Program-made: the position numbers and the translations under genes
Notes under the pieces: model-generated
Told to the model about the DNA's origin: nothing
The model's input: the letters and a program-made list of their open reading frames with translations, nothing else
The model's database searches: none
IMG/VR virus record: IMGVR_UViG_3300046519_000339
Span: 1-40,530 of that record
DNA: 40,530 bases
Direction: 5' to 3' (one strand)
Source: a virus
Shown: positions 1 to 40,530 of the stretch, one piece after another
How the letters are laid out: each line of letters opens with the position of its first letter
How positions within the stretch are numbered: the stretch's first letter is position 1

Positions 1-49
1 TCACTTCATACCGCAATCCACCTCAGCACCCAATCGAGAGGCGACCCTG

Positions 50-589
50 ATGGTTGACGACCAGAAATCCCCCAACCCGATCGACCTGCACGTCGGCATG
101 CGGATCCGCATGCGGCGTAAGCAGATGGACGTCAGCCAGGAGGCTCTCGGCGACGCCTTGGGCCTGACCTTCCAGCAGGTGCAGAAGTACGAGCGCGGCG
201 CCAACCGCGTCAGCGCGTCGAAGCTGTACGAGACCGCTCGCGCGCTGAAGACGTCGATCGCCTGGTTCTTCGAGGGCCTGGCCGATCCGATCAAGGGTGT
301 CGAAGGTGCGCCGGATCTGGGCCCCGACCCGATCCTGGCGATGATGGGCGCGCCCTACGGCGCCCAGGTGGCCCAGCAGTATGCCGCGCTGACCAACCTG
401 GACCGCGCGATTGTCGCCGGCCTGGTGCGGCGCTTCGCCGAGGGGACGGGCGATCTGCCCACGGCGGCGCTGGACGCGGGGTTGAGCCACGAAGAGCTCG
501 CCGAACGCGAGGGCCTGGGCGGCGAGCTCGCAAAGCTGACCGAGCAGGCGCGGACGCAGCCCTTCCTTCACGACCGCCGGGTCGCCTGA
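50..589 (+). CDS. XRE-family helix-turn-helix regulator (candidate phage repressor)
   Basis: A 179-residue protein with an N-terminal Cro/CI-type HTH at about residues 15-70. The motif [20 protein letters not shown] (about 29-48) is the classic alphaproteobacterial form of this fold. The C-terminal half (80-179) is Ala/Gly/Pro-rich and has no LexA-type S24 protease signature, so RecA-stimulated self-cleavage is not suggested. GAGAGG lies 10 bp before the ATG. It heads the plus-strand early run and shares one base with the next gene. It is the only obvious transcription regulator in the window, so it is the best lysogeny-repressor candidate. No divergent cro-like partner is visible, and it could instead be an activator or an early-gene regulator. 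Confidence 0.85.
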
Positions 590-942
590 TGGCCGCCCCC
601 GCCGAGATCGCCCAGGACGAGCGCGTGGCCCAGGTGGTGATGGCGATCCTAGTCACGCCGCTGGACCGGGTCCACACCGCCCCGGTCGTGCTGCTGTCGA
701 TCGACGAGCCGCCGCTGGGGATTCTGGGCCTGCACGTCGGGGCTCGCCATTTCACCCTGTCGATCGAGGACGCACGCCTTCTGGCCCAGGCCCTGCGGCG
801 CCAGCCCCAGCAGCTGGCGCTGGTCGCCCTGTCGGCCGGCATCGAGGCGGCCGCCAACATGGTCGACCTGATGGAGGCGCGGGCCGTGATCCGCGACCTT
901 ATGGATACTCGTCTTCCGGCTGCCGCCAGGGCGCTGTCATGA
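589..942 (+). CDS. Hypothetical early protein, 117 aa
   Basis: The ATG overlaps the regulator's stop (TGATG). The protein is soluble, acidic to neutral and rich in Ala/Leu. It has alternating hydrophobic stretches (about 14-60) suggesting a beta-sheet N-terminal half, followed by an amphipathic helical half (about 60-117). There are no Cys pairs, membrane segments or nucleotide-binding motifs, and I do not recognise the family. Its place directly after the regulator, and its stop overlapping the next start, mark it as a co-translated early gene. Confidence 0.7.
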   Translation: MAAPAEIAQDERVAQVVMAILVTPLDRVHTAPVVLLSIDEPPLGILGLHVGARHFTLSIEDARLLAQALRRQPQQLALVALSAGIEAAANMVDLMEARAVIRDLMDTRLPAAARALS

Positions 943-1037
943 GCGCGCGGCAACACACCGACTGGCGCTCGGGCCTCCTCCTGGCGATCGCCGTCCTGGC
1001 CATCGTCGCGGAGCGGGTGGCGGAGCGCCTCCTGTGA
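939..1037 (+). CDS. Very small single-pass membrane protein, 32 aa
   Basis: A short reading frame starts at ATG 939 inside the ATGA overlap with the previous stop. It ends at TGA 1035-1037, which overlaps the GTG start of the next gene. The product has a polar N-terminus (about 10 residues), a hydrophobic stretch LLLAIAVLAIVAE, and a short charged tail, which fits a one-pass inner-membrane peptide. The two exact 4-bp overlaps are the main evidence that it is translated, because they fill what would otherwise be a 91-bp gap in an operon with no gaps. Its function is unknown. Confidence 0.55.
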   Translation: MSARQHTDWRSGLLLAIAVLAIVAERVAERLL

Positions 1038-1579
1038 CCGTCGTCTCGTTCGCCGACGCCCAGGCCCAGCGCGGCCTCGAAGGCAGCCGGGTCACCCAGG
1101 TCGGCGGCCCGACCGCCGACCTGGCGCGCGACGCCACCGCAGGTCAGCTGGTGTTCTGCGACGACGATGACGCCGTCACCATCACCTACAACGAGCCCCG
1201 GTGCAGCGCCGTCGCCTACGGCAAGTCGACCCGGCGAATCGTGCTGGACATCGCCCAGCGCCTGGGCCGGCCGCTCGACGAGCTGATGGCCACCAAGACC
1301 AGCGATCCCCAGGCCTGGAACAAGGCCTGGATCAAGTCGGCCGCCCCCGAGGACTACGGCCACCGCCTGGTCCACGTCGCGGGCATCAGCGCCGATCGCC
1401 TGAACCTGACCCTGGGGCGCCGCATCGAGCGCTTCGAGATGACCGGCGGCCGTCACCAGTATTTCAGCGTGCTGCAGTCGCTCGACGCCAGCTTCTCCCA
1501 GCGCGCCGACGCCGCCGTCGAGGCCGCCCAGGCGTCGCTCCCCGACCTCACCCCCGAACCTGGAGACGACGACCAATGA
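1034..1579 (+). CDS. Hypothetical early protein, 181 aa
   Basis: GTG start within a GTGA overlap, and the stop overlaps the ATG of the ParB-like gene. The middle of the protein (about 70-130) contains KSTRRIVLDIAQRLGRPLDE and a Trp-containing segment that look helical. The C-terminus is acidic and ends in DDDQ. It has no zinc motif or membrane segment. I do not recognise the family. Its tight coupling to the ParB-like protein suggests the two are made together, but a physical partnership is inference only. Confidence 0.75.
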   Translation: MTVVSFADAQAQRGLEGSRVTQVGGPTADLARDATAGQLVFCDDDDAVTITYNEPRCSAVAYGKSTRRIVLDIAQRLGRPLDELMATKTSDPQAWNKAWIKSAAPEDYGHRLVHVAGISADRLNLTLGRRIERFEMTGGRHQYFSVLQSLDASFSQRADAAVEAAQASLPDLTPEPGDDDQ

Positions 1580-4500
1580 CGTCGCAACCGATCACGCCGC
1601 TGGTCCTGTCGACCGAGCCTATCCTGCGCCTGGCTGCCCAGGGCGAGGGCAAGCCGATCAGGAGCGGCGACGTCATGGCCGCGACCGGCCTGGACGGCGG
1701 CAGCGCCCGCCGCGAGCTGCGCCGCCTGGTCGAGGCCAACCTGCTGTCGGTCGACGGCGAGGGGAAGGGCGGGACGCTCTACATCCCGACCGGAGACACC
1801 TACGACGCGGTCGCCGCCCTGGACCGAGCCGCCGGCGTGACCGGCGCGTCGGCCGAGGCCCAGGCTTGGCCCCACGCCGGCTTCAAGCCCAATCCCGACC
1901 AGCCGCGCAAGGCGTTCCCGCACGAGATGATCCGCGACCTGGCCGAGAGCATCGTCCAGGTCGGCGGTCTGCTGCACAACCTGGTGGCCTACCCGCCCGA
2001 TGCGAGCGGCGTTCGCATGCTGCACGACGGCGAGTGCCGCTGGCGCGCCTGCGCACTTCTCCTCGAGGAGGACCGCCTCCCCGAGAGCCTGAAGCTAGGC
2101 CTGCCCTTTACCGAGCGCGAAGGGACCGAGCTGGAGATGCTCAAGGTCGCCCTGGTCGCCAACCATCAGCGCGGCGACCTGGCTCCCTGGGAAGACGCTC
2201 GAGGCCTGCACCGGGTGAAGGTGTTGACCGGCCTGTCGGCGCGCGGCGTGGCCATGCTGGTCGGCCGCGCCAAGGAAGGCAGCGAACGCGGCGTCAAGGA
2301 TGTCCAGGAGAAGATCCGCGCGGTCGACCGCGCCTCGGCCGAGGACATCGCCTTGCATGAAGCGGGCGAGCTAAGCTGGGAAAAGCTGCGCGACAACATC
2401 CGTGAAGCCCGGACGATCAGCCCCCATGCGGCGCTGGCGATGGCCGAACTGCGCTGGAAGGTCGAGCGCGACGGCCGCCATCCCGGCGACGACGTCGACA
2501 CCTGCTGGGTGCTGTCGGACGGGCAGGGCGATCGCTGGGGCAGCCATCGCGAACTGGTGGAGGCCCGACTGATCGAGACGACGGGCCGGTTGCTGAACGG
2601 CATCCTGTCGCCGCTGGTCAAGATCACCGAACAGGGCGTCGCCTGGCTGAACAAGGCCGCGCCGCTGACCGCCACCCGGCTCGCCGCCGGCGACGACGAC
2701 CAGGCGCTCGACTACCTCCGCCACGGATGGGGGCGCATGGAGGGCGCTCTCGCGGGCCCGGGCCCCGACGTTGATGAGGGCTTTGTTACGCCCTGGCTGA
2801 ATGCGGCCGCTCTACAGGCCCAGATCGAGCGTCGCCGCGCGGGCCTTCCCGATCGGGATCCGGACCAGGTCGACCTGGAGGAGGCGATTGCGGCGAGCTC
2901 TGAGGCAGTCGATGCCGCCCCGGGACCCTGGAGGGAAGGCGACGATCATGAAGCATGGGTCCGCAAGAAGCTTCGACATGCCCTCGGCAGCATCAAACCG
3001 CGTGACCTGTTGGCCGTCGTGGAACTGGCCGACGCCTGCCACTTCAAGCCCCAGGGGGAGCAGAGCCATGGATACGCGAGAACGAGGACCTGGTCGTACG
3101 AAACCCCGCCGGGCAAGCCGCAGGCGCTGATCTCCGAGTACGGCTGCGGCGGCGGGTCGGGTGGCGGTGAGCCTGAGTATAGCCAGGTCCACTCCGCCAC
3201 GCTCGAATGGCTGACGGACAACGGTCTCTTCAAGCCGGAAGGCGGCGGGGCGCGCAGCGCGATGCTCTATCGCGTTCGGCAGGGCGTGTCGCAGAGCGGC
3301 GCCGATCAGTGCGAGGTGACGGGACGCTATCACACGAGCTGGCTGAACCCGCCGGCGGAGCCGAAGGCCGAAGTTCGGTCCGAGGCAGTCTCCCTGTTGA
3401 AGGGCACTGGGTCGCAAGTCGACGAGAACCGGATGCGAGCCTTCGGGTGCCTTACGCCCGCCGAGATCTGCCAACTTGTCGAGCTGGCCGACAAACAGTT
3501 CTTCGAGGGTGTCGAAGAGGGCCAGTGGATTGGCTGGGCGGCGGTGACCGATCAGGGCCCGCTTGGCGTGCGCGGCAACTTGGCCATCTTAGGCGGCGGG
3601 CAAGGCTTTGGTGCAGGCCGTAGCTACGCCAGGATCGGCAGTGCGATCCGCGAGTTTCTCGAAAAGAAAGACCTTTTCCCCCGCACGCCCCGGTCGCGGG
3701 TGACTGTCCTATTCGAAGCCCGACTGAAGGCCCACGGCGTGCTTAGGGCGAGCGAGGCGGAGGAAAGCGGGCGCTACGTCACCGAATGGCTGAATGATCG
3801 CGCTCCGGCCTTGGAGGTGTCGATTAGCGCTGCTGACCCTGACCTCGAGGACGAAACGCCAACCGGACGGCTCATTCGCACTGGCCGGCGCGCCGCTCAG
3901 CTGATCGTCGCGCACTATGACAGCCTCCAAGCCGACCCGGCCGCGACCGAGGTATATCGCCAGCTGAGCGAGGCCCTCAACGCGGCCGAGCTGGAGAACC
4001 GGGCCCGGATCGAGGCCATGCTTGCTCCGCCGCCGGCCGACGAGAGTGTCCTGCTCACCTTCAGGGTCGGTGACCTGGTCAACAACGGCGGGGCCAGCGA
4101 CTACCGCCTGATCTCGCGCAAGGATCACCACGACAGCCGGGTGTTCGACTTCCTCGTCCAGCCGATCCTGAACGGCAAGGAGCATGGCGGCGTCCGGGCC
4201 CTGAACCTCAACCAGATCCAGCGCCTGGGCGGCCACAACATCAAGACGCCGACGCCGACTGCCTTGGCGCTGCAGTCCGGAGCGCCGCTGCCGGCAGCGG
4301 AAGTCGAGGCGCCCGAGCCCGAAGCGGAGCCCGAGGATCCCGAACGCGACGCCATCAACCAGGATGAATACCGAACCTGGATTGCCGACGCCCTGGCCAC
4401 CAACCACCAGGCCGACCCCGAGGCCGCGCCCGGGTTTGCGATCGAGGCCTTCGACAACCAGACCGGCGGAGGCACGGGGATCAAGTTCTTGGCCACGCCG

Positions 4501-4629
4501 GGCACGTGGCGGCGCGCCGACGCGGCCTTCGACGCCGCCGACTGGGCCGCCGAGAACCTGCTGGCCGGCCTGAGGATCGAGCACGATCAGACACAAACCC
4601 AAGGGGAGGAAGCCGATGTCGTCGCCTGA
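1576..4629 (+). CDS. Giant ParB/Spo0J-like nuclease-domain protein with internal duplication, 1017 aa
   Basis: The start is ATG 1576, overlapping the previous stop, with GGAGAC upstream. The same frame stays open back to 1201, but that part is only an out-of-frame reading of the preceding gene. Domains: a winged-helix-like N-terminus (about 15-72); a ParB-like domain (about 100-200) with the NPDQPRK box at 106-112 and GECRWRA at 152-158 (family form GERRYRA); then a KorB/ParB-type HTH region (about 205-280). The remaining 700 residues are unusual. Two related blocks (about 460-595 and 602-745) each carry a PxxLLxVVELAD/CQLVELADK helix and end in a WLN motif. A third WLN motif lies at about 407-409. 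A separate domain lies at 825-890 and contains YRLISRKDHHDSRVF. No ParA is nearby, so partition is not implied. A role in early DNA transactions or in transcription control is more likely, but unproven. Typical ParB proteins are about 300 residues. Confidence 0.85.
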   Translation: MTSQPITPLVLSTEPILRLAAQGEGKPIRSGDVMAATGLDGGSARRELRRLVEANLLSVDGEGKGGTLYIPTGDTYDAVAALDRAAGVTGASAEAQAWPHAGFKPNPDQPRKAFPHEMIRDLAESIVQVGGLLHNLVAYPPDASGVRMLHDGECRWRACALLLEEDRLPESLKLGLPFTEREGTELEMLKVALVANHQRGDLAPWEDARGLHRVKVLTGLSARGVAMLVGRAKEGSERGVKDVQEKIRAVDRASAEDIALHEAGELSWEKLRDNIREARTISPHAALAMAELRWKVERDGRHPGDDVDTCWVLSDGQGDRWGSHRELVEARLIETTGRLLNGILSPLVKITEQGVAWLNKAAPLTATRLAAGDDDQALDYLRHGWGRMEGALAGPGPDVDEGFVTPWLNAAALQAQIERRRAGLPDRDPDQVDLEEAIAASSEAVDAAPGPWREGDDHEAWVRKKLRHALGSIKPRDLLAVVELADACHFKPQGEQSHGYARTRTWSYETPPGKPQALISEYGCGGGSGGGEPEYSQVHSATLEWLTDNGLFKPEGGGARSAMLYRVRQGVSQSGADQCEVTGRYHTSWLNPPAEPKAEVRSEAVSLLKGTGSQVDENRMRAFGCLTPAEICQLVELADKQFFEGVEEGQWIGWAAVTDQGPLGVRGNLAILGGGQGFGAGRSYARIGSAIREFLEKKDLFPRTPRSRVTVLFEARLKAHGVLRASEAEESGRYVTEWLNDRAPALEVSISAADPDLEDETPTGRLIRTGRRAAQLIVAHYDSLQADPAATEVYRQLSEALNAAELENRARIEAMLAPPPADESVLLTFRVGDLVNNGGASDYRLISRKDHHDSRVFDFLVQPILNGKEHGGVRALNLNQIQRLGGHNIKTPTPTALALQSGAPLPAAEVEAPEPEAEPEDPERDAINQDEYRTWIADALATNHQADPEAAPGFAIEAFDNQTGGGTGIKFLATPGTWRRADAAFDAADWAAENLLAGLRIEHDQTQTQGEEADVVA

Positions 4630-5056
4630 TCTGAAGATCACCGAGGTGGTCGAATGGCTACGCAGCCAGGCGCTGCGCTACGTCCTCATCGCCCAGGATC
4701 ATGCCGGGCGGGCCGAGTTGATCAGCGCAGGGACCGACAAGATCCCGGCCCAGCCCAAGCGCGGCGCCGACCTTCAGCGCTGCGCCGAGGAGGCCAAGAC
4801 CTTGGCCCAGCAATTCCTGGGCTACGCGACGGCGGTGTCCGCCCTGGCGCCCGCTCACGAGGGCCTGGTGGCCGGCGCGGCGACGCAGTTGCCCGCCACG
4901 TTCCTACGTCGCTGCTCGACCGAGGACTATCCCGGCCAGGCCTACTTTCGCCTGTACGGCGGTGACGTGGTGCGAGCGCCGCTCGTATCGAATCCCGCGC
5001 CTGCGCCCCAGGCCGAGGCGATCGACACCGCTGCGCCCCAGCGACGCAGCGCCTGA
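4616..5056 (+). CDS. Hypothetical early protein, 146 aa
   Basis: The ATG lies 14 bp inside the end of the ParB-like gene, preceded by GGGGAGGAAG, a good ribosome-binding site. The product is probably soluble and helical at its N-terminus (VVEWLRSQALRYVLIAQDHA). A Pro/Ala-rich tail begins at about 125. It has no recognised domain. The tail region carries one copy of the 17-bp palindrome that recurs through this genome (4971-4987), translated here as part of the protein. Confidence 0.75.
   Translation: MSSPDLKITEVVEWLRSQALRYVLIAQDHAGRAELISAGTDKIPAQPKRGADLQRCAEEAKTLAQQFLGYATAVSALAPAHEGLVAGAATQLPATFLRRCSTEDYPGQAYFRLYGGDVVRAPLVSNPAPAPQAEAIDTAAPQRRSA
4971..4987. repeat. 17-bp palindrome, copy 1 (coding)
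   Basis: TGCGAGCGCCGCTCGTA, one mismatch between arms. It lies inside the 146-aa early gene and belongs to the eight-copy family with consensus TGCGAGCGGCGCTCGCA. Confidence 0.75.
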
Positions 5057-5058
5057 AC

Positions 5059-5208
5059 GTGGCCGATTTCCTCACCGAGCTGATCACGGCCTTGCGCGGC
5101 CTGGCCCTGTTCGCCCTGGCCGTCCTGGCCCTGTCGATCGGCGGCATTGGCGTCGTCCGGCTCGTCGAGGCCGCCATCCAGCTTCTCAAGGGACCCGACT
5201 TCCGATGA
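5059..5208 (+). CDS. Small membrane protein, 49 aa
   Basis: GTG start two bases after the previous stop. It ends at TGA 5206-5208, which overlaps the next ATG at 5205. After about 12 residues there is one strongly hydrophobic stretch (about residues 13-33: GLALFALAVLALSIGGIGVV), then an amphipathic tail ending KGPDFR. This fits a single-pass inner-membrane protein. It fills a 148-bp space in an otherwise gapless operon, which supports its being real. Its function is unknown. Confidence 0.6.
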   Translation: MADFLTELITALRGLALFALAVLALSIGGIGVVRLVEAAIQLLKGPDFR

Positions 5209-5639
5209 CCCCCAACGCCCTGGCCGGCTTCCACGGCCGCCCCGTTCACGACCCCGCGCTCGCCGAGATCCTCGCCTCTTTCCGGAGACCCCGAATGCCC
5301 TCATCCGATGTCCGGTTCGCCTTGGTGCGCGAACCGACCAACCCCCTGGCCATGCCGGTCGCCTATCCAATGATGTCGGACCTGGCGCGAGCCATCGATG
5401 TCGACCGCGCCGGCGCGGCGATCGAGCTGCAAGACAACGTGCCGCTCAACATCCGCGACTGGGGCGAGGTGTTCGGCGTAGCCGTCTGGACCCTGGGCGA
5501 GGGCGGCGATCGCCATCGCTATCTCGGCTGGGCCTGGCTGGACGGCGGCGGTCGCGGGCCGCTCGAGGCCGCGCTGCACGCCCGCTGCTCCACCGCCCCG
5601 ACCATCGGCCGGGCGCGTCAGGGGAGGGCGGCGGCATGA
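5205..5639 (+). CDS. Hypothetical early protein, 144 aa
   Basis: ATG 5205 overlaps the stop of the small membrane protein (ATGA), and the stop overlaps the next ATG. The frame is open further upstream, but those codons are shadows of the previous genes. The product contains PLAMPVAYPMMSDLARAID and a Trp-rich segment (RDWGEVFGVAVWTLGEG, then YLGWAWLDGG), which suggests a compact mixed alpha/beta fold. A second in-frame ATG (5295, MPSSDVRF) is possible as the start. I do not recognise the family. Confidence 0.65.
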   Translation: MTPNALAGFHGRPVHDPALAEILASFRRPRMPSSDVRFALVREPTNPLAMPVAYPMMSDLARAIDVDRAGAAIELQDNVPLNIRDWGEVFGVAVWTLGEGGDRHRYLGWAWLDGGGRGPLEAALHARCSTAPTIGRARQGRAAA

Positions 5640-5932
5640 TGCGGCCTCCTTCGCCACCGCAACTCTCGCCCTCGGAGATCGCATGCGTGGAGGCCGCCCG
5701 CGCCGCCGGGGTCCGCCACGCCAAGGCGTTCAAGGCCGGGTTCCGCCGCGCGGCCGCGACCATCTGCATCCTGTTCGGTGCGCTCCAAGGGGTCTGCACC
5801 ATCCTGGACGCCCAGGCCGGGACGGGGGCGGTGCAAACCGCCCTCGGCGTGCTCTGGGCCAGCGCCTGCCTGGTCTGCGGTCTCCACACCATCACGAAGC
5901 CGGCGCGGCCGGCCTCGACCGAGGAGGCCTGA
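5636..5932 (+). CDS. Small two-helix membrane protein, 98 aa
   Basis: GGGGAGG lies just upstream, and two adjacent ATG codons (5636, 5639) follow. The N-terminal 45 residues are basic and polar. Two hydrophobic segments follow (about 50-66 and 74-90), separated by a short polar loop (DAQAGTG). The tail is short and ends in STEEA. The pattern is a small hairpin membrane protein, unusual inside an early operon. It could act in superinfection exclusion or early takeover, but no family is recognised. The stop is followed two bases later by the next ATG. Confidence 0.65.
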   Translation: MMRPPSPPQLSPSEIACVEAARAAGVRHAKAFKAGFRRAAATICILFGALQGVCTILDAQAGTGAVQTALGVLWASACLVCGLHTITKPARPASTEEA

Positions 5933-5934
5933 CG

Positions 5935-6678
5935 ATGGCTGATGAGAGCACGATCGACGCCACGCTCGCGGAGGCTGGACTGGATCCAGTCGGGAAAATG
6001 ACATGCATCCCGGAAGGCGATGAGATCAGGTTGGCCCAGGGTGATGGAAAACCTGCCCCGACCTATGGAGACCTAAAGGCGGATCGCGATCGCGCGGTCC
6101 GCGCTCTTCAACGGGCAGGCTTCGTCGATAACGGCGGGGCGGAATGGAAGCCGCCCTTGGGATCCTGGTTGGGGTTCGGCGTCGGCCGGATCCGTACAGA
6201 GCGCGGGCGTCAGATCACGGCTGAAGGCTACAGCCTCGCCGGCGATCGCCAGTACAAAGATGGCCAATTGATGCGCGCCGCCTGGTCTTACCTTGAGGCC
6301 GTGATGCATCGCGATGCTTCGACTCCCAGTCACGCGATCGCCAAGGCTCCGCCGCCGATCCAGTGGCCTTGGGACGGCGGTCACTGGAAGCCGAAGAGTG
6401 GCCTTAAGGATCTGGCGCGGGCCGGGGCGCTGATCGCCGCCGAAATCGACGTGCGCCTGGCCGACCTAGGCGCTTTCGTGGACCTGGTCGTCGAGGCTTG
6501 CGTCGCCGGCGGCGCTGATCGGATCGGGGCCCGGGCGATCGTCGAGACCTCGATCGAGGACGTGCTGGAGAACGAAGGCATCGAGGTCGGTCACCCGGAC
6601 CACGACTGGGGAGCCTCGGGTGCAGCGGCATACGCCGAGGAGCTGGTCCTGCGTCACTTGGAGGCCGTCCAGTCATGA
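5935..6678 (+). CDS. Phage early protein with the WPW...WKP...AGALIAAEI domain, 247 aa
   Basis: GAGGAGG ends 8 bp before ATG 5935. Residues about 92-172 carry a signature that recurs in many unrelated phage early proteins: an RQI..EGYS..GDRQYKDGQL..AAWSYL block, then WPWDGGHWKPK, then DLARAGALIAAEID. Known members of this phage-associated domain are found fused to diverse partners, and its biochemical role is not established. The N-terminal 80 residues and the C-terminal 70 residues (with an acidic helix) are not recognised. The stop overlaps the next start. Confidence 0.75.
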   Translation: MADESTIDATLAEAGLDPVGKMTCIPEGDEIRLAQGDGKPAPTYGDLKADRDRAVRALQRAGFVDNGGAEWKPPLGSWLGFGVGRIRTERGRQITAEGYSLAGDRQYKDGQLMRAAWSYLEAVMHRDASTPSHAIAKAPPPIQWPWDGGHWKPKSGLKDLARAGALIAAEIDVRLADLGAFVDLVVEACVAGGADRIGARAIVETSIEDVLENEGIEVGHPDHDWGASGAAAYAEELVLRHLEAVQS

Positions 6679-6905
6679 CCTTCGGCTTCATCGAACCCAA
6701 GACCTTGCCGCTTGAAGAGGGCTTCACGCCCTACGCCAGTGGCGACGACGAGATCGACTACGACGCCGCCATGCGACTGCCGGAAGGCAAGACGTGCGGC
6801 GACTGCGTCCACTGCCGGCGCTGCTGCACGATGTTCGGCCACGTCCCGGGCGACACGTCCTGCGACTTCTACCCGATCCGGTTCAAGGCGGCGGTGACGT
6901 CATGA
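6675..6905 (+). CDS. Small cysteine-rich, probably zinc-binding phage protein, 76 aa
   Basis: The ATG overlaps the previous stop by 4 bp. Five cysteines lie close together (CGDCVHCRRCC, about residues 41-51) and a sixth follows in SCDFYPIRF near the C-terminus. This layout of a Cys cluster followed by C-x-FYP is typical of small phage proteins that probably bind one zinc or a metal cluster. No enzyme motif is present. It may be a nucleic-acid-binding or host-modifying accessory protein. Confidence 0.75.
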   Translation: MTFGFIEPKTLPLEEGFTPYASGDDEIDYDAAMRLPEGKTCGDCVHCRRCCTMFGHVPGDTSCDFYPIRFKAAVTS

Positions 6906-7300
6906 CACAGCCCGACGCCCAGGAAGCGATCACGGCCGCCATCGCCACTGCGGATGAGGCTTTCGGATACGAGGTCAAGTTGATCCGGCTAGTAGACGGC
7001 GAAAGCACCTACAGCCTCCGGATGGTCGCACATTACAGCGAGCACCCGTCGTACGACGCCGCGACCGCCCTGGTGACCCAGAGGCGGAACACAGCGCGCG
7101 CCATCGCCATCCTGGCCGCCCTGCGAGCGACGCTCGCATCCGCGGTCGTCACGGATGACCTGATCGAGCTCGGCCTGATCGGCATCCGCGAGCGCGACGC
7201 CCAAGGCTGGAGCGACGAGGACGAGGACCAGATCAACCGTGAACTGACGCGGGCCGTGTTGACTGCCGCCCTTACTGGGGAGGCGGCCGATCATGGCTGA
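6902..7300 (+). CDS. Hypothetical early protein, 132 aa
   Basis: ATG 6902 overlaps the previous stop. The frame is open upstream to 6794, but that is a shadow. The N-terminal half looks alpha/beta. The second half is helical with an acidic WSDEDEDQ segment. Residues around 75-85 are encoded by one copy of the recurrent 17-bp palindrome (7122-7138), read as LRATLAS. No domain is recognised. It overlaps the next gene by 8 bp. Confidence 0.7.
   Translation: MTQPDAQEAITAAIATADEAFGYEVKLIRLVDGESTYSLRMVAHYSEHPSYDAATALVTQRRNTARAIAILAALRATLASAVVTDDLIELGLIGIRERDAQGWSDEDEDQINRELTRAVLTAALTGEAADHG
7122..7138. repeat. 17-bp palindrome, copy 2 (coding)
   Basis: TGCGAGCGACGCTCGCA, perfect 8-bp arms, within the 132-aa early gene. 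Confidence 0.8.
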
Positions 7301-7487
7301 TCTCACCGACGCCGCCTGCGCTTTCCTCGCCCGCTTCGTCGGCCGGGGCTGGATCCACGCCGTCAGGGACGACGAGCTGGAGCAAGCCGCCGTCGACCTC
7401 GGCCTTCGCCGGTCATGGTTGCGCCGCGAGGGCGACGAGGCCCATTTCACGGCCGCTGGCCGCCAGCATCTCGGAGGCCAAGCGTGA
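7293..7487 (+). CDS. Small hypothetical protein, 64 aa
   Basis: It overlaps the previous gene by 8 bp and the next by 4 bp. The product is charged and helical. LRRSWLRREGDEAHFTAAGR reads like part of a small winged-helix or DNA-binding fold with a terminal wing. That is only a resemblance. There are no cysteines or membrane segments. Position and coupling support translation. Confidence 0.65.
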   Translation: MADLTDAACAFLARFVGRGWIHAVRDDELEQAAVDLGLRRSWLRREGDEAHFTAAGRQHLGGQA

Positions 7488-7735
7488 GCATAGGCAACCC
7501 CAACCACATCGACGCCCAGTGGCAGTCCTATCGCGAAATCCTGCCGGCCGAGGCCGAGCACGCCCAGATTCTTGAAACCAAGCGCGCGTTCTTCGCCGGC
7601 GTCCTGTCGATGTGGAACGCCGTGATGGGGCCGCTGCTCGACGAGGGGGAGGAACCCACACCCGCCGACATGCAACGGCTGGCCGAGATCCAAGAAGAGC
7701 TCGACGCCTTCGGTCGGTCGGGAGGGCTGATCTGA
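7484..7735 (+). CDS. Hypothetical early protein, 83 aa
   Basis: GTG 7484 overlaps the previous stop, with GGAGG 7 bp upstream, so this start is preferred over the longer open frame from 7415. The protein is acidic and helical, with a likely coiled or paired-helix region (EAEHAQILETKRAFFAGVLS). It has no recognised domain. Its stop shares one base with the next ATG. Confidence 0.7.
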   Translation: MSIGNPNHIDAQWQSYREILPAEAEHAQILETKRAFFAGVLSMWNAVMGPLLDEGEEPTPADMQRLAEIQEELDAFGRSGGLI

Positions 7736-8307
7736 TGGGCCGCACCTGCCGCCTTTGCGGCTGCACCGACCGCCGCGCCTGCGTCACCGCTGGCATTCCC
7801 TGCCATTGGGTGGCCGCCGAGGTCTGCTCGGCCTGCGTCCAGATCCCGGCCGAGCTCGCGGCGCGGTTCGCTGATCTCGATCGACGCCTCAACGCCGCTT
7901 TCGCACCAGTCGCCCGGTTCTGGAGCGACGAATACGGCTGCTCCCGAGCGCGGGCTGACCAGATCGAGGACGAGGCGTACGGGGCAGATTTCGAAGAGTG
8001 GCGCGCCCAGCGCTGGCCCGCCCTTCGTGCTCTGTGGATAGCGCCCGCCGTTGTCGACAAGCGCTCGAAGACAGGCCAGCTCGACGACCTGGCGGCCGCG
8101 TCTCCGGGCAGGAAGGCAGGCCTTCGGTCGCTCTGCACCCTTGCGATCCTTTTCAACCGTCGTGGGGGCGTCAGCTACAGCCGCGCCCTGAGCATGGCGT
8201 TCTGGGACCTTCGGTCGGACGGCTACGGCTGGGGCGACTGGGAACTCAACTTCGACCCGCTGCTGCTGCGCTACGCGGTCGAGCAGGACGGCGACAGCCT
8301 CTACTGA
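7735..8307 (+). CDS. Phage protein with N-terminal zinc-finger-like domain, 190 aa
   Basis: ATG 7735 overlaps the previous stop (TGATG). The N-terminus has seven cysteines in 34 residues (C5, C8, C10, C16, C23, C31, C34), with CRLCGC and CHWVAAEVCSAC. This is a recurring metal-binding module in phage early proteins. The remaining 150 residues are helical and Trp-rich (WRAQRWPALRALW), and end in a region rich in aromatic and acidic residues. Its role is unknown. The zinc module suggests binding to nucleic acid or protein. Confidence 0.75.
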   Translation: MGRTCRLCGCTDRRACVTAGIPCHWVAAEVCSACVQIPAELAARFADLDRRLNAAFAPVARFWSDEYGCSRARADQIEDEAYGADFEEWRAQRWPALRALWIAPAVVDKRSKTGQLDDLAAASPGRKAGLRSLCTLAILFNRRGGVSYSRALSMAFWDLRSDGYGWGDWELNFDPLLLRYAVEQDGDSLY

Positions 8308-8816
8308 TGGCCGCCCGCCCATCACCCCTAGCGCGCGTCGAGCGTATGCCCGAACCCACCAGCTGGGCGGACGACGACGTGATGACGCTTGCCGAGTACA
8401 TCGCCGTGTTCTGGCCGGCCGGCCCGCTGACCGTGTCGTCGCTCCGCACTGAGATTACCCGGGGCCGGTTGACCGTGGCCAAAATGCGCGGGCTATTGTG
8501 GGTCACACCGGCGAGCGTCCGCGCGCTCTTTCAACCTAAGCCCGCTCAACCATGTCCAGACGCTCCAAAGGCCCGCGCCTCCACCTCCGCTCAGGGCGCG
8601 TTGATCGCCGCACCGGCCGGCCGATCGCCGACATCTGGTACATCCGAGACGGACAGACTGAGATCAGCACAGGCTGCGGTCCTGATGGCCTCCATGGCCC
8701 TGAGGGGGCCGAGGCCCAGCTCGCCGCCTACATCACCGAAAAATGGGCGACGCGGGCCCCGCCGGAAGAAGCTGTCGACGATCGTCAGCGCCGAAGTGAT
8801 CCAGCTAAGGTCCTGA
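8307..8816 (+). CDS. Helix-turn-helix protein, candidate excisionase, overlapping the integrase gene
   Basis: It starts at ATG 8307 (overlapping the previous stop) or at ATG 8346. Residues about 26-72 (MTLAEYIAVFWP, SSLRTEITRGRL, LLWVTPASVRALF) fit an Xis/MerR-like winged helix, in which the recognition helix is followed by a short wing. Position immediately before int supports a recombination-directionality role. The frame stays open to 8816, so the last 88 codons lie inside int in another frame. That C-terminal part is Pro/Ser/Arg-rich and looks like a by-product of int coding. It may be dispensable, or the overlap may tie the two expression levels together. Confidence 0.7.
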   Translation: MAARPSPLARVERMPEPTSWADDDVMTLAEYIAVFWPAGPLTVSSLRTEITRGRLTVAKMRGLLWVTPASVRALFQPKPAQPCPDAPKARASTSAQGALIAAPAGRSPTSGTSETDRLRSAQAAVLMASMALRGPRPSSPPTSPKNGRRGPRRKKLSTIVSAEVIQLRS

Positions 8817-9808
8817 TCGCCGAGATCCTGGCGCTGTACCTGGCCGAGAAGGCCCCCAAGCTTGCGCGGCCGAAAGACGCCGACAGCCGCGTCCGGACCC
8901 TCATGCCGTTCTGGAGCGACAAGTTCCTCACCGACGTGCGCCGGTCGACCTGCCAGGCCTATGTCGCCCTGCGCACCAGCCAGACGATCAAGAGCGCCCG
9001 CCACGGCGCCGCCCTGGAGAAGAAGGTCAGCGACCAGGCCGCCCGGCGCGAGCTCGAGGACCTGTCGGCCGCCATCGGCTACTGGAATGGCGAATACCCG
9101 CTGACCAACCGGCCGAAGGTCTGGATGCCGGACAAGGCCGAGGGGCCGCGCGACGCGCTTACCCGGGGCCAGGCGGCGCGCCTGCTGATGGCCGCGCGCG
9201 GCTATCGCTGGGAAAAGCAGCCCAGGGGCCAGATGGGCTGGACTCGCCTGGGCGGCAGCGCGCGGGCCAACCGCGCCCACCTCAAGCGCTTCGTGCTGAT
9301 GGGCGTCTACACCGGCACCCGGCCGGGCGTGATGCCCAAGCTGCTCTGGTCGGAATCGCCGGTCCAGGCCTGGGCGGATCTCGACGCCGGCATGATCTAT
9401 CGGCGCGGCAAGCGCGAGAAGGATCACAAGACCAAGCGCAGGCCGATCGTGAAGCTGCCGGGCCGCCTGGCCGCCCACATGAAGCGCTGGGCGGTCATGG
9501 ACGAGAAGAAGGCCAAAGCCCTGAAGGCGGACGATCTGGAGATGGCCAACACCATCCTGCATCACGGCGGCGCGCCGATCGCCGGCCGGATCCGCACGGG
9601 CTTCGAGAACTGCGTCGCCGACGCCGGCCTCGACGGCGAGATCTCACCGCACTGGATGCGCCACACCTGCGCGACCTGGCTGATGGAAGCCGACGTCCAG
9701 GTCTGGGAGGCGGCCGCCTATGTCGGCATGACCGCCAAGATGCTCGAGGACAACTACGGCCATCACCGGCCGAGCCACCAGGCGCGCGCGCGAAAGGCTC
9801 TTGGATGA
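8552..9808 (+). CDS. int: Tyrosine recombinase, phage integrase
   Basis: A 418-residue site-specific recombinase of the lambda-Int superfamily, which integrates the phage at attB and excises it. The N-terminal region (about 5-65, starting RGRVDRRTGR-like) is the arm-binding/entry domain typical of alphaproteobacterial prophage integrases. The core-binding domain is about 85-180. In the catalytic domain, Arg257 (TGTRPG), the HxxR pair His367/Arg370 (SPHWMRHT) and Tyr402 (DNYGHH) are visible, so it looks active. A basic beta-hairpin (HKTKRRP, about 292) fits the catalytic Lys region. ATG 8552 has no clear ribosome-binding site and lies inside the preceding HTH gene. AttP lies about 880 bp downstream. 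Confidence 0.95.
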   Translation: MSRRSKGPRLHLRSGRVDRRTGRPIADIWYIRDGQTEISTGCGPDGLHGPEGAEAQLAAYITEKWATRAPPEEAVDDRQRRSDPAKVLIAEILALYLAEKAPKLARPKDADSRVRTLMPFWSDKFLTDVRRSTCQAYVALRTSQTIKSARHGAALEKKVSDQAARRELEDLSAAIGYWNGEYPLTNRPKVWMPDKAEGPRDALTRGQAARLLMAARGYRWEKQPRGQMGWTRLGGSARANRAHLKRFVLMGVYTGTRPGVMPKLLWSESPVQAWADLDAGMIYRRGKREKDHKTKRRPIVKLPGRLAAHMKRWAVMDEKKAKALKADDLEMANTILHHGGAPIAGRIRTGFENCVADAGLDGEISPHWMRHTCATWLMEADVQVWEAAAYVGMTAKMLEDNYGHHRPSHQARARKALG

Positions 9809-10587
9809 GCCAGCGCGACGATTTCATCGTCTGGCTCAGCCATACAAGTTACCTCGGCTGGGCGCGGTTGTACGTGGACATGTTAAAGGCGGTGGCATGG
9901 CCGATCGTCGCCATCACGGCCTTTCTAACGTTCCGGAAGGGCTTGAACGCGCTTTTAACCCGAGCCATCAAACTGAAGGGCTTCGGTGGCGAGGCGGAAT
10001 TTGGCGATCTGAACCAAGCGGCCGTGGCAGTGGCTGGGGCGATTGATCAGGCCAACGAAGACAGGCCTGCCGAACCCTTGACGCCCTTAGCAGAAGTTCC
10101 CGCTGAAGAGGGCCAGGCGGACGCTCCAGGACCTGCTGATGAACCAGGGCCAGCACGACCAGACCAGCATCCTCGGCATGGTCGGCGCAGCCTAAACGAG
10201 TACCTGATCCCGATCTTTGGTCCAGCAGAGGTCGGAACCTGGGCCGTTGAGGAGGACGGCTACGCTTCAGCCGGGATGTCTCGAGGTGCGATTAGGACGG
10301 CTTGGTTCCATGTCTCGAACCGTCTCATTGCTCTCGCCGATCCGCAAACCGCAGGTTCCGCGCCCATCCACGATCTAATAGATAAGCTGACAAGCCAACA
10401 TCTGATCAGTCTGGAAACGCGGGACATGGTGAGAAGCCTATATGCGCTCTACCTCGCCGCCCACGAAGGACCTCCCCAAAGTCTATCGAAGCAAGCCCTG
10501 TCCAGCATCAGCAAGTCGGCCCGCCAAATCGTCACTCGCATCAATGTCGAAGCCGGGGATGCATTCTTGAACAAGCCCTCCACCTAG
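9805..10587 (+). CDS. Membrane-anchored moron candidate between int and attP, 260 aa
   Basis: The ATG overlaps the int stop (ATGA). One transmembrane helix (about 25-43), followed by FRKGLNALL and KGFGGEAEFGD, recalls a widespread class of small bacterial anchor proteins in which a membrane helix is followed by a basic turn and a short strand. A Pro/Glu-rich linker (about 85-128) leads to a helical C-terminal domain (130-260) of unknown type. Codon choice is less GC-biased than in the neighbours. Genes between int and att are often lysogenic-conversion cargo, so a role in host phenotype or phage exclusion is inferred, not shown. Confidence 0.75.
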   Translation: MSQRDDFIVWLSHTSYLGWARLYVDMLKAVAWPIVAITAFLTFRKGLNALLTRAIKLKGFGGEAEFGDLNQAAVAVAGAIDQANEDRPAEPLTPLAEVPAEEGQADAPGPADEPGPARPDQHPRHGRRSLNEYLIPIFGPAEVGTWAVEEDGYASAGMSRGAIRTAWFHVSNRLIALADPQTAGSAPIHDLIDKLTSQHLISLETRDMVRSLYALYLAAHEGPPQSLSKQALSSISKSARQIVTRINVEAGDAFLNKPST

Positions 10588-10588
10588 C

Positions 10589-10608
10589 GCTTCCCAGTTA
10601 TTTCCCAG
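10589..10608 (+). repeat. Paired TTCCCAG repeats, left arm of attP
   Basis: TTCCCAG occurs at 10591-10597 and again at 10602-10608, 11 bp apart (one helical turn). A matching pair lies on the other side of the tRNA core. These are probable integrase arm-type binding sites. Confidence 0.6.
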
Positions 10609-10689
10609 ATTGCGCCGGCAAATACGAGAACAAACCAGGGAAGCACCGGACGCGCGAGAGCGGAAAATCAACGACTTAGCGAGAGGCCC

Positions 10690-10739
10690 CTTCGTTGACA
10701 TCGAGGGGGTCACAGGTTCAATCCCTGTCGCGTCCGCCA
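10690..10739 (+). other. attP core: 3' half of tRNA-Val(GAC)
   Basis: The sequence folds as the 3' half of a tRNA. The anticodon stem is CTTCG/CGAGG (10690-10694/10702-10706) with loop TTGACAT and anticodon GAC at 10697-10699. The variable loop is GGGTC and the T-arm is ACAGG-TTCAATC-CCTGT. The acceptor 3' strand is CGCGTCC, followed by G and CCA (10729-10739). No normal D-arm lies upstream. Phages that integrate in tRNA genes carry exactly such a 3' half, so that the host gene is rebuilt on insertion. A 7-mer GGACGCG at 10648-10654 complements the acceptor strand but is too far away for a functional tRNA. The core lies inside the phage, which argues that the window is not an integrated copy with its borders here. 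Confidence 0.85.
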
Positions 10740-10798
10740 TTCCTTTCTTTAATGATTTCAAAGCGTTGAGCTAGGCCGCTCGGTCGAGCGCAATGCTT

Positions 10799-10820
10799 TG
10801 CTTCCCAGAATGCTTCCCAG
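10799..10820 (+). repeat. Paired TGCTTCCCAG repeats, right arm of attP
   Basis: TGCTTCCCAG occurs at 10799-10808 and 10811-10820, 12 bp apart, in the same orientation as the left pair. Together the four copies flank the core at about 80-100 bp on each side, as expected for Int arm sites. Confidence 0.6.
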
Positions 10821-10880
10821 GAAGCGGCGCTGCTTGGCATTTCACCGGCGTGCGAAGTCGGCTCGACGCGGCAGGAAGCA

Positions 10881-10904
10881 TTGACTCTTATGTCAACCTA
10901 AATG
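10881..10904 (+). promoter_or_regulatory. Probable promoter with TTGAC-N6-GTCAA dyad
   Basis: TTGACTC (10881-10887) resembles a Caulobacter-type -35, and CCTAAATG (10897-10904) resembles its GCTANAWC -10 with a short spacer. TTGAC and GTCAA also form a perfect inverted repeat (10881-10896) that could be an operator. It lies directly before the LexA box and the zinc-ribbon/SRAP operon. Confidence 0.45.
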
Positions 10905-10905
10905 A

Positions 10906-10920
10906 GAACATTAGCGGAAC
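10906..10920 (+). promoter_or_regulatory. LexA (SOS) box, alphaproteobacterial type
   Basis: GAAC-N7-GAAC (GAACATTAGCGGAAC) is the exact reverse complement of the alphaproteobacterial LexA consensus GTTC-N7-GTTC. It starts 28 bp before the ATG of the first gene of an operon that ends with an SRAP (SOS-response-associated) gene, and overlaps the region just downstream of the predicted -10. Repression by host LexA and induction by DNA damage are the natural reading. Confidence 0.75.
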
Positions 10921-10933
10921 ATCGGAGCCGCCA

Positions 10934-11257
10934 ATGTCTAGCTCAAGCGCAGGTCAGCGCCCGCCACCGCACGCCCCTACTCGCCCCCTGTTCGTCCCTG
11001 AAGACGCCGAGGGCTTCACCCTGGCTGACGCTGTCGCGCCGGGGCAGCACATTGAGACACTGTGTCCATGCGGTCGACGAGCTGAGTTCGACGCGACCGC
11101 ATGGATCGCGCGAGGACTGGGGTTTCGGCCGTTGCAGAGCTTTTCCGGTACGCTGCGTTGCCCGTGCGGCGATCGGCGGGCAGTATTCCAGGTCTGGCCC
11201 GGCGAGATCGGAAGCTCCGGATTGACGACCCGGTCCGCCGCGGAACTCTACGACTAA
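10934..11257 (+). CDS. Zinc-ribbon protein 1 of SOS operon, 107 aa
   Basis: The start chosen is ATG 10934, just after the LexA box. The frame is open upstream to 10793, but that would read through the promoter. The product has a Pro-rich N-terminus, then CPCGRRAEFD (about 45-54) and, some 27 residues later, LRCPCGDRR. These two knuckles make a zinc ribbon. The spacing and the intervening helix (WIARGLGFRPLQSF) match the two genes that follow. Small proteins with paired CxxC or CxC knuckles of this form are common in alphaproteobacteria and generally uncharacterised. It overlaps the next gene by 1 bp (TAATG). Confidence 0.75.
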   Translation: MSSSSAGQRPPPHAPTRPLFVPEDAEGFTLADAVAPGQHIETLCPCGRRAEFDATAWIARGLGFRPLQSFSGTLRCPCGDRRAVFQVWPGEIGSSGLTTRSAAELYD

Positions 11258-11640
11258 TGCCTGAACCCAGCGCCAGCGATCGTCGTAAGGCGGCCGCGCT
11301 CGATCCCTGGTTCGCAGAGGCGCGGTTGGTCGACGCCCTGGAGCGGGGATGGGAGATTCATTTCCGTTGCCAGTATTGCGGGACGGCCAAAACGTGGCGT
11401 CGCGACACCATGCTCGGCCGGGCCAAGGGCCTGCTGAACGCGACCATGACCCAGCTCCAGGCCCGTGCGCTCTGTCCGCGCTGCCCGGGGCGGATGCCGA
11501 TCGTGTGGATGTCGGGGGTCATTGATCCCGGCGACGCCGAGGGTCGCCGATCGCGATTGATCGAGACCCTGCTCGAGGCGGGCCTCACCCCGGGCGACTA
11601 CGGTTACGCCTGGCGGCGGCCGCCGGCCGGGACCTGGTGA
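11257..11640 (+). CDS. Zinc-ribbon protein 2 of SOS operon, 127 aa
   Basis: ATG 11257 overlaps the previous stop. It has a basic N-terminus, then CQYCGTAKTWRRDTMLGRAK (about 38-57), and CPRCPGR about 37 residues after the first knuckle. The helix between the knuckles corresponds to that in genes 1 and 3. The C-terminus is an acidic helix plus a GDYGYAWRRPP tail not found in the others. It is a likely paralogue of its neighbours, extended at both ends. DNA or RNA binding is plausible but not shown. Confidence 0.75.
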   Translation: MPEPSASDRRKAAALDPWFAEARLVDALERGWEIHFRCQYCGTAKTWRRDTMLGRAKGLLNATMTQLQARALCPRCPGRMPIVWMSGVIDPGDAEGRRSRLIETLLEAGLTPGDYGYAWRRPPAGTW

Positions 11641-11643
11641 CCC

Positions 11644-11850
11644 ATGGCCGACATGGATCCTCGGACGGGACGGCTGTCGTCCCTGACGATCTGGTGCGTC
11701 TGTGGCTACCGCGTCACCTGGCCCGCCCCGATGATCATCGCCCGGGTCGGGGCGTGGAAGCGCCCGCACGACCTGCGCGTCGGCCTTACGTGCTCGGCGT
11801 GCGGGGCCAAGGGGCCGCCCAAGGTGAATATCAGCGGGGACACACGCTGA
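11644..11850 (+). CDS. Zinc-ribbon protein 3 of SOS operon, 68 aa
   Basis: ATG 11644 lies three bases after the previous stop. It is the shortest version: WCVCGYRVTW (about 17-26), a connecting helix with IIARVGAWKRP, then LTCSACGAKGPP (about 48-59). This is close to the common alphaproteobacterial zinc-ribbon form in which the second knuckle reads CxxCG. The three tandem genes look like products of old duplications that have diverged strongly. Confidence 0.75.
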   Translation: MADMDPRTGRLSSLTIWCVCGYRVTWPAPMIIARVGAWKRPHDLRVGLTCSACGAKGPPKVNISGDTR

Positions 11851-11891
11851 ATGAGTCGGATCGCTCTCAGGACGTCTCTCGTTGGTCGTCC

Positions 11892-12101
11892 ATGCTTACG
11901 CCCAACGGATACACGTTCCAGGTCAAGACGCGCGGTCAGACGTGGTCGGCGACATGGCGACTGGACGGCAAGGATGTTTGCGTCGACAGCGCCTACGGGA
12001 GCCGGCGTATCGCCCGCGGCCGCCGACCAGCAGAAAAGGTCGCGGAAGAAGCGCTCACCGACCTCGTGCAGCGCTGGGCTTCGGTTCCTGCGGGCCACTA
12101 G
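11892..12101 (+). CDS. Small hypothetical protein, 69 aa
   Basis: ATG 11892 is the only ATG that gives a plausible N-terminus. No strong ribosome-binding site precedes it, and 41 bp separate it from the previous stop. The product looks like a small beta-rich domain (YTFQVKTRGQTWSATWRLDG) followed by a GSRR-containing helix (AEKVAEEALTDLVQRWA). An Arg/Ser-rich frame (11851-12138) overlaps it but looks like a shadow. Function unknown. Confidence 0.55.
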   Translation: MLTPNGYTFQVKTRGQTWSATWRLDGKDVCVDSAYGSRRIARGRRPAEKVAEEALTDLVQRWASVPAGH

Positions 12102-12134
12102 GCGAGATCGGGCGCCGGAGATAGGCTCTCCGCC

Positions 12135-12323
12135 ATGAGCCCGCGCAAGCCCAAGCCCAACCGGCCGCCCGATTTCGAAGATCACGGAGACGGCCCCGCG
12201 CCCGAGGGCGTCAAGGTGCGCGCCGAAGAGGCCTACTACGCCGAGCTGGCCGTCGACGCGATGGGCGACCCCATCCATGCCCCGCGCGGCTGGTGGCATC
12301 TCAAGCTTTGGAAGGGTCCCTGA
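12135..12323 (+). CDS. Small hypothetical protein, 62 aa
   Basis: ATG 12135, with GGAGATAGG upstream at a somewhat long distance. The product has a basic Pro/Lys-rich N-terminus, an acidic middle and a Trp-rich C-terminus (PRGWWHLKLWKG). No family is recognised. It ends 3 bp before the SRAP gene and is probably co-transcribed with it. Confidence 0.6.
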   Translation: MSPRKPKPNRPPDFEDHGDGPAPEGVKVRAEEAYYAELAVDAMGDPIHAPRGWWHLKLWKGP

Positions 12324-12326
12324 TCG

Positions 12327-13079
12327 ATGTGCAATCTTTACGCCCTGCGCAACAGCCAGGCCGCGATCGCGCGGGCCACCAAGGCGCTGCTCGACAACTT
12401 GGGCAACATGCCGCCGCTGCCGGGGATCTTTCCGGACTATCCCGCGCCGATCGTCCGCACCGCCTCTACGGGGGAGCGCGAGATGGCGATGGCCCGGTGG
12501 GGCATGCCGTCATCCAGAAAGGCCGTGCTGGACGCCGCCACCAAGCGCGCCGATAAGCTCCGCGCCAAGGGCGGCGAAGTCGATTTCGCCGAGCTCCTGC
12601 GCCTTGAGCCAGACAAGGGCACGACCAACGTCCGGCGCACGGAAAGCCGCCACTGGGAGCCCTGGCTGGGCGTCGCCAATCGATGCCTCGTGCCGTTCAC
12701 CTCCTTCAGCGAGCCAGACCAGGTCGGCGGCACGCTCAAACCGATCTGGTTCGCGTTCGGCGAAGAACGCCCGCTAGCCTTCTTCGCCGGCGTCTGGACG
12801 CCTCACGCCGGCGTGCGGATGAAGAGCAAGGGCTGGGAGGAGATCGAGGCCTTCGGCTTCCTGACGACCGACGCCAACGCCGAGGTCGGCGCGTTCCACG
12901 ACAAGGCGATGCCGGTGATCCTTACCAGCGAGGAGGAGCTCGACGTCTGGATGCGCGCGCCCTGGAGCGAAGCTCGGGCGCTTCAGCGGCCGCTTCCCGA
13001 CGGATCGCTGCAGGTCGTGGCGCGGGGCGCGAAACTCGACGGGGACGCTCCGGAGCCGCCGGCCGATCTCTTACTTTGA
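12327..13079 (+). CDS. SRAP (HMCES/YedK) family protein, abasic-site shield
   Basis: A 250-residue member of the SOS-response-associated peptidase family. The known members form a thiazolidine link to abasic sites in single-stranded DNA through Cys2. Cys2 is present (MCNLY). The other active-site residues can be placed: Asn101 in TTNVRRTES, Glu129 in [11 protein letters not shown] (family form CLVP..GFYEW), and His191 in [10 protein letters not shown]. The Tyr-Glu-Trp part of the third motif is altered to Ser-Glu-Pro, but the Glu is kept. Size matches the family. It ends the LexA-box operon, fitting a DNA-damage role during phage induction. Its 3' end overlaps the converging minus-strand gene by 9 bp. 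Confidence 0.9.
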
Positions 13080-13358
13080 AACGCCGCGCGCTTCGGCCAG
13101 GTTCGCGATCGTCAGCGTCGCGTCGCTCAGATCGTTGATGATCGCTTCGTACCTGTCGCGAGCCGCGGCCATCTCGCGCCTTTGCCGGCTGACACAAAGT
13201 TCGCGGGTCAACGAGACGGACAGGAGCAGGAGCGGCGCCAGCGCAGCCCACAGAACCAACCGCAAGCCCGGCTGCTGAATCTGCATCGTCGTCGAGGCCA
13301 GTGAATAAAGCGCGCAGCCGCCACCGAAGATCGGGACCCAGATTCTCAGCTTTTCCAT
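13071..13358 (-). CDS. Small membrane protein downstream of the late terminator, 95 aa
   Basis: ATG 13358 is chosen because a strong GAGGAGG ribosome-binding site immediately precedes it. A TTG at 13367 in the same frame is less likely. Two hydrophobic segments (about 8-25 and 32-51) are followed by a charged helical tail. It lies after the hairpin terminator that ends the lysis block and converges on the SRAP gene, overlapping it by 9 bp. It may be read from its own promoter or by readthrough. It could be a second holin, an antiholin or an unrelated accessory protein. Confidence 0.6.
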
Positions 13359-13396
13359 CCTCCTCAAGTATCATTCCAGAGCCGGGTCCAAAACGC

Positions 13397-13427
13397 AAAA
13401 AGCCCCCGACGCCGAAGCGCCGAGGGC
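13397..13427 (-). terminator. Rho-independent terminator of the late/lysis operon
   Basis: Read on the minus strand: stem GCCCTCGGCGC, loop TTCG, stem GCGTCGGGGGC (two G-T pairs), then TTTTT. This is a textbook intrinsic terminator, 40 bp after the outer-spanin stop codon. Confidence 0.85.
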
Positions 13428-13469
13428 CAAGTTGCACGGGTTGGGGGTGAGGCCCGTGGGTCGGCAAGA

Positions 13470-13871
13470 TCACCAGAGCTTCCACCACGGCCGGTTTCGC
13501 CGCTTGCGCTCCGCCAGCCAGCGGTCGACCAGGTCGTGTTCGGTCTGGTGCAGGGCGACGACGGCGGCGCGGCGGGTTTCGCTGACCGCCAGCTCGGCGC
13601 CCCGATCGCGCGCCACGGCCTCCAGATCGATCACGGTGGGCTTGTGGCTGGTCGGCAGGGTGGCCAGCCGGGCCGACCGCTTGAGGTCGTCAGGGATCTC
13701 TATCCGGGGCGGGGTTCCCGGATCCGCCGCCTTGAGAGGGGCCGGCTTCGGCGCAGAGCGCGGGAACAGACCCGCACACCCGCTCGTCGCTGCGATGCAT
13801 CCGATCGACAACGCCATCAGACAGAGCCGGGACGTCGCCGGCGTCGCGCGCGGCCTCGAGGTCGAGAGCAT
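13470..13871 (-). CDS. Outer-membrane spanin lipoprotein (Rz1-like)
   Basis: A 133-residue protein with a basic N-terminus, a hydrophobic stretch (about 16-29) and a lipobox ending at Cys32 (ATSGC), so it should be processed by signal peptidase II. It starts inside the inner-spanin gene in another frame, overlapping it by 182 bp, the arrangement of the lambda Rz/Rz1 pair. The mature part is Pro-rich at first, then helical, and ends in an unusual RRNRPWWKLW tail. Role: with the inner spanin, fusion of inner and outer membranes as the last step of lysis. Start could also be the internal Met19. Confidence 0.75.
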   Translation of the reverse strand: MLSTSRPRATPATSRLCLMALSIGCIAATSGCAGLFPRSAPKPAPLKAADPGTPPRIEIPDDLKRSARLATLPTSHKPTVIDLEAVARDRGAELAVSETRRAAVVALHQTEHDLVDRWLAERKRRNRPWWKLW

Positions 13872-14106
13872 GGTTGATCTCCTTCAGCTGGCGGTCGACG
13901 CCGGCGAGCGCCGAGACGGCGGCGGTGGCGGCCTGGGCGCCCTCGGTGTTGAGGTTGGCGGCCGCGCCGGCGTCGCGGGCCGATTCGGTCTTGGGCTTCT
14001 CCGCCGCGACGCCCTGGTGGCGGGCCCAGCCATAGGCCCCGCCCAGGAGCGCCAGGCCGATCACCGCGCCGGCGACGGGAACCACCCAGGGCGGGGCCAG
14101 GGTCAC
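13690..14106 (-). CDS. Inner-membrane spanin (Rz-like)
   Basis: The GTG start at 14106 overlaps the lytic enzyme's stop (GTGA). The 138-residue product has one N-terminal transmembrane helix (about 7-26) and then a periplasmic helical segment (about 35-95) rich in Ala and charged residues. This is the i-spanin layout. It is shorter than lambda Rz (153 residues) but in the normal range. Its 3' part is shared with the outer-spanin lipoprotein frame. The C-terminal 25 residues, Gly/Pro-rich, come from the shared region. Confidence 0.7.
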   Translation of the reverse strand: MTLAPPWVVPVAGAVIGLALLGGAYGWARHQGVAAEKPKTESARDAGAAANLNTEGAQAATAAVSALAGVDRQLKEINHALDLEAARDAGDVPALSDGVVDRMHRSDERVCGSVPALCAEAGPSQGGGSGNPAPDRDP

Positions 14107-14462
14107 GTCACGACCTCGAGCTCGCGATCGCCGCTCTTCCAGACCAGCTCCCGCACGGCGCGCGGCAGGATGATGCAGCCATGCGAGGCCGTGCCCGGGT
14201 TGGCGATGCTGTCGCCGTGGATCCGGAAGGCCGAGCGGCCGAGCGCCTGGTGGCCCACCGGCTCCAGCTTCAGGGCGTAGGGCCCGACATTGGCGCTGTC
14301 GTACCGCTCGGTGATCTTCCAGCGGCCGGCCGGGATCGGACCGACGCCGGCGGCCGACTGCAGGTCCGGATTGTTCTTGCCGCGCCCGAGGCCGGAATAG
14401 CCTCGCGACACGACCTGGCCAGCGCGCGACAGCTCGCCGGCGCTCTGATCCCATTTCCACAT
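14103..14462 (-). CDS. DUF2778 (Tlde1-like) peptidoglycan enzyme, probable endolysin
   Basis: ATG 14462 has AGAGGAG upstream, and the longer open frame to 14678 is a shadow of the holin gene. The 119-residue protein begins MWKWDQSAGELSR and has the family pattern YSGLGRGKNNP (22-32), GPIPAGRWKI (41-50), and the active site IHGDS...ASHGC with His82 and Cys96. This is the L,D-transpeptidase-like fold known for acting on peptidoglycan stem peptides. It is the only wall-active enzyme in the lysis block, so it probably acts as endolysin. There is no signal peptide, so it should depend on the holin. Confidence 0.85.
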   Translation of the reverse strand: MWKWDQSAGELSRAGQVVSRGYSGLGRGKNNPDLQSAAGVGPIPAGRWKITERYDSANVGPYALKLEPVGHQALGRSAFRIHGDSIANPGTASHGCIILPRAVRELVWKSGDRELEVVT

Positions 14463-14489
14463 GGGCGTCTCCTCTATGTCTGGGAAGGG

Positions 14490-14506
14490 TGCGAGCGGCG
14501 CTCGCA
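14490..14506. repeat. 17-bp palindrome, copy 3 (intergenic)
   Basis: TGCGAGCGGCGCTCGCA, perfect arms, in the 80-bp gap between the holin and lytic-enzyme genes. Confidence 0.85.
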
Positions 14507-14508
14507 TG

Positions 14509-14526
14509 GGCGGCCGATCGGCCGCC
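14509..14526. repeat. 18-bp perfect palindrome GGCGGCCGATCGGCCGCC
   Basis: It lies two bases after palindrome copy 3 in the same gap. It could form a hairpin or a protein-binding site affecting the balance between holin and lytic enzyme. Confidence 0.6.
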
Positions 14527-14542
14527 GGCAGCGGTAAGGGGC

Positions 14543-14818
14543 TCAGCCCTTGACCTGGCCCACGTCGTCGGGCGCGGCCTCGGCCAGGATCCGCAGCTTG
14601 GATTGGTTGTGGGTGGTGCGCCACAGGCGCCACAGGGCGCTCAGGACGATCGGCAGCAGGCCGGCGACCGCCGCCCACTTCTCGGTGGTCAACACGCCAA
14701 AGGCCACGGCAACGCCGCCCAGGGCGGGCACGAGCTGGCCGATCAGGGTCTCGGCCTGGGCCATGCCCGGGTCTGCCGAGACGAAGATCTTCGGCTTGAT
14801 GATTTCAGGGTCGGTCAT
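14543..14818 (-). CDS. Holin candidate, 91 aa
   Basis: A small protein with a polar N-terminus (1-22), two hydrophobic segments (about 24-43 and 48-63) and a basic C-terminal tail (LWRLWRTTHNQSKLR). Size, topology and its position before the lytic enzyme and spanins fit a class II holin. The ATG overlaps the previous stop by 4 bp. There is no family-specific motif, so the call rests on topology and context. Confidence 0.7.
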   Translation of the reverse strand: MTDPEIIKPKIFVSADPGMAQAETLIGQLVPALGGVAVAFGVLTTEKWAAVAGLLPIVLSALWRLWRTTHNQSKLRILAEAAPDDVGQVKG

Positions 14819-15312
14819 GATGAACTTCCTTCACTGGTTGGAATGGGCGATTGGCCGGGCAGGTAGACGTCCTGGCTTGAGCCACGCGGGACTTCGAAGT
14901 ACGGCGTGGGCTTGGGGATCGGGATCCCAGCGGCCTGCATGGCGCGGTGGAGGGTCTCGATCTCGGCGAGGTGCTGGCGGTTACGGCCGCGCAGCAGGGC
15001 GATCTCGGCGTCCTTGTCGGCGATCATCCGGATATGCTCCGACTGAAGCTCTCGAAGCTCGCCACGCAGTTTGCCGACCTCGCCGGTCCAGTGATCGACC
15101 TCCTCGCGAAGGGTCTGAATGACGTCGGCGGCGGCCTCCTGCGCAAGCTTGGTGAGATCGAGCTTGGCGACAGCGCGCGCGGCGAAGGTGGCCGCCGCCG
15201 TTTCCCGCCGCTTCGCCCGCTGGTCGGACCAAAACTTGAAGGCGGTGAAGATCGCGCCGGCGGCCACCGTGAGTTGGGCCCAATGTTTCTCGATGGCCGT
15301 GGGAAGATCCAC
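14815..15312 (-). CDS. Membrane-anchored coiled-coil protein at the head of the lysis block, 165 aa
   Basis: GTG start at 15312, preceded by GGAGGGTAGGAG. One short hydrophobic segment (about 13-27) is followed by a long helical and probably coiled-coil region (about 35-130, with repeated Leu/Glu/Arg heptads such as LREEVDHWTGEVGKLRGELR). The C-terminus is Pro/Ser-rich. It overlaps the holin start. It may be a holin regulator or another envelope-spanning lysis component. The family is not recognised. Confidence 0.7.
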   Translation of the reverse strand: MDLPTAIEKHWAQLTVAAGAIFTAFKFWSDQRAKRRETAAATFAARAVAKLDLTKLAQEAAADVIQTLREEVDHWTGEVGKLRGELRELQSEHIRMIADKDAEIALLRGRNRQHLAEIETLHRAMQAAGIPIPKPTPYFEVPRGSSQDVYLPGQSPIPTSEGSSS

Positions 15313-15464
15313 TGCACGCTCCTACCCTCCCGGCCGCGCTTCGGGCCTGGTCATTGATGGTGACGTTCACGGTTTCTGCACGGCGCGCCGTGGCGCTCTT
15401 CGCGGACACTCGCCAAGCGTAAGTGTTTGAGCGATGGTCAGCTCAAAAGGGGAGATAGCCAACG
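15313..15464. promoter_or_regulatory. Divergent intergenic region with operator-like dyad
   Basis: This 152-bp gap separates the minus-strand lysis block from the plus-strand gene at 15465. It holds a perfect inverted repeat TTTGAGC (15426-15432), 8-bp spacer, GCTCAAA (15441-15447), immediately before AAGGGGAGA, the ribosome-binding site of the plus-strand gene. Without a T-tract it looks more like an operator or translation-control hairpin than a terminator. Confidence 0.5.
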
Positions 15465-16388
15465 ATGGCCGACAAGAAGACTGAGCTTTCGAGCTCGTAT
15501 CATGAGCACAAGCGAACCTCGCTTCTCACATCTGGCGCGCTGTTCTTGACGTCCCTGCCCGGTGTAAAGCTCGTTCCAACACTTTTCGGCACAATCGAAA
15601 CCGGACCGCTTCCATCCTTTGTCAGAGCGGTCCTTATGGCCGCCGCGATTTATTACCTTCTGAACTTCCTGTTGGTTTGGGCAATCGAGGCTCGACCCTA
15701 CGCGCGATATCAAGACCACGCTGAATCGGATCTGTTGAAGGTGCTAGAACCCCACCTTGAGGCGCTGAACAAGCTTGAGGCTGAAATTCACGTCGGCGTG
15801 GCGAGCATCGAGAGGCACATCGCTCTAATCGACACAACTTCCCGAGAGACGCGCGTATCAGTGCGTTGGGATAAGATTGAGGAGGAATTCACAAGCGCTG
15901 TAGACGCCAAGTTGGACGCGATATTCGCCAACGCTCAATATGAATTTAGAACTGAGATAGCTGACCTACGCGGAGAAGTCGATATGTCCGCCGAGAGCCT
16001 GCTGTCTCGCGTTCAACAGAAATTCGATCGGATCGCTGACGATAGGTTTGTATTGGCCGGAGCATTGCAATCAAGAGTCACTGAGGCAAGCAGCCAGGCA
16101 TTGGTCGATACGGGCGCAGAGGTTGCCGCCCTTGAACATTTGGCCGCGGGCGGGTTGCAGGGGAATGCGGCCGGTGCGCACGCCATCGCCCACCAGATAA
16201 AAAGAGTGCGGGCGGATATACTAGTGGGGCCATGGGCGCGCCGCGCGCTCCTCTATGGCATCGATCTGTCCGCGCCCCTCCTCGTCTTTGTCGTAGGGAC
16301 CGCACACTTCGTGGGGAAACTCATGCGCGATCCATGGTTCAGTGACGCCGCCACGATTTGGCATCGGATATCTGGCGGCGCGGGCTAA
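15465..16388 (+). CDS. Lone opposite-strand membrane/coiled-coil protein, second moron candidate, 307 aa
   Basis: It has a good ribosome-binding site (AAGGGGAGA) and lies between minus-strand lysis and tail genes. The product has two N-terminal hydrophobic segments (about 20-38 and 53-74), a long charged helical region (about 85-215), and a third membrane segment near the C-terminus (about 261-285). Its base composition is clearly less GC-rich than the tail genes, with more A/T-ending codons. A transcriptionally independent gene inserted in a late operon is the classic moron pattern. Superinfection exclusion or host-envelope change is a reasonable guess. No family is recognised. Confidence 0.75.
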   Translation: MADKKTELSSSYHEHKRTSLLTSGALFLTSLPGVKLVPTLFGTIETGPLPSFVRAVLMAAAIYYLLNFLLVWAIEARPYARYQDHAESDLLKVLEPHLEALNKLEAEIHVGVASIERHIALIDTTSRETRVSVRWDKIEEEFTSAVDAKLDAIFANAQYEFRTEIADLRGEVDMSAESLLSRVQQKFDRIADDRFVLAGALQSRVTEASSQALVDTGAEVAALEHLAAGGLQGNAAGAHAIAHQIKRVRADILVGPWARRALLYGIDLSAPLLVFVVGTAHFVGKLMRDPWFSDAATIWHRISGGAG

Positions 16389-16424
16389 AGCCAGCGACGC
16401 CACAGCCTCCCCCACCCAGCGCTG

Positions 16425-17918
16425 TCAATGGATCACCGGCAGCCGCTCCTTGATCGCTCGCGACATTCGGTTGGCCATGTAGACTGACCCGAAGTCCGGC
16501 GGGTGCGTCGCGTCGCTGGAGATCATCACCGTGGCGTTGACGCTGTTGGTGTTGGCGCTGTTGTTCCAGGCCCCCGTCACCCAGGGCAGCGTCGGATCGC
16601 CGTACATCGGGATGAAATAGGTGCGACCCAGCGGGTCGGCGGCCTGGGTGACGCCGGCCTGAACTGCCGCTTCCACGGTCGGCACGCTGGCGCTGTTCAG
16701 CGGCCAGACGCCGAACACGAAGATCGGGGCGGTCGAGCCTCCGATCCGGACTGCCTGAAGCGCCGACCTGGTCGCAGCCGTGATCGTCGCGCTGGACTGG
16801 CCGATGTCGTTGGTCGAGCCCTCGAACAGCCAGACGTCGGGGTTCAGCGCCAGCGCCTCGGGGACGCGCTGGCCATAGACGTAGAACGGCGACCCCGTTC
16901 CGCTGCCTGCGTTGGTGGAGCTGGTGCCGCCAATGCTGAAGTTGCGGCAGTCGTCCCAGCCCAGCAGGTAGCACATGCGCTGCGGGACCGTGCCGACGCC
17001 GGTCGGGCCGTAGGAGGAGCCGGCCCACATGCTGTCGCCGATGAACACGGCGCGGACACCGTCGGTGACCATCGGCGGCCAGACCTGCGACAGGCCATCG
17101 ACGGCCAGCCCGCCGAAGTACCAGCGGCCCTTGCTGCCTTCGATCTCGATCGTCCGGACCTTGCGGCCTGTCGTCGAAGTGAAGTCGAATGTTAGCCAGC
17201 GATTGGAGCCCGCCGTGGGCGTGATCGTGCCCGGCCGGTAGAGGCGGCCATCGATATAGATCCGCAGGCCGAAACTGCCGTTGCCGATCGCGATGGCGAA
17301 CTTGGGTGCATCGGTCTGGCAGACGATCCTCGATCCGACGGCGTCACCCACCAACGCAGAAGCGTTCTTGGTGAAGCCCATCACCTCGAAGTAGCGGCTG
17401 GCCCCGACCTGGGTCAGATAGCCGCCGGTCACCCTGCAAATGCTGGGGAAGACGGCGGGCGAATAGTCGTTCGACAGGCCCGTCGCGGCGGTTAGGTCGG
17501 TGAAGGTGGGGGCCTGGGCGTCGCTGCTGGTGGTGGTGGGAAAACCCAGCCAGGTCCAAAGCACCGAGCCGTCGCCGATCACCGCTCCGGTGTTGGTCGC
17601 GGTGGGCGGGGTGCCCGATCCGCTGGTCCCGTCGTTGGTGGCCACGTACATCGAGCCGGCGTTGGTGACGGTGTCGCCTGCGCGATAGGCCGTGGTGTCG
17701 GCCCTGGCCGGCGAGATGGTCCAAGGCGGATTGAGCAGGTTGTTGCTGGTCTCGGCGACCCGCGCGGCGCGGCGCAGCTTTTCAGGAGAGGCCAGCGCCC
17801 CGCCCTTGGCGGCGATGTTGGTGGCGTTCAGCGGCAGCGGGGTGCCCGCCCAGCTCGGCGCGGCGAAAGCCAAGCACACCAGCGCCAGCAGCACCGAGAC
17901 GAAACGACGCCCGATCAT
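16425..17918 (-). CDS. Secreted SGNH/GDSL hydrolase
   Basis: ATG 17918 is chosen because it overlaps the upstream stop and starts a clear Sec signal peptide (residues 1-24, cleavage after PSWA). The frame is open further upstream. Catalytic blocks: GDS with Ser296 (VFIGDSMWAG), GSTND with Asn370, and DATH with Asp469 and His472. These are the SGNH triad and oxyanion residues. The first 280 residues form a beta-rich region with Gly/Thr repeats, probably a binding module. Family members remove acetyl or other ester groups from glycans. The gene ends the tail operon, so it may act on capsule or surface polysaccharide. Export by signal peptide is odd for a virion part. Confidence 0.85.
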   Translation of the reverse strand: MIGRRFVSVLLALVCLAFAAPSWAGTPLPLNATNIAAKGGALASPEKLRRAARVAETSNNLLNPPWTISPARADTTAYRAGDTVTNAGSMYVATNDGTSGSGTPPTATNTGAVIGDGSVLWTWLGFPTTTSSDAQAPTFTDLTAATGLSNDYSPAVFPSICRVTGGYLTQVGASRYFEVMGFTKNASALVGDAVGSRIVCQTDAPKFAIAIGNGSFGLRIYIDGRLYRPGTITPTAGSNRWLTFDFTSTTGRKVRTIEIEGSKGRWYFGGLAVDGLSQVWPPMVTDGVRAVFIGDSMWAGSSYGPTGVGTVPQRMCYLLGWDDCRNFSIGGTSSTNAGSGTGSPFYVYGQRVPEALALNPDVWLFEGSTNDIGQSSATITAATRSALQAVRIGGSTAPIFVFGVWPLNSASVPTVEAAVQAGVTQAADPLGRTYFIPMYGDPTLPWVTGAWNNSANTNSVNATVMISSDATHPPDFGSVYMANRMSRAIKERLPVIH

Positions 17919-18670
17919 TGGCTGATCCTCACGACAACGGTTCCAGAAGTGTAGGCCGAGCAGTTCACCCGCCACTGCACCGACGCCTCACCCTCGGTGA
18001 AGTCGGTCAGGACCGGTGCCGACCAGGTCAGCGCCGAGCCGTCCACATAGGTGACATCGAGCCAGGTCGAGCCGGCATTGAACGACTTCTGCAGGCCACA
18101 GGTCGCCACGAAGGTCCCCGACAGGCTGACGTTGAATGGGCGGCCGGCGAAGGGCGTGAAGGCTCCGGAGCTGGTGGCGCTGGTGAGGCTCGCGGTAACG
18201 GCGGTCTTGCCGCTAGCAGGGTAGGCCGCCGCGTTGTTGGGGGTAGGCTGATCAGCCGCCTCGACAAAGGCCAGCTTCTGCCCCGTCTCGACCGCGATCC
18301 ACACCGTTTGCCCGGCCGAGATCCGCGTGCCCGTGGTCTCGCTGACCGTGGGCGTCGCGCCCCAGCTGGCGATCACCGCGCCGCTGATGACCGTCACACG
18401 GGCCAGGCCGTTGCGGTAGTTGTAGTCGCCGGTCTTGAAGTCGGGGGCGGCGGCCGTCAGGACCGGCGTCGAGGCGATCGACGAGACAGTCTCCTGCCCC
18501 AGGAACACCCTGACCGAGCCATCGACGGCGCCGGCGGCGTAGCCGCTGGGGGCGCCGCGAACCCATTCCACCCGGACCTTGGCGGCGGCCAGTCCGATTC
18601 CTGGGGCGAGCAGGGCCAGGCCGACGATCGCGCATGCGACCGCCCGCCTCCACTTCGAGAGGGTCATCAT
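17915..18670 (-). CDS. Secreted beta-rich protein of the tail region, 251 aa
   Basis: It starts at ATG 18670 or the adjacent 18667, with AGGAGACG upstream. A Sec signal peptide is clear (basic start SKWRR, hydrophobic 11-26, cleavage near AAA-K at about 30). The mature protein is Ser/Thr/Val-rich. Its C-terminal domain (about 165-251: FNVSLSGTFVATCGLQKSF, then STWLDVTY, and ending SGTVVVRISQ) resembles beta-sandwich domains found in phage tail accessory proteins. It overlaps the SGNH gene by 4 bp. The two exported products may work together at the cell surface or in the periplasm. Confidence 0.75.
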   Translation of the reverse strand: MMTLSKWRRAVACAIVGLALLAPGIGLAAAKVRVEWVRGAPSGYAAGAVDGSVRVFLGQETVSSIASTPVLTAAAPDFKTGDYNYRNGLARVTVISGAVIASWGATPTVSETTGTRISAGQTVWIAVETGQKLAFVEAADQPTPNNAAAYPASGKTAVTASLTSATSSGAFTPFAGRPFNVSLSGTFVATCGLQKSFNAGSTWLDVTYVDGSALTWSAPVLTDFTEGEASVQWRVNCSAYTSGTVVVRISQ

Positions 18671-18722
18671 CGTCTCCTGGTTTTTCGGATAGAAAGGACG
18701 AACGGCGTTCGGCCCGGTTGGC

Positions 18723-18989
18723 CTAGGCCTCGAGGCCGAGCGTTTCGCGCTGGGCGGCCGTCAGCACGGCGCGCAAGCGCATGTTTTCAGCCAGCATCAG
18801 GGCATCGCTGGAAGCGATCAGCCCTTGGACCGTATCGGGATCCAGGGGCTGCGCCATCTGCTCGGTGGCATGGATCACCTCGCCGTCGCGCAGCACCTCT
18901 TCAAGGTTGCGCTGCAAGGCGCTGGGCGTGCCGTCGGGGGCAAAGCGGATCAGCACCTCATAGAGGCGCGTGCGTTCGGTCAGGGCCAT
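18723..18989 (-). CDS. Small tail-region protein, 88 aa
   Basis: AGGA precedes the ATG. The product is helical and charged: a first part like LYEVLIRFAPDGTPSALQRN, then a long helix ending ETLGLEA. It may be a chaperone or attachment factor for the tailspike encoded just before it. No family is recognised. The 52-bp gap after its stop holds nothing clear. Confidence 0.65.
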   Translation of the reverse strand: MALTERTRLYEVLIRFAPDGTPSALQRNLEEVLRDGEVIHATEQMAQPLDPDTVQGLIASSDALMLAENMRLRAVLTAAQRETLGLEA

Positions 18990-18999
18990 GAGCGGTGTC

Positions 19000-20844
19000 C
19001 TAGGAAATAATCGCGCGGTCGCTGTCGCGCCGCCAGTTCGTGCCGTCAGACTTGACGCCCTGAGCCCCGCCGACCTCGTTGACCACGTAGATCGACGCGC
19101 CCGCCCCGGCGGCCGAGGCGCTCGGCACGGTGGCCACCGTGTAGCTCTTCAGTTTCAAAGGCAGGCCCATAGTGACCAGGCTGCTGTTGGCCGTCACACC
19201 GGGGGTCGAGACGCCGCCCGCATAGTGAACCAGCCCGCCGGCGTCCTGATAGATCACCAGAGCCGCACCAGGCTGGACGACACTGTCGGTTCCGCGAGCG
19301 ATAAGCCCGCAGGGGTCTGCGCCATTGGCCGCAACGAAGGTCACGTCCCCATTGGCGCTGGGAAGGTATTGGCGCGGCGGCAGGCTGAGGCCGTTGATCA
19401 ACCCATAGAAGCCAGCCAGGCCTCCTTCGTAGTGGTCGGGATTGAAGATGCCCGCATCGTCCGGAAAGCCGCGATGCGTCAGCATCAGCTGGTTTCCGGA
19501 CGGCAGGTAGTCCGTGCCGAAGATGGTTTCCACCTCGACGCGGAACACCTTGGCCACCGTAGGGTGGTCCTCTTCGATGTTGCCAAGCCGGAGCCCGGGG
19601 AGCTGGTTGTTGCGGCAGCGCCCCTTCCAGGTGATGGCGGCGATGTCGGCCTCCATGTCGGAGATCTCGCCCTGCCAGCCCCAGACACCCGTCCAGCTGC
19701 ATTCATCGGTGGCGGTGAAGTGCGCGAGCCCGCCTTTGGGGTCCTGGATTTGCCCCGTGAAGGTGACGCCGCTGCAACGGTGGCCGCGCAGCCCCATCAT
19801 ATGACCGGCCAGGCCGCGTCCACCGCCATAAAAGGCCTTGCAGTCAGACTCGTCGTGGGCGCTGCCGTTGCCATAGAAGACCAACCCCTCTTCGCCCGTG
19901 TCGCCGATCCTCCAGCCGGTATGCCGGGCGTCATAGCCGTTGACGACACGCCCGCGCCCGCCGACGCGGAACACATGGATGGCCATGAACTGGTTTTCAC
20001 CGGAGCCTTGCAGGAAGGCCCCGTCGCCGCCGAAGCCCTCGATCACCAGGTTGGCGACCCGCCAGCGAGGGTTCTGAGATTCTATTGGGCTACGGTCCCG
20101 GTAGGCGTCGTCGCTCTTGCTTCCCGGCGGGAACGCGTCGCCGTTCAGCTTGAGCGTGCCCGGCTCGAGGTCCTGGCCGTTGTAGGCGAGGACGAGCTGC
20201 AAGGCCCGCTGGCCAACCTGCGCGCCATCCTCGGGATCTGCGCCCTCGCCCGTGGCGGCCAGGTACTGATGAAGCCAGGGATCGTCTTCCTGTGTCGGGC
20301 CGGCATAGCCCCGCTGGCCATAGTTCCAGCCGCCGCGGAGAATAAAGCCGTCCAGCAGGCCGCACGTGTCGTAGGGCGTATCGTTGGCGACGAAGACTTC
20401 CGGCGCATCCGGATCGCCCACGACCATGGTCAGGACCACGGTGTAGGGATCGCAAAAGAAGCCGCCCAGGTTGGGAATGCGCAGTCGGTTGAGACGGTAG
20501 CGGCCGGGCGGAACCTTCACATAGAGACCGGGGGTCGCCAGCATGGCGGCCTTGGCCGCGTCGATCGCCGGCTGGATGTTGACGTCATCCTCCAGGGTGA
20601 TCCCGGCGACCTCGGCGAACCGCTCAAGACCCACGATCCGGCTGACGCCGAGCGCCGCCAGACCCGCTTGCTGCGAGGCGGTGTTGGAGACCAGGTCCGA
20701 CCAGTACGGCGTGGCCAGAAGGTCACCGATCCCGTTCAGCCCCGCGGGTCCCCGGCCTCCGGTCAGCCTGAAGGTGCGCGCCTGCTCCTGGACCTGGAAG
20801 GCAAGGCCGCGCCGCTGCTCGATCCTGAAAATTGCACTGGCCAT
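19000..20844 (-). CDS. Tailspike with pectate-lyase-type beta-helix, 614 aa
   Basis: ATG 20844 gives an N-terminus (MASAIFRIEQRRG) suited to a virion-anchoring head. The frame is open further upstream over the neighbouring gene. Residues about 85-120 (DDVNIQPAIDAAKAA, LYVKVPPGRYRL) match the start of right-handed beta-helix pectate-lyase-like domains common in tailspikes. Gly/Asn-rich turns continue to about 480. A separate C-terminal domain (about 500-614) ends in NWRRDSDRAIIS. Role: binding and probably cutting a surface polysaccharide. Catalytic residues cannot be assigned by eye. Confidence 0.8.
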   Translation of the reverse strand: MASAIFRIEQRRGLAFQVQEQARTFRLTGGRGPAGLNGIGDLLATPYWSDLVSNTASQQAGLAALGVSRIVGLERFAEVAGITLEDDVNIQPAIDAAKAAMLATPGLYVKVPPGRYRLNRLRIPNLGGFFCDPYTVVLTMVVGDPDAPEVFVANDTPYDTCGLLDGFILRGGWNYGQRGYAGPTQEDDPWLHQYLAATGEGADPEDGAQVGQRALQLVLAYNGQDLEPGTLKLNGDAFPPGSKSDDAYRDRSPIESQNPRWRVANLVIEGFGGDGAFLQGSGENQFMAIHVFRVGGRGRVVNGYDARHTGWRIGDTGEEGLVFYGNGSAHDESDCKAFYGGGRGLAGHMMGLRGHRCSGVTFTGQIQDPKGGLAHFTATDECSWTGVWGWQGEISDMEADIAAITWKGRCRNNQLPGLRLGNIEEDHPTVAKVFRVEVETIFGTDYLPSGNQLMLTHRGFPDDAGIFNPDHYEGGLAGFYGLINGLSLPPRQYLPSANGDVTFVAANGADPCGLIARGTDSVVQPGAALVIYQDAGGLVHYAGGVSTPGVTANSSLVTMGLPLKLKSYTVATVPSASAAGAGASIYVVNEVGGAQGVKSDGTNWRRDSDRAIIS

Positions 20845-20849
20845 GACGA

Positions 20850-21245
20850 TCAGTCCGGCAGGACGATCAAGCGACCGCGACGGATCACCGGCATCAGGGT
20901 CGCCGGGTCGCCGGGCTCGCGCCGCCACAGGCTGTAGGTCAGGATGCTGGTCTCGGCCGGGCTGAGCGCGGCCAGGGCCGCCGGCAGCAGCAGGAACTGC
21001 ACGGCGTTGTCGACGTCCGGATCCAGCCAGAAGCCGGTGTCGTCGGCGTCAGCTTCCATCCCCGCCTCGATGTCGGGATCGGCCGAGCCGACATCGAGAC
21101 GCGCCTCGAAGCCGAACACAGATCCGGTGACCGGCACGTCGGCGCCGGTGCCCTGATCGACCAGCAGCCAGCGCTCGAAGTGGCCGCGCCGGCGCGAGAT
21201 CTCGATGTCGGTCGGCCCGGGCAGGCCGATGGTCGGACAGCTCAT
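20850..21245 (-). CDS. Tail-associated hypothetical protein, 131 aa
   Basis: It lies between the J-like tip gene and the tailspike. The product is acidic (DADDTGFWLDPDVDNA) and probably beta-rich, with a Trp at FERWLLVDQG and a C-terminal strand RRGRLIVLPD. It may link the tip to the spike. No family is recognised. The 54-bp gap upstream holds palindrome copy 4. Confidence 0.65.
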   Translation of the reverse strand: MSCPTIGLPGPTDIEISRRRGHFERWLLVDQGTGADVPVTGSVFGFEARLDVGSADPDIEAGMEADADDTGFWLDPDVDNAVQFLLLPAALAALSPAETSILTYSLWRREPGDPATLMPVIRRGRLIVLPD

Positions 21246-21273
21246 GATTACCTCGATACGGCGAGAGAGGGCA

Positions 21274-21290
21274 TGCGAGCGGCGCTCGCA
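21274..21290. repeat. 17-bp palindrome, copy 4 (intergenic)
   Basis: TGCGAGCGGCGCTCGCA, perfect, and extended to 19 bp (21273-21291). It lies in the gap after the J-like gene. Confidence 0.85.
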
Positions 21291-21299
21291 TCAGGCGCT

Positions 21300-24200
21300 T
21301 CAGACGGCGCGGATCAGTTCGACGGTGAAGCCGCCGGCCAGGCCATCGACATCGTCCTGGGAGATGTTGAGCAGCCGAAACTGTAAGGCGATGTTCAGGG
21401 CCCCGGTGGCGCCGGGCGTGCGCAGGTTGGCCGGCAGGCCCAGCCAGGCCGCATCCAGGGCCACGTCGATCGGATCGCTGAAGCCCAGCACGCCATTGGC
21501 CAGGACCTCGACGGCCGTGGTCTCGACCATGCGCCACAGCACCCGGGACGACGACGCCACGGTGGCGGCGCTGATGTCCAGGTAAGGTGAAAGCCGCAGC
21601 TTGGCCCCGGCCGGAACGTCCAGATCGACGTCGGCCGCCGCGATCCAGGCCGCTGCGTCATCGACCAGCAGGCCCGACCAGTCGGCCGAGAGCGGCGCCC
21701 CCACCCCGGTGCCGGCAATGGCGGCGGCCGAGATCGCAGATTGCAGGGCGCGCTCGGCGTTCAGGGCGGCGGCGTTGGCCACGGCCAGGACCGCGCCGTC
21801 CACATCGGTGTCACCGCTCAGGTCGTACCAGTCAGTCGGCGAGGTCAGGGTATCGAGGATGTCGTCCAGCGCATCCTGGGCGGCGTCATAGGCGTCGCGC
21901 ACCGCCTGGCCCACGGTCAGGCCCACGCTGTCGGCCGCCGCCCGCAGGTCGGTTCGAGCCGAGAGCATGGCCATGATCTGAGGAACCACGAACACCTTCT
22001 CGCTGGGGTTCAGCAGGTCGTCAGACACCGCGCCATCCACGCCGCTGGCCGCTTCGGTGACCCCGGCCGACAGAGCCAGCAGGGCGCGGTCCACGCCCTG
22101 GGCGGAACGACCTGTCAGGGCCGCGCCCCCAAAGACCGGGGCCTTGCGCGAGGCCGTCCGCAAGGCCGGGATCGGATCTTCGCCGATCGCCTGGAGGCCC
22201 GGCGCATAGGCCACGCAGGTGATCGCCGCCGACATGTCGTCCTTGGGGGTGATGCTGTCGATCACCACATCCAGCACGCCGATCGCGTGCTCGCCGACCG
22301 TGACCAGGTCGCCCGGCTGGGGCAGGTCTTCCAGATCCTCGTCCAGCCAGACCACATAGCGCGAGCCCGCCCGGGTCTGCAGTCCGATGGTGACCACGGG
22401 AGCCTTGCTGACCGGACGCCAAGCCAGGTCATAGGAACGATCGGCGCGCATCACGATCAGCTCGTCCAGGCGCAGGCCGGTGACCAGGCCGTCGCCCGAG
22501 GGCCGGGTCACGCGAGACAGCACCGTCGCCCCGCGCTGGCCGATCAAGGCGACGTGGTGCGCCAGCAGGGCGCGCTCGCCTTCCTTGACGGTCAGATACT
22601 CCCAGTCCTGCACGAAGCTAAAGGTCTCGGGGCGCAGCAAGCGCTCGGCCAGCATGCGCGCGCCTTCCCATTCCACCTGATCCGGATCGGTCTTGTCGCG
22701 GATCTCGACGCTCTGGTAGGCGGTGGCGGTGTCTTCGTCCTGGCCGGCGGCGAAGACCACGGCCATGTCGTCGTCATAGTCCTTATCCTGGTTGGCGAAG
22801 CGCAGGCGCAGGGCGTCGACGGGTTGCTCCCAGCTGTAAGCCGCCTGAAAGCCACTGATGTTTCTCGGCGTGAACATCTGGCGCGGCAAGGGCTTTTCCC
22901 AATCGACCACGACCGACAGGGCGCCGTAGTCCAGGGTCGGCCGGGCCCGGCCGGCGGCGGCCACGCGCTGCAGCAGCTCGCCAACAGACATCTCCTGCTC
23001 GTCGGCCAGGTCGCAGGTCCAGCCCTGCGCTTCGCAGACCGCCCGCCACGCGGCGATGACGTCGTAGCGACGCTCGTCCTCGTCCAGCTCGACGTCGCTA
23101 TAGGGCGGCAGGCTGACCGCCGCGAACAGGTCGGCGGGATTGCGGGTGACGATCAGGTCGCCCAGGCCGGCGGGGGTCTCGCCCTCGGCCGGGATCACCT
23201 GGCGGGCCATGGACGTGCCGATGAAGTTGAAGTTGTCGGGGATGCCGCTCAGCTGCTCGGACGCCTGAAGCTCCAGTTCGATCCAGGGCAGGGTCGCCGC
23301 GTCGCGCACGGCGGGCTGGTCGCGGAAGGCGCGCAGGCAGACCAAGGTCAGGGCGTCGCTGATCTTGGTGTTGTTGCCGGCGTCCGCCGTCACCCTGCGG
23401 ACGTGCAGGTCGTACTGGCCCAGATCCACATCCCAGCCGAAGGTCTCGCGCCAGCTGTCGATCTTGTCGCGCGTGAAGGTCACGACCCCGGCCACGCCAT
23501 AGGGGATCGGCGTGGCGGCGTCAGGTTCGCCGCCGACCGGGCCGTAGCGGAACTCGAAATCGACGCTGCGGTTGATCGGCGCGCCGCTGCTGGCCTTGGT
23601 GTCGAACAGGCCGCCCAGGAAGGCGATGTCGAACGACACCGCGTCGGCCTCGATCGCGAAGCTTCGCGTCACCCAGCCCGCGTCCTGGCTGATGACCAGG
23701 CCATAGCTGTCTTCGGCGGGCGTGCGGTCGAACCAGATCGGGGTCAAACCGTCGGTCGGCTTGGTGTTCCACCGAACGGTCACGCCCGCGAAGCTGTCGA
23801 GCGGCGTCTCGCCGATGCGGGGGGTTTCGCGCTCGTGCCAGTCCAGGGCGGGCCGGAACATCTGGCGCAGGTAGACGGTGTTGTCGATCGTCACGGTGTA
23901 CCAGTTGGCGCAGCGGCGCGGGAAAATCCGGCGGCGGCCCAGCAGGATCAGGACCTGGCCATAGGGATCGGCGGCGTTCGAGGCGCCGTTCAGCGAATAG
24001 CGCTCGGTCCGGCTGCGCAGCTCGGGCTGCTTGATCGGGATCAGGGCGTCGATCGCCATGTTGCCGGCGAAGATCGCAGCGGCCACCGCGGCCGAGCCCA
24101 AGGGGCCGAAGGCCAGATAGGACCCTACGATGACGGCCAGCTGGGCGATCGTGCGGCCGACATTGCTCTTGCCGGCCGGGGCGATATCGACGAACAGGAC

Positions 24201-24431
24201 GACGCCCGCCTTGGGCCGGACCATCGGCCAGGCCGCCGGCGCGATCACCTGGTCGCCGATCGTCACCCGCACCCAGGGGCGCAGTTCGCGATCCAGCGCG
24301 CCCTCGCGCTCCAGCATCACCAGCAGGGCCAGGACGGTTAGGCCTTCGGGCACGTCGCGCAGCACGATCTCGTCGGGGCTCGCCATGAAGCGCGGGCTCA
24401 GGACCAGCGCATTGGTCGGGGCGTCAGACAT
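21300..24431 (-). CDS. J-like tail tip / host-specificity protein, 1043 aa
   Basis: Size and position (after the NlpC/P60 gene) match lambda gpJ. The N-terminal part (about 1-130) includes the hydrophobic stretch typical of J-type proteins (IAQLAVIVGSYLAFGPLGSA, about 94-113). The tip domains follow, with YRFGP-like and DVHVRR-like segments, then a hub-like region (about 480-740). The C-terminal third (about 780-1043) is Ala/Asp-rich and beta-structured and probably contacts the receptor or the spike. The start at 24431 overlaps the previous gene by 8 bp. Confidence 0.85.
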   Translation of the reverse strand: MSDAPTNALVLSPRFMASPDEIVLRDVPEGLTVLALLVMLEREGALDRELRPWVRVTIGDQVIAPAAWPMVRPKAGVVLFVDIAPAGKSNVGRTIAQLAVIVGSYLAFGPLGSAAVAAAIFAGNMAIDALIPIKQPELRSRTERYSLNGASNAADPYGQVLILLGRRRIFPRRCANWYTVTIDNTVYLRQMFRPALDWHERETPRIGETPLDSFAGVTVRWNTKPTDGLTPIWFDRTPAEDSYGLVISQDAGWVTRSFAIEADAVSFDIAFLGGLFDTKASSGAPINRSVDFEFRYGPVGGEPDAATPIPYGVAGVVTFTRDKIDSWRETFGWDVDLGQYDLHVRRVTADAGNNTKISDALTLVCLRAFRDQPAVRDAATLPWIELELQASEQLSGIPDNFNFIGTSMARQVIPAEGETPAGLGDLIVTRNPADLFAAVSLPPYSDVELDEDERRYDVIAAWRAVCEAQGWTCDLADEQEMSVGELLQRVAAAGRARPTLDYGALSVVVDWEKPLPRQMFTPRNISGFQAAYSWEQPVDALRLRFANQDKDYDDDMAVVFAAGQDEDTATAYQSVEIRDKTDPDQVEWEGARMLAERLLRPETFSFVQDWEYLTVKEGERALLAHHVALIGQRGATVLSRVTRPSGDGLVTGLRLDELIVMRADRSYDLAWRPVSKAPVVTIGLQTRAGSRYVVWLDEDLEDLPQPGDLVTVGEHAIGVLDVVIDSITPKDDMSAAITCVAYAPGLQAIGEDPIPALRTASRKAPVFGGAALTGRSAQGVDRALLALSAGVTEAASGVDGAVSDDLLNPSEKVFVVPQIMAMLSARTDLRAAADSVGLTVGQAVRDAYDAAQDALDDILDTLTSPTDWYDLSGDTDVDGAVLAVANAAALNAERALQSAISAAAIAGTGVGAPLSADWSGLLVDDAAAWIAAADVDLDVPAGAKLRLSPYLDISAATVASSSRVLWRMVETTAVEVLANGVLGFSDPIDVALDAAWLGLPANLRTPGATGALNIALQFRLLNISQDDVDGLAGGFTVELIRAV

Positions 24432-24855
24432 GGCGATAGACCCTCGCCACGCGAGTGCGCCAGGCAGCCCGGCCCTGGCTGCGATGATCCAGGTGGTCGC
24501 AGCGCACGCCGCAGCCGGTCAGGCTATGCAGGAAGTCGCCGCCGCCCAGGCTGACCCCAACGTGGGCGTCAGCCCGGCCGACCATGAAGACGATCACATC
24601 GAAAGCCGCCACGGCCGCCAGCGTCACCGGCCGCCACAGCGCCGCCTCGGCGCGCGACGCGGCCAGGATCGCCGCAGGGTCGCGAACGCCGTTCGCCACG
24701 GCCCGCCACAGGTCGGCCGGCTCGCGCACGACAATGCCCGCCTCGCGCGCCAGCACCAGGATGGCCAGGCCCAGGCAGTCGGCCCCTGCCTCGTCACGGC
24801 CGTGACGCAGGTGCGGGATCGCCAGATAGCGGGTCAGATCGGAAATCGGGATCAT
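24424..24855 (-). CDS. NlpC/P60-type tail tip peptidase (lambda K-like)
   Basis: 143 residues. The catalytic Cys27 lies in GADCLGL at the start of a helix, and His99 in DAHVGVSLGGGDFLHS, followed by a second His (111). This is the NlpC/P60 order Cys-His with a third polar residue. In lambda-like tails this peptidase is part of the tip complex and may help DNA entry by cutting peptidoglycan. It lacks the JAMM metalloprotease half of full-length lambda K. It overlaps the J-like gene by 8 bp. Confidence 0.85.
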   Translation of the reverse strand: MIPISDLTRYLAIPHLRHGRDEAGADCLGLAILVLAREAGIVVREPADLWRAVANGVRDPAAILAASRAEAALWRPVTLAAVAAFDVIVFMVGRADAHVGVSLGGGDFLHSLTGCGVRCDHLDHRSQGRAAWRTRVARVYRHV

Positions 24856-24861
24856 ACAGCC

Positions 24862-25386
24862 TCAACCCGCCCGCAGGGCGCGGTAGACATCGGGGGTGAA
24901 GCGCGCGCCGGCCCGGCGACCGGTCAGGTCTGGCATTTCCAGACGGCCGCTGATGGTCGTCTCGTCATAGGTCATGCCGGTCAGGCGCAGGCGGGTGGTG
25001 CGTTGCTCGATCACGTCGGGCGAGGTCGCCAGCACGGTCTCGAAGCGGGCACGAACCTGAGACGGCAAGCCCTTCAGCAAGGCCAGCATCAGGAGTTCGT
25101 CGCTGTCGTCGTCAGCGACGACATTGTTGATGGTCATCTGGGCGCCGCCGAACGGCTCGTCGGGATCGCGTTTGGGCCAGGTCACCTGGAAGGGATAGGC
25201 GATGAAGGTCCGACCCAGACTGACCAGCCGGAACCCCTCCTCGCCGTTGTTGACCAGCAGCACCGGCTCATCCCAGTCGGGATGCTCCAGGGTCACCAGG
25301 TCCAGCGGCAGGGCGCCGCCGGCCGCGGCCTCGCCGTCGCCGCGCGCGGCGTTGATCAGGGTGTCGGAGGTCACAGGTCGCGCCAT
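24862..25386 (-). CDS. Minor tail protein, DUF1833-like (lambda L position)
   Basis: 174 residues. The pattern LDLVTLEHPDWDEPVLLVNN near the start, then a region of paired strands and NNVVADDD, recalls the DUF1833 tail family. Gene order (after the M-position gene, before the peptidase) is that of lambda gpL. It is likely part of the tail tip. It overlaps the previous gene by 16 bp. No Cys cluster is seen, unlike lambda L. Confidence 0.75.
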   Translation of the reverse strand: MARPVTSDTLINAARGDGEAAAGGALPLDLVTLEHPDWDEPVLLVNNGEEGFRLVSLGRTFIAYPFQVTWPKRDPDEPFGGAQMTINNVVADDDSDELLMLALLKGLPSQVRARFETVLATSPDVIEQRTTRLRLTGMTYDETTISGRLEMPDLTGRRAGARFTPDVYRALRAG

Positions 25387-25724
25387 TCCAGGCTGACGGC
25401 CACGATCCAGTTGGGGCGCTTGGCCTGGTAGCTAGGCTCTTCGCCGACCACGAAGCGGGCCAGGACGCGGCGCTGCTCGACCGGATGCTGCCAGACGAAC
25501 CAGACGCCCGGCCCGCCCTCGCCCATGTAGAAGTCGCGCAGCCAGCGGCGCTCGGCCGTCGTCATGTAGTAGGCGACCTGGATCGGGCCCGGAGACGACG
25601 TCGTGACGCGGCGCTGGCGCGCGGGCCCGGCGTCGACCGCGCCGCGCACGCCGATCTTCGGGAAGCGCTCTTCGAACCCATCGGCCAGGGCGAAGCCGAT
25701 GCAGGGATCCCAGACAGGCCGCAT
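25371..25724 (-). CDS. Minor tail protein (lambda M position), 117 aa
   Basis: 117 residues, close to lambda gpM (109). It has a beta-rich pattern with VAYYMTTAERRWLRDFY and a WFVWQHP segment, typical of tail-tip ring proteins that sit next to the tape measure gene. Its start is 3 bp after the tape measure stop. The role as a tip component is inferred from order and size. Confidence 0.75.
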   Translation of the reverse strand: MRPVWDPCIGFALADGFEERFPKIGVRGAVDAGPARQRRVTTSSPGPIQVAYYMTTAERRWLRDFYMGEGGPGVWFVWQHPVEQRRVLARFVVGEEPSYQAKRPNWIVAVSLEWRDL

Positions 25725-25727
25725 GGA

Positions 25728-27968
25728 TCAGCCGCCGTTCAGTGGCCGGCGCACGCCGAACGCGCGGTTCATGGCCGTGTCGTCGCCACGACCGTTGAAC
25801 ATCTGGCGTACGCGGCTGTCGGCGACCTTGTACATCTCGGCCTGGAGATCGATATCGACCGTCCGATTGCCTTGGGCGTCGCGCCGCTCGGTGGCCGTGG
25901 CGGTCAGGGGCGTGCCTGTCCCGTTGATCAGCTGCACCGAGATCGGGCCGCCGGAGCCGCCGCCCTGGGCGGGAGCTGCCTGGCCGCCGTCGATGATCTC
26001 ACGGGCGGTGCGCGCGGCGTCGGTCACATAGCCATCGGCGCTGGAGCGATAGAGACCCTCCAGGCCGTATTCGTGCATTGACCGGACGTCGCCGCGATAG
26101 ACCGGGCCGCCGGTGGCGCGGCCAGCCTGGCCCGTGCTGAGCCAGGAGGTGACCGCGCTGAACGCCTTGTCGATCCAGCCGCCGCCACCGCCACCGCCGT
26201 CCTGCCCCCCGCTGAACAGGGCGTCGGTCAGCTTGTCGGCCAGGGCTGACATCGCCGCCTGGCGCAGACGGTTCTCGAAGGTCTGGAAGAAGTCACCGCC
26301 CTCCTGGGCGTCCATCAGCCCCTCATAGAAGGCATTGCCCGCGCCCTCGCGCAGCCAGGTGAAATCATAGCCGGCTGGGGTCAGGACCTCAGCTCCGGGC
26401 AGCTTGGCCAGTCGATCGGCCGAGCTGACGAAGTCTTCGGGATTGGAGCGGGCCTTGGCTTCAGCTTGGGCCTCGGCGACGATCCGGGCGGAGACCAACG
26501 CCTTGGCCTCCAGCAGGTCGACACCGGCCTTGGTCAGCGCGTTGAGGTCGGCGTAGTAGGCCTTGATCCGTTCGAGCTGATCGACCTCACTGGCGTTCTC
26601 GCTCAACTTGGCGGCGCTCAAGGCCGTGGCGTCGGCATAGTCGCCAGCCGCCTTCGACGCGGCCTCCCACCCGGCAGCGATATCCTTGCCGGCCTTCTCG
26701 GCGAACTTGGCCAGGCGCTCCTGCTCGCGCTTGGCGGCCGCAGCGGCGGCCTTGGCTTTGGCGGCGGCGGCAGAAGCGGCGCTGTCGGCGCTGTAGTCGC
26801 CCAGTGATCCGTTCGGAAGCGAGGCAGAGTAGCCGAGCGGCCCGACATCAGCACCGGTTTGGCGATCGTTCAGAGCGCCACCGTCATTCATGCCAAAATC
26901 GGCCGGGAGCGGATCGCCGCCACCACGCCCTGCGCGCCCAGCCGCCGCGACGCCGCGTCGGATGCCGCGAATGGCGTGCGTCAGCGGGTCGAAATCCTTG
27001 GCGGCATTGTTCAGATCGCGAAGCCACGACAACTTGTCGAGCCACTTCTGGAACACCGGCAGACCGTCACGGATTTCGCCGAACAGGCCGCGCGCTTCCT
27101 TGGCGCCGTCGGCGATCCCTCCCGCGACAGCCAGGATCAAAGGCGCGGCTTCGACCATGGCGCTGTTCAGCTGAACGCCCGTGATTTGCTTCAGATCTTC
27201 GAGTTTGTCGTTGGCTTCGCCGGCAGCCGCGACCAGGTCTGCGTCCATGACGTAGCCGAGGTTGTGGGCGGCCTCGCGCAGCTCGTCCATCTTGGCCGTG
27301 CCCTCGCGCAGCAGCGGGATCATCGGACCCAGGCCCAGCTTTTCGGAGATGTACTGACGCTCGCTTTCCTTGCCGAGCTGGGACACCCGTTCCATCACGG
27401 CGCGCAGGCCCTCGTCGGCCGACTTGAACGACTTCAGATCGTCCTGGCTGAAGCCCAATTGCTTGAAGGCTTTCAGCGCCTTCTGATTACCACTCTCGGC
27501 CGCGCCCAGCTTCTTGGTGAAATCGCCGATCGCCTTGTCGGCGTCCTCGTATTCGCCGCCCATGGCGTGCACGGCGTAGCGCATTTCCTGCAAGGTGTCG
27601 GTGCTGACGCCGGCATTGGTCGCCGCGTCGGCGATGGCGTCGCCGGCGGCGATGGCCGCCTCGGTGAAGCGGTAGAAGCCGACGGCGGCGGCCGCCCCTG
27701 CTGCGCCGGCGGCAGCGATGTAGAGACCCGCAGGGCCAAAGGCTTCGAACACCTTGCCCACGCCACCGGCGCGCGCGGCCATGTCGTCGAGGTTGTCCTT
27801 GACCAGACCGACGCCGCGCGACACCGCCACCAAATGCGGCGGCAGGGCGGCGGCCTCCTTGCGCATGGAAGCCAGGGACGAGCTGCCCTTGCGGCCGACC
27901 TCGTCGAAGCCCTTGGTGACAGCTTGTCCGCCCTGGAGGCCCAGGCGGACGGCGACATCTACGCTCAT
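25728..27968 (-). CDS. Tail tape measure protein, 746 aa
   Basis: ATG 27968 overlaps the stop of the frameshifted GT product. A hydrophobic segment (about 78-98, FGPAGLYIAAAGAAGAAAAVGF) lies in a long helical protein, with Ala/Lys-rich coiled-coil runs (about 400-430) and a Gly-rich stretch (DGGGGGGG, about 600) before the C-terminal domain. This is the lambda gpH type. At about 0.15 nm per residue, a length near 110 nm is suggested for the tail (inference). A glycine/arginine C-terminal domain follows and may be cleaved. Confidence 0.9.
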   Translation of the reverse strand: MSVDVAVRLGLQGGQAVTKGFDEVGRKGSSSLASMRKEAAALPPHLVAVSRGVGLVKDNLDDMAARAGGVGKVFEAFGPAGLYIAAAGAAGAAAAVGFYRFTEAAIAAGDAIADAATNAGVSTDTLQEMRYAVHAMGGEYEDADKAIGDFTKKLGAAESGNQKALKAFKQLGFSQDDLKSFKSADEGLRAVMERVSQLGKESERQYISEKLGLGPMIPLLREGTAKMDELREAAHNLGYVMDADLVAAAGEANDKLEDLKQITGVQLNSAMVEAAPLILAVAGGIADGAKEARGLFGEIRDGLPVFQKWLDKLSWLRDLNNAAKDFDPLTHAIRGIRRGVAAAGRAGRGGGDPLPADFGMNDGGALNDRQTGADVGPLGYSASLPNGSLGDYSADSAASAAAAKAKAAAAAAKREQERLAKFAEKAGKDIAAGWEAASKAAGDYADATALSAAKLSENASEVDQLERIKAYYADLNALTKAGVDLLEAKALVSARIVAEAQAEAKARSNPEDFVSSADRLAKLPGAEVLTPAGYDFTWLREGAGNAFYEGLMDAQEGGDFFQTFENRLRQAAMSALADKLTDALFSGGQDGGGGGGGWIDKAFSAVTSWLSTGQAGRATGGPVYRGDVRSMHEYGLEGLYRSSADGYVTDAARTAREIIDGGQAAPAQGGGSGGPISVQLINGTGTPLTATATERRDAQGNRTVDIDLQAEMYKVADSRVRQMFNGRGDDTAMNRAFGVRRPLNGG

Positions 27969-28755
27969 TGGTCATTCTCCGGTTTCGATTTGACGCCGCG
28001 ACGCGCGCCGTCTTCCAGGCATGCGAGCAGCGCTCGCACCGAGGCCCAGGGCGCCTGGGCGGGATCGTGAATGTGACGAACCGCCGACCAGTCCAGGGCT
28101 GGGCGGCGGTCCTTGAAACGCGGATGAACAGGCTGCCGCCAGGAACCGGCCTGGGCGGTGATCGACCAGACCTCGATCTCGGCGGCGGTCAGCGGGCGAT
28201 TGAGATCCTTGGGGCAAGGCTCGTCACTCGCTCTGCACGGTCGGCCGCGACGGATGCAGCCGTCGCAGTGGGCGCCCCCGCCGCCGAACAGATATTCGGC
28301 GAGGGCGCCTACCCTTTTTTTGGCTGGATCAACTCGACGGCGGCCTGTCGCGCGGCGACCTTGAACAGGTCGAAATTGTCGCCCAGCCGGAATAGCTGTC
28401 GGAAGTTCTCCACAGTGGGTTCGAGGACGACGCGGTCCTCACCGACTTGGCGAAAGATCTCGCGAACGACACGGGCGGCGATCTCGACGTGATGACACCA
28501 GTCCACCGCCGTTTCCCAGGTTTCGAGATCGGCGAACTTGGCCTTGTCCGCCGCCGACCAGCCGTAGCGTTTGCCGGCCGCGCTCAGGACGGTGTCCGCT
28601 TCGACGACCTTGGCGAAGGCCGCGCGTGCGACGACCTGGTCCACCGCTTCCGGCGGGCGGAACAACAGCCCAACGCCATCAGAGAGCGAGACCTCGCGCT
28701 CGGCGTCGTTCAGGACGAGACCCAAGGCCTCGAGTGCTTCTGGGTTCGCCCGCAT
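27965..28755 (-). CDS. Tail assembly chaperone GT, made by -1 frameshift, about 263 aa
   Basis: The 0-frame G product ends at 28309. In the -1 frame, reading continues from AGG (28315-28313) without a stop to TGA 27965-27967, exactly overlapping the tape measure ATG. This adds about 116 residues. The slip site is A-AAA-AAA (28321-28315), followed after 5 bases by a strong stem-loop (28309-28271). The T part has a four-Cys cluster (HCDGCIRRGRPC and a later C) and Trp-containing helices. In lambda and relatives the G and GT pair holds the tape measure and recruits the tail tube. The T part has no start codon of its own near the junction, so frameshift is its expected route. Confidence 0.85.
28022..28038. 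repeat. 17-bp palindrome, copy 5 (in T reading frame)
   Basis: TGCGAGC-AGC-GCTCGCA. It lies within the frameshift-encoded T region and is read as VRALLA on the minus strand. Confidence 0.7.
28271..28321 (-). promoter_or_regulatory. Programmed -1 frameshift signal
   Basis: On the minus strand the slippery heptamer A AAA AAA (28321-28315) sits two codons before the G stop. The spacer is GGGTA (5 nt). The stem pairs GGCGCCC (28309-28303) with GGGCGCC (28277-28271) and CGCCG (28301-28297) with CGGCG (28286-28282). Heptamer, spacer length and GC-rich stem all fit a stimulated -1 slip. Confidence 0.85.
28309..28755 (-). CDS. Tail assembly chaperone G (0 frame), 148 aa
   Basis: This is the unshifted product, ending PKKG just after the slippery A-run. 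It is helical and acidic/basic mixed (RANPEALEALGLVLNDAERE at the start). The ATG shares one base with the tail-tube stop (TGATG). As in lambda-like tails, it lies between the tube and tape measure genes and should be made in excess over GT. Confidence 0.85.
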   Translation of the reverse strand: MRANPEALEALGLVLNDAEREVSLSDGVGLLFRPPEAVDQVVARAAFAKVVEADTVLSAAGKRYGWSAADKAKFADLETWETAVDWCHHVEIAARVVREIFRQVGEDRVVLEPTVENFRQLFRLGDNFDLFKVAARQAAVELIQPKKG

Positions 28756-29729
28756 CAGTAGGCCGCCACGCCATTACCCAGCGCGATCGTCACGGCGGGC
28801 GTGTCGCTGTCCTGAGCGGCGCTGTAGGTGAAGTCGGCCGACATCTGGCCGCCGCCTTGGGTCTCGTCCTGGGGCTCTTCGAACTGGACGTTCGACTGCT
28901 CGATGCGCAGGAACCGCGTGGCGTCGTCCGGATCCACCGCTTCGAGGATCAGAACCCCGACGTCGTCGGTATCGGCGAAGTCCCGGAAGGTCTTGCCCCG
29001 GCCGTAGAGACGGAACGAGCCGGTGACGTCGACCTCGCCGAAGTGGTGGCGGGTCGGCCATTCGTCACCCGACAGGCCGTTGATGCGCTCCACGCCCAGG
29101 GTAATGGTCAGGTCCAGGTTGGTGGCGTCGCCGACCAGCACGTCGTTCCACAGCACGCGCCACTGCCAGTCGTTGAAATTGTCGTCGGCGGCGGCCGCCG
29201 CCACCGCGCCGCCGGGCCAGGCGTCGTCCTTCTCGGCCTTCAGCGGGATCAGGGTCAGGGTGAAGCGGGCGGTCTGGTCGGTCTTCTGCGCCGCGATCTG
29301 GATCTCGCCGACCGCCACGTCGATCTCATTGACGAAGTCGCCGCTGTCGTACTTGGTCGCCAGGCTCAGCAGGGCCGAGGGCTTGTTCCCCGCCGTGAAG
29401 CCGTGCTCGAACTCGCCGTCCGCGCCGGTCGGCGCGGCGCGATGGAACCCCGCCGACAGCCAGTATCCGGCCTCGGTCAGGTTGATGGGCACGACGCGGC
29501 GCAGCGAGCCGCCCGGCAGGCCGCGCTTGCGCTTGGTGCTTTCGCGGGTGTTCTGGGTCGGGACGCCCAGCTTCTCGTCCTTGACCTTGGGGCGCGGCAT
29601 GCCGCCGGTCAGGCTGTAGAAGCGCACGGGCTTCCAGGCGGGGGCGATGGCGCCGGCGGCGGCCTGGAGGCCGAGCCGGGTCTCGACCGCGCGGCCGCGC
29701 GTCGAGTCTGGGATGGTGGTGTCGGCCAT
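28755..29729 (-). CDS. Major tail tube protein (lambda V-like), 324 aa
   Basis: A long beta-rich protein with repeated strand patterns (VDVTGSFRLYGRGKTF, RFTLTLIPLKAEK) typical of phage tail tube/major tail proteins, just upstream of the G/GT chaperone genes. It is larger than lambda V (246 residues), which suggests an added domain. A C-terminal SADFTYSAAQDSD segment fits the inter-ring arm. Expression should be high. Confidence 0.8.
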   Translation of the reverse strand: MADTTIPDSTRGRAVETRLGLQAAAGAIAPAWKPVRFYSLTGGMPRPKVKDEKLGVPTQNTRESTKRKRGLPGGSLRRVVPINLTEAGYWLSAGFHRAAPTGADGEFEHGFTAGNKPSALLSLATKYDSGDFVNEIDVAVGEIQIAAQKTDQTARFTLTLIPLKAEKDDAWPGGAVAAAAADDNFNDWQWRVLWNDVLVGDATNLDLTITLGVERINGLSGDEWPTRHHFGEVDVTGSFRLYGRGKTFRDFADTDDVGVLILEAVDPDDATRFLRIEQSNVQFEEPQDETQGGGQMSADFTYSAAQDSDTPAVTIALGNGVAAY

Positions 29730-29752
29730 GATCGGCTCCGGGGTTTGAGGGC

Positions 29753-29980
29753 TTAGTCGAGGATGCGGATGTTGACGCCGGCCACGGCCAGGTCGGTGTC
29801 GGTGGCGGGGCGCGCCTGGCCGGCGGTGATCAGCTCGCCGACACGTTCGCCCCGGACGACCAGGCCGCGACGATGACCGTCAACATCGGCCAGCAGCACG
29901 CCGGCGTCGGACACGATGTCGGGCGCGGTGGCGGCAGGGATCGCGCCGGCGGCGGCCGGCCTTCTACGGGTACGGGACAT
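29753..29980 (-). CDS. Small tail-region protein, 75 aa
   Basis: ATG 29980, with GGAG upstream. The N-terminus is basic and Ala/Pro-rich (SRTRRRPAAAGAIPAA). The second half has strands (GVLLADVDGHRRGLVVRGER) and ends AGVNIRILD. It lies between the U-like and tube genes. No family is recognised. The longer open frame upstream is a shadow. Confidence 0.6.
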   Translation of the reverse strand: MSRTRRRPAAAGAIPAATAPDIVSDAGVLLADVDGHRRGLVVRGERVGELITAGQARPATDTDLAVAGVNIRILD

Positions 29981-29990
29981 GGGGGGCTCC

Positions 29991-30446
29991 TCAGCCGATC
30001 GGCGATGGACCCGACAGCAGGACGCGAACGGGAATGTTCGCCGCCGCCGTGGTCGGGATGTGGGCGTAGCGATGGTTGGTGAAGTCGGCGGGGCCGATCT
30101 GCAGTCCTCGCGCCACCCCGCCCAGGCGGCGTTCGGCATGGAGGATCGCCTGGATCGCGGCCAGGGCCTGGGTGAACAGCGCCTCGCGGATCGCCGCGTC
30201 CTCGCGCCTGACGATCAACTCGATGTGGAAGGTCTGGGCGTATTCCACGACGACCTGGTCCTCGCCGAGACCCAGCACCTGGTCCAGGATCTCCGCCCGG
30301 CCGGGCGCCATCACCACGTTCAGCCAGAGCTGCAAGGGCGGCTCGGCGGGCAAGGCCTCGTTGAAATTGACCAGGGCTTCGGCGAAGGCTTCCGCGTCGC
30401 GCAGGGCTTCATGCAGCGCATGGTGGGCGTCCAGGATCTTGCTCAA
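29991..30446 (-). CDS. Tail terminator-like protein (lambda U position), 151 aa
   Basis: The TTG start at 30446, three bases after the previous stop with GGAGG at good distance, is preferred over a longer frame into the upstream gene. The product (LSKILDAHHALHEALRD...) has a helix-strand order with FHIELIVRRED and a helical segment ALAAIQAILHAERRLGG, like U-type tail terminators. Size is near lambda U (131). Order supports the role, although the fold is inferred. Confidence 0.7.
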   Translation of the reverse strand: MSKILDAHHALHEALRDAEAFAEALVNFNEALPAEPPLQLWLNVVMAPGRAEILDQVLGLGEDQVVVEYAQTFHIELIVRREDAAIREALFTQALAAIQAILHAERRLGGVARGLQIGPADFTNHRYAHIPTTAAANIPVRVLLSGPSPIG

Positions 30447-30448
30447 GC

Positions 30449-31279
30449 CTAGCCTCCGTTCTGGTCGATCCAGGCCGCCCGGGCCGAGCCCCACAGGTCC
30501 TTGGGTCCGGTGTAGGCGGGGATTGCCCGGCCCATGTCGTCCATCATCATGGCCGGCATGGTCTTCCAGTCGGCGGTTCCGGCCGTGGCCTCGGTCATGG
30601 CGTTCAGGCGCTTGCGCAGGTTGCCTTCGACGCGCTTGCGGTAGTCGGACTGGATCTTGTGGGCGACCTCGAGCCAGGGCAGGGGGTGACCCAGGCGCAC
30701 CTGGGGAACCAGCCAGAACATCGGGATCTCGACCTGGTTCTTCTGGTTGGCCGCCGGGCCGATCAGGCCCGTGGCCTTGTCACGGCGCTTGACCAGGGCC
30801 CGCACGCCGCCGGCGCTGTCGGCCCGCCCCTGGGCGACCAGCATCAGGCCGCCGCCCTTCAGCGGGACCACCCGAAGTTTGCCGAACTTGCGCTCGACCG
30901 CCTCGGTGCGCGACTGGCCCCGGCTGATGCTGATCGACGCGGCCGGGCTGTCGGGGATCGGAACCGCCATCAGCGGGTGGCCGCGCAGCGGCTCGGCGTT
31001 GGCGAAGGCCTCGATGATGTGGGCGGCGCGCGAATAGAGAAAGACGGTGGGGCTGTAGGCCAGGCGGCTGCCGCTGGGCCGCATGTCCAGGCGCTGGGCG
31101 TTGGCGACCCGGTCGCCCAGGCCGGCGGCGCGGATGGCGTCGCGCTGCATCTCCAGACCGACCCGGCCCTCTTCCTCGGCCGCGCCCTTCAGGCCAGTCA
31201 GGATGTTGAAATTGACGTTGCGGGCCCACTTCTCCAGATCGCCCTGCAAGGCCAGCGTGACTTGCAGATCGGCGCTCAT
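30449..31279 (-). CDS. DUF6441-type minor tail protein (lambda Z position), 276 aa
   Basis: The N-terminus (LQVTLALQGDLEKWARN) and the AGLGDRVANAQR segment at about 52-63 match a common alphaproteobacterial phage family (DUF6441), whose members occupy the place of lambda gpZ between the connector and terminator genes. The middle region (SRAAHIIEAFANAEPLRGHP) and the C-terminal WKTMPAMMMDDMGRA segment are typical. It overlaps the upstream connector gene by 4 bp. Confidence 0.8.
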   Translation of the reverse strand: MSADLQVTLALQGDLEKWARNVNFNILTGLKGAAEEEGRVGLEMQRDAIRAAGLGDRVANAQRLDMRPSGSRLAYSPTVFLYSRAAHIIEAFANAEPLRGHPLMAVPIPDSPAASISISRGQSRTEAVERKFGKLRVVPLKGGGLMLVAQGRADSAGGVRALVKRRDKATGLIGPAANQKNQVEIPMFWLVPQVRLGHPLPWLEVAHKIQSDYRKRVEGNLRKRLNAMTEATAGTADWKTMPAMMMDDMGRAIPAYTGPKDLWGSARAAWIDQNGG

Positions 31280-31650
31280 GGGCGGCGGGGATCCTCGAGA
31301 TCCAGGTCAACCAGGGCGGCCGACTGAAACCGGGGTCCGGTGTCTGATGGGCTCAATGGACCGGCCAGGGCCTTGATCTGGATCACGCCCAGCTCGTCGG
31401 TGAAGCGCACCAGCCAACCCTTGACCGGATCCGCCTGGGCCAGAAAGTCGATCATGTCGAACTCGACGGTGTCGCCGACGTCGGCGAACTGGCTGCTCAT
31501 GCCCTCGAAGTCCTGGGCCAGAGCCTTCTGGGTGACCGTGCCGCGCACGGTGCGCCAGGCGACGATCGGCGGCGAGACCTCGATGTCGCCGAGGATGGCG
31601 GCGCGGACGGCGGCGCCCAGGCTGGCGAGGGCGGAGGTGAAGATATCCAT
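31276..31650 (-). CDS. Head-tail connector protein (lambda FII position), 124 aa
   Basis: ATG 31650; the frame is open further upstream but runs into the palindrome-containing gap. The product begins with a helix (MDIFTSALASLGAAVRAAIL) and is then beta-rich (VAWRTVRGTVTQKALAQDF), ending in an acidic tail. Size is close to lambda FII (117). Its position after the capsid gene and before the Z-like gene fits a head-tail joining protein. Confidence 0.7.
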   Translation of the reverse strand: MDIFTSALASLGAAVRAAILGDIEVSPPIVAWRTVRGTVTQKALAQDFEGMSSQFADVGDTVEFDMIDFLAQADPVKGWLVRFTDELGVIQIKALAGPLSPSDTGPRFQSAALVDLDLEDPRRP

Positions 31651-31655
31651 GACGA

Positions 31656-31672
31656 TACGAGCGCCGCTCGCA
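31656..31672. repeat. 17-bp palindrome, copy 6 (intergenic)
   Basis: TACGAGCGCCGCTCGCA, one mismatch between arms. It lies in the 70-bp gap between the capsid and connector genes. Confidence 0.8.
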
Positions 31673-31720
31673 TCCGGCCTGCCGCGCGAGGCGACAGGCC
31701 GGATGCTCACGCAGCGCCGG

Positions 31721-32797
31721 CTAGGGCTCTTCGCCGTAGACGACCTTGGTCAGAAGCTGGGGCTTCTGCCAGATCGGCAGGGCGTTCATCTGGTATTTCC
31801 ACTCCAGACCCGCGCCGTGCTTCATGACCTCTTCGGTCATGTGGATCAGGTCGGCGACCCCGGCCGTGCCCTGCTCGCGGATGTCGAGCGGCGGGGCGGC
31901 ATAGGTCGCCTGGCTTTCGAAGGTGCCGGTCGGGTACGCATAACCCTCGTTGGCGTCGACCAGGCGCGTGGGATCGGCGTCGTCGGCCGAACCCCAGAGG
32001 CGGACCTTGGAGCGGACCTCCTTGATGGTCAGGCCGGCGATCTCGATCGTGCGGCGGTACTGGCCGTTGACCACCTGCCGCTGCTGGTTCAGCAGCTGCA
32101 TCATGGCCGGGGTGTTGGCGTAGAACTTGGTCAGCGACGGGTGGCTGATGATCTTGTTGTAGAGCTCGGGGCTGGCCCGCATCTCCACACCATCCATCAC
32201 GTCGTTGATCAGGCGGTCCTCGGTGCCGCCGACGATCGCCTCGATGCCCGCGGGCAGGTCGAAGTTGTCGTCGTCCAAGTCGAGGTAGACAACCGTCTGC
32301 TCGATGTCGAACACGGCGTACAGATCGTAGAGCAGGGTGTTGGCCCCGTCGCGGATCTGACCCTTCAGCGCGCCCCACTTCATCACTTCCAGGGTGATGT
32401 CGAACTTCAGGCGATTGCTGCGATGGCGGCGTTCGATGCTGTCGACCAGGACCAGCTCCGGTTCGCGCGAGCGGGAGGCCAGGGCCCGCCACTTGCGCAG
32501 ATCGGCGGCCAGGACGCTGTCCTCGTGCGAGATGTTGGGGATCTCGAAGATCACGGACTTGCCTTCGCCGTGACGCGAGATGGTCGAGGGACGCCCGCCG
32601 GGAGTGACGGGCAGGGCGCGCAGGATGCCGTTCTGCATGCTGATGCGGACATAGGGCGTATCCAGGCCTTCGGCCGGGAACATGCCATCGGCGTTCAGCT
32701 GGCCGAAGGTGGCCGGGATCGAGTTGATCAGGCCGACGTGATCGGAGGCCAGGTAGGGGAGGGCCGAACCCTCGTTCAACAGTTCATCGGGGTCCAC
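31721..32797 (-). CDS. Major capsid protein (lambda E-like), 358 aa
   Basis: The GTG start at 32797 has AGGAGGG upstream. Size is close to lambda gpE (341). The N-terminus lacks the long scaffold arm of HK97, as in the E family. The E-type segments LINDVMDGVEMRASPELYN, LTIKEVRSKVRLWG and a late EWKYQMNALPIWQKP are visible. It forms the icosahedral shell, with protein D at the trimer positions. The GC-rich hairpin just upstream (32829-32848) may stabilise its mRNA. Confidence 0.9.
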   Translation of the reverse strand: MDPDELLNEGSALPYLASDHVGLINSIPATFGQLNADGMFPAEGLDTPYVRISMQNGILRALPVTPGGRPSTISRHGEGKSVIFEIPNISHEDSVLAADLRKWRALASRSREPELVLVDSIERRHRSNRLKFDITLEVMKWGALKGQIRDGANTLLYDLYAVFDIEQTVVYLDLDDDNFDLPAGIEAIVGGTEDRLINDVMDGVEMRASPELYNKIISHPSLTKFYANTPAMMQLLNQQRQVVNGQYRRTIEIAGLTIKEVRSKVRLWGSADDADPTRLVDANEGYAYPTGTFESQATYAAPPLDIREQGTAGVADLIHMTEEVMKHGAGLEWKYQMNALPIWQKPQLLTKVVYGEEP

Positions 32798-32828
32798 GGG
32801 ACCCTCCTTTCGTTGGATGGATGGAGAG

Positions 32829-32848
32829 CCGGCCGCTGGGGCGGCCGG
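32829..32848 (-). other. Stem-loop between D and E genes, no T-tract
   Basis: CCGGCCGC (32829-32836), loop TGGG, GCGGCCGG (32841-32848). It is a perfect 8-bp stem. Without a T-run it is more likely an mRNA-stability or processing element than a terminator. Confidence 0.6.
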
Positions 32849-32868
32849 AAGTCAGGAGAGCCCGGCGA

Positions 32869-33573
32869 TCAGCCGGAGGTGACGCACTTGATGCCGAGGG
32901 CGGCGAGGGCGGCGTAGGCGGTGGCCTTCTGGTTGTCGGTAACGCCGGCGTGCCAGACGAGACCTTCCTTGCGGCCGACGATCGGACCGCGCGCCAGGAA
33001 GGGCGCTTCGTCGCCGTCGACGCCGATGGCCGCTTCCTGATCCAGGACGTTGACGCCAAGGATGGTCTGGGCGCCGTTGACGGCCGTCGGATCCCACTGG
33101 ACCAACTTGCCCGAACCTGCCGCGTAGCTGACCGTGACCGGGATCCGATCGCCCGCGACCCAGTCGGTCGCACCGTCCGGCAGAGTGAAGTTGATCATGC
33201 CGTTGTAGGCGACCGCCACCACGCCGACGCCGTCGACGACGCCGTCCGGGCGGACGACCTCGATCGTGCCGCCGTTGGCCGACGGCTCGATGACGACGAT
33301 GTGGTAGACGCCCGCCAGGGCGCCGGCGTCGGCGGTCAGGTTGGCGATGGCGCCGTTGCCCGGGGCGCCGCCCGAGGCCGAGACGGCCGCGCCGGCGACG
33401 ACATTGCCCGCGCCCAGGAGGATCGCCGCGACCAGGCAGCGCGAGGGCAGGACGCGGACGGTACCGACGCCGGCCGCCACGACCCGGGTGTCGGTCGTGT
33501 AGGTGGGATCATATTCGGAGTGGAGGAAGTCGCCGAGGCCCGTGAGAGCCGACGAGACGGAATAGGCCTTCAT
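32869..33573 (-). CDS. Capsid decoration protein (lambda D-like), 234 aa
   Basis: Its position directly upstream of the capsid gene is that of lambda D. The protein is beta-rich and Gly/Val-rich. Segments such as CLVAAILLGAGNVVAGAAVS and DRIPVTVSYAAGSGKLVQWD, and a late DNQKATAYAALAALGI, fit a D-type fold. It is about twice the size of lambda D (110), so it carries an extra domain of about 100 residues, perhaps exposed on the capsid surface. Confidence 0.8.
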   Translation of the reverse strand: MKAYSVSSALTGLGDFLHSEYDPTYTTDTRVVAAGVGTVRVLPSRCLVAAILLGAGNVVAGAAVSASGGAPGNGAIANLTADAGALAGVYHIVVIEPSANGGTIEVVRPDGVVDGVGVVAVAYNGMINFTLPDGATDWVAGDRIPVTVSYAAGSGKLVQWDPTAVNGAQTILGVNVLDQEAAIGVDGDEAPFLARGPIVGRKEGLVWHAGVTDNQKATAYAALAALGIKCVTSG

Positions 33574-33610
33574 GAGGGCCTCCTGTGTGAGGACTGCAGG
33601 GATCGCGAAT

Positions 33611-33633
33611 GGCCCGGCCGATGGGGCCGGGCC
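33611..33633 (-). other. Stem-loop upstream of D gene, no T-tract
   Basis: GGCCCGGCC (33611-33619), loop GATGG, GGCCGGGCC (33625-33633). It lies in the gap between the scaffold/protease stop and the D start. With the D/E hairpin, it brackets the D gene. Confidence 0.6.
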
Positions 33634-33657
33634 ACGCCTCGCGGGAGCGCCGGGCGG

Positions 33658-34137
33658 TTAGCCGCCGGTCTTTTCGCGGTTGGCCTTGGCGCGGGCCGCC
33701 ATGGCGTTGCTATGAGCGCCGCCTTCACCCGCCGGCTTGGCGCCGTCCGGGCCCAGGCGGGCCGAGCGGGCCATCACCTTGTCGAGCTTGGATTCGACCC
33801 GGGGCTTGGGCGCGCCGGCCTGGGCGGAGACGTTGGCCTTGAACTGGGCCAGGGACTGGCCCGAGCTGATGGCGGCCAGAGCCAGTTGCGGGTGGGTCTT
33901 GGCTTCGGCGCTGGCCGAGATCTTGGCCGCTTCCGACGAGGGCTTGTCATCCTTCTCATCGTCAACGATCACGTCATCGTCCTTTTCGCCGTCATCGCCC
34001 GAGCCGGCGCCTTCATCGCCGCCGGTCTCGTCATCCTTCTTTTCCGGGGTCGCATCGCCTTCCGCCAAGGCGGTCGCGATCTGGTCTTTGTTCAGGCCGG
34101 CCGCCTTCAGACGGCCCTCCAGCACGCTGCGCTTCAT
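33658..34137 (-). CDS. Nested scaffold protein (lambda Nu3-like), 159 aa
   Basis: An in-frame internal ATG (34137) inside the protease gene is preceded by AAGGAG with 6-nt spacing, a near-perfect ribosome-binding site. The product would begin MKRSVLEGRLKAAGL. It has an acidic linker (EKKDDETGGDEG...), then a helical C-terminus (SSGQSLAQFKANVSA, KLDKVMARSARL). Lambda makes its scaffold Nu3 from an internal start in gene C in the same way. Expected role: guiding shell assembly and then being removed by the protease. Confidence 0.75.
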   Translation of the reverse strand: MKRSVLEGRLKAAGLNKDQIATALAEGDATPEKKDDETGGDEGAGSGDDGEKDDDVIVDDEKDDKPSSEAAKISASAEAKTHPQLALAAISSGQSLAQFKANVSAQAGAPKPRVESKLDKVMARSARLGPDGAKPAGEGGAHSNAMAARAKANREKTGG

Positions 34138-35148
34138 GTCGATCTCCTTGTCGGAAGCGTTGGCCGCGCCCGTGCGGGCGACGGATGGGGGGGAAGGGTT
34201 GGAAACCTTGGCGACCAGCGCGGCGAAGGCCTGGCGCTCGCTCATCACGGCGTCGATCAGGCCCAGTTGAAGGCCCGAGAGGTTTGGATCGTCGCTGTCG
34301 CCGTAGTAACAGCCGGCCTCGGTGGCCAGGATCTGCTCTTCGGATAGGCTGGGCCGGCCGGCCAGAACGTCAGCGACAAACCATCGGCCGCATTGCTGGA
34401 CGTCAGCGTCGAAGTCGGCCTTCGCCGTATCGCTCAACGGCTCATCGAAGGCGCCATCGGCCTTCTTCTTGCCGAACACGAACTTGGTGGTGGTGATGCC
34501 GTCCGCGTCCAGGCCGCGCGACATCTCGCAGTGATTGATGACCGCGCCGATCGAGCCGACACCACACATCCGGCCGCCGACGATCCAGTCGTGTTGAGCC
34601 GTGCCCCAGTACATGGCGCTGTAGCTGGTTTTTACATAGGCCCAGCAGGGCTTTCCGCCAGAGGCTTCGCGGCCGTTGCGGACGGTCGCGGCCCATTCGG
34701 GCAGGCCTTCATCGGCGATGCCACCCGGGCTGTCGTTGATCGACAGGATGCCCAGCACGCGGGCGTCGGCGAACATCTCCTCGTAGGCGGCGTTGAGCGT
34801 GTCGTAGCCGTGATACCAGGTCGAGCCCCAGCCGAACCCTTCGGCCATCAGCGGGCCTTCGATGTGGATCACGCCGATCCCATCCTTCAGGATCCAGCCG
34901 TAACCAACCGCGTCCGGCTCGCCCATCCAGAAAGGGACGGTCAAGGTCGGCGCTTCGACCTGGGTCGCGCTTTCCTCGCGTGTGGAGAACATCCGCCGGG
35001 CGCGGGTGAAGAATTCCGAGACCTGCGAGCGGCGCTCGCGGCCGTCGGCCAGGACGCCCAGCATCCGCGCATATTGCGGGACCGCGCTGTCGCGCATGAG
35101 CAGGGGGCGGCCCGCGAGGGAGGCCGCGAGCTGGGCGGGATTACGCAT
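33658..35148 (-). CDS. S49 head protease with C-terminal scaffold (lambda C-like), 496 aa
   Basis: ATG 35148 with GAAGGATC upstream; the longer frame overlaps the portal gene. The S49/SppA-type region covers about 70-310. NDSPGGIADEG lies near 138-147. The catalytic Ser is probably Ser177 (SYSAMYWGTA), followed by GSIGAV near 198-203, and the Lys of the Ser-Lys dyad is in GKKKADG near 228. The C-terminal 159 residues form the scaffold part, also made alone. It cleaves capsid-assembly proteins during head maturation. Codons 36-42 carry palindrome copy 7. Confidence 0.85.
   Translation of the reverse strand: MRNPAQLAASLAGRPLLMRDSAVPQYARMLGVLADGRERRSQVSEFFTRARRMFSTREESATQVEAPTLTVPFWMGEPDAVGYGWILKDGIGVIHIEGPLMAEGFGWGSTWYHGYDTLNAAYEEMFADARVLGILSINDSPGGIADEGLPEWAATVRNGREASGGKPCWAYVKTSYSAMYWGTAQHDWIVGGRMCGVGSIGAVINHCEMSRGLDADGITTTKFVFGKKKADGAFDEPLSDTAKADFDADVQQCGRWFVADVLAGRPSLSEEQILATEAGCYYGDSDDPNLSGLQLGLIDAVMSERQAFAALVAKVSNPSPPSVARTGAANASDKEIDMKRSVLEGRLKAAGLNKDQIATALAEGDATPEKKDDETGGDEGAGSGDDGEKDDDVIVDDEKDDKPSSEAAKISASAEAKTHPQLALAAISSGQSLAQFKANVSAQAGAPKPRVESKLDKVMARSARLGPDGAKPAGEGGAHSNAMAARAKANREKTGG
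35024..35040. repeat. 17-bp palindrome, copy 7 (coding)
   Basis: TGCGAGCGGCGCTCGCG, one mismatch between arms, in the N-terminal part of the S49 protease gene (read as GRERRSQ). Confidence 0.75.
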
Positions 35149-35158
35149 GTGAGATCCT

Positions 35159-36880
35159 TCAGACGGCGCGCTGTTCGAGCTGCGCGTTATGGTCGGGCGA
35201 GCGGGCCATCGCGCGGACACGGGCTAGAGCCGGCGGTCTCTCGTCGCGCTGGCGCGCGGCCTCCGCGTCGTCGAGCGCCGGCCCGCCGTTGTGGCCCATC
35301 TTGCTGACGTGAGGACGGGGCAGGCCCAGCGCGTCGGCGTCGTCGTTCTCCAGGGCGCGTTGCTCTTGGATGTCCTCGTAGTCGTCGCCGCCATCCTCAG
35401 CCTCGCGCTCGAGGGTGGAGATCCCCAGCTCAACGCGGGCGGCCGCGGCGTCGATGGCCTTGGTCGGATCGATGACGCCCCGGCCAGGGCCGATGCAGTG
35501 GATCTGGCAATAGGCGTCGACTGCGTCGTAGAAGTCCGGTGCACCCTCGGGGGCCACGACGTAGCCGCGATCGAAGGCCTCCTCGAGCCACGCCACGCAG
35601 AACGGCCGGACGATCTGGTCTTCCATCATGCCCATCAGGGCCTGGGTCTCGGCCCAGGCGTGCAGCAGGGCGGCTTGGGCAGACGAGTAGTTCGTCTGCG
35701 AGTAGTCCATCGACAGCTCTTCGTAGGTGACACCCAGGGCCGAGGCGATCAGGCGGATGATGGCGCGGGCGAAGGCGTCGAAGCTGCCGACCTCGCGAGA
35801 GGCGGTCTCCAGCTTGATCTCATCCCCGTACGGGATGACGGGCATCTTCGGCCCGCCCTCGAAGCTGACCGGCTCTTCCTTGTAGTGCTCCTGGCGCCAG
35901 GCCTCGAAATTCTTGATGTCGCCGGCTTCGAAGTTCTCGCCAGCGGCGGCGGGCCCGCCATTGGACTTCATGTAGCCGACGATCAGGGCGTTGATCGTCG
36001 CCGCCTCGATCGTGGCGTTGGTGTAGCGGTCGAACGCCCGGAAGCTCTTCAGCGCCGCGACGAAGCGCGAGACGCCCCGCGTCTGGCCTGCGCGCTCAAT
36101 CTCGAAGGCATGCAGGACCTGGGGGCGGCCCCACTCGGTCCAGCGATCGAAGGACTTCCAGCTGAAGGCGTTGCGATAGCCGAAATCGGCCGGGTGTTTT
36201 TCGCGGAACCAGTAGCGGATCGGCACGTCGCGGGCGTTGGTCTCGATCCCGCCCTTGAGGTTGTCGCCATCGGGCTTGCCGTTGGGGTTCGACAGGCGGT
36301 CCGGATCGACGATCTTCAGCCGGGTCTTGTAGCGGGTATCCTCATCGTCGGCCCACTGGGTCAGGGCCACGGCCTCGCCGTCGCGGCCGGCGATGTGACC
36401 GGCGACCAGACGCAGCTGCTGACCGAAGGTCTGGCGCCGCTCGGCGTCGGACATGAAGCTGTGGCCGTTGGCGTAGAGGTGAAACTCGGTGGTCATTACC
36501 GCGCCCAGCTCGCGGGCCGCCTGGCGAGTGATGCCCAGGGCGCGCCAGTCGGGGCGGAACTTGACCTTCCAGCCGCGGCCAACGGCGGAGTTTTTACGGC
36601 GGGCGACGGCCGCCTGGCCCAGGACGTTGTTACGGATCGTGTCGCCGACCCGGGCGGTCGCGCTGTTCCGGACCGGCAGCCAGTCGCGGTCGGCCGAGCG
36701 CAGCGAGGCCGGCCAACCGGACAGGAACGTGCCGTGGGTGCTCGCCCCCTCATAGGCCGAGCCAAAGTTCTGATCAGGGACGTCCATCATCGCCGAGGCG
36801 CGGGCGCGCGCCACCTCGAACGAGGAGATGGAGCGACCCGAACTGTTGAGCAGGCCGGAGGGGGCGAGCGGGGCGCGCAT
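35159..36880 (-). CDS. Portal protein (lambda B-like), 573 aa
   Basis: Size and position (after gpW-like, before the protease) match lambda gpB (533). Characteristic segments: RSADRDWLPVRNSATARVGD near 60-80, NNVLGQAAVARRKNSAVGRG near 85-104, and the late ALGVTYEELSMDYSQTNYSS. The C-terminus carries MGHNGGPALDD, a short motif often seen in proteins of alphaproteobacterial phages. The dodecameric portal is the DNA entry channel and the tail-joining vertex. The ATG lies inside palindrome copy 8. Confidence 0.9.
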   Translation of the reverse strand: MRAPLAPSGLLNSSGRSISSFEVARARASAMMDVPDQNFGSAYEGASTHGTFLSGWPASLRSADRDWLPVRNSATARVGDTIRNNVLGQAAVARRKNSAVGRGWKVKFRPDWRALGITRQAARELGAVMTTEFHLYANGHSFMSDAERRQTFGQQLRLVAGHIAGRDGEAVALTQWADDEDTRYKTRLKIVDPDRLSNPNGKPDGDNLKGGIETNARDVPIRYWFREKHPADFGYRNAFSWKSFDRWTEWGRPQVLHAFEIERAGQTRGVSRFVAALKSFRAFDRYTNATIEAATINALIVGYMKSNGGPAAAGENFEAGDIKNFEAWRQEHYKEEPVSFEGGPKMPVIPYGDEIKLETASREVGSFDAFARAIIRLIASALGVTYEELSMDYSQTNYSSAQAALLHAWAETQALMGMMEDQIVRPFCVAWLEEAFDRGYVVAPEGAPDFYDAVDAYCQIHCIGPGRGVIDPTKAIDAAAARVELGISTLEREAEDGGDDYEDIQEQRALENDDADALGLPRPHVSKMGHNGGPALDDAEAARQRDERPPALARVRAMARSPDHNAQLEQRAV

Positions 36881-36896
36881 GCGAGCGGCGCTCGTA
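36880..36896. repeat. 17-bp palindrome, copy 8 (gene junction)
   Basis: TGCGAGCGGCGCTCGTA, one mismatch between arms. It fills the whole gap between the 185-aa gene and the portal gene, and its edge is the portal start codon. Confidence 0.8.
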
Positions 36897-37454
36897 CTAG
36901 GCTGCGGCGCCAGAGGCCGAGCCGGCGCCCGACTTCAGGGCTGCCAACGTCGCCTCGAGCGATTCCAGGCGGGCCGCGACGTCGCCGTCGACCTTTTCGG
37001 CGAACTCTTCCAGCTTGGCTACGCGCGCGTGAAGGACGTTGCTGGCCTTGGCAGCCTCGGCCTCCAGCGCCTTAACGACCGGCTTCTCCAGCTTCTTGGC
37101 GAGAGCTTCGAGCAGTGCGGGTTTGGCGGACAGGATGTCGATCAGGTTGGGCTCGACACGGGCGACCAGGGCGTCGATCACGGCGATCCTGATTTCGGGG
37201 TTCGCGACGATGGCGTCGGTGAACGCGGGTTGGGCCAATAGGCCATCGACCAGCGCATCAAGATCCACAGCCAAGCCGGGGCCGCCTTCGCCAGGGGCGA
37301 ACGCATCCGGATCGTCCAGGGCGGCGGCGCTGACGGCGGCGACCGCGAGCTGGATCCGCTCGGCGAAGCTGGGCGGGACGGGCTGGTGCGGAAAGGTGGC
37401 GGCGGCGCTGACCGCTTGGGCCAGCCCGACCAGAGCGAGGACGATCTTCGACAT
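36897..37454 (-). CDS. Extra 185-aa protein between gpW and portal genes
   Basis: ATG 37454. The N-terminus (MSKIVLALVGLAQAVSAAAT) could be a weak signal or a hydrophobic helix. The rest is Ala/Leu-rich and helical, with long likely coiled-coil segments (about 110-170: LAKKLEKPVVKALEAEAAKA, RVAKLEEFAEKV). Lambda has no gene here. It may be a head-associated or ejection protein, or a late insertion flanked by the palindrome. No family is recognised. Confidence 0.7.
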   Translation of the reverse strand: MSKIVLALVGLAQAVSAAATFPHQPVPPSFAERIQLAVAAVSAAALDDPDAFAPGEGGPGLAVDLDALVDGLLAQPAFTDAIVANPEIRIAVIDALVARVEPNLIDILSAKPALLEALAKKLEKPVVKALEAEAAKASNVLHARVAKLEEFAEKVDGDVAARLESLEATLAALKSGAGSASGAAA

Positions 37455-37489
37455 GGGTGGTTCTCCGAGATTGCGCGAGGGCGCGGGGG

Positions 37490-37708
37490 TTAGCCGATGC
37501 GGAAGCTGAGGGCGCCGCGTAGCCGGCGGCCGGCGGCCTTGGCCTCCAGCTTCTCGATGGTGCGCTCCAGCCCGGCGGGGTCTGGCGCGTGGGTTTCCAA
37601 GCGGCGCGATCCGTGAGCGACGCTCTTCATCGCCGCGCCCCCGTTCACGAGTGCGAGATCGGCGCGGGCCTTTTCGAGGGCGGCTTGTTCGGCGGGGGTC
37701 AGGGCCAT
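37490..37708 (-). CDS. gpW-like head completion protein, 72 aa
   Basis: ATG 37708 starts two bases after the terminase stop. The product (MALTPAEQAALEKARADLAL, then a helix and ERTIEKLEAKAAG) has the size and helix-strand-helix order of lambda gpW (68 residues), which joins portal and tail connector. The longer open frame upstream is a shadow of the terminase gene. Confidence 0.8.
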   Translation of the reverse strand: MALTPAEQAALEKARADLALVNGGAAMKSVAHGSRRLETHAPDPAGLERTIEKLEAKAAGRRLRGALSFRIG

Positions 37709-37710
37709 GG

Positions 37711-39861
37711 TCAGGCTCGCTTCTTCCAGCCCCAGCCGCTGTTGGCGGTCAGGAGCTCGGGCTTTGCGGGAGCGCCGGGAGGCGGCGCGGCGGGGGTGGG
37801 CGTTGGGCGATCCCAAAGGGCGTCGAGCTCGAGCTGTCCGGTCATCCGGCGGCGGGCCAGCTCCAGCCAATCGGGTTCGGCCCCGACGACGCCGACGCCC
37901 TTGGAGCGGGCGAGAGCGGCGTTGTAGACGTAGAGGTCCATCTCTTCGTTGCGGCGACGCACCCGGACCCAGGTCGCGGGCTTCATCACGCCGGTCTTCT
38001 TGTCTTGCCGCTCGATCAAGGCCTCGGCGGTCAGCTCGTCGAAGAAGTCGCGCTCCAGCCAGCCGGGCCAGACAGGCTTCCAGGGCGAGCGGGCCGAGGC
38101 CTCGCCGGCCAGGACGGCCGGGATGACGTCGTTGAGCAGCTCGCGCTTGAGGTCCCAGGTCCCGACCCGCCAGGTGCGGCAGCGCACCACCGTGCCGTCA
38201 GGGCCGCGCAGCTTCTGGATCGAGCCGCGTCGCAGCGGCATCAGGCCCCAGCCGTCCGCCCCGTCCAGGGCCTTGGCGTCGGGGAAGCGGGAGCAGAACG
38301 AGTAGACGTGGAACGTGCCGTAACCGCTGTCGACGCCGAAGCCTTCCAGGCCCAGGCGGCCGCCGTCCTCGTGCGGGTAGGTCCGGCTGCGCAGCTCCTC
38401 GACGGCGCGCCAGAGCGTCAGGTCATGGGGCGAGCCCTCGATCCGTCCGCGGTCGACGATGGTGTGGCGGGCCTCGGGACCCCAGCCGTAGACCGTCCAC
38501 TGGGCCCAGTCGCCGTTGAGGTCGACCGCGTTGGTCAGCAGCTCGAAGCCCGAAGGCACGACAGCCCGGACCAGGCGGGCGTCGCGCTTGGCCAGAAGCA
38601 ACTCGATCGGCGTCTGCAGGACCTGCAGCTGATAGGCCTGGCCCAGGATCTGCTGGCTGAAGGAGGTCTTCACCGCCTCGGTTCCGGTCTCGGCCTTGCG
38701 GTGCTCGCTGGCGATGTGGTCCCAGTCGATCGCCGAGGAGACGATCTGCCAGGCGAAGTAGCTGGGCTGGCGGTGCTCCAGCGGGCGGGCCCGCCAGGTC
38801 TCGAAATCGGCGGCTCGGATGAACCAGGCGGGTGCCGGATTGGCCTCGTCCTTGGAAGGGAAGGTCGGGATCCAGCCGCCGCGTTGGCAGTTCATGGGCC
38901 GGTACGGGTGGCAGCGCCGGACCATGTCCTCCTTGTGCTGGTGGCGGATCTCGCCGCCGCACTCGGGACAATTGAAGTGCGGTGTCTCGCCCAGCTTCAG
39001 GCCCTGCATACGGTCGTAGTCCAGGCGGATCAGAACGCCGTTGGGATCGTCGCCGCAGTGCGGGCAGGGGTGGTAGAGCTGGCGCTGGTCGCCGGCCAGG
39101 TAGTCCTCGGTGACGGGGCAGCCCACCAGCTCGGGCGCGGCGCCCTCCTCGCGCTCGCCCGGGGTCTCCTCGCTCTTGGCCCGGACGATGCCGGGCGTGG
39201 CGTTGTGGAAGGTCTTGGCCCCGGCCCGCTCCCAGCGCAGCTGGCGCATGCGGATCTGCGAACGCGGATCCCCGCGGCCGCCGACTTCCAGGTTCCAGTT
39301 CGGGGTCTCTTCATAGACGACCAGGCACAGGCTGATCATCTGCAGGGCCTTGGGCGAGCCGGCCCCGAAGAACTGACCGTAGCCGCCCGAGAACTTCTTG
39401 TAGGTCGAGCTGCTGCCCGTCTCGTCGCGGCTGGAGACCGGGCGAAGCTTGCGCTTCAGCTCGGGCGTGGCGTCGCAGATCGGCTGCCACTTTGTGCGGT
39501 TGTACTTCAGCACCTCCTCGGTGCTGGGCAGGGCCACGCCCCAGGGGCGGGGCTGAACCGCCGAGTAGTACATGGTGGCCACGATACCGACCGTTGTCTT
39601 GGCGATCTGAGCCGAGCCCTTCATCGTGATGTCGCGGCACGGGTCGTCGCCGTGATGTCGATCCAGCGGCTCGATCAGGTACTCGAAGCCATCCCAGTTG
39701 AGCAGACCAGGGCGGTCGGTCCCGGTCTCGCCCGGGATGTCCAGGCGGCCCTCCGCCCATTCGCTGATGCGCTGGTCCGGAGCAGGCGTGACCACCAGGG
39801 CCAGGGCCCGTAGCAGAGACGCCGCGCCGGCCGCGACTTCCGCCGGGCTGAACACGTCCAT
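37711..39861 (-). CDS. Terminase large subunit (lambda GpA family), 716 aa
   Basis: Walker-A-like MKGSAQIAKTTV near 80-91, and Walker B-like ISLCLVVYEET near 176-186. A zinc-binding pair lies in CPHCG (266-270) and CPECGG (298-303), seen in many GpA proteins. The C-terminal nuclease part has AVDLNGDW and a later GVDSGYG segment. Length is near lambda gpA (641) with a Pro-rich tail. It cuts cos ends and drives DNA translocation into the prohead. It starts one base after the small subunit stop. Confidence 0.95.
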   Translation of the reverse strand: MDVFSPAEVAAGAASLLRALALVVTPAPDQRISEWAEGRLDIPGETGTDRPGLLNWDGFEYLIEPLDRHHGDDPCRDITMKGSAQIAKTTVGIVATMYYSAVQPRPWGVALPSTEEVLKYNRTKWQPICDATPELKRKLRPVSSRDETGSSSTYKKFSGGYGQFFGAGSPKALQMISLCLVVYEETPNWNLEVGGRGDPRSQIRMRQLRWERAGAKTFHNATPGIVRAKSEETPGEREEGAAPELVGCPVTEDYLAGDQRQLYHPCPHCGDDPNGVLIRLDYDRMQGLKLGETPHFNCPECGGEIRHQHKEDMVRRCHPYRPMNCQRGGWIPTFPSKDEANPAPAWFIRAADFETWRARPLEHRQPSYFAWQIVSSAIDWDHIASEHRKAETGTEAVKTSFSQQILGQAYQLQVLQTPIELLLAKRDARLVRAVVPSGFELLTNAVDLNGDWAQWTVYGWGPEARHTIVDRGRIEGSPHDLTLWRAVEELRSRTYPHEDGGRLGLEGFGVDSGYGTFHVYSFCSRFPDAKALDGADGWGLMPLRRGSIQKLRGPDGTVVRCRTWRVGTWDLKRELLNDVIPAVLAGEASARSPWKPVWPGWLERDFFDELTAEALIERQDKKTGVMKPATWVRVRRRNEEMDLYVYNAALARSKGVGVVGAEPDWLELARRRMTGQLELDALWDRPTPTPAAPPPGAPAKPELLTANSGWGWKKRA

Positions 39862-39862
39862 G

Positions 39863-40441
39863 TCAGGCCTGGACGAGGCTTTCGTCGGCGGGTTCGTCGG
39901 CCAAGTCGTCGACGGCCAGCTCGAGACCAGCGGCCGCGCGGGTCAGGTCGCGCACGAGGGCTTCCATCAGCAGGCGATCGGAGGCCTTGAGCTCCAGCTC
40001 GACGGCGCGCAGGTCGGACATCTCGGCCAGCTTGCTGGCCAACTGGCGGCGGCGGCGCTCCAGGGCCTGGACGAAGGCGAGGCCCGCGCCCTCGACGGCG
40101 GATTGCACCGACGCGCGCGCCAACACCTCGCCCTTGCGCTCGGCCAGGTCCAGCGCCAGGACCTCGTCGCGCATGTTGCGGCGGACCGGCTCCTCGCCAC
40201 CCCGCACCCCGGGAGCAGTCTTGGTGTTTACGGCCTCCCGCTCGGCCACCTTGTCCTGCACCGCGAGCGATCCGCCGCGCGCCAGGGTGAGCGCGTTGAA
40301 TTCGACGGTTTCAACGTTGCCCCGGCCGCTCCGCTTCACAGGAACGTCGGAATTGGCGGCGATGAACCGCGAGATGCTCGATTGCGCCACGCCCAACAGG
40401 CGGGCGGCTTCGGATTGAGAGACCCAACGCTCGTCGGCCAT
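39863..40441 (-). CDS. Terminase small subunit (Nu1-like), 192 aa
   Basis: The N-terminal winged HTH (WVSQSEAARLLGVAQSSISR, about 6-25) is the DNA-recognition fold of Nu1-type subunits. A helical self-association region follows, with LASKLAEMSDLRAVELELKA at about 134-153. It binds sites near cos and positions the large subunit. The ATG at 40441 is followed upstream by repeats (40459-40485) that could be its sites. Confidence 0.9.
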   Translation of the reverse strand: MADERWVSQSEAARLLGVAQSSISRFIAANSDVPVKRSGRGNVETVEFNALTLARGGSLAVQDKVAEREAVNTKTAPGVRGGEEPVRRNMRDEVLALDLAERKGEVLARASVQSAVEGAGLAFVQALERRRRQLASKLAEMSDLRAVELELKASDRLLMEALVRDLTRAAAGLELAVDDLADEPADESLVQA

Positions 40442-40458
40442 GCACCAGGCCCTCCCGA

Positions 40459-40485
40459 CTATGCAGGCGCATAGCGCCTATGCAG
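40459..40485. repeat. Alternating CTATGC/GCATAG repeats upstream of the small terminase gene
   Basis: CTATGCAG (40459-40466), GCATAG (40469-40474, inverted), CTATGCAG (40478-40485). Direct copies are 19 bp apart with an inverted copy between. These are plausible terminase-binding (cosB-like) or operator sites. Confidence 0.6.
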
Positions 40486-40503
40486 CTGCCGAATAGCGTT
40501 CAC

Positions 40504-40530
40504 TAGAAAAGGCCCGCGACTTTGAGCTGC
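40504..40530 (-). other. Possible cos end
   Basis: Read on the minus strand, the window edge is GCAGCTCAAAGT then CGCGGGCCTTTTC. In lambda the left end is a 12-nt overhang followed by CGCGGGTTTTC. Here CGCGGG also begins exactly 13 nt from the edge, followed by a pyrimidine run. This fits a cos-type terminus with the small terminase gene just inside. Confidence 0.5.

Follow-up and report, generated by a model that had tools for sequence, protein, structure and literature searches.

The window, that is the whole stretch of 40,530 nucleotides of IMG/VR virus record IMGVR_UViG_3300046519_000339 analysed here, carries on its plus strand a compact gene cluster beginning with zr1 (10934..11257), which encodes a zinc-ribbon protein of 107 amino acids with two CPCG knuckles. 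The start of zr2 (11257..11640, 127 amino acids) overlaps the zr1 stop at position 11257, and zr3 (11644..11850, 68 amino acids) encodes the third zinc-ribbon protein. They are followed by two conserved genes that had been missed in the initial, sequence-only reading of this DNA: orf4 (11892..12101), the 69 amino acid product of which has the motif RGQ.W..W..GKDVC, and orf62 (12135..12323, 62 amino acids). The last gene (12327..13079) encodes a protein of the SRAP (HMCES/YedK) family and its 3′ end at 13079 abuts a convergent gene. Pairwise dN/dS ratios of 0.38 for zr1, 0.08-0.23 for zr2, 0.08-0.25 for zr3, 0.29 for orf4 and 0.19 for orf62, with SRAP falling within the overall range of 0.08-0.38, show purifying selection and indicate that all of these genes encode real, conserved proteins.

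The carrier looks like an excised phage genome. The window encodes terminase, a lambda-type portal protein, capsid and a tyrosine integrase (8552..9808, plus strand; PF00589 5.3e-7, phrog_1 1.9e-22), and the attP core (10710..10739, plus strand) lies internally, between int and the gene cluster. The core sequence corresponds to the 3′ end of tRNA-Val in Caulobacteraceae genomes and occurs once in the window. The location of the operon beside attP, proposed previously, was borne out by a prophage contig of 46 kb (G001:C59) that has the tRNA-Val 3′ sequence at both ends, contains a related module directly inside one of them and adjoins an intact tRNA-Val of the neighbouring contig. An ORF of 260 amino acids with an N-terminal hydrophobic stretch (9805-10587, plus strand) is placed between integrase and attP and gave no match in Pfam, PHROG or PADLOC. 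A protein with a Tlde1/YkuD L,D-transpeptidase domain is encoded on the minus strand (14106-14678) near the phage lysis end. An Rfam search of the region gave nothing.

Relatives of zr2 and zr3 were found in IMG/VR prophage contigs and in Caulobacter genomes. The zr3 profile matched in 43 of 348 Caulobacteraceae genomes (approximately 12%); three sampled genomes (G001, G180 and G294) have two module copies each, and remoter single-ribbon relatives occur in other Alphaproteobacteria. The phage collection gave no match to zr2 or zr3, and the plasmid search none to zr3. The same gene order, sought as a test of the sequence-only reading, recurs: an upstream GAAC-N7-GAAC box, a first gene (slot 1), zr2, zr3, optionally orf4 (13 matches over loci) or a DUF3606-like gene, orf62 and SRAP. 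The orf62 gene (18 matches over loci) is nearly always immediately 5′ of SRAP, often tightly spaced. The constant core consists of zr2-zr3 (21 and 27 sequences aligned, respectively), whereas slot 1 varies, so the three tandem ribbon genes named in the sequence-only reading are not the conserved unit. Slot 1 is occupied by zr1, by slot1c, which is devoid of Cys knuckles, or by a third family, slot1b, and profile comparison showed these families to be mutually unrelated; slot1b and slot1c were discarded as ribbon relatives of zr1, hhalign giving at most 4%. The slot is filled most often by slot1c (L028/L029/L037-L040/L080-L088), a conserved family of about 100 amino acids with the motif VPxFEGDxAWFEVExVxGKPWxxWRAVRQVEPP. 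For zr1 one independent relative was found, in the same slot in G180 (appearing as L062 and L090).

In the window the predicted LexA box GAACATTAGCGGAAC (10906..10920, plus strand) has the form GAAC-N7-GAAC and is separated by 13 bp from the zr1 ATG at 10934. Read on the other strand it is GTTC-N7-GTTC, the LexA consensus of Caulobacter (PMC12700426, PMC9578287). An approximate promoter (10881..10905, plus strand) is formed by TTGACT as the −35 motif, a spacer of 17 bases and the start of the −10 motif (gaGAAC), which overlaps the box. The exact box before the first ATG was thus confirmed, and taken alone it is not significant because 0.77 occurrences are expected by chance in the window, where one is present. 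Approximately 136 occurrences were counted in one genome of 5.6 Mb, the reversed pattern being not much rarer, and a single box was therefore discarded as evidence. The weight is carried by the related modules. All 21 related modules with slot 1 have a box no farther than 300 bp ahead of their first gene, with a local background of about 0.024 expected per 300-base window, and each of five permuted control patterns was found at none of the same 21 modules; an exact promoter box kept across relatives is what characterizes the alphaproteobacterial LexA regulon. Alignment of 24 upstream regions placed TTGACT at a constant distance before the box in most. The first half of the box coincides with the −10 motif in most modules (TTGACT-N17-gaGAAC), and in many modules 12-15 bases separate the box from the ATG. 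At this fixed spacing behind the −35 motif the box would cover the −10 motif. Such a layout would be anticipated for a LexA-repressed promoter, and both LexA binding and induction are predicted from it.

Boxes of the LexA type also precede, at a distance of about 100 bases, the genes of another, distinct zinc-ribbon family of Alphaproteobacteria (VFCWCNRCGHNA...MRCSSCGSKDVATRPAWPS; L099, L101, L102, L106 and L107, at about 1350-1680). Three of these loci have exactly the box known from C. crescentus ccna_01391/ccna_02355 (PMC12700426).

Each of the three ribbon proteins has two CxC/CxxC knuckles. The AlphaFold (AF2) models of Zr2 (pLDDT 90) and Zr3 (pLDDT 79) share the order strand-knuckle-strand-helix-helix-knuckle-strand and show the two knuckles with beta hairpins typical of the zinc-ribbon fold, which for Zr1 was assigned from its sequence. 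Profile-profile comparison gave 82% for zr1-zr2, 86% for zr2-zr3a and 94% for zr2-zr3c, scores reached by none of 60 column shuffles that preserved Cys, as was the case for zr1-zr3c; zr1-zr3a scored 54%, a value reached by one of the 60 shuffles. When Cys residues were masked, the cross-similarities among zr1, zr2 and zr3 fell to noise and the zr3a-zr3c similarity persisted. Of the earlier claim that three consecutive genes follow one plan, the paired knuckles and the alike models of Zr2 and Zr3 stand, and similarity beyond the Cys pairs was lost on masking. The common plan is real, and common descent of all three ribbons is likely on these comparisons. Profile searches of Pfam, PHROG, NCBIfam, PADLOC and PDB yielded no usable match for the zr1-zr3 families, and Foldseek yielded no PDB or viral match to the folds of Zr2 and Zr3 at E ≤ 0.001.

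The SRAP protein of the window matches PF02586 with 1.1e-19 (71.3 bits at a curated cut-off of 27.1) and phrog_1599 with 4e-35 over its full length, and its nearest solved structure is PDB 2AEG from Agrobacterium (8.8e-61). All four residues named in the sequence-only reading are in place: Cys2, Glu129 and His191 occur without exception in the 33 aligned module-type SRAPs, and Asn lies in an NVR motif aligned with 2AEG. In YedK the Cys2/Glu/His residues carry out cross-linking to abasic (AP) sites (PMC9436759), and by analogy with YedK/HMCES the window protein most likely caps abasic sites in ssDNA via Cys2. It departs from the known family members in that its lineage is divergent and carries an insertion ahead of the Asn motif. 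Two divergent lineages, A (17 proteins, including that of the window) and B (16 proteins), occupy the SRAP slot, and the residues are kept in both. The modules L031 and L032 illustrate a swap, their zr2 and orf62 genes being 98% identical each, but their SRAPs only 36%.

SRAP was found within 3.5 kb of zr2/zr3 at 33 of the 36 places with enough flanking sequence, all of them located via zr genes and not via SRAP, except the window itself. Together with the box data this upholds the central claim of the sequence-only reading, an operon that has a LexA box in front, encodes zinc ribbons and has SRAP as its last gene, since the three elements co-occur far beyond chance. The arrangement sets the window SRAP apart from most sampled alphaproteobacterial SRAPs. 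Among 30 high-scoring loci of canonical alphaproteobacterial SRAP the box was present at four, a frequency matched by control patterns, and the ribbons had no relatives there; 18 lower-scoring alphaproteobacterial SRAP loci gave no ribbon match either. Box plus ribbons as a general arrangement of alphaproteobacterial SRAPs was consequently discarded. Several other SRAP-bearing alphaproteobacterial phages have an upstream box, and in L004, L005, L007, L008 and L024 two-knuckle proteins are encoded between the box and SRAP, an arrangement that is a less strict form of the module plan. In L111 (PP438429.1 10014-16751), a phage that bears the name of Synechococcus, a module-type SRAP (55%) is accompanied by a ribbon gene resembling zr3c and by GAAC-N7-GAAC boxes, and a second such phage (OM868082.1) shares this SRAP match. 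Synechococcus may have been wrongly assigned as host, or the culture may have contained an alphaproteobacterium from which the phage stems.

We consider the cluster to be, with fair probability, a mobile LexA-repressed cassette for DNA damage tolerance, carried as accessory cargo by a temperate Caulobacteraceae phage next to its att site. The operon would be silenced in the lysogen by a dimer of host LexA bound to GAAC-N7-GAAC over the −10 motif. On DNA damage, cleavage of LexA driven by RecA would release the operon, whatever the state of the repressor that belongs to the phage. SRAP would then cap abasic sites in ssDNA through Cys2 and guard gapped host DNA as well as, after induction, replicating phage DNA, so that both phage and host ssDNA may be protected. 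The zinc ribbons would assist as helpers that bind nucleic acid or SRAP, most likely helpers common to both SRAP types; that they are partners of SRAP is plausible. They may also act alone, because the MOBQ conjugative plasmid of Caulobacter sp. FWC26 carries box-slot1-zr2 and the chromosomal locus L093 carries ribbon genes, in both cases with no SRAP nearby.

The operon might instead serve the phage itself, shielding its ssDNA replication intermediates during SOS-triggered induction, with the copies outside phages being remnants or captures. The nature of the carrier agrees with this, as does the presence of the module at the att/lysis end of several different prophages, where some copies adjoin endolysin genes. 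The explanation is nevertheless unlikely, since the module possesses a LexA-type promoter of its own, adjacent to att and distant from structural and lysis genes, and occurs also near conjugation genes (beside a TrbI gene at L080), in part on the FWC26 plasmid, and in chromosomes with no phage genes nearby (at L089 near htpX and ribonucleotide reductase). Given prophages, a conjugation-gene neighbourhood, a plasmid and chromosomes as its locations, cargo of mobile elements fits better than a phage replication operon. The suggestion that the operon is active on phage induction holds to the extent that a LexA-type promoter lies beside attP; with such a promoter of its own the cassette should be switched on by DNA damage of any kind, phage induction being no special trigger, copies outside phages exist, and it is not a lytic module.

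Still less probable is a role in counter-defence against host systems that attack incoming DNA, for example with SRAP shielding abasic sites made by glycosylases or with the small ribbons acting as restriction-alleviation proteins. Glycosylases that act against phages by making abasic sites have been described (PMC11078745), and the variable first slot resembles mobile-element cargo. The Lar model TIGR03655, which like the zr3 relatives describes small two-knuckle Cys proteins of prophages, weakly matches 8 of 27 zr3 relatives (best E 7e-4), but these matches are probably driven by the Cys pairs, the Zr3 protein of the window gave no match and the operon context of Lar is different. Moreover, the PADLOC search gave nothing, LexA control suits damage better than entry, and loss of YedK in E. 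coli left Brig1 immunity unchanged (PMC11078745). A regulatory switch, in which SRAP as an autopeptidase or damage sensor would act with the ribbons on phage induction, follows a 2013 proposal that SRAP of phages senses damage and switches lysis (PMC3765255) and is very improbable, as later biochemistry assigned AP-site cross-linking chemistry to SRAP (PMC9436759) and the module is also present where no phage lysis pathway is seen nearby.

The damage-tolerance cassette has precedents. SRAP genes have been described in SOS neighbourhoods and temperate phages, and two Zn-ribbon-like domains have been reported beside SRAP plus Ku (Aravind et al. 2013, PMC3765255). Small Zn-ribbon-like proteins encoded next to SRAP are the common feature; the published ones are tied to Ku, and the resemblance of the two ribbon sets is one of description. 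The zr models gave no match at 27 alphaproteobacterial Ku loci, so that within Alphaproteobacteria equating one set with the other finds no support. The operon shares its GTTC-N7-GTTC box with the Caulobacter LexA/SOS regulon (PMC12700426, PMC9578287) and differs in being carried by mobile elements. It would be absent from the regulon of the model organism, because the C. vibrioides control genome gave no SRAP match. No description of the cassette was found in the main texts of openly readable papers. It is a variation on the known SOS-linked SRAP neighbourhoods, and more general than the sequence-only reading had reported.

A further-reaching idea, which we put forward tentatively and hold to be rather doubtful, is that zr2-zr3 encode dedicated partners of either divergent SRAP. 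A self-contained machine under LexA control for the protection of abasic sites and ssDNA, unseen in model organisms, would then be spread in Caulobacteraceae by phages, plasmids and possibly further mobile elements. The zinc-ribbon families described here have no Pfam or NCBIfam model, and the cassette offers a compact system for asking what helps SRAP at bacterial abasic sites. Caulobacter has a mature SOS toolkit, yet its model strain appears to be devoid of SRAP. If the favoured explanation of a damage-tolerance cassette is true, the host SOS regulon has a branch that belongs to mobile elements and in which SRAP is interchangeable, and genes for tolerating DNA damage may be passed among the relatives of Caulobacter by viruses and plasmids.
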